From contig WELB01000068.1 of assembly GCA_009602725.1 (NCBI GenBank), positions 506,001 through 544,924 on the forward strand: a stretch of DNA of 38,924 nt, written 5' to 3'. The notes below the pieces were generated by a model. The model had not been told where the DNA came from, made no database searches, and worked only from the letters and a program-made list of their open reading frames with translations. The position numbers and the translations under genes are program-made. Each line of letters begins with the position of its first letter. Within the stretch, counting starts at the first letter, position 1. Below, piece by piece: positions 1-38,924 of the stretch. The stretch is from Spirogloea muscicola (lineage: Eukaryota > Streptophyta > Zygnematophyceae > Spirogloeales > Spirogloeaceae).

Positions 1-2
1 GC

Positions 3-1133
3 CACGCCCGCCTCGCCCTCGCCCTCGCTCTCCTCGCCGCGCCCGCGCCCGCGCCCGCGCCCCGCCCCGCCGCCGCTTCCCATGGCAAGCCCGTCCGCAC
101 CGACTACGCCATCCACCGTGAGAGCCCACCCCCCCCGCGCCCACCAGCTCGTCGCCCCCCGGGCGCTGCACGCACGCGCGGGTCAGCACGACGGGGCTCA
201 TCGAGCGCCTCGGCTGCGCGCGCAGGCATGGTGGGCGACGGGCGGTGCCTCTTCCGAGCCGTCGTCCATGGCTCATGCCTCCGAAGCGGGCAGCCACCGC
301 CTGGGGAGGCTCTGCAGCGCCAGATGGCCGACGAGCTGCGGATCAAGGTGCGAGACGACTCCCGCCCCTCGCATCCCGATGTGCAAGCTCTGCTGCTGCG
401 CAGCTCCCAGCCCAGATCTCCCGGGCTCCAGCCGATCTTTGCCGAGCTGATGAGCCCCGCCTGCTATTGTGGGCCGCACAGGTTGCTGATGAATTCGTCA
501 AGCGGAGGTCGGAGACCGAGTGGTGAGGAACATGACCCCCACATCCCTGGCCACGTTCGCTCGTTTCTTGCACCTCATTGCGCTTTTATCCTCGGCGGCT
601 CAATGTGATGTCATGGAACGCCGGCCCCCTCCGCTGGTTGCATTTCTTGACACTGCCCTCTCTACTGTGTCGCTGCAGGTTCTTAGAAGGCGACTTTGAT
701 GCTTACGTCAGGAACATGCGGAGGCCCCATGCTTGGGGCGGGGAGCCCGAGCTGCTGATGCTGTCGCACATACTGAGGTACATTACTGACAGGACCTGTG
801 GGTGCGCTTGCGATCCACGCAGGGTGCATGCGGGTATTCACCAAGGGAGACTCTGCATGTCCGAGAGCTGATGATGCCCCTTGTACCCCAGCTGCACATT
901 GCTTGCACGCTTGCTGAGGGCGTCGACTGCTCTGACAGGGGTCTGATGCCCTCGCGCGCAGATCCCCAATCAGTGTATACATACGGGAGCAGGAGGGTCT
1001 GATGGCAATTGCAGAATATGGCCAGGATTATCACCATAGTGATAAGGGCCCAATCACTGTCTTGTACAACGGCTGCAGTCATTACGACGCAGTGCACTTT
1101 TCATGTGACATAGAGCCCCGCTCAAGACTTTAG
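3..1133 (+). CDS. OTU-domain deubiquitinase, 5' end cut by window edge
   Basis: This is a cysteine protease of the OTU family, which removes ubiquitin from proteins. Five exons join in phase: 3-117, 226-347, 482-522, 679-777 and 962-1133. The catalytic Cys lies in GDGRCLFRAV (codon 246-248) and the catalytic His in HYDAVH (codon 1080-1082). Between them are ADELR, VADEFVKRR, EWFLEGDFD and WGGEPELLM, the order seen in plant OTU4-like enzymes. The first exon reads as a hydrophobic Leu/Ala stretch followed by Ala-Pro repeats, which could be part of a signal or transit peptide; the start codon lies outside the window. The ORF ends at TAG 1131-1133. All four introns have GT-AG ends. The family call is firm; the cellular location and the ubiquitin linkage cut are unknown. 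Confidence 0.92.
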
Positions 1134-1686
1134 CTGCCTAACATCTAAGAAACCATTGGTTGACCGCCAGGCTTGAGTACAGCTGTCGCCACCCAAGCTC
1201 TCTTAAAAGGGCTTCAGAGGTTGTTGCTTAGTGAGCAACTGCTGCTGTTATCAGGTTCACCTGGCAGTCACCACAGTTTCACTGACACATATTTGCAGGG
1301 TTGACCTCCCACTCAACCTCCACCTCTTCAGCACCTGCAGGTGCCCCTTCCCAGTCCTGGCTTTAAGCTCTCTCATGGCAACTCATGAAGACCTCTGCCC
1401 AAACTTCCCAATCGTGTCCGCATTAGACTGCTAAATGCAGTCAGGCGGTTGTACATGATTCTGCAGCCTGTGAGAGCTAGCCATCATCTCTGCGGGCGGT
1501 CAGAGCACACCTCTCCTTGTGACATGACTGTGCCTGCAAATCAGTAGCTCCTTGATTCATGCTCCACCGCATCCGTTCACAGTATCGACGCCGGGAATAA
1601 ATACATAAGTACATAATTGTTTGAGTCGTTCTCCTACACAGCCAGCATCAAGCTACCACTGCGCAAATGTCCCAAGGGCTTGTTGC
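1134..1686. other. intergenic, tail-to-tail between OTU gene and psbR
   Basis: The interval holds the 3' flanks of two converging genes. I see no exon-like segment, repeat or RNA gene in it. An ORF at 1231-1434 has no recognisable motif and is not supported. Confidence 0.5.
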
Positions 1687-3001
1687 CTACTGCCCGAAGG
1701 AACTTGTGCTGTACACAAGGAAAGCGCCTCCAAGGAGCACGGTTGCCAAAAGTCCAGCCCACGCAGCAAGCCCAGCATTTCCTGCACGGCCCACCGAGCA
1801 GCTTGAGGAACGCCGGCTTCAACAGCATCAAGGCACCAGCTTGTCACAATGGTGAATGGCATGAAATGAAGAATTGGCAGCTGTATGTGTCTAGCATGTT
1901 GTGATCACCATAGGCGTAGCTGTCGCCACTCTTAGACCAGATCTCAGGTGTGTAGATGGGGCTGCACATTATGCCGATCGTGCAATGTGAGGTGGAGCCC
2001 TCGAGAGTCCACTGGATCACTGCTGACTAGGCACTATTCTGCGCAAAGCCTGCATGCTCGTGGTCCATGGACACGGGAAGTATATACGAAGGGAGGAACG
2101 AGAGGGCGTGGGAAGAAGGATGTGCAGTCTTGTCACCTGTATCCGTCCACATTGGCACCATACTTCTTGGTGAACATGTACACGCCCTTGCCCTGTACAC
2201 GCTAGCCTGCCGTGTCAGAGCTCGACTGTTGAGGAGTCGGCGCATGGCCCCTCACCCTTTGCTAACTTCCTTACGGATGCCGACACGCCCACCGGTCGTG
2301 AGCTGATACGATCTGTCAACACTTTTGCCAGCCTGCTTGCACAAGAAAAGATGGTGCCACCGTGAAGTGGGACAGCAGGCTTGCCTTGGCCTTGCTGCCA
2401 GAGGCGTCTTTACCCGCCCGGAACTTGGTGTTGCCAGAGGGCCCTGTCACAAGAGTCACGACGAGGACAGATCAAGGGCGATCCTCCGCTGCTCCCGTCT
2501 TTGACGCTTGTGCATGCAACACGCAAATGCCCCACGGCTATGGCGCGAGAAGCAGGCCGGCGACGCCTGCCAGCTGTGGAGGCTGTGTTGCCCATGTGCG
2601 GAGGCGGCTGGAGCTCTCGATCCCAGCATGAGCGCACCAGGGAGCAGGTGACGGCGTGGGTTTTGGGTGCGGGGCGGAGGCCAAGCAAGGCCAGAGGGCG
2701 CAGGCACACATGCTGGCCTCGGCATGGCGCTCTGCCAGCGGTGCCCGCGGCGCAGGAGGTCAACTGGGCCGGATCAAGGGTGGCCGTGTGGCCAGGTGCA
2801 GGGCTGAGCGGGGGAGGGGCGAGCATGGTGCACACCGTTTGGCGTCTTGGTGACGGTCTTCTTGCCGCCGCTGGCGGCGATCCGGAGAGGCCCGGGGCGC
2901 GCAGCGCGGGAGGAGGAGGGCGAGGAGCGGGCAGGAAGCGGGGAGCCCAGGAAGGCGGGGCTGGCGAGCGCGGAGGCGGTGGTGGCGGCGGCGGCAGCCA
3001 T
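1687..3001 (-). CDS. psbR: photosystem II 10 kDa protein PsbR, complete
   Basis: PsbR is a thylakoid protein that helps attach the oxygen-evolving-complex subunits to photosystem II. Five exons on the minus strand join in phase: 3001-2836, 2443-2385, 2192-2137, 1961-1909 and 1781-1687, giving 142 codons plus stop, the usual family size. Residues 1 to about 40 (MAAAAATTASALASP onward, rich in Ala, Ser and Arg) look like a plastid transit peptide. Diagnostic mature segments follow: FRAGKDASGSKAK, KKYGANVDGY, SPIYTPEIWSKSGDSY, and a C-terminal membrane helix GLAAWAGLLATVLLGG ending LVYSTSSFGQ. Intron 2 starts with GC (AAG|GCAAGC) rather than GT, giving a GC-AG intron; the other borders are GT-AG. 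The gene lies tail-to-tail with the OTU gene. Identity rests on the match across four separate exons. Confidence 0.95.
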
Positions 3002-3701
3002 GGCGGCGGCGGTGATCAGAGGGGGGGCGGGTGTCGTTCCGGGCAGTGGGGCTCCCACGTCGCCGCCTCCAGCCCCCACTCGCATGCGGCGGCAGGCGGC
3101 CCTCCACGTCCCCCCGTCTCCTCTTCCATGTCGGCCCACCTATTGCACTGGTTTCAAATGCCCGAACAATTCATTGGCGTGGATGACTGGCCCCTCATTC
3201 ACTCCATGCGCACAGCGCGCCTTCTCTCCGCACCAGCTCTTGCCCGACCAGCGCGTCGCCTCGATCCGGCCTCCCTTGCTTCCTTTCAAAGCCGGGCATA
3301 GGAAAAGCCCTCCCAATTCAAGCAGGTGGCTGGGAAAGGCCAGCCCCAAGTGAACGGACAAGAGCCGAAAGGCGCCTTCAACCATACAGCTATGCACGAG
3401 AATACAGCGGAGGGAGAAGGCGCGCGGGGCGCATGAATTGAAAGGGAGGCCAATTCAAGCCAATACATTGTTCAGGCAGAGTCGAGTGCAGACTAAACAA
3501 TGCTACATAACACGGAGACCTAATCTAAGGTACCTAAGATGACATTAGCGGAGGGGGAGTTAGTAACCCGGGTTAGCAGCAAGCAGCAAGTCCCAGTAAC
3601 TTGCAGCTACCGAGCATAAGGGTGCGGAGGGCCAGGACCGAGCAGTCGACTCATTATTGCACTCGCACATCTTGGCTCATTGAGGTTCCTGTCACAAATC
3701 T
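3002..3701. repeat. LINE-tail repeat fragments upstream of psbR
   Basis: Two fragments of the window-wide LINE-tail family lie here. In the minus direction, about 3475-3300 carries the AATTGGCCTCC...CAATTCATGCGC inverted motif and a hairpin module (GGGGCTGGCCTTTCCCAGCC). In the plus direction, about 3185-3235 carries a diverged copy of the same CATGCGC...GCGCGCCTTCTCTCC segment found at 18235-18295. The rest (3480-3700) shows nothing I can name. The psbR promoter must lie in or beside this repeat DNA. Confidence 0.6.
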
Positions 3702-4042
3702 TCATTTCCAATGTGACATGCGGAAGCGCGATCTCTCCAGGATGGTAGCCCATGGGTCTATCTCTCTCATGAGGGGTTGGGCTCCATTCGGCTCCACATA
3801 TCTGTTGATGCTAAGAAACCATTCCTTGGCTTACCGTCCCTTGGCCTGGACGACCATGGATCTCACGTGAACTCCTGAAGCCTCAGTAGCCACGAAAGTA
3901 GGAATTGTTGTTCTGCAGCAATGCTCCCTGTTGGAGAGAGTTCGTTGTAGTCTTTGTGCACAGGTACGCCCCTCTCGCCCCGGATCCAGAGCCATGTAGG
4001 CGTAGAGGTTGGAGGGTCGCTCCTATTTTGGGATGCAGCTTT
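3702..4042 (-). CDS. unrecognised protein, last two exons
   Basis: I do not recognise this protein. Two minus-strand exons join cleanly: 4042-3867 ends TTCAC|GTGAGA, and 3801-3702 begins after CAACAG and ends in TGA (3702-3704). Joined, they read without a stop for 90 codons and include TPTWLWIRGERGVPVHKDY, FLLSWLLRLQEF and PWATILERSRFRMSHWK, which looks like real, charged, structured protein. The acceptor at 4043 (GACAG) is the first plausible one; more exons must lie upstream on this strand, perhaps between 4.1 and 5.9 kb. An overlapping alternative donor (3843, GTAAGC) also gives an open junction to the same last exon. Confidence 0.5.
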
Positions 4043-5984
4043 CTGTCATCTTCTGTGGTGCCTAATTGGTCCAATGGACGCGTTCCCGATCTGAGTGAGA
4101 ACCCAACAGAGCAGCATTGACTAATAGTTGGTGGACCCAAGATGTCACATACGATAGTGAAGTCAAGACGGGCTCGGTGATGACTTGCCCTTAATTCCAC
4201 ATTTTCAACGATGTAGCCAAACGGCATGATTGGCATGAAAAGAGCTGTCTGGTCGTGTTTGAAAGCTCGCCCCAAACCCCGTGCGCTGAAGCTTGGACAT
4301 GAGAGATTAGCAACTCTCCACCTCTGGCAACCTGTTCATGGCTGCTGACTTTGGTGCTGCAGTGATATTTTGCGGAAGCAACAAAAGAGCATGAGCTACA
4401 TTTAAGACATTTCACAGTTGATAAGTACCACCCAAGATCTGAGATCCAGGTTGTGCTTAGCCATTGTCTGATGTGACCCACTCATTGACTCCCTCGTATA
4501 GGATGACCACATTGCCCACATTGGATGTACCACGTTTGGCTTTGTGGGTTGCACCCGTGTAAGGTAGGTTGCAGCGGACCAGGCCTCGGTAGCGCCGGTA
4601 GTGCAGGCGAACCCATGTGCCGCTTATACGGTCCCAATGTTTGGCTGCGTCCAATGCATCCAGAAAAGCAGCTCGACTGGACTCGTTGAGAAGTCAGTAC
4701 TCAACGCTGGTGAATGATAGCACCTTCACTCATAAGGATACTTGCTGCAGCATCACATCACTGCAGCAGCAAATTCAGCAGCCATTAACAGGTTGCTTGC
4801 ACTCAGATTATCTGCTATGCCTGTCTGGCTGTCATTTCGTCACGTTCATCCCAGTGCAGCTGCCACTATTTCTCGTCTCTCATGCTCCAAATCAATTTCT
4901 ACGATGCATATGCTGTTGGAAATATAATATGAACACCTAAAGTACAGAGAGGCACCTAGGTGTACGCATAGGTGGCCGAAGACTGTCTAGAACACTACTC
5001 TTGATTCACTTTCCAATCGGGTTCTTGCCCCTTAGCTATCATCCGCTTGAAGTCTTAAAAAGGGAGATAAGGCTGTGACATATGACCCACTTGAAAGGTG
5101 ATCTTACCTGACGTATGCATCATCTGGGGAAACGAGCAGCGCATGACGATGTGGCGAACACGGACGATGACTCATGTGACGAGTTAAAGTATGGATTCTG
5201 CGGCAACCATGTAAACAGCTCAAAGTGCCCCATATAGGCCTTCAGCGTGTAGATTGTATCCTCACAGGACATCTCAGCTCTGCCCACTCTTTTAAATCAG
5301 ATAGATTTCTCCCTCTATCAGAACATGCCTTCATCGATCATGACCTCGACTGCAATACATCTCTCTGTACTACGAAAACGCTGCGTCCTCAATGTGTTGC
5401 TGCGTTTATGTTGGCTAGCTATCTCTGTGTACCTTTACATACTTGTGTTACTTCAACATGATAATCGTAATGGACAAAATTACTTGCAGCATGTCATGCT
5501 CGTCATGGGTCACTCTTTGCAGCGATGCACCAGTTACTTCTCTTTCCGTTTCTACAAGAGACCTCTGATGTTCAGGGAGGTGCATCCGATTACCACTGTG
5601 ACGATGTTGCTCGGAGCGTCAATGCCACGGTTAGGACAGCTTGATAAATACTTGAAGAGATCAACTGCCTCACGAGACTGGCGACAGAAAAGTGATTGAG
5701 GATCATGGCGCGCATTTGCAGTAATGGCGACCCTTGTGGAGGCTTCCGCTAGCGGCAGATCGTCCTTGGTCATTTCTTTGGGTTCAGCATCTGCGGAGGC
5801 TGGAGTTTCCGCGGATACTTCTAGGAGGTTGATACTCCAGAAGGGCCGAAAGTGCCAAGCTCTGCGCGAGCCGCAGCACCCTGCCTGCCGCTGCCCTGGT
5901 CCGGACCCTCGCTCCTTCCCTGATTGTGAACACTCTCTGTGTGCACCTGGCTGGCTTCTACAGCCACTATGCGATATCAGCAGC
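4043..5984. other. no supported gene; possible upstream exons
   Basis: Minus-strand open stretches at about 4700-4460 (with AAKHWDRISGTWVRLHYRR) and 5860-5570 look protein-like and could be upstream exons of the 3702-4042 gene. However, all three minus frames are open over much of 4700-4480 and I could not link them by convincing splice sites. Nothing else is recognised. Confidence 0.3.
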
Positions 5985-7159
5985 CGCAATGTCCTCAGAA
6001 GCGGTGCAGGTGGCGAACGGTGACAATCGGCGCTGGCATCCTGACAGAGCGGTGCAGGCCCTCGTGCAGCATCCGGCCTTCCCGGACGCGCCGGCCGCCA
6101 AGCAGCAAATCGCGCTCGGCCGGTTAGCTACGTTGGCTGCTGGCTTGCCGCCCACTTTCCCCCGGCCGTGCAGGACGGCGGTGCGAGGCAGCTGGGCGCA
6201 AGCAGCCGGCCCGTGGCCCCGCTCAGTGCCCTGCATGGCCGGCGCGCGCTGGGGCCAGGCGGCAGCGTACGTGCAGACTGGCACGCTGCCCTTCCAACGA
6301 GCCGTGTCCATGCGGTTGTGACGGAGGCGTACAGGAGTCCAGCATCCACCCACACTGCTGACCACGCACGTAGGAAGTGCAGAGCAGAGAGAGCTGCAGC
6401 GGTACTCAGACTACCCCCGTACCTCCTTCCAGCCGCAATTGACACCTTTGGCTGCATGGGTCCTCGTTTCAACACCCTACTCGAGAAAAGCGTAAGTCTA
6501 GGATATGCACGACGTGAGAATGTGCTTCCAGCCGAGATGGGCATGCCGGCAGCCTCTGTCGTTTTTTCTGCGGCGTCGTGTGTCGGCCTGTTTGCTGCGA
6601 GCTTAGGCTCAAGCTTTGCACCAGAAAGCTGGTCGAGCCCCACTGGTGGCACGAGGCCTTGTCAATGGCCGTCCCGTATTCGGGCATCAGTTAGCGACTT
6701 CTACGTGCTGACTCGTGGTCACTGAGCGGGTCAGCTTAGCAGCAGGTGATGTACATCTGTCAAATGTGCTTGCCTTTGTTTGTGGCCACTGAGGCCCTCC
6801 ATCGCTTTATGCACACTGTATATCTTTTCAGACGGCCTGGCCCCTCGCTCGGCCCACGACGGGCTGCCGGCACGCCCCCCGGACCTGGCAAAGCGAGCAG
6901 TCCCCTCTGGGCCCTCGCGCGTCAACGCGCGTGCTCAGGCCCGCCACATGGTTGAGGTGGAGAAGGCGGCCTTCGAGTCCGCTCGGCAGCTCCTCCCCGA
7001 GATCGACCTGCGTTGGCGTGCCGCCGAGTCCTTCCCGGAAGCGGCGGCATGGTTGATGGCACACCCTCTCTATCGCTGCATTGCAGATGGCGCACGAGGT
7101 CTTCCACCTCTTCGGCCTGCCCCCGGCCTGTATCATTGCCATGGCGAAGTGCGAGTGGG
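5985..7159 (+). mobile_element. truncated LINE-type retrotransposon fragments
   Basis: This is the C-terminal end of a non-LTR retrotransposon ORF, broken by frameshifts. The segment LLPAAIDTFGCMGPRF (about 6425) matches the PLAxDxxGAxG block seen in every LINE copy of this window, and the reading frame ends SDFYVLTRGH before TGA 6723-6725. The next 110 bases (from GAGCGGGTCAGCTTAGCAGC) closely match the minus strand at 35212-35100, so they are the 3' UTR of one LINE family. A second fragment at 6840-7155 (AAAWLMAHPLY, then a frameshift, then HLFGLPPACI) resembles the region between RT and C-terminus in other LINEs. It stops at the telomeric array. Confidence 0.7.
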
Positions 7160-7249
7160 TTTTAGGGTTTAGGGTTTTAGGGTTTAGGGTTTAGGGTTTA
7201 GGGTTTAGGGTTTAGGGTTTAGGGTTTAGGGTTTAGGGTTTAGGGTTTA
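7160..7249 (+). repeat. telomeric array (TTTAGGG)n, about 12-13 units
   Basis: Plant-type telomeric heptamers run in the G-rich direction. Two early units read TTTTAGGG instead of TTTAGGG; the rest are perfect. The array starts inside a LINE coding fragment without a linker and ends at a single undetermined base (7250). Confidence 0.97.
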
Positions 7250-7480
7250 NACATTCGAACCCATCCATCGGCCACCACCGCCATACTGACGGTCCTCGGT
7301 CAATGCCCCGTCAATAGCAACTGACGGTCTGCTACCCTCAAGCTATCGTGAGCCGTCAGCATCAACGACCGCTAACGACGCCGTTAAGGTAGTCTGTAGG
7401 GCTGCCGCCTCCCGTCGCCGTTCCAGCGCCAGCACCATGCTGTGACGTCCCCCCGTTTGAACGAGCCAAACGGTCCCGGT
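7250..7480. other. one N plus 230 bp spacer between facing telomere arrays
   Basis: Position 7250 is an N, which may mark an assembly join. The 230 bases after it are not repetitive. They contain several TGACGG/CCGTCA words in both orientations (for example CTGACGG near 7290 and 7320, CCGTCAG near 7355) and no open frame of note. Confidence 0.7.
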
Positions 7481-7520
7481 AAAACCCTAAACCCTAAACC
7501 CTAAACCCTAAACCCTAAAC
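7481..7520 (-). repeat. telomeric array (CCCTAAA)n, about 5 units
   Basis: Five perfect heptamers run in the opposite orientation to the array at 7160-7249. The two C-rich/G-rich strands face each other as they would after two chromosome ends were joined. A run of CACGCGCG words follows at 7521-7570. Confidence 0.97.
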
Positions 7521-7645
7521 GCTTTACGCGCGCTTCACGCGCGTCGCGCGCTAGTCACGCGCGGCACGCCATAGTCCCCTGGACTTGTATCCCATTCGTC
7601 AGGCTCGCGCAAAGAGCAGCCCGCAGTACGCGCGGCACGCCCCCC

Positions 7646-7770
7646 CGTATCCTCGTTGTGCGGGTCCGCTCTTCCAGGGGCCGGACCTTGGGGGCTACCC
7701 GCGCCAGTCGTATCCCCATTGTGCGGGTCCGCTCCTCCGGGGACCGGACCTTGGGACTACCCTCGTCACA
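7646..7770. repeat. two-copy tandem repeat of about 62 bp
   Basis: Two adjacent units both read CGTATCC...TTGTGCGGGTCCGCTC followed by GGACCGGACCTTGGG-like sequence and ACTACCC or CTACCCG. They differ at several positions. The repeat lies upstream of the Ty3/gypsy primer-binding site and may belong to the element's LTR. Confidence 0.75.
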
Positions 7771-8185
7771 CCCTCCGGGGAGGGGTGGCAGGTGGAACGC
7801 ATAAGTAGTAGGCCGAGGCCAGACTCTTCAATCGGACCAGTGACACCCAGAGAGAGGCATAGCCCTGCTTGCCTGCTGCCGCAGCCGCCGCCCCAGCTAT
7901 GCTGCTGCCGTCTGCTGCCCAGCCCGTCGCGGCAGCCTGTCGCTGAGGACATCGCCAGCTCTCCGTAAGTGCCACGGGGCCAGCTACTATTCCCAGACCC
8001 TCTGTAGAGTCGCCGCCTTCTGGCGGCGCCTCGAAGTGAGAATTCGGCTGCGCTATGTGATGCACTTGAGTGCACCGTGTGCGTTCTCCACTATGTAGGG
8101 GGCTAGTTTCTAAACCCCCTAGGTCCGAACTCAATAAGGACGTACGAACCCCTAACTGCGTATATAGGGATCAGGACGTCACATA

Positions 8186-8196
8186 TGGTATCAGAG
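8186..8196 (+). mobile_element. retrotransposon primer-binding site (initiator tRNA-Met type)
   Basis: The sequence TGGTATCAGAG matches the 3' end complement of initiator tRNA-Met used by many plant LTR elements. It sits two bases after a CA (8182-8183), as expected at the end of a 5' LTR. Just upstream, 8095-8120 has a TAGGGGG...CCCCCTA inverted repeat. The LTR start was not found. Confidence 0.75.
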
Positions 8197-8745
8197 GAGT
8201 CCTTGCATCTGGTAAGCCTCGTATATGTTGTGATGGTACGACTGACAATGCAAGGTTCCTTCTGATCTGATGCTCTGGCACTGACTAGTCTCTTGTGATT
8301 GAGACCCGTTTCCAGACTGTACTCGTGGATCTGCATCAGCGGGCTGATTGAGACTGTTGTCCACTCGCCCGCTGCATCCACACGCCCGGGATCGGACAAA
8401 ATGTCGAGTGCTCCTCCACCCGGCAGCCATCGAAATTGCCAGGTCAGTGCTTCGCCTGCAAAACCACCTGCGGTCGGCGGATAGCCTGTCTTTTGACAAG
8501 GAGTTGAAACCGATCGCCGATAAGCGGCGAATCTGGCCATGTGTCAGAGGCTGGTCCGTACTCCAGTTCTGGCCCTTCCCTCAGCTGCGCGTGCTGCTTT
8601 GCGTTTTGGAATATGACTTACGCGCTGCCATGATTGCTTTGCTTGTCTGGGGCACCAGCCTGCCTAGTATGTTATGGTAATATTGTCTCTTCGGTGTGTC
8701 TTATGCCCTCAACTGACTCGGCCCTCAGTTTGTTGGTGTGAAGGT

Positions 8746-9132
8746 ATGGAGTCCGAAAACTCAAGTGCGCAACCTAGCGCCCCTCCGCTGGCAGTACCAG
8801 CGGTCGAGGTCGAGGAGGTGGCCAACGAGATGGCGGACCTCCAAGCACCCGGACCAGACGGCCTTATAACGGCCGACGTGCGACGACTAGGTCGCTTACG
8901 GGAGCAAGTCGAGGCTGCGGTCCAAGGTGGGGATCCGCTAGTAACCCCCGTATTGAAGGCGCTGAGCGAGGAGGTACGGGCCCTGATCAGTCGCATGTGC
9001 GCGGATGAGCAGCGTACTCGTCGCCTCCGAGCAAAAGTAAGCCATGGTGCGCTGTTGGGCCGTGCCCAGCCGTGCCAGCCCTCGAAGTCCGATGAAACGG
9101 GGAGCCTCGCAGCATGGATCCGGGAAATGTAA
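8746..9132 (+). pseudogene. Gag N-terminal part of the Ty3/gypsy element
   Basis: The frame starts MESENSSAQPSAPP and has an acidic coiled-coil-like region (EVEEVANEMADLQ, then RLREQVEAAVQ), then stops at about 9130. Gag-like sequence continues in shifted frames to about 9500 (for example NPMDQVQRFKSGLL near 9420), so the original Gag is split by at least two frameshifts. It once formed the particle shell. Confidence 0.65.
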
Positions 9133-9717
9133 GCATGCTTTGTACTGTGCGAGGCGCCGGTGACATCCCGCGTGGGAATCGCCGCCACCTACCTTACCCG
9201 AGATCCAGCCGCCATATGGGAAAATACGAAATCGTCCTCAACACCCAGAGTGTTTGGTACAACACTTCGGACTTCTCACCCGATCATTGACCAATTTGTA
9301 TGGTGAATTACATGCGGAGCTCAACGCTCGTAATCAGCTCGTCGCCATCCAAATAGTCGACGACGACTTTGAGGATCATGTACGGCATTTCATCCCATCT
9401 TTATGAAGTGTGGTAACATGAATCCGATGGACCAGGTCCAGAGGTTCAAATCTGGCCTCCTGCGACATGTGGCGGTGTTGTCCCAGCTTGACAAGGACGC
9501 ATGAAGCAGCACGACAACTTCATCGAGCAAGCGCGACAATCGTTTTCAATGTGCCCGACGAAGAGGCGCCTGCTCGGACGTGAGGGTCGTGACGCGCCGG
9601 GCCCTTCGACTGTGAACCGTCTCAAGCCTAGGCTACGGTGTAAGACCTCGGCCGCCACCTCGGTTGCAGGTAGTGCCCTAGGGGAAGCCGAAGTTCGTCC
9701 CTGAGGAAGATCGTGCA

Positions 9718-9759
9718 TGCTACCGTTGTGGCTCGAAGGGGCACCGTATACCGGACTGC
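9718..9759 (+). pseudogene. Gag zinc knuckle (CCHC)
   Basis: The segment CYRCGSKGHRIPDC fits Cys-x2-Cys-x4-His-x4-Cys, the nucleic-acid-binding knuckle of Gag. It is followed by a Pro-rich stretch. It lies in a different frame from the 5' Gag ORF. Confidence 0.9.
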
Positions 9760-10292
9760 CCACAGCCGCCGAAGCCGCCGACGTCGTCTACGCCATCCTC
9801 CACCCGCCCGAAGGGCCAGTACAAGGACAGGGGAAAAGGGAAAATTGAGTACACTTCGTTATCTCCCTTATATGTGATCCAGCAGCGTGAAAACGCTGTT
9901 TGAATTGATAGGACGAGTATGTCCGAAGTCTCTTGTGCCAGTAATACGCTCTGTGCATGTGCTTATGCAAGCGCCGGTGAACGAAGGCCCCCTTGTTGGA
10001 CGGCTTCCTTCTAATCAGCTGCAGGAAGCGGCAGGCATGTATTTGAGCCGCATCAGTTTACACGGTACTAAAGAACCGGTCTTCTTTATTGTGCCGTGCA
10101 GTCGCGGAGTGATACCTCTACCTCCAAAAGGGCTGGCCTTCTTGTGTCTGCGGAAGGCGGGCCAACTCCACGTGAAGTACAAGGGGGAGGATGTTTCTCC
10201 AAGACCTCCTAAACTGCTCGTATATGTAGCTAGTAATTATGGTCTTACGGTAGTTAGTAAGTGCCTCGGCACTCAGCGCTGACGCGCCAACT

Positions 10293-10568
10293 ATGTTGTT
10301 CTCAAGACTGGTGGCTACTCAGCCAGCCCAGATCCTTATGGATACGGGAGCCACAGTCTCTTGTGTTAGTAAGAATTTTGTGACCGGCAATGGTTTGATC
10401 GTAAAGCCGACTGGTATTCCGCAAGCTACATTGGCAAATGAACAAAGTGCCGAGATCATGGGCCTGTGTCAAGTCCCTCTACACTTTCAGTATTGTGAGA
10501 CGGTTGTGTCTTGCCATGTCATTGAGTTGGCACTGGGCTCTGATGTGAAATTGGGCGAAGATTGGTGA
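10293..10568 (+). pseudogene. aspartic protease domain of the Ty3/gypsy element
   Basis: The motif ILMDTGATVSCVS carries the catalytic Asp-Thr-Gly triad of retropepsins, followed by ANEQSAEIMGLCQVPL. The domain cleaved the Gag-Pol polyprotein. Its frame ends at TGA about 10566. Confidence 0.85.
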
Positions 10569-10849
10569 TGTGCTGCCGCGGCCCTCCTCGATTTTGACGC
10601 GCGGACTTGCTCGTGCTGACAGGGTGCTCGTCGCTTTGTACTGCACAGAGACGCCCCCCTTGTATCATCGCCTGTGACAGACTCCTCTATTCAGCTGTCG
10701 GCTGTGCAGTTTAAGAGGGTCCTTCACGCAGAGACCTCCTCGGCTGTTTTTCTGCTAATGGTGATGACAGATGAGTCCCTCCTGACTCAGTAGTAGTGAG
10801 TAATGTGGCCTCACATGGTGCGGCTCTTGACAGTGTTTCGGCGTAATTA

Positions 10850-11960
10850 TCGGATGTGTTTCCCGATGCTCTTCCAGACGGTTTGCCTCCTGACCGAGGC
10901 GTGTCTCATACAATTCCGTTGGAGCCCGGCGCTTCGCCGCCGTACCGTCCGATGTCTCGACTGAGTCCTCTCGAATTTCGGGAGATGCAGTTCCATTTGG
11001 AGGAAGTGCTACGGAAAGGCCACATAGAGCTTTCCCAGTCGCCTACGGTGCACCAATCCTCTTCGTGAAAAAGGAATGGTAGTCTTCGAATGTGCATCGA
11101 TTGTCGAGCCCTGAACAAGCTCACTGTCAAGAATGAGTATCTTTTGCCTCGAATTGACGACCTGTTCGATCGTCTAGCGGGAGCTAATGTGTTCAGCTCC
11201 CTCGACTTGCAAAGCGGCTATCATTAAATTCGTATCATCCCTGAGGACGTCCCGAAGTCGGCGTTCCGCACGCCCCTCGGTCACTTCCAGTTTAATGTGC
11301 TCGGCATTGGTCTGACCAATGCACCTGCCACATTCAGGCTATGATGACGAAAGTCTTTGGCCCCCTATGTGTCTCTGTGCTGGTCTATTTGGACGACTTA
11401 CTGGTGTTTAGTAAAACGCCTGAGGAGCACATACGACACCTGCGGCAGGTGCTGCAATTACTGCGTGCAAACCAGTTGTATGCCAAGAGATCCAAATGTG
11501 TATTTAAGCAGCCTGAGCTGACATACTTAGGGCATGTCGTGGGCAGAGACGGGGTACGCGTCGACCCCCGAACGACTGCAGTAGTAAAGGACTGGCCAGT
11601 GCCGCGGAATGTGCCACAGTTGCGTTCCTTCTTGGGATTCGCACATTACTTCGCAAGTTCTTACGAGGATACGGAAGTATGGCATCTCCTCTTACGAAGC
11701 TCACTCGTAAGGACGTCAGCTGGGTGTGGACGTCCGAAAGCCAGGAAGCATCCGAGGGTATCAAACAGGTCCTGGTGCATCCACCCATTTTGGCCTTGCC
11801 TCGAGAAGGCGTGCCATCTGAAGTAGTATATGACGCCTCTTTGATCGGCATCGGTGCCGTTCTCTTGCAGGAGGGTCACCCCGTAGCATTGAAAGTCGCC
11901 TGCTTCGTTCTGCAGAGCGTAACTACCCTACGGGGGAGCAAGAGCTCCTTGCTGTTGTGC
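10850..11960 (+). pseudogene. reverse transcriptase remnant
   Basis: The RT starts at LPDGLPPDRGVSHTIPLEPG and continues through SPLEFREMQFHLEE, then after a frameshift [13 protein letters not shown] and [11 protein letters not shown]. It is then hit by an in-frame TAA (about 11226). After another shift near 11338 it contains the catalytic YLDDLLVFSKT block and YLGHVVG. One more shift near 11660 leads to the RT-RNase H connection (DASLIGIGAVLLQEG). At least three frameshifts and one stop are visible. Confidence 0.93.
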
Positions 11961-12430
11961 ACGCTCTACGTGCGTGGCGATGCTATATCGAGGGTGCTGA
12001 CTTTACGGTTGTAACGGACCACTGTCCGTTGACCTACTTTCACACACAACAGCAATTGAGCAGGCGACAAGCACGGTGGGCTGAGTGTATAGCACAACTC
12101 CGTTTCCAGTGGGTGTTCCGCCCTGGAAGAATGAATGTTGCGGACCCGGTGAGCCGCAACATTGCAGGGGCTGCTGTGGCGGCTGTCTTGCACGCTTCAA
12201 GGGGTCAGACCGCAGACGTGCGGCCTACTCGTGGAGCTGCTCGGCAGTCCACCGCCGACCTCTCTGAGCTGTACGTACGTATTCGTGATGGGTATGGCAC
12301 AGACCCATGGTTTGCAGATGAAACCAATACACTCACACTAGTACATGACCAAGGCTTTCGGTGGCGAGGTGACGCCATCGTAGTCCCTGACTGCAATGCC
12401 TTGCGTAGCTATCTTGCAAGAACTGCATGA
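11957..12430 (+). pseudogene. RNase H domain remnant
   Basis: The frame contains RCYIEGADFTVVTDHCPLTY, LSRRQARWAE and GRMNVADPVSR, the usual C-terminal part of gypsy RNase H and the tether to integrase. It ends at TGA about 12428. Confidence 0.9.
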
Positions 12431-13175
12431 GCCTCCGTATGATGGTCATTTGGGTATGGGAAAGACAAAGAAAGCTGTCCAGCTTCTCTTTTGGTGGCCG
12501 GACTTGAAAGTCCAAGTGGACTTTTCCGTGAAGAATTGTGCCACCTGCCAGCGCAGTAAGGCACGCTCTAAAAAGCCTGCCGGGTTGCTCCAACCATTGG
12601 ACATTCCTCTGAGGAACTGGTCTGATAAAGTGTAGCTTTTATCACCCAGTTGCCGATGACGCAGAACGGCTATGACGCCATTGTCGTATTTGTGGATCGT
12701 CTGACTAGATGGCGCATTTTGTGCCTAGACCACAAATGTGTCAGCCAAGGAATTTGCTGGTATGTTCGTGGACCGAGTATGGAAGCTGCACGAAGTCCCC
12801 GAGCGGATCGTGTCTGACCGCGACCCCTCGCTTTACGGGGCACTTCTGGAAAGGAGTGTGCAGGCTTGGCACCCAGCAATCCATGTTCACTGCTTTCCAC
12901 TGTCAGATACGAGGCTGTTGCATCGTGAAACTTTGCACGACTTTCGATCTCAATGCTACGGCCATTTTGACATGTTGATCTGCATCTGCCTCCGGAAAAG
13001 TATGTTGAAGGACTGCCTCCTCGTCGACGGGCCGAAGAGAAGTACATTGTGGATTGGCCTGCGTCTAGCGTTTATAAGCAATGAGAAACAGCAAGTACAG
13101 ATTGAGGCAGGGTGCGTCTATACGAGCGTTGAGTCTCGAGCCATGGGGTCCTTGGGGTCCTCTTTTTTGGAGTAG
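12396..13175 (+). pseudogene. integrase remnant
   Basis: The HHCC zinc-binding part reads HEPPYDGHLGMGKTKKAV...NCATCQRSKA, followed by KPAGLLQPLDIP. The core follows in shifted frames with GYDAIVVFVDRLT, KEFAGMFVDRVW and VSDRDPSLYG. The later core and any chromodomain are not recognisable. Multiple frameshifts show it is inactive. Confidence 0.9.
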
Positions 13176-13859
13176 CTTCTGCGACCACTTTTTCCGCTGC
13201 CACATGATGTCATAGCTGGATATCAATGGCTGATTCATACTTTCTCTAGCTGACTACCTCAGTAGCTAGGCCAATGCAATGGTCCGGAAGGTCGACGTCG
13301 CAGCTAGACTTTTGGCACAAGACCGCTTGGAAGCTAGCGTGGGAGCCTGTGCGTGAGGCAGTAACGAATCAAGACACCTTGCAAAAGTTGTAGGCCCATT
13401 AGTCAATGGGTGCTTTGCCCCTTCAAGGTGGTCGACCTGCCGGGGAGAGGCAAGCCTCTTCGGCTTTAGTCGCTCATTGGGTAAATCTCTACACGTAGGT
13501 CAATGATTGTAGCATCGCAAGACTCAGCATTCAAGAATCAATCCCTATACTGCAAAACTCGGATTGGAACGGCGAGCATGCTGGCAATTGAATGAACAAA
13601 GCCGCTGCATACGCTGTCAACTTACTGATCAAGGTGTTCCTAGTAAATAGTTGGTGCACGATTATAGATCGTTAGCACATGCATTGAATCTCCCATGAGC
13701 GTTTGTGCTTGCCATCTGCAGCCCGTAACGTCGAGCGGCCAAAATAGAGATCCAAAGCCCTGCACGAGCTCGCAAATTCAGCAACAGCAACCTACTTATA
13801 CCGGGGTGGCCATTCCGGCCATAAACGACAATGGAGTCAGAGAGGGTCGGGGAAGCAAC
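13176..13859. other. no feature recognised
   Basis: The region downstream of the gypsy remnant has no long open frame, LTR match or repeat that I can support. Confidence 0.4.
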
Positions 13860-14160
13860 CCCAGCCCCCGTAATTGCTCCACGGGCTTCTTGCCCGTGGT
13901 GTTCTGGTGTTCTGCCTGCGGCTTTCTGGCTCGCTACAGCATCCCCAGGCTCATGCATTGCTTATGCAGGCAGGCTGCGCTTTGTCTGCCGCTCCTTGTT
14001 GTCGGCGTGACTACTTTCCAGCCGTAAACAACTCCGACATGGATTTTGATCAGGGAACATTGAGCTCCCGTTCAACGTAGCCACTTGCATAGCTGTGTGG
14101 TTTTAGCGGCTCTTAGCTGGTCCTTCACAAGCTTCGGCCCCTCCCCACCCCCGGGCCCGA
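13860..14160 (+). mobile_element. diverged LINE C-terminus
   Basis: The frame VLVFCLRLSGSLQHPQAHA...QAGCALSA...YFPAVNNSDM lines up with the better LINE copies (VFRMRLAVSLQRSLAHA...RAGRALAAASG...FPAASYSDL). It is an old, mutated copy. Confidence 0.6.
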
Positions 14161-14366
14161 ATGTAAAAATAAATTGATTTGTTGCTGGCTTTGTGAGCTA
14201 AAATTGAAGTCTGCTATTAAAGATTGGTGATTGTAGATAATCATCGGGCATGTCAACGCAAGTGTCAGGTGTAGATCGCAGGAGCTGTCGAGGATTGGTG
14301 TCACCATGCATGCCTTGTGCGGGTCTCGCAAACCATAAGCAGGATGCAAGACAAACCATACAAGCA

Positions 14367-14414
14367 GGAACGCTCTTCATCCATTACCACGGAACGCTCT
14401 TCATCCATTACCAC
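14367..14414. repeat. 24-bp perfect direct repeat, two copies
   Basis: The 24-base unit that begins GGAACGCTCTTC and ends CATTACCAC occurs twice back to back with no mismatch. It lies just past the 3' end of the F-box/WD40 gene. Confidence 0.95.
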
Positions 14415-14449
14415 AGCAGAAGCTTAAGCAACCCAACGTGGCTAATACG

Positions 14450-16775
14450 TCATCCACAAAATTCCCAAAAGGTAAGTGCACCATCACTGTGTGCAGCAGC
14501 TACATAGCTCATGCTCGAATGCACATCTGTGATAGTTGTTCGCATGGCATTGGGTGAGAGTGCAAGATCTCCTTCCCGGGAGTACATCTCCAGTGGCGAG
14601 CTCAGGCTGTCATGAGATGCATCATCCAACCAAAGAGCACGTCGTGGCCGTAAATCTGAACCACAGAGTTGGAGCAAATGGCCTCGATGTGTCCCCACAC
14701 TGATTGCAGATGGCCCGTAGATAGGCCAGTGCAAGGAAGTAATGGCTGTGCCGATATTGACGCCAAGATCAAGCTTGTCGACCCTGTTCAACAGGAACGA
14801 CAGTTGACAAGTATGCAACATGTATGCATGCCATGAGCTCTTGATCATGCACTATACCAAACACACGCGCCTTAAGTGGATGGTCATGTATTTCTGCCAC
14901 TCGACACAATTCAAAGTGCTTGTTCACCACCTCAGATCACGGCGGTGTATTTCTCCATTGAAGTGGCCACAAACAAGAAGATGTCCATTGCTATGTAGTT
15001 GTTGGCAAACAACTCCTGCACAAGCAACTAAACTCAAAACCCGTTAAGTAGTAACAGCAATCGGCTTGGCATGTGTACTGGGACCCATTAAAGAATGAGC
15101 AAAGTATCGTGACTACGTCACATAGCACAAAGTTGTGCACTACGTTCCTACAAAAGTCACAAGAGGCAATATCAGTCCGTACCAGGACATTGTTGTAAAA
15201 ACAACGGTTTTGTCGAGCGCAAGTCACGCACTTCTATAGATCCGTTCTTGCTGCAACTACTCAGTAGCTCCGAATTTGGTGCAATGTACAAACTTGTCAC
15301 GCAGCTCCTATGACCCCTGTCCATGATACGGGCATTTGTTGTAGCTGGTTTGTCTCAGTGCAATGAGACTTTGGTACTGGCTGTTGATTGCAGAAAGACA
15401 CCTCGAACTTGAGATTGGCAATAGCCTGGCATCTGTAAACTTCCCCTTCACAAAATATTGACAATGAAGATGCAGAGGTGGAAAAGATAGTGATACCTGA
15501 AAATGTATTTGCATTTACTTGAGTAGAGATCATAGAGTCCCATCGTTCCATCTTCCAAACCACACACCATACTTTCATCCGCACAACTAAGACATATGAC
15601 GTTTTTAATGAATACATTTAGTATTTGCACGTGTCATGCAAGTAGACATCAGGAAACAAAACACGATATCTCATCAAAAAGGAGAGTCTTGAATGCACAA
15701 AAAAGGAGGCTGGCACCTCCTGTTGAATTGAACACAGGCAAGGGGACTACCATATCGAGCGAATGGGCTGGGCGTGATTCACAAATTGACGCAGGAGCTC
15801 GCCCGTGTGCCAATTCCATATAGCAATTTCAGAACCACCGGCTGCCAAGACCTGAGTCAACTGGTCTTACATTCGACAGCTCAACAATGCTAGCCTGGTA
15901 GGAGAAAGACCCGCCGGACAGTGTAGGATGGCTTTCCCTTGTTCTAATTTGTGTCAAGCAGGACACATGGTGACACTTGTAACACAGCAACCTGCCTAGA
16001 CCTTCCACTTTATGACAAAGACGAGAGCGAAGAGCAGGGTGAATCCACCTTGAATTCGTCCAGCGTCAGATCAGCTATAGGTGATCCGTTTGGCATTGCA
16101 AATACAGCAGACTGAGTGCCAGTCCGTGCACGCCATATACGCACGAGCTGATTCTTGCAGGAAGGCCAAGGTCACAACTCGTGAACATGGAAAAGCAATG
16201 CAGCGTGGCAAGGCAACCGCAGCAGATAAATATACCCCAAACAGGCACACGCAGGCTGGCATCCTTCACCTTATCGAGGCCACCGCTTGCTACAATCTGG
16301 CCACTGACACCACAGCACGTCACCCTGTGACCACATTGCCACTATTTTATACAACTGTTGAATAGATGATTGGCATGCGAAGTTGTAAGTAGCCTGGATA
16401 TCTTGCCGGACGTGGCAGAGACCAGGAGTGCTACTGAGAGAAGCAAAACTCACCGTCCTTCATGACCGCGCAACACCCGCACCTTGGCTGGCCCCTTCAA
16501 GAAGCGGCGTCGACGATCTTCATCGACAGCAAGGGCTTGTAACTCTGCAACACGTCAGCCTATAAAAGAGGTGATGGGTGAAGCAGATGAAGGTGGAGCA
16601 AGTGCGACCATGTGGAGCAGACTCGCAGGCAGATGCCAAGGTGGCGGACGTCGAGGAGCGCGAAGATGCGAAGCAGCGCGTCCTCGGGCAGAGCCGCCGG
16701 CAGGAGAGCCGGACCCGATGACAGTGAGGGCGGCGGCAGGCGCGGCGGCAGTGGCTCCGCCACAAGGCGCCGCAT
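14450..16775 (-). CDS. F-box and WD40-repeat protein
   Basis: F-box proteins are the substrate-choosing part of SCF ubiquitin ligases; the WD40 propeller usually binds the substrate. The start codon (16775-16773) opens an Arg/Pro-rich N-terminus and an F-box reading LPEDALLRIFALLDVRHLG...RVCSTW. Later minus-strand exons carry WD-type repeats: KVRVLRGHEGR then VTCCGVSGQIVASGGLDK (about 16540-16250), VLAAGGSEIAIWNWHTGELL (about 15860-15755), CADESMVCGLEDGTMGLYD (about 15595-15490), GHRSCVTSLYIAPNSE...VRDLRSTKP (about 15310-15190), SNGHLLVCGHFNGEIHRRDL (about 14995-14930) and a last exon ending SDGALTFWEFCG before the stop at 14450-14452. Several borders are clear (GGACG|GTGAG; TTTTCAG|GTATC), but the junction after the F-box is unresolved. 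No subfamily is assigned. Confidence 0.83.
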
Positions 16776-16839
16776 GGTGGAGCAGACCGATGTGCTGTCG
16801 TACTTCTGTTAGATTCTGGTGTGTTTGAAACAAACGAAG

Positions 16840-18340
16840 GCATTTTTGTTTTGTTGGTATACGCTGTGATCGGCCCTTCGGACCTTGTCCATCTTCCCGG
16901 GCTGCTTTACACAAAGCCCCCGTCCTCTCCGGAGAAGCCCACTTCTACTGAGGGCCAGCCGAGTGCACACAGAGAGAATCAGAGTGGTGGAGTTGGGAGA
17001 GACTGCTTCTGCTATTCAGGGCTGAAAATCTCATGCTGGCAGCTGTGTGTCATCCTTCAGTGGGCATCTTGGAAAGGCACTACTTGCTATACTATGAACG
17101 GCTGAAGGCCACACCCCTTCGTTGAAGATGGTTCCCAAGATGGAAGTCTAGGACTTCTGTTGTGGACCTGTCTGCTTACCCCCGCAGTTGGTGGGGCGTT
17201 AGCATAGGTTCTGTCGTGAGGCTTGCCGCTTCGTGATTTGCAGAGCTGTCATCGACAGTGGCCTTGTCAAGCAGGTCTATTTTCCCTCGTGGCTTTTGTC
17301 GCCCCTCACATACGTCTCTGATAGGACGTTTCGGCTGTCCACACCTGCCCAGTGACTCTGCCAACTATGCACTACTAGCTTCTCTCAGCCTCTAGGACTG
17401 TCTCAGGATCTCGAACTGGGCATGCAGCAGCAAACACCACTCGTGGCAAGGGAGGCCAAGTATGCCAACTACCCGGAAGGGGACGACTCCACTGGCCATC
17501 GGCGTCCAGGGGGCGTTTGGGTCTCAATGGCTGGACATTGTGACCGGGCCTGCGTGCGGTGCAGTATCCTGCCGGCTGCACAGCGAGCAGGCTGACTTTG
17601 ACGCCGCTGGCTTGCTGACGCACGTGTTCCGAAGATGCCATTTCCTTTTCCCTGCAGCGGTCCTTGGCCCACTTGCCTCTGCGAGCTGGCTGTGCTCTAG
17701 CTGCCGCCTCTGGCTGTCGTCAAGGCGGCTGCTTTCCGGCTGGTAGTGTATCTGACGTGCGGCCACCTACTAGGGGTTAATGACTGACCATCCTTTGTGG
17801 TGATTGCATAACTGTGTGTTACGACGCTTCTCTAGACCTTGTCCGTTCATTTCGGGCTGGCCTCACAGCCCTCGGCCCCTTGGAAGAAGCTCACTCTCTA
17901 TGCTTTCAGCAGTGCGTCACAAAGGCTGGGCGAGCTGTGTATGACCAAGGCTGTTGTCTTTCCTCACTAGCTCCAAGATGTTGGCTTGCAAGCGCAAGGC
18001 AAAGCGAGTGATCATGGAGCCTGCTTCAGATTTGCATGCATCGCAAGAAATTATTATTGTGAGGACACCTTTCTGAACCTGCCATCATCTCATCCATTCA
18101 CCCTGCCACTGACCTTGCAATCCTTGTCACCCTCTCTTTATGGTATCCTCCATTCCTGCATATATTCGGGAGCTTGATACTGACAATGTGTCCCCCTTAG
18201 GCAGCTCAATACCCCCGTTAACAGGTCGTTTGTTTGGCTAGAATTGGCCTCGCTCTCAATCTCACGCGCACCGCGCGCCTTCTCTCTTGACAGCAAAGCA
18301 TTGATTACGCCAGCTTCCCTCGGGCTGGCCCAAAGACGCC
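16840..18340 (+). mobile_element. cluster of decayed LINE 3' ends and hairpin modules
   Basis: A hairpin module copy lies at about 16870-16945 (GACCTTGTCCATC...GGGCTG...AGCCCCC...CACTTC), upstream of the F-box gene. At about 17430-17745 an open stretch (KYANYPEGDD, then PLAIGVQGAFGSQWLDIV, QADFDAAG) matches the LINE C-terminal block, followed by a tail with a second hairpin module at 17830-17890. At 18235-18300 there is another tail fragment (GAATTGGCCTCG...GCGCGCCTTCTC). The 17100-17400 part is unassigned. Confidence 0.65.
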
Positions 18341-19027
18341 ATCACTTTGTCTGGATAGCTACTTTCCTCGGCTGTACAGCTCACTTTCCATTACTGCACC
18401 ACAACCTGTACAAGAGAATTCTTCCGTTACTCCGATTGGCAATGTACCAGTAGTGTTCCTTCAAGGGGCAAATTGCTGTCAACAGCGGGCCCTGATAACA
18501 GAAGGATTGCAGAGTAGGCGTGATTACAAGTGGGCCAGACAATAGACAAAAGCAAGGTAGCTGCAGAGCACCTCGATAGCTGCAAGCCAAGAGTGGCAGG
18601 CTAACCTTGAGAAAAGGACGTCCTGACCAGAATGCAGAGAAGCGGCTGTATGTGATCGTCACAGTACTATTGGGCAGTAGCTCAAGAGGTGAGGCCATTC
18701 GCCCAGTGCTCCTTTCAGCTGCTGAGTGCCGTGTCAGGCAGGCAATGAAGCATATCAATAATCTTCAGCAGGAACTGTGCAGTTTCCAGGCAAGAAATGT
18801 GCACAAATTCTGACCCTACAAGAAAAGCAATACGAAATAAAAATCTATGATGTAAGCCCAACAATCTTGCAGCCGAAGTTTGCCAAAGGAGCAGTCATCC
18901 ACTCCCCTTAAACTGATACGTGCAGCAGGCTCCCCTCTTCCTGCATAAGATCTATACCCCCTTACGATGTTCATAATGTGTAGGGAGCATTGTGAGCACT
19001 TTAGCCAACCTCTGCGCTGAGGTCCCC
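18341..19027. other. no feature recognised
   Basis: The interval is 3' of the SET-domain gene. Short open frames on both strands lack motifs and splice support. Confidence 0.4.
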
Positions 19028-22000
19028 CTACGGCTGTTGCTGCATGCCGTTGTCGGTCTCAATGTCTGCACGCCATGCCGAGCAGCATGCCTGCAGCACC
19101 TTCAGGCTGGCCACCTGGGCCTGCTTGAATCTTCGGGCTGCTAGCACCTCCCAGCTCTCCTTTACATGCCCGCCCGGGGGTGCATCGCCATCCCTGAGCC
19201 ACAGAACAGTAAACGCAAACGAAACACAGCCATTGCTCTGCTGGTGACAACTCGGAAAGATGTCGGCAACCTCATGAGCCTTTGAGGGGCATACAACTCC
19301 TCACAAACCTCCTGCCTGTCGTAGCATCTCAGCTCTGCAGTGCCTTGCAATGCAGGAAGTTGCGTACTCATGTATTCCAGCATCAAATGCTGGGACGAGC
19401 CTATGCAGCAGCATGTCAAGAACCTTTTCCAGAGCACCCACAGCTGCCCGCTCATTGCCTTGAGAGACCTGCCAGGCACAACCACTGGTCCATTAGGTCA
19501 CAGTGGATCTGACCAGGCAACTTCTACTGTCTGCTAGGCATCTGAAGAAGTAATATCATTCGAAGCTGGACGTATGAAACACTTCTGATCTATGTAACAG
19601 CAGCCACAACCTCCTACAACACAAGAAGTAGCAAGTAACAATTCAGACTGCAGATGCTATGAAAGTTACATAGCTGTAAATGCAAATGCCTAGGCACTGA
19701 AGTATGCAGTAGACAGCGAGCCTTAGAGGCTAGACAGAACGCTAAAAAATTTGGATCTGAACACACCCACAATGTCATCATCGACAATAGTATCAGTAGC
19801 ATACCACCCCATAGCGGGGATTGCCGTGGAATGTACATAGTTCATCTTTGCCCATGTTAAGAATACGAGGAGCTCCCAGGAGCCTAGAGGGCAGATTGAT
19901 TTTCTCAGTTGCAGAGCCTTGAGCAGGAAGGTGATGCAGTAAGGGTATCTCAAACTCCTCCAGAAGAGCTCGATGTGCACTAGACAAGTCGTCCTCCAGC
20001 AAGTCCAGCTCTGCTCGTCATGGGCACGGGTCAGAGCAAGGCAACTAAAAATGGGATACAGCTGTAGCTTTGGGAAAAACAGTAGAAATCCATAAAGTCG
20101 ATGTCATGCCTGAAGGTAACAGCGTTAATGAGTCGGACCAAGCGGGATTGTGTCATAAGGGTTGCTCGTAGGAAGAAGGAAGCCATAGAATAGAAGCAAA
20201 TGTGACGATGGCCGTGGTCCATAAGTGATGAAGCACTGATGGCCAGCTTTACAACGTCGTACTGCACGTAGTTGCAGCGCTTTGCTTGTCACCTCGACTC
20301 GACTGAAACTTGTCACATGAGGGTAGAGCTGTCACACACACCCCAAACGAATGGGTTGTCAACGTGTTCCAGGGTCCTTGTCTACACGTGAGAGTGCCCA
20401 ACATCAAGTTACAGCATCCTCTCGGCGAGGAGGTTAGACTTACTGCATGATTTGCAAGATCAGCCATAGGTATGAGGCATGACTTGGTGCTGCCGTCAGG
20501 AAAACGAACTTGGATGGCATGGGAATACCACAGCTCAGCAGCATAGAGGAACAGCGGCCAGCTGTAAAGATTGGAGGGAAAGTAGCTTGGCATGGCCTCG
20601 CTCAAGGCTGGAAAGAGTGCGTCATACTGCTGTCGCAGATGCTGCAGCCCCTCAAAGACATCCCTGCATCAGGCCTACTTGTCCAGGGCATGACCCCTTC
20701 AAGACATTCATTGACGATAGCAGGATATGTCATCCAAGGCCACGAGGTTGTGGTGCGCGATGGCCTTGTCATTGTCAATGGCCAACATCGCGGCTGGAGG
20801 CAATTGCAGAATAGCAGATCACCTGGCCTTACCTGGCGGGCAAGCATCATCTCGTCAAGCAGTAATGTGCCATCCAATTCGACTAAGACCTCTGGAGGGA
20901 AGCTCAGACCTGCATGAGCAATCGTGACACTGCTTCATTTGCATTAAGAGGAGAGAGAGTGCTCAAATACTCCAAGTTCCAATTGAGGATATACTCTTAC
21001 TTCGAGGGTAGCCACATGCCAAAGTGCCATGCGCAAAGTCAGGCGAAGCTCTGACCAGTAGAAAATGAGGGTGGCAGGTGCCTCCAATATGCGGCATGTG
21101 GAGCATCCTCGTCATTAAGTGCGCGCATGCTCCATAGAAGAGCAAGTGTGTCGCCTTCAACTCCTTGCAGTGCTCTAAGCGCAGGCCCCTACCACAAGTT
21201 GTGGTTTCGAAACGTCAGTGTCGTAGCTCAGCTGTCAACCAAGGTCAACTAGCGACGCGACAAGCCAACAGGCGACAAGCAGTAACTCAGGACTTCTCTT
21301 CTGTCCTCAAGACAGGGGGAAAAGCCCCTTCTATCACAAACCAAGAGCTGCACTGCCTCAAGTAGCTCACCATCTCCGAGGCAAGGGCTGTGTCCTCACA
21401 GAGCAAGAGGTGAACAGGGATCTGGAGAACCAGATCTCCCACCTCAAGATCCTTTGAAGCTGCCAGGCCTCGCCCTGTTGTGTCAAAGTCTGTTCCAACA
21501 TGAACCATCACAGTCAGAAAGTATTTACGTCACAACAGCAATGAACAGCTGCTGTGCTATCTCCTCCTAAACACAAACACAGCTAAGACCTTGTTATGCC
21601 TCACCTTCCTGTAGAATGCATAGATACAAGCTCCAAGCAGATCTCTGGATCCCTAAGAAGCAACACTCATGCGCCCCTCACTTGCTGCCTCAACTTGAGC
21701 AATGGCCCCCTCTTCCACCACCCAGCGTCTAAGGTACTTCTCAGCCGGCCCACAGTCTCCGCATTTTTCTTCGTGGCCCTCAAACTCCTCCCTATTCGCG
21801 TCCAGTCTCGCGACCAACTTGTCCAGCAGGCCTTGTAGTTGTGCATGAGTCTTACAGCTGCTGCTGTCTTTCAGGTGTGCAGAGAGGAGGCTGTGGAGCA
21901 GCCACAAAGACTGTGTCTCATTGCGGGGGCTGAATGGGCCAACGTCGCCATCCTCTAGAAAGTAAAGCTCAGTCTGCGTGAGGACGGAGCCATATTCAAC

Positions 22001-22503
22001 ATCTGCTGGGCAACACTTCAGGAGACCTCATGTGCTCAATGATAGCTGATCATGAGCGTGTGGCGCTCTGCCATCTTTCTCCAGCCAACTCCTCGCCCAG
22101 GGAGGTGCTCCAATTTTGCATGTGGTCAATAGGCTGTGAAAGCGCCAGCAGAAGCTGCGGCACCTCATTGAGATGGACGAGGCGAGCAGCCTGCAGTACG
22201 AAGTCAAAAGTTGAGGCCACGGCAAGTGGTGTGCCTGAAGCGAGCAGATCGTGCACCGAGAACTCCAGGGATATATGTCGCTCATGGAGCACAGCCTGGT
22301 CGCCCAACGAGGTGGCCCGTGTTAGACTGGAATGTTGTGCAGCACTTGCAGCACAAGGGGCCCAGGCAACTGCTAAGCCAACAGCGGAGGTGCTGCCGAG
22401 GGGCGGAGGCCGGCCCCACCTGCTTCTGCGCAAAGAGGGCGTCGGCTGGGTCTAGCGGCAGGCGCAGCAGCGCCGTGCAGGGCGCGAGGCTGGCGGCCAT
22501 GGC
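19028..22503 (-). CDS. SET-domain protein methyltransferase, Rubisco LSMT/SETD3 class
   Basis: This class transfers methyl groups from S-adenosylmethionine to protein lysine or histidine. SET blocks appear in order on the minus strand: TTGRGLAASKDLEVGDLVLQ (about 21480-21425), ELDGTLLLDEMMLARQ (about 20880-20835), SWPLFLYAAELWYSHAIQV then LIPMADLANHA (about 20570-20450), and GHQCFITYGPRPSSHLLLFY then NPYDTIPL (about 20255-20140). The Rubisco-substrate-binding-like C-terminal domain follows: LLGAPRILNMGKDEL (about 19890-19840), NERAAVGALEKVLDMLLHRL (about 19480-19410), and a last helical exon ending at TAG 19030-19028. Upstream exons at 22.5-21.65 kb (start MAASLAPCTALLRLPL at 22503; HMQNWSTSLGEELAGERW; AEKYLRRWVVEEG) probably belong to it. 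Most exon borders are approximate. The substrate and organelle cannot be told. Confidence 0.87.
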
Positions 22504-22559
22504 CGCGGGCTGAGCACCTCGGCGGCTGCGGCTGGGCGGGCGGAAGGGCGGCAGGGGCC

Positions 22560-22760
22560 AGGCGCAGGAGCTTTTTGGGTTCCTGGGAGAGCCACTTTCT
22601 TTCGTAAATGAGGGGAAAGCTTCCTTTTCGTTCCGTCGTAGCCACCTTCGGAAGAGCCACTTTCGCTCTTCTCTCTCTGTGAGGCTCGAATGTGTGGCCT
22701 CCCTTTCATTTCTCGTGCGCAAACCGCGCCTTTCTCCGATGAAGGCCGGGCCAGGCATGG
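22560..22760 (+). repeat. LINE-tail fragments in a shared divergent promoter
   Basis: A partial hairpin-module end (CTGGGAGAGCCACTTTCTTTC, 22584-22604), a second shorter one near 22640-22660 (GGAAGAGCCACTTTC), and the GGCCTCCCTTTCATTTC...CGCGCC segment (22698-22733) match LINE tails elsewhere in the window. They fill the 310 bp between the divergent starts of the SET gene (22503) and ndhL (22814). Confidence 0.6.
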
Positions 22761-22813
22761 AATGCGTGTGTACTGGGGAGGGGAGGCCATGTGTGGCCAA
22801 GTACAGGCCAGGC

Positions 22814-24006
22814 ATGGCGGTGGCGGCTACGGCCGCGGGCGCCGCCGCGCCTCCGCTGCCATGCCGCGACACCGCGCGCGCCGCTGCCCCTGCTCGACGG
22901 CTCCGCCACGGCGCACAGCTCCTGCGGCTGCCAGTGCAGCTCGTCACATGCCGTCGGCCAGGCGTCTTGTCAACCAAGGCCAGGTCCCACGCCGACTCCC
23001 GCTCGGCTGCCCAGGCACTGCCCGACATTGTGGCTTCCGCGACGGCGGCGCCCTCTCCTCGGCAGCCACAGGCGATCCACCACATGACATCAGCGCCACA
23101 GGTTGGAGTGCACTGCGCATTACAGTGAAACCCATACCTGGCCCGCACCTTCTTGGGTCCTCTCATTCACCGACGCTCTTTGTCGTGGCAGCAACTCGCC
23201 TCAAGGGCAGGCGTACGCCTACTGGCCACATTGGCGCTCTTACAGGTTAGCCGGTTCTTGTGAGGCCTGTGAGGCTCTCCCTTTTCGCACTCTTTTGCGG
23301 GTTTGTGTCTCTGCACGACACCAAGTAGCGCAGTCGCTGATGCAAGATACAAAACTTCGGTGATCCCACGCATACTGCCGTCTGTCTGAGCCAGAATGAG
23401 GTCTGCAGCACTGTAAGTGGGAGGACTTGCTAGCGGGTCCTAGTTGCTGACGAGGCCCTTCTGTGCGCAGCAAGGCTTGCTCAGTGCTGCTCCTGCAATG
23501 GCAGCCGAGGCTGACGGTCACACTGAGGAGGAATGGATACAGATTTTCGTAGTCTGGGCCCTCGTGGGATTTGGCTATCTCTTCATCTGCCCGGTCAGTC
23601 CTGATTGCTTGCCCGCCCACCCTATCTCCCAGAGGCTTGGGCAGCTCTCTTACTTGCTGTGCGTTGTCACTTTCTACGCACCTGCGTGTCTTCGTTTGTC
23701 TCGTCACTTCATACTTGGGCCATTTTGACATTTGCAGCCCATCATCCTTAATGTCCTTCGATTAAGGTGGTTCAAGCGCAGCACTCTTGAAACTTACTTC
23801 CAGTTCATGGCGGTCTTTCTCTTCTTCCCTGCGTGAGCTTCCTCCCGAGAGCTCTGATGTTGCTCTAGGCATCACTTCCTTGGAGGGTCAGCATATTTGT
23901 TGCCTGTCTTCTCTGACAACATTATGTTCTCTGCAACAGGTTGCTATTGTGGGCCCCCTTCGTGAACTTTCGGCAGCTCCCAAAGGACCCATCAAAGCTT
24001 CCCTAG
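22814..24006 (+). CDS. ndhL: NDH complex subunit L (NdhL/CRR23), plastid-targeted
   Basis: NdhL is a membrane subunit of the plastid NAD(P)H dehydrogenase-like complex, which drives cyclic electron flow around photosystem I. The last three exons are firm and in phase: 23471-23593 (EEEWIQIFVVWALVGFGYLF, helix), 23738-23832 (PIILNVLRLRWFKR...YFQFMAVFLFFPA) and 23940-24006 (LLLWAPFVNFRQLPKDPSKL, stop TAG 24004-24006). The FFPxLLLWAPFxNFR signature and the two helices are diagnostic of the family. The proposed start at 22814 opens an Ala/Arg-rich frame (MAVAATAAGAAAPPL) typical of a plastid transit peptide, but the join between about 23100 and 23471 is not resolved. The gene is divergent from the SET gene. 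Confidence 0.88.
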
Positions 24007-24549
24007 CTGTGTGTCTCCCACCTTTAGTTGGTCAACTGGTGTGTCCATTGACACTTTATGCTGATCAAGGTCAAGAAGGAAAATCACATGGGTCACCATT
24101 ACACAGAGCAATCATCACAATTCTCTGATTCCAGAAGCTTATCACAGTCCAGCATCTGTGCTGGACCAGGAATTAGAGGTGTGAAGGGAATTGCCAAAAT
24201 GGTACCTCCAGCTCAGCTTCTCCAGCTCAGCTCCGGTCACGGTGACTACCCAGTCTGCCCGTGCCATTCATCAAGAGTTTTTGTGCAATTGACACATTGT
24301 TCTCAAGCGAGCTTGGCTTCGGCAAGTTTTGACCAGAATGGACAGCATCAAGCGAAAGTTGGTTCAGAAGCCTTGACGGAAAGCAGGAGAGGTCGTTAAG
24401 GGCAGTGCTACCCAGGAGAAGGACAAATCATGCGATCCGACCAACTTAATAGCGGCAGAGCGCTCTGTCTATCACTCTGGTGCTTCCTTGAGGGAGCCGC
24501 AAGGACTCGACAGAGAGTTGGACAAAATAGTTTCCAGCCTTTGAGAAGG
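24007..24549. other. intergenic, tail-to-tail between ndhL and ERH
   Basis: No exon, repeat or RNA gene is visible. Short frames (for example 24058-24399) have no motifs. Confidence 0.5.
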
Positions 24550-25225
24550 CTATCTGTTAGGTCGGGATTGCATTTGCAAGTGCTCCAAAGCCCTCTGTTT
24601 GATCCACTGCCGATCGAATGGTGTGTACTTCAGCGTGGAAGGGTCAAGGCTGCTCCAAGAAGTGAGCCGAGAAAACATCACACAAACAGAGCGACGGATA
24701 AGAGCAGCAGCCAGAGACAGGAAGCACGGCGCTTAATAAGCAGCTCTATGCACAGTCACGATTTGAGCACCTGTGTTGAGCATTTTTAGGAGACACCAAG
24801 CGCAACAGTTGACCAGACCACTATTTGGGGGGCTTTGAGGAAATGAACGTACACAAGTGCTGTAATGTCCACAAGGCTGTCCAAAAACTCGAGGAGGTCC
24901 TCGGTGCCGTACGTGATATTGTGAACGCTGGGCAGCTGCTCTATCAGCCTCTTCTCAAAGAGATTGCAGATGCCTGCAGCCCTGTTTGTGTGGCTCACTA
25001 TCAGGAGGGGCGTGCTGCTCGGACTGGGCCAGGATCTTGCAGGGCCTTTGCACGCTCCCGGGAACATGGCGCTGACCGGGCAGGGAGGAGCTCAACCAAA
25101 GCTGGGGAGCCAGCAGAGTGGCCGTGTTCACCTTCCATGGCGAGCTCGAGTGTGTCGAAGTCGCGCCAGTCGCGGCTGCGCTCCACGTGCGTGAGCTGGA
25201 GCAGGACGATGGTGTGCGTCTTGAC
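24550..25225 (-). CDS. ERH: enhancer of rudimentary homolog (ERH), first exon missing in gap
   Basis: ERH is a small conserved eukaryotic dimeric protein linked to RNA processing and gene expression. Three minus-strand exons join in phase: 25225-25132 (KTHTIVLLQLTHVERSRDW...FDTLELAMEG), 24973-24853 (ICNLFEKRLIEQL, HNITYGTEDLLEFLDSL, DITALV) and 24649-24550 (STLKYTPFDRQWIKQRALEH, stop TAG 24552-24550). These match ERH end to end, including the ITYD-like, LLEFLDxLxD and Y.P..RQWIKQR blocks. Family members are about 100-110 aa, and only the first one to few codons are absent. No ATG lies on the minus strand between the 25225 acceptor and the gap, so exon 1 must be in the N gap (25412-26149) or beyond. 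Confidence 0.93.
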
Positions 25226-25411
25226 CTGCGGGGCGGGGAGGCGAGGTCCGTCAGGGGCGGGAGGGGTCAGCGGCGGCAGGGTCGGGCGAGCCGGGAGGCG
25301 GGCGTGGGAGGGAAGATGGAGTCTGCGGAGGGCGACAGAGGGCCAGGGTGGCCGAGCACAATAGGGGGAGGGAGAGTGGGGGGGGGCGCGCCGCGTCGGC
25401 AGGCGCGGTGC

Positions 25412-26149
25412 NNNNNNNNNNNNNNNNNNNNNNNNNNNNNNNNNNNNNNNNNNNNNNNNNNNNNNNNNNNNNNNNNNNNNNNNNNNNNNNNNNNNNNNNN
25501 NNNNNNNNNNNNNNNNNNNNNNNNNNNNNNNNNNNNNNNNNNNNNNNNNNNNNNNNNNNNNNNNNNNNNNNNNNNNNNNNNNNNNNNNNNNNNNNNNNNN
25601 NNNNNNNNNNNNNNNNNNNNNNNNNNNNNNNNNNNNNNNNNNNNNNNNNNNNNNNNNNNNNNNNNNNNNNNNNNNNNNNNNNNNNNNNNNNNNNNNNNNN
25701 NNNNNNNNNNNNNNNNNNNNNNNNNNNNNNNNNNNNNNNNNNNNNNNNNNNNNNNNNNNNNNNNNNNNNNNNNNNNNNNNNNNNNNNNNNNNNNNNNNNN
25801 NNNNNNNNNNNNNNNNNNNNNNNNNNNNNNNNNNNNNNNNNNNNNNNNNNNNNNNNNNNNNNNNNNNNNNNNNNNNNNNNNNNNNNNNNNNNNNNNNNNN
25901 NNNNNNNNNNNNNNNNNNNNNNNNNNNNNNNNNNNNNNNNNNNNNNNNNNNNNNNNNNNNNNNNNNNNNNNNNNNNNNNNNNNNNNNNNNNNNNNNNNNN
26001 NNNNNNNNNNNNNNNNNNNNNNNNNNNNNNNNNNNNNNNNNNNNNNNNNNNNNNNNNNNNNNNNNNNNNNNNNNNNNNNNNNNNNNNNNNNNNNNNNNNN
26101 NNNNNNNNNNNNNNNNNNNNNNNNNNNNNNNNNNNNNNNNNNNNNNNNN
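25412..26149. other. assembly gap of 738 N
   Basis: The bases are undetermined. Open frames running through it are artefacts. The gap begins just upstream of the ERH coding exons and ends inside a minus-strand LINE C-terminus. Confidence 0.99.
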
Positions 26150-26730
26150 AAGACGTCGCCCTGACGGAAGCCGGAGGCCGCCGCCAGAGCGCGGCCTGCG
26201 CGCAAGTGGACCGCAAAAGCTAGGGACCGCTGCAAAGAGACGGCCAGGCGCATCCGGAAAACTTGGGCGAGGGACCCGGCGACATGGAAGCCAGGCTGCT
26301 CGCCCTGCTGCCCGTGGCGGCGGGCCGCTGCTCGCCGCGCAAGGCGGTGAAGGAGGTTCAGCCATTTGGCGCCAAAGAAAGAAGTGGCTCTCCCAATGGG
26401 GGCAAGGGCTGTGAGAAGGCAGCCCGAAAAGAATTGACAAAGCCAGCCCAAAAACGAATGGTATCCAAAGACAAAGAAGAAGAAGTGGCTCTCCCAATGG
26501 GGGCAAGGGCTGTGAGAAGCCAGCCCAAAAAGAATTGACAAGGTTCGAAGGGGCCAAAGTACGAGCTAAGCAGCGACTGCGGGGCCTGAAGAGGCTATGG
26601 CAGAACGGGGGAGGATGGACCACTCAGTAATTACGAGTGAGGAGCCTCACATCCGACAGACTAGCTGCCGGAAAACTATCCCCCTGACGAAAGCCGGAGG
26701 ACCAAAGAGGAGCCGGAAAAAGGACTGCAC
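26150..26730 (-). mobile_element. two head-to-tail LINE 3'-end fragments
   Basis: Read on the minus strand, 26697-26624 is a C-terminus ending SDVRLLTRNY and a stop, followed by its 3' UTR to about 26540. Two hairpin modules follow (about 26540-26480 and 26460-26380), and then a new C-terminal fragment from about 26370 (WLNLLHRLARRA, AGSLAQVFRMRLAVSLQRS, RAGRALAAASGFRQGDV) that runs into the gap. The last fragment has no N-terminal part: its coding starts directly after the module. Confidence 0.8.
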
Positions 26731-26804
26731 TACAAAACACTGCAAAACACATAGACGATGCAGAGGGAAGCTCAGTACCCACGAGCTCAGTACCCACAGT
26801 CCTC

Positions 26805-27690
26805 CCCCCCTCCAGCCGCTGGCTAGAGCTCATTCAGCGGCTTGCCCGCCGGGCCATTGACCGGCGGCCGGGCCTGCCAGGGGCGATGCCCGGCTTCAAC
26901 GCCGCCGGTTCGCTCGCACAAGTCTTCCGCATGCGCCTGGCCGTATCGCTTCAACGCTCCCTTGCCCACGCCGTCCACACGCGAGCAGGCCGTGCTATGG
27001 CCGTCGCCTCTTGGCGGTCTTGGCGGAGTGCCACTCACCCGGTGGGGGATGAATCGCGGCCCTGGCGATGGATGTACACGGGGCTTTCGGCAGCCGCTGG
27101 CTGGATCTCATTCAGCGGCTTGCCCGCCAGGCCATTGACCGGCGGCCGGGTCTGCCAGGGGCGATGCCCGGCTTCAACGCCGCCGGTTCGCTCGCACTAG
27201 TCTTCCGCATGCGCCTGGCCGTATCGCTTCAACGCTCCCTTGCCCACGCCGTCCACACGCGAGCAGGCCGTGCTATGGCCGCCGCCTCTGGGTCTCGGCG
27301 GAATGCCTCTTTCCCTGCAGCGAGCTACTCAGACCTGATGTTGCTCACTCGTGGGTACTGAGCTTCCCTCTGCGTCTTCTCTGTGTTCTGCAGTGTTTTG
27401 TAGTGTAGTCCTTTTTCCGGCTCCTCCTTCTTTGGCTTTGGACACTGTCCATTCTTTTTTGGGCTGGCTTTGCCAGCCCCTCTTCTCTATGGGCGCGCAC
27501 TTCTCTCTTTCCTTGCAGCGAGCTACTCAGACCTGAGGTTGCTCATTCGTGGGTACTGAGCTTCCCTCTGCATCGTCTATGTGTTCTGCAGTGTTTTTGT
27601 AGTGTAGTCCTCTTTCTTTGGCTTTGGACATTGTCCATTCTTTTTTTGGGCTGGCTTTGGCGCGCACTTCCCTCCCCTCACCTCATCTGA
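26805..27690 (+). mobile_element. tandem LINE C-terminal copies with tails
   Basis: Copy 1 (about 26815-27050) reads RLARRAIDRRPGLPG, FNAAGSLAQVFRMRLAVSLQ and RAGRAMA. Copy 2 (27060-27500) reads LAMDVHGAFGSRWLDLIQRL through SDLMLLTRGY (stop TGA 27360-27362), a 3' UTR and a hairpin module at 27455-27500. Copy 3 (27505-27670) keeps only the last dozen or so codons (ATQT/SDLRLLIRGY equivalent), the same 3' UTR and a shortened module. Copies 1 and 2 are almost identical over more than 150 bp, so the duplication is recent. Confidence 0.85.
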
Positions 27691-27799
27691 CTTCCTACTG
27701 CTGACCCGGGGGTACTACGACCCGGGGGCCCCGTCTGCCTAGCCTGTGGCTCCGCCAAGAACACCTATATGCATCCATCCTCCCCCGTTCTGCCATAGC

Positions 27800-28680
27800 C
27801 TCTTCAGAATACGTCTGTCATGCCCATCCTCCAGAGGGCCGACGGACTCCACGCGCGCCGCGTCGACCTGGTGGCGTCCACGACGGGCGGCGGCGGGCGC
27901 ATCATTGCCGATGTGGTCACCACTGATGTGGTCGACCGCTCCAACCCGGGGCATTTTCTGCCTCGCGGGCTGGCCACGCTGTGGCGAAGGCCGCTCGCAG
28001 CAAGGCGGCCAAACGCGCCGACCACCTGGCTGCTGATGAGTTCGTCCCCCTGGCTGTAGACGTGCACGGGGCTCTCGGATCCCACTGGCTCGACCTGTTG
28101 GCCAGGCTTGCACGGCGCGCTGTCTCCCGCAGGCGCGGTGAGCCGGCTGACTTCAACGCCGCTGGCTCGTGGGCTCAGGTGTATCGTATGCGCTTGTCCG
28201 TCTCCCTCCATGCTCTCCCGTGGGTACTAATGTCACCTTAGGCACCTTAGTTTAGGTCTCTGTATTATGTAGCCTTGTTTACTTTGCACTCGCCTCTGCT
28301 TGAACTGTGTATTGGCTTGAATTGGCCTCCATTTTCAATTCATGCGCCCCGCGCGCCTTTCCAGCGGTCCATGGCCCACGCCTTGCATCTGCGTGCTGGC
28401 CGTGCTCTCGCTGCGGCCTCCGGCTTTCGTCAGGGGGATAGTTTTCCGGCAGCTAGTCTGTCGGATGTGAGGCTCCTTACTCGTAACTACTGAGTGGTCC
28501 ATCCTCCCCCCTTCTGCCATGGCCTCTTCAGGCCCCGCAGTCGCTGCTTAGCTCGTAGTTTGGCCCCTTCGAACCTTGTCAATGCTCTTCGGGCTGGCTT
28601 CTCACAGCCCTTGCCCCCATTGGGAGAGCCACTTCTTCTGGCTGGTTTTCACAGCCGCTCTTTCAGTAGCAGCAGCCGCC
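27800..28680 (+). mobile_element. LINE C-terminal fragments and tail abutting the GT gene
   Basis: The stretch 27820-28240 includes the segment after the RT domain (RRVDLVASTTGGGGRIIADV, DVVDRSNPGHF) and then, in another frame, AADEFVPLAVDVHGALGSHW and AGSWAQVYRMRLSVSL. A separate fragment from 28317 has the AATTGGCCTCC...CAATTCATGCGC motif, RSMAHALHLRAGRALAAASG, and SDVRLLTRNY with stop TGA about 28491-28493. Its 3' UTR and hairpin modules reach 28660, about 60 bp before the start codon of the glycosyltransferase gene. Confidence 0.82.
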
Positions 28681-28719
28681 TCCCCTCACGCCCGCCAGCC
28701 CGGCGCGCCGGGCCTCCCC

Positions 28720-31700
28720 ATGGCCCCGCACCCCGCCTCCCCGCCCCGCCGCCGCCTCCTCCTCCTCCTCCTCCTCCTCGCCGCCGCCGCCCGCTCCCCG
28801 GCCCTGCCCACTCCCCCGCCTCCGGACCCGCTCTCCCGCCCCTCCCTGCCCCCAGCCACGGTCTCCAGATCCCACGACAAGGGGCCTGCAGCAGCTGGCA
28901 ATGGAAGCCTCCAGCGGCACGCATGCCTCGCGGAGCTGCAGCAAGAGTATCTGGGCAAGGTCAGGGCAGCAGTCGGGAACCGCAGAGCGCTTCTGCTGGA
29001 CATCTCCCCGGCCGACGGCTGGAGCTTTGGGGACAGCCTTATGCAGGTACTTCGTCAGATCCTCGTCCTTGCCGTCTCGTGGAAGCCCTACATTCCCGGC
29101 GTATGGACGTAGCAGGCCTCTGACTGACTGGTGCACGGGAGGCTGCGTGAGCACAGTACGGGCAGGAGTTGCTGCTGGCCCACCTTCCTGTGGGGTCCAC
29201 CAGGGTGGGGTGCTCCCGCAAAAGCTGCGACGTTGAGGCGGTCAAGAAGCTCCTGGATGTGGACACGGTCATCCTCCTCCCCGTAAGCCACTGCCAGCAT
29301 CCTGCATCAGCTTGGAGCTCAAGCTGCAGTGCCGTCCTCCGCAGCAGGTTGGTTGCTGATGGTGAGGCAGATCCTTACTGCATTGTCCTGGCTGCTGCAG
29401 GAGGATCACCACTTTGGCGACGTGCGGAGGTCACATTCCACATTCCGAAACATGCTGCTGAGCAAGTTCGCAGAGCATCAGATAGTGATGCTTCCCCAGG
29501 GCATCCATTACCGCCAAAAGGAGCAGGCCAATGAGGATGCGGCTCACTTTGCAAAGCACGCTCACCATCTCCGGCTTCTTGTCCGTGATCAGGTGATTGC
29601 ATGTTTGTTTGAGTTTGTTCGCGTACTGCAGAGCAGGGGGACCTTGACCTGTATTTGCAAGTGATATCCAGAACGGGAGTGACCTTTAGGTGCTCTTTCG
29701 TCTGCCGTGGTTGAAGGTTTCGCTGAATGCAAGTAAAGAGCTCTTTCCAGAAATTCGGTCGGAGATCTGCCCATCAGCTGCATTCATGGTGGGGCCCATC
29801 CAGCGGCCTAAGTGCTCAGCAGATCGTGGCCGAGAAGTGGACATCCTCATCCTTACCACTCTTTCCAGAGCCGGGAGGAGCAGGATTGGAGACCATCTCA
29901 AAAAGGTTATTGTCAGCTTGGAGGTGGAGGGGGTAGCTTTTCAACTCAGCGACTGGCCTCATATGACGCTGCCCATTGGTTCAAAGCCTCTCCTTGAGCT
30001 CCTCAAGGTACACCCCAACCTACTGCTCGGAGTACCATCTCAACCTTACCTTGTCAATACGCAGTGTGGTGAGAGATGCCCTTGAGAAGAGTGGCTTGAT
30101 ACTAGCTCAGGGGCTGCGCCCCTGGCTTCGCCCCTGCGTCGGCAGCTCCATGAGAATGTACAAGTCACAAATGTCATGTTGCCAAGTGCAGGCCAGGGTG
30201 GAAGCAGGAGGAGACTTGATTTGCAGGGGTCAAGTGGTGGTGACAGATAGCCTGCCGGGCATTCTTGTTGCTGTGCTTGCAGGTAGAGACCTTGTGGTGA
30301 TGGATGGTCGTCATGGAGCTCTGGCAGCCTTCTGGGCTACACACTTTGCTACCCGTCTCGCCTGCTCCAGCGGACACCTTGCTATACCCAGAGCATCAAC
30401 TTGGGCTGCCGCCGTGCACCTTGCCAAGTCCCTTGTGACCTCCCAAGGTATTGTCCCCTTCCTGAAATCGCTTCCTTTGTGAGTGCAGCTTGAACTCTTG
30501 TCAGTACACAGTATGTACTCTTTGAGCATATTCTGAGCAGCGCTGTTGTTTCTACAGACACGGGGTATCCAATCTCAGCAAGTGCTTTCCTGGAGCAGGA
30601 GGAGCAGGAGGCCGCAGATGATCCTCCTGCTGAAACAGACCTTAAATCCCCAGACACATCACGATATCAGGTTGCTGGTCATGGTGTCCTGCTGGGCCAC
30701 TTTGACCAAGATGAGCTGAGGAGGGCAGTCTTGAGCCTTCGGGAGGGAGTTAGGGGCCCTAGAACGAGCCCACTGGCATGCCCAGGAGGAGAATGCCCAG
30801 AGTTCCGGAGATGCCACAGCGAGTTTGCGGGTGTGTCAGCATGCAGTATCAGCTCGCTTGCCGACGAGTATCAATCCATGAAGGCTCCTCTGAATTGTCC
30901 ACCTCTTAGGAGACATGCCACACAAGAAGGAGACAATTTGGAGCTGCTGGTGCACGACCCCACATGCACTCACATCCAGGACTTCAAGCGTCACGAGAGA
31001 TTTAATTATCAAGTGTTCGTTCTGCACAATGTGTACTTCAACTCGAGGGGGCAGGCCTTCAACAGCACTCACTACTTTGAGAGGTAAGTGGAATAGGGAG
31101 ATTGCAGGACCTCGTGACTAGTGAAATTCACACTGCAGTGTCCCAGCTTCTGGTCGTCCTCACCGTCCACGTCCACTCCGTTATAGTCGTACGTCTTCAC
31201 CACCTTCTCGCGCTTCACTTCATCTCAATCTCAACGTGCACTTTGTGACAATACAGGAATGATTGCTCTTCAGCTCGAAGATTTGCATATCAAGCTGGGA
31301 CAAATGTGACATATTTCAAGGATATAGTCAACTTTGCCCAGTGGAATGGAGGTGCATTTTTCCATGGTCTCATTGAGGTCCTTCCTCATTTTGTGCTTAT
31401 GGGTGGTCTTCTGGAAAAGCTTAAGGGCATCCCTATCGCTCACAGACAAGGGCAATCGATCTTCCACCACCTTGTCGGGGAGGCTATGCTTGGGCTGCCA
31501 TTGTCTGAACCGAGTGTGTTCAATATCAAGGACATGACTGACAAGGAGTTATTCTTTGCTGAGCGCCTGATCATGCCACTTTTCATGCACTGCGGGCGTC
31601 CAGCCCGAAGTGTCATGAGGTACTTGCGTAGCCACTTCTATTTGACTCAGAACGGACTCCCTATTTTCAATCCTGACTACAGTCTGCGGAAGCGCTCCGT

Positions 31701-32271
31701 GGCTCCTCAAATGCACAACCTCGAGAATTGGGTCGTTGTCCTAGGAAAAAGGTAAGGTATTGCTTCCTCTTCAGTGTCTGGCCAATGTGTACTCTGCAGA
31801 GTAGACATGCTGACATCTCCTGAGCAGTGTACTTAATGTCACCTCGTGGTGCATGCTTGATCCAGGTACCATACCCGAGGCTTAGTGCAGAGCGATGAAG
31901 TTCAGGCTGTGATGGAATCGCTTTGGGGAAAGGAGAGGGTGGTAATCTTTGATGGGAGCTTGCCAATTCTTGAGGCTAAGGCGCTGTTGAACAGAGCTCG
32001 TCTCTTTGTGGCTGTGCATGGAGCGCACATGGCCAACATGCTCCTCATGCCAGTCAATGCCACGATCGTGGAAATTCGGCCCATCTTGTATGCAAACCCA
32101 TGCTTTCACCACCTTGCAGAGGTTTGCCAATTACAGTACTATTTGCTGATGGCTGAAGGCAGTAAGGATTCGTGGGCAGATGTCAACATCAGCAAGGTGG
32201 AAGCTGTACTCAAAAGTGTTGCTGCTGACTTCCACAAACAACCTCCCGGGGCTGCGAGTATGTTTAGTTGA
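28720..32271 (+). CDS. polysaccharide pyruvyl transferase-like / GT61-like fusion protein
   Basis: Exons 28720-29046, 29157-29282, 29401-29592, 29717-29905, 30033-30447, 30558-31083, 31257-31751 and 31866-32271 join in phase to about 891 aa. Residues 13-24 are Leu/Ala-rich after an Arg cluster: a signal anchor for the Golgi or ER. Residues about 65-450 match polysaccharide pyruvyl transferases (FGDSLM; VILLP; HFGDVRRSH; IVMLPQGIHY; LRLLVRDQ; CPSAAFMVGP; VVVTDSLPG), enzymes that add pyruvate ketals to sugars. Residues about 530-880 match GT61/DUF563 glycosyltransferases (FVLHNVYFNSRG; GAFFHGLIEVLPHFVLMGG; FVAVHGAHMANMLLMP; ATIVEIRP), inverting enzymes of glycan synthesis. The usual pyruvyl-transferase TDRLHG motif is TDSLPG. 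The 29905-30033 junction is the least certain: 29906-30007 is also open in frame. Donor and sugar are unknown. Confidence 0.87.
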
Positions 32272-32710
32272 TTTTATTTGACTTAATCAAACATTAATGT
32301 GACAACAACTTCCTTGTACATGTGGTGCTTTCCCTGCAATTCGTGGCCCAGCGTGGTAAAGCTTGAGGAATTGATTGTCTTTGGTCTTCATGAAGCAACG
32401 ACTCTTAACGGCTCAAACAAATGGAAATGTTTTGGACAAGGCAGGATTTGCATGTCCTGCCTGAGCTCAAGTGCCTGGCGCGGGTGCAATAGATGGGACA
32501 TGTGCCAGCTGCTTTCAGGAAGATGTGACGTTTTCTCACTTTGTTTTTGCCCTGCAATGAAATGGAAGCAACTCAGCACGCACTTCGCGTGGAGCAAGCG
32601 GTCCTCTCCTTGCTTCAAAGGTGAGCTACAGGGTTTTCGCTTTGGGTTGACCAGATTCGTTTTTGGAAGGACATGTTGATGACTATTTGCTTGGCACTCG
32701 CGGTTGAATT
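32272..32710. other. intergenic, tail-to-tail between fusion gene and EF-P gene
   Basis: The 3' flanks of two converging genes are here. An open frame at 32299-32679 is Cys/Trp-rich but has no splice or family support. Nothing else is seen. Confidence 0.45.
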
Positions 32711-34906
32711 TTAAGCAATGCTATACCTTGTCACATAAGAGTCCGTGATGGTGTCGACGACAATGTCATCCCCTATTACAACAAAGCTGGGTACCTGTTT
32801 CACAAATATGGTTAGGACATTGGCAGCGTCTTTGGTTCCATTTAGATGACAATATTGAATCTTCTGGTGTTCGCTGACAGCGGGTCCGGTTTTCTTTGGA
32901 TGACATGCGTTTCTCTGGTCCATCCTCACTAACACAAGGAACAGATATAAACCGCCGCACTTGCTTGAGAGAGCGGTTTTGCAGCAAGCTACCGCTTGAG
33001 CATTTACCTCTATCTGCTTGCCGTTTCCAACAACTGCCTTCTTGTAGCTTGGCCAAGTCACACGTGCCCACGATTGCGAAGTCAGCAGGGAAATCATTAG
33101 AAGCAGCATACACGTCGGACTTGCAGAGAAACGGCAGCAGGCACATCCGCCTATAGGTGTAATACTCTTGTCTTGTCATAGTTATACTACAGGTGACAGG
33201 TATCTCACAACGGCTGGAAGAATGAAGAGACTTGTCAAAAGCTTATATGAAGTAAGCAGCTGCAGTTGGAATTTGTGTGTCTTCAGCACTATCTGTGCCG
33301 TTAGGGAGAAGGGTGCTGCAGAGTCATGTTGCTCACGAAGGCGTAGCTGCTTGGCCCTTGAAATAAGGCTCTGTTTCGATCACTGATACAGTCAACCGTG
33401 TGGGCACTGTGGCACCTATGGCCCGTCCATTGTACTGCTGCACTGACACTTGCATCCCATCTGCCACATCTCAGAGATACTGTCATCTGCCAGTTGCTCG
33501 GTCACGGAGTGCGGAATAGTGAAACATTGAGGTCCACTGCTGGCTTGACCATTGGAGAAAGCACAGGTTACAACTGTATGACGACTTTCTAACAAGCTGA
33601 CCTGTTATATAAGCTGCAGCATTTCCGAATAATGATTTGTCCAAATGGACCTGCTCGAAACTCTCCGGGCTGCACATCATGTCGGAAGATTTAGCGGTGC
33701 GAAATACAGTACTGACGTGCAAGCTGCTCGGGTCATAGCTTTCAGATACGAGAGCCAGAACTGAGATACTCCGGCGCACTTTCATCAAGACAGCCAGGTG
33801 GTCTTCCTCGTGGCCTTTCTTCTACGAACGTATAGTAAGACAGAGTTGACGTGCACATACTGGAGAGCACACACTTCAGCCACGAAAGCCAGTAATAAGA
33901 CACTGCAGCGGCACTTACTCCATCAAGACAGCTGAGCTGCCATCCTCGTAAAGAAACGTGTAGGGCCTCTCGACCACAAACACCTCTACATGGTCATGGG
34001 AGAAAAAAGTAGCTGGTGACTGCACGGAGCCTGCAGATTTGAGGTATCGAAAGAAGCTCCTTCCACTCAAGCAAGGCGCATGTTGTGCGTACTTTCGATG
34101 TTTTCCGTTGTCCGTAGCCGCTCGTTGCTCTTTGCACCTGTCTGCAAATCCCTTAGCTCAACCTGCAAAGCCAGTGACGGCGATGGGTATGCACATTGTT
34201 CTCAGCACAATCAGCTTTGGCACCAAAAGCAGCCCTGCTTCTGCGTGCTGCGCCACCATGCAAGGTGGTGCTGCCAGATTCGTAAGCGAGGAGGCCAATG
34301 GATGAGTTGAGAGATGGAGTGCTGACCTGTATTGTGGCTCCTCCCCGGCCAGACTGGGTGTGCTGAGTGCCGACGACCTGCGCACAATGGCCACAGTGTG
34401 CTAGCAGGAGCTTGCCGTCTGTCTTGCAAATGCAGGAGGCCTCTCATTCGGCGATGCCAGAGAGCAACAGCGGTGGCCTGCGCGACGGCCTTTGCAGCAG
34501 CCTGAGAGCTCTGACCTGGTACAGGCGGCCTGATTCCAAAGCAGGCGTGACGATCAGCAGAGTGAGAAGCGGGCGAATGTTTGAAGCGAGGCGCTGGAGC
34601 AGCTGACTTGCAAGCTGCGCAAGGGGGGTGGTGGCACTGCAGGCAAGCACGGGGCTTTGAGCTGAATGGTTCTGGTTAAATGGGTTTTGGTTTTGGAGCG
34701 GACCTTTGAGCTGAATGACGATGCCCGGCTTGACCTGCAGGCAGCGGAGGGGGTGCGGCGCGCGTGAGGGCTGGAGAGGCCAAGGCCGCACGCGTCTAAG
34801 TGGCAGAGGGCCAGAGCGGGCACGGCGAGCCCCGCCGTCTCGGAGCGGGCGGACTGACCTCCGAGCCGGCGAGGCGCGCCAAGTGGCGGCGCAGTGGCGC
34901 CCACAT
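32711..34906 (-). CDS. elongation factor P, mitochondrial type
   Basis: EF-P helps bacterial-type ribosomes make difficult peptide bonds. Ten minus-strand exons join in phase to 198 codons plus stop, close to the usual 185-200: 34906-34859, 34734-34704, 34529-34516, 34377-34327, 34162-34093, 33985-33919, 33669-33602, 33460-33337, 33047-33008 and 32794-32711. The start MWAPLRRHLARLAGSE looks like a short mitochondrial presequence. EF-P blocks follow: KPGIVIQLKGRLYQ, GTQHTQSGRGGATIQ, VELRDLQTGAKSNERLRT, PYTFLYEDGSSAVLMD, SFEQVHLDKSLFGNAAAYI, DGMQVSVQQYNGRAIGA, VIETEPYFKGQAATPSYKKA and VPSFVVIGDDIVVDTITDSY. The loop that in bacterial EF-P carries the modified Lys reads QSGRGGA, as in plant mitochondrial forms. 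Exon 3 is only 14 nt. Some borders are weak (GTCCGC donor of exon 2; AAG acceptor of exon 9). Confidence 0.93.
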
Positions 34907-34969
34907 GGGGTGCGCGGGACCCGGCGTCGAGAACTCCTCCTGGGGACAGGAGCGTGTATACTGTTGAGA

Positions 34970-35980
34970 GTGACTGCGGCTGCTGATATTAACAGAGCGG
35001 CTGTCACAGCCACTGTTGTGTAGGGCCTTCGTGGCCAAGTACACAGGCAAGCACCTTCACCTGTCATCGTTCTCGTTTCTGGGCTGGCCAGTCCAAGCCA
35101 TCGCCCTCTACTGGAAAATGGAGTGTGTATAAAGGGATGGAGAGCCTGAGTGGCCAAGTACGATGGCAAGCACGTTGCCATATGTACATCACCTGCTGCT
35201 AAGCTGACCCGTTCAGTAACCACGAGTCAGCACATGGAGGTCGCTGACTGAAGCCCGAATACTGGAAGAGTCTCTCTCTTCTTTTGGGCTGGCCTTTTCC
35301 AGCCATTGCCTTGAAGCTGTCTCGTCCTTGGGAGCAGCTTCTCTCCAAAGTGCACAAAGTGACCGACGTACATCACACCTGCTGCTGAGCTGAGTAACCA
35401 CGAGACAGCTCGCAGATGTCGCTATCTGATGCCCGAATACTGGACGGCAATGACAAGCCTGCCTGAATAGCAGGTCACCGCTCATCTACCGACGCTGGAG
35501 GAGGTTAAGCCCTTGAGTCTTAAACGCCTCGTGAACATTGATCACCAGCGCGACGATTCCACTGGCTGCCTCGTACTTAATGCACTTGAGCTCACTCTGG
35601 AGCCTCGCTGACCGCGTGACCCGTCTCCTCCGCCGAACGTGTCGGGAGGTGGCAAGCGGCTCCTCATGGACGTCGCCCTCACTGACAGCTTCCGAAAGAA
35701 GGGCCCGATTACTTCTGAGGCGGCTTTGCTGTGAAGGTGGCCGAGCAGAAGAAGATGCAGAAGTACAAGTATCTTCACAAGTACTTTCATTTCGCTCTAA
35801 AGAGCACCGGGGTGGTGCCCGTCCAACTTCGCGATGGGGTTCCCTTGAAAAGGCGTGTTGATCTGGTGGGAGTCCAGCTTGAAGGTTAACACCAGGTGTG
35901 GTGACTCTTCTCCCATATCCTTTGCATGTCTGCTTACTTGGTAGTGAGGCCATGCAGCGCAGGCTGCTGCTAGCCACGCA
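34970..35980 (-). mobile_element. LINE fragments, second 3' UTR family
   Basis: Minus-strand coding remnants read YEAASGIVALVINVHEAFK (about 35580-35520) and, after a shift, SIRASVSDLHVLTRGY with stop at 35215-35213. The 3' UTR 35212-35100 closely matches 6726-6840. A shorter copy of the same UTR lies at 35060-35020 (GTGCTTGCC...CTTGGCCA). A hairpin module on the plus strand sits at 35283-35310 (TTTTGGGCTGGCCTTTTCCAGCC). The fragments lie immediately upstream of the EF-P start. Confidence 0.72.
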
Positions 35981-35989
35981 GAGTCCTGG

Positions 35990-36780
35990 CCTGTAGGCGG
36001 AGCTTCAGGTGTGGCATTTCGACGCGTTGTGAGCGCTATACGGGCCTTGGCGATGGATGTACACGGGGCTTTGTTCATTCTTTTTTGGGCTGGCTTTTTC
36101 CAGCCCCTAGCCTCAATGGACGAGCCCTTCCGGCAGCCGCTGGCTGGATCTCCTTCAGCGGCTTGCCCGCCAGGCCATCGACTGGCGGCCGGGCCTGCCA
36201 GGGGCGATGCCCGGCTTCAACGCCGCCGGTTCGCTCGCCCAAGTCTTTCGCATGCGCCTTGCGGTATCGCTTCAAGGCTCCCTTGCCCACGCCATCCACA
36301 CGCGAGCAGGCCGTGCTATGCCGCCGCCTCTGGGTCTCGGCGGAGTGCCTCTTTCCCTGCAGCGAGCTACTCAGACCTGATGTTGCTCACTCGTGGGTAC
36401 TGAGCTACCCTCTGCATCGTCTATGTGTTCAGCAGTGTTTTGTAGTGTAGTCCTTTTTCCGGCTCCTCTTTCTTTGGCTTTGGACATCGTCCATTCTTTT
36501 TTGGGCTGGCTTTGCCAGCCCCTCTTCTCTGTGGAAGAGCACTTTCTTCCTTCTATATACAGGCAGGCACGACAATCGGTTCCGCCAAACCTTCCACTAG
36601 CCGACGCTCAACGACACTACGCGCTCGGGCATGACATGGATACCTTCTACCCGCTGGCACTGGACATCCTCCGGTGTTACGGGGTCGGTGAACCTTGTAA
36701 TCGTCGCTGCTGGCCTCTAAAGCTGACCAGCGGCGCCGCCAATAGGATGCAGCACTTCCTGGGGGACATGTGCGTGTAGT
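35990..36780 (+). mobile_element. LINE C-terminal copy interrupted by a hairpin module
   Basis: The coding run IRALAMDVHGAL (36035-36068) is broken by a module of roughly 60 bp (to about 36130), then resumes with the GGCAGCCGCTGGCTGGATCT sequence that directly follows the same codons at 27087. The copy then reads through the RLARQAIDWRPG-type segment, RAGRAM and SDLMLLTRGY with stop TGA at 36402-36404, a 3' UTR and a module (36495-36550). A further fragment, HYALGHDMDTFYPLALDILR (36615-36680), belongs to another copy. Confidence 0.82.
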
Positions 36781-38605
36781 AAGAGATGGAGGGCCTGTGT
36801 GAGCCCAAGTACAAAGATAAGCACATTGACAATCCTGGAGGCTCGGTGCCTTTGGGTCTCGTGTCCTGCTACCGCATGCGTCTATCAGAGGAAGGGAAGG
36901 ACGCCTCCAGTACAGGGCGGTGGCTCTGAGAGGCCAGCCCACAAAATTACGAAACAAAGTCCGAAGGGGCCAGAGAAAGTTCTAAAGCACACAATGAATT
37001 AAGTAGCAACGAGGCACCTCTGTAACCCCTGTTGAAGGACCAGAAGGATCAGAAGGACCAGCCGCATAAATGGAACATAGATAGACCAGTCTATTTATGT
37101 TCCACCGGCAGTCTCAAGCGCTTGCTTTGTATTGCCAAATTTGTATCGCTAAACCGGTCGCGCCCTTGCAGCAGCCTTTGGCTTGCGGAGCGGGGTTGCT
37201 CTTCCTCCCCCCCAGCTCGTCTTGACTTCCTATTGGCAGAAGAAAGTGCTCTCCCATAGAAGGTAGTGGCTGCAAAAAGAAAGTGCGCGCCCATGGAGAA
37301 GAGGGGCTGGGAAAGGCCAGCCCCAAAAGAATGGACAAGGTCCAAAGAGCTGGCTTTGCCAGCCCCTCTTCTCTATGGGCGCGCAACTCAAAGAGCCGGA
37401 AGGCGCCTAAAGAACAGCGCTTCCCAAATGACTGGTGGCTGTGAGAGGCCAGCCCAAAGGAATGGACAAGGTCTGAAGGGGCCCGATGGCGCAAAAAGCA
37501 AGATACTAACTGCTAAGACGGCAGCAAGGGGGAAAGCCTGAAACCACAAAGCTAGATACGAGACTACCGCAGATGGAAGCTCAGTCACCACCAATGAGCA
37601 GCAGCAAATGGAGTAGATCGCAGCTGGGAAAGAGTCACCCCGCCTAGACCCAGATGTAGCAGCCATAGCGCGGCCTGCTCTCAAGTGGACTGCGTGAGCC
37701 AGGGAATGATGGAAAGACAACAGCGCTTCCAAAATTGACTGGTGGCTGTGAGAGGCCAGCCCAAAAGAATGGACAAGGTTGGAGGGGCCGGATGGCGCAA
37801 ACAGCAAGATACTAATTGCTAAGCCGGCAGCAAGGGGGCTCTCAGTCATCGCGAGCTAGTAAGTGCGAGTCAGAGTAACTTGCAGGCGGATAGACGTCGC
37901 CCTGACAGAAACCGGAGGCAGCAGCCAAGGCGCGGCCTGCACGCAAGTGGACAGGGAAGGCAAGGGACCTCTGCAAGGAAATGGCCAAGCGCATCCGACA
38001 CACTTGAGCAAGGGACTCGGCGGCATTGAAGCCAGGCTGCTCGCTCTGCTGCCCTTGGCGGCGGACCACCGCACGCCGCACAAGGCGCTGGAAAGAGAAA
38101 ATACGCTTCCAGGAGAAGTACACGAAATTTTCCAGGAGAGGGCGGTGGCTAGGAGAAGCCAGCCCAGGAAAAAGAATTGTCAAAAAGACTAACGAAGAAA
38201 GAAATTGCTCGCCCATAGAGAAGAGGAGCTGGCAAAGCCAGCCCAAAAAGATGGACAAAGTTCAAAAACCAAAAAAGTTGCCGACAAGAAAAGCTACACA
38301 GCTAGACACGAGACGACACAAGAAGTACTAACAGACGAACAGCCGCATACGGAAGACCTGGGCAAGCGACTCGGCAGCATTGAAGCCGGGCAGATCCCCT
38401 TGCAGACCCCGTCGACGATCGATGGCCTGCCGGCAAGCCGCTGCAGGAGGTCCAGCAAGCGACTGCCGAAAGAAAGTGGCTCTCCCAATGGGGGCAAGGG
38501 CTGTGGAAACCCAGCCCGAAAAGAATTGACAAAGGTTCGAAGGGGCCAAATGAGAGCAGTGCGCGCCCATAGAGAAGAGGTGCTGGCAAAGCCAGCCCAA
38601 AAAAG
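36781..38605 (-). mobile_element. minus-strand LINE tails and C-terminal fragments
   Basis: Hairpin modules in minus orientation occur near 36925-36945, 37295-37345, 37430-37480, 37745-37785, 38145-38175, 38225-38265, 38500-38545 and 38580-38600; one plus-oriented module lies at 37345-37385. Coding remnants on the minus strand include HSLAHAVHLRAGRAMAATSG (about 37710-37650), RLVRRAVVRRQGQQSEQPGF through SDSHLLARDD (38090-37845) and AGLPAGH-like sequence at 38440-38340. The arrangement is a series of 5'-truncated pieces with tails, head to tail. Confidence 0.78.
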
Positions 38606-38924
38606 CTGGGTATGCGGTAGCCTGCGCAGCTCGGGCCAAGGAGCTAAAATACGCAGATCACCCGCGGGAAGACGAGTTCTTCCCGCTCGCCATCGATACG
38701 CACGGGGCGCTGGGCGCTCGGTGGCTCGAGCTGCTCACCCAGCTCTCTCGTCACGCCATTGCCCGCCGCTTCCATGGGGAGCCGGTGGACTCCCATGCAG
38801 CAGGGTCGCTAGCGCAGGTGTACCGCATGCGCTTGGCCGTCTCGCTGCAGAGGTCTATGGCCCGCGCGCTGCACCTGCGTGCAGGCAGAGCCCTCGCTGC
38901 TGCCTCTGGCTCTGGCCAGGGGAC
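38606..38924 (+). mobile_element. LINE C-terminal coding fragment, cut by window end
   Basis: The frame KYADHPREDEFFPLAIDTHG, then RWLELLTQLSRHAI and AGSLAQVYRMRLAVSLQRSM, is open to the window edge. It is one of the best preserved LINE C-terminal copies here and includes the segment upstream of the PLAIDTHG block. Confidence 0.8.

Follow-up and report, generated by a model that had tools for sequence, protein, structure and literature searches.

A three-copy gene of Spirogloea muscicola encodes a GT61-type protein whose pyruvyltransferase-like N-terminal half has an altered PEP site

Results

Structure of the fusion gene

The window, a stretch of 38,924 nucleotides from the streptophyte Spirogloea muscicola, carries at 28720-32271 of its forward strand a gene whose eight exons, when joined, encode a protein of 872 residues in a frame that is open throughout (Table 1). 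Both domains of the protein, the coordinates, the eight exons and the intron at the junction of the two halves agree with the original prediction. All seven introns have GT-AG borders. Their phases are 0 for introns 1 to 4, 1 for intron 5 and 2 for introns 6 and 7; the earlier description of one reading phase across eight exons therefore holds for the single continuous frame, but not for the introns.

Near the N-terminus the stretch RRRLLLLLLLLAAAARSPA reaches a mean hydropathy of 2.5 over its best 13 residues and resembles a signal peptide or short anchor. The predicted N-terminal anchor is matched by this hydrophobic stretch, which may instead be a signal peptide. Six N-glycosylation sequons are found in the protein, which is probably secretory, as had been proposed for this pair of domains. 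The start codon aligns in a second copy of the gene, located on the contig denoted C267 (see below). The bases just upstream can be aligned there only by opening gaps, including a single-base one, which makes coding sequence immediately 5' of the start codon unlikely.

Table 1. Exons and junction intron of the fusion gene (positions in the window; C267 and C300, the two other copies; C31 and C25, GT61 paralogs)
Feature	Position	Strand	Content
Exon 1	28720..29046	+	Start codon; hydrophobic stretch at about aa 12-25, apparently a signal peptide or short anchor; beginning of the pyruvyltransferase-like half, with GD motif
Exon 2	29157..29282	+	Pyruvyltransferase-like half; no indels in C267 and C300
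Exon 3	29401..29592	+	Pyruvyltransferase-like half; EDHH replaces GGGN of close relatives; R217 equivalent present (VRDQ)
Exon 4	29717..30007	+	Pyruvyltransferase-like half; D240 equivalent is S (CPSAAF)
Exon 5	30192..30447	+	End of pyruvyltransferase-like half; SLP replaces RLH of close relatives; K361 equivalent is A (GALAAF)
Junction intron between halves	30448..30557	+	Phase 1, 110 bases; donor and acceptor present in C267 and C300
Exon 6	30558..31083	+	Linker, then the Cys-rich N-terminal part of the GT61 half; common to paralogs C31 and C25 from about aa 468
Exon 7	31257..31751	+	GT61 domain; catalytic His motif WNGGAFFH; first Arg (GKR)
Exon 8	31866..32271	+	GT61 domain; second Arg; HGAHMAN motif; stop codon

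Three other exon borders were rejected. An acceptor for exon 4 before 29690 keeps the frame open, but inserts nine residues, and an early donor at 29905 also leaves it open, but removes the DWP-motif stretch of the relatives. An intron that ends at 30282, ahead of GRDLVV, would place DGRHG at the position of RLH; the alignment running from DSLPG to GALAAF fits Pvg1p and 11 bacterial proteins, and the H of DGRHG is Q in both other copies.

Domain and fold matches

As the original prediction had anticipated, Pfam profiles matched both halves of the joined protein above their cut-offs: PS_pyruv_trans (PF04230) at residues 147-344 (E 1.2e-10, 42.2 bits against a curated cut-off of 25.3) and Glyco_transf_61 (PF04577) at residues 607-806 (E 9.4e-10, 39.3 bits against a cut-off of 27), the latter over profile positions 1-137 of 137. 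With E-values of 1e-9 or lower, and with dN below dS in both halves (see below), these matches are not a chance resemblance. A search of NCBIfam gave no match. The best match of the first half in a sequence search of the PDB was Pvg1p (5ax7; E 3.9e-12).

Residues 61-872 were modelled with AlphaFold2 from an alignment of 11 sequences, giving a mean pLDDT of 59 and a pTM of 0.42, with blocks of up to 91 in the first half. Long stretches have a pLDDT below 50, namely model positions 204-245 in the first half, 315-488 across the linker and into the GT61 half, and 638-669; the arrangement of the domains in the model is for this reason not trustworthy. In this low-confidence model the first half aligns with Pvg1p (5ax7_A) at Z 28.7 and rmsd 3.6, with 301 residues aligned over model 1-326, and Foldseek likewise returned Pvg1p as the best match of the model (E 8.4e-16). 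The first half also aligns with glycosyltransferases and sugar-nucleotide epimerases (Z about 10.4-11.7). For the GT61 half of the same low-confidence model, the alignment with POMGNT2 reaches Z 13.7 and rmsd 7.9, with 280 residues aligned over model 464-812.

Residues of the PEP site are replaced in the first half

R217, R337, L338 and H339 are reported to hold PEP in Pvg1p, in a pocket shaped by D240 (PMC6801904). A comparison with bacterial CsaB pairs the PEP residues R148/R217, R306/R337, H308/H339, K328/K361 and S88/G159 (CsaB/Pvg1p), and its list, in the part of the paper cited here, does not include L338 (PMC10435577). The CsaB variants H308A, H308R, R148K, R148Q and R207D are described as inactive, whereas H308S and H308K retain activity (PMC10435577). 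For Pvg1p, D106A was reported to be nearly inactive, and expression of the R217A and R337A variants failed (PMC4872226).

In the window protein the equivalents of R217 (VRDQ) and L338 (SLP) are present, and the GD motif (SFGDSL) aligns with the GD of bacterial relatives. Five positions are replaced relative to Pvg1p, namely G159 by H, D240 by S, R337 by S, H339 by P and K361 by A, and the same letters occur in both other copies of the gene. The position of R266 (CsaB R207) reads T in the phmmer alignment and R in the MAFFT alignment.

These positions were scored in two control sets: 11 Bacteroidales relatives, found by patterns that leave out the scored residues, and 16 PF04230 matches from 14 of 61 genomes of the same phylum, one of which is below the Pfam cut-off and some of which are partial. 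One gene is shared by the sets, and the 27 alignment rows thus represent 26 distinct genes. All 27 rows have H at H339 and one of K, R or H at position 361. R337 is R in 11/11 Bacteroidales proteins and in 12 of the 16 phylum-wide members, the other four having S, T or K; D240 is D in 11/11 and 11/16, respectively, and the GGG loop is found in 11/11 and 3/16. Given this conservation, the P at H339 and the A at K361 stand out, and the change at R337 does so less. Since R337, D240 and the GGG loop also vary among the 16 phylum-wide members, changes at these positions are weak evidence.

Loss of the histidine alone need not end transfer, because the H308S and H308K variants of CsaB are active; proline at this position and loss of the R337 equivalent are not among the CsaB variants described in the cited part of PMC10435577. 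With key active-site residues lost, the first half is probably a pseudo-pyruvyltransferase, that is, a non-enzymatic helper part rather than a working enzyme. The capping of a glycan with pyruvate, which had been proposed for this half, is not supported, given the S, P and A that stand in place of R337, H339 and K361 in all three copies.

The GT61 half

Members of GT61 are described as having an N-R-R set of residues for UDP, with a proposed catalytic His three positions C-terminal to the N; variation is known, as the set reads Y-R-R in two chlorophytes and is G-R-R in Proteobacteria (PMC13123520). By motif assignment from the sequence rather than superposition, the catalytic His (WNGGAFFH) and both Arg (GKRYHTR) are present in the window protein, and the Asn of the set is Ala in all three copies. 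This position was readable in seven of eight other GT61 loci of the genome, all but C227, and is D in five of them (C31, C25, C24, C171 and C93) and N in two (C102 and C371). Activity of the GT61 half as a transferase is plausible from these residues, and because the donor-site Asn is replaced by Ala, this half may be impaired as well. The GT61 family of this genome is large, with 36 exon-level matches, fusion copies included.

Two further copies of the fusion in the genome

A search of the genome (153 Mb in 471 contigs) detected two additional copies of the fusion, on the contigs denoted C267 and C300. GT and AG are conserved at each of the seven introns in both copies; C300 lacks the start of exon 1, which falls beyond the contig end. 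Identity to the window copy is 93-96% for each exon, compared with 90-91% for the introns overall. Intron 4 (30008-30191) is 97% identical between the window and C267, exceeding the other six introns of this pair (91% over all seven).

The earlier claim of a true fusion rather than an annotation merge is borne out by these two copies, with the same exons and splice sites, and by the lack of an in-frame start before the conserved GT61 part. Within the GT61 half no in-frame Met occurs before residue 505 (MKAPL), downstream of GT61 residues that are common to C31 and C25 from about residue 468, which makes a separate GT61 start unlikely. As far as DNA can show, the locus is one fused gene and not two, and a single transcript would span both halves.

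In the parts present, the first half reads through without stop codon or frameshift in all three copies. In the GT61 half, exon 7 of C267 has a one-base deletion, which shifts the frame, and a six-base deletion, and in C300 a stop codon replaces residue 862, by which the last 11 residues would be lost. These changes may be true lesions or assembly errors.

Searching with the protein located pyruvyltransferase-like exons at three sites of the genome, against the 36 exon-level matches to GT61, indicating that most GT61 genes of this genome have no detectable pyruvyltransferase-like half. A profile search of the whole genome with PF04230 gave no matches at E 0.001, presumably because the exons are short. 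In the approximately 4.4 kb upstream of the GT61 gene C31 the best match to the pyruvyltransferase half had E 1.2 and was taken as chance; this comparison rests on C31, as a long run of N lies upstream of C25. A weak extra match to the pyruvyltransferase half lies at C71:119363-119668 (E 1.0, 28% identity).

BLAST homology with C267 spans 28711 to 34918 of the window, and homology with C300 spans 28887, where the C300 contig ends, to 34929, with more pieces, amid repeats, up to 35873. The 10 kb upstream of the C267 copy contain no match to the window at 1e-20, and the 5 kb beyond the right-hand end of the window do not match the flanking sequences compared from C267 and C300. Spirogloea muscicola is reported to have undergone a genome triplication (PMC7994812), and the three fusion copies would be its products; alternatively, they may be uncollapsed haplotypes or segmental duplicates.

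Selective constraint differs between the halves

Pairwise comparison of the three copies gives a dN/dS of 0.37-0.47 in the pyruvyltransferase half and of 0.10-0.21 in the GT61 half. An excess of dS over dN is observed in the first half (p 0.0198, 0.0009 and 0.0012 for three non-independent pairs, uncorrected) and in the GT61 half (p 8e-9 or less, pairs likewise non-independent and uncorrected). The contrast between the halves has p values of 0.017, 0.44 and 0.007, hence two of the three pairs differ. The first half is maintained, under looser constraint than the GT61 half. This fits a helper module, and fits slow decay as well.

Discussion

Relation to known enzymes

The nearest known system for the first half is Pvg1p, the Golgi 4,6-ketal-pyruvyltransferase of S. 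pombe, which is its best match in the PDB by sequence and fold and is itself a eukaryotic secretory-pathway protein. Pvg1p is active and has no GT61 half, whereas the window protein has a GT61 half behind a domain in which R337, H339, K361, D240 and the glycine loop are replaced. Bacterial CsaB-like and Pvg1p-like pyruvyltransferases (PF04230) share the homologous domain, with 22-25% identity to eight aligned Bacteroidales proteins. The frames of the 16 phylum-wide members measure 283-456 aa, too short for both domains, and all of them have the His and a basic residue at 361. The second half shares with POMGNT2/EOGT and with plant GT61 enzymes (core beta-1,2-XylT, XAT and XYXT) the GT61 Pfam match, the catalytic His, the paired Arg and the HGA motif, and POMGNT2 is its fold match in the low-confidence model. 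In contrast to these proteins, the window protein has Ala for the Asn of the N-R-R set and an extra N-terminal pyruvyltransferase-like half.

No description of a PS_pyruv_trans and GT61 fusion was found in the literature searched, mostly open-access papers, and any novelty of the architecture is provisional. In viral contigs, two stretches matched the search patterns and neither encodes a relative; this search used the first half alone as query and detects close relatives only.

A proposed secretory GT61 protein with a pseudo-pyruvyltransferase half

We consider it somewhat better than an even chance that the gene encodes a secretory GT61 transferase joined to a non-catalytic, pseudo-pyruvyltransferase N-terminal half. 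Most likely, the signal sequence would direct the protein into the secretory pathway, and in the Golgi or the ER the GT61 half would transfer a sugar to a glycan of the wall or of a glycoprotein, with UDP-pentose or UDP-GlcNAc as the donor suggested by family precedent. The first half would have the two-lobed fold of Pvg1p with no working PEP site and, acting without catalysis, would hold the acceptor glycan, stabilise the enzyme or pair it with partners.

Another reading regards the first half as a relic and the gene copies as turning into pseudogenes. The frameshift and six-base deletion of C267, the early stop of C300 and the higher dN/dS of the first half are consistent with it, but the copy in the window is intact, both halves show dN below dS, the first half is free of stops and frameshifts wherever it is present, and the lesions of C267 and C300 are possibly assembly errors. 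We think such decay unlikely.

About as doubtful is a scenario in which an algal lineage captured a pyruvyltransferase fold that gave up its PEP chemistry and was rebuilt into a new head, binding donor or acceptor, of a GT61 enzyme. If this were true, the protein would be a two-headed glycan synthase; we found no counterpart of such an enzyme, and to our knowledge none is known. That the fold now provides a second site, catalytic or ligand-sensing, with another donor, which would make the protein a two-headed transferase, seems quite improbable to us. The alignment of the first half with glycosyltransferases and sugar-nucleotide epimerases, the alteration of the pocket residues as a set and the persistence of the fold match and of dN below dS would agree with such a site; however, no known donor motif was recognised in the altered pocket, and dN/dS of the first half is above that of the GT61 half, unlike what a fully active site would show.

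We regard as very unlikely a bifunctional enzyme in which the GT61 half adds a sugar that the pyruvyltransferase half caps with PEP-derived pyruvate. The Pfam score above cut-off, the fold match to Pvg1p, the R217 and L338 equivalents, the constraint on the first half and the reported tolerance of CsaB for H308S and H308K speak for it; against it stand the three replacements at R337, H339 and K361 in every copy, the H at position 339 in 26/26 distinct bacterial relatives and the inactivity described for CsaB H308A and H308R. Two separate genes that merely seem joined are hardly credible, even if the frame of exon 5 continued into the junction intron meets a stop at 30480-30482, making an unspliced first gene conceivable, since the halves lie just 110 bases apart, the donor and acceptor between them are conserved in three copies and the first Met of the GT61 half comes too late for the residues common to C31 and C25.

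Eukaryotic ketal-pyruvyltransferases are little known. A 2019 review counts three functionally characterised ketal-pyruvyltransferases, of which one, Pvg1p, is eukaryotic (PMC6801904). If our preferred reading of a pseudo-pyruvyltransferase joined to GT61 is true, the gene would clearly exemplify how the fold of an enzyme can become a helper module for making glycans. It would also caution that a PS_pyruv_trans Pfam label by itself is no predictor of pyruvylated walls. The three copies provide a natural set for comparing function.

Surroundings of the gene

Dispersed repeats lie at about 26.1-28.6 kb and 36.1-38.9 kb of the window, and near 3.4, 6.7 and 17.6 kb. The same repeats flank the C267 and C300 copies and extend close to the start of the fusion gene. 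The window contains 739 N in total, with a run of N at about 25.4-26.2 kb, which is either a gap or a withheld stretch. In a Pfam scan of ten other ORFs of the window, seven had no match. At the left edge of the window, 3-605 on the forward strand gave a weak match to an OTU-like cysteine protease (PF02338, E 0.0046, below cut-off). Elsewhere in the genome, some LHC matches occur in threes whose scores are nearly the same, such as those on C229, C24 and C8. An LHC protein of the genome, put together from two exons by eye, was compared with the PDB; among 60 of the 89 matches it scored 556 bits with 9vfj_2, over two stretches of a 620-residue chain, 447 with moss entries, 427 and below with seed plants, 407 with Chlamydomonas and 360 with a siphonaxanthin LHC. 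These scores suggest a streptophyte alga and make a siphonous green seaweed, a group with pyruvylated galactans, an unlikely source. A search for RuBisCO gave no match. Retroelement remains are present at 11296-12427 of the forward strand, with matches to reverse transcriptase (PF00078, E 1.8e-12) and an RNase H-like domain (PF17917, E 5.1e-22).
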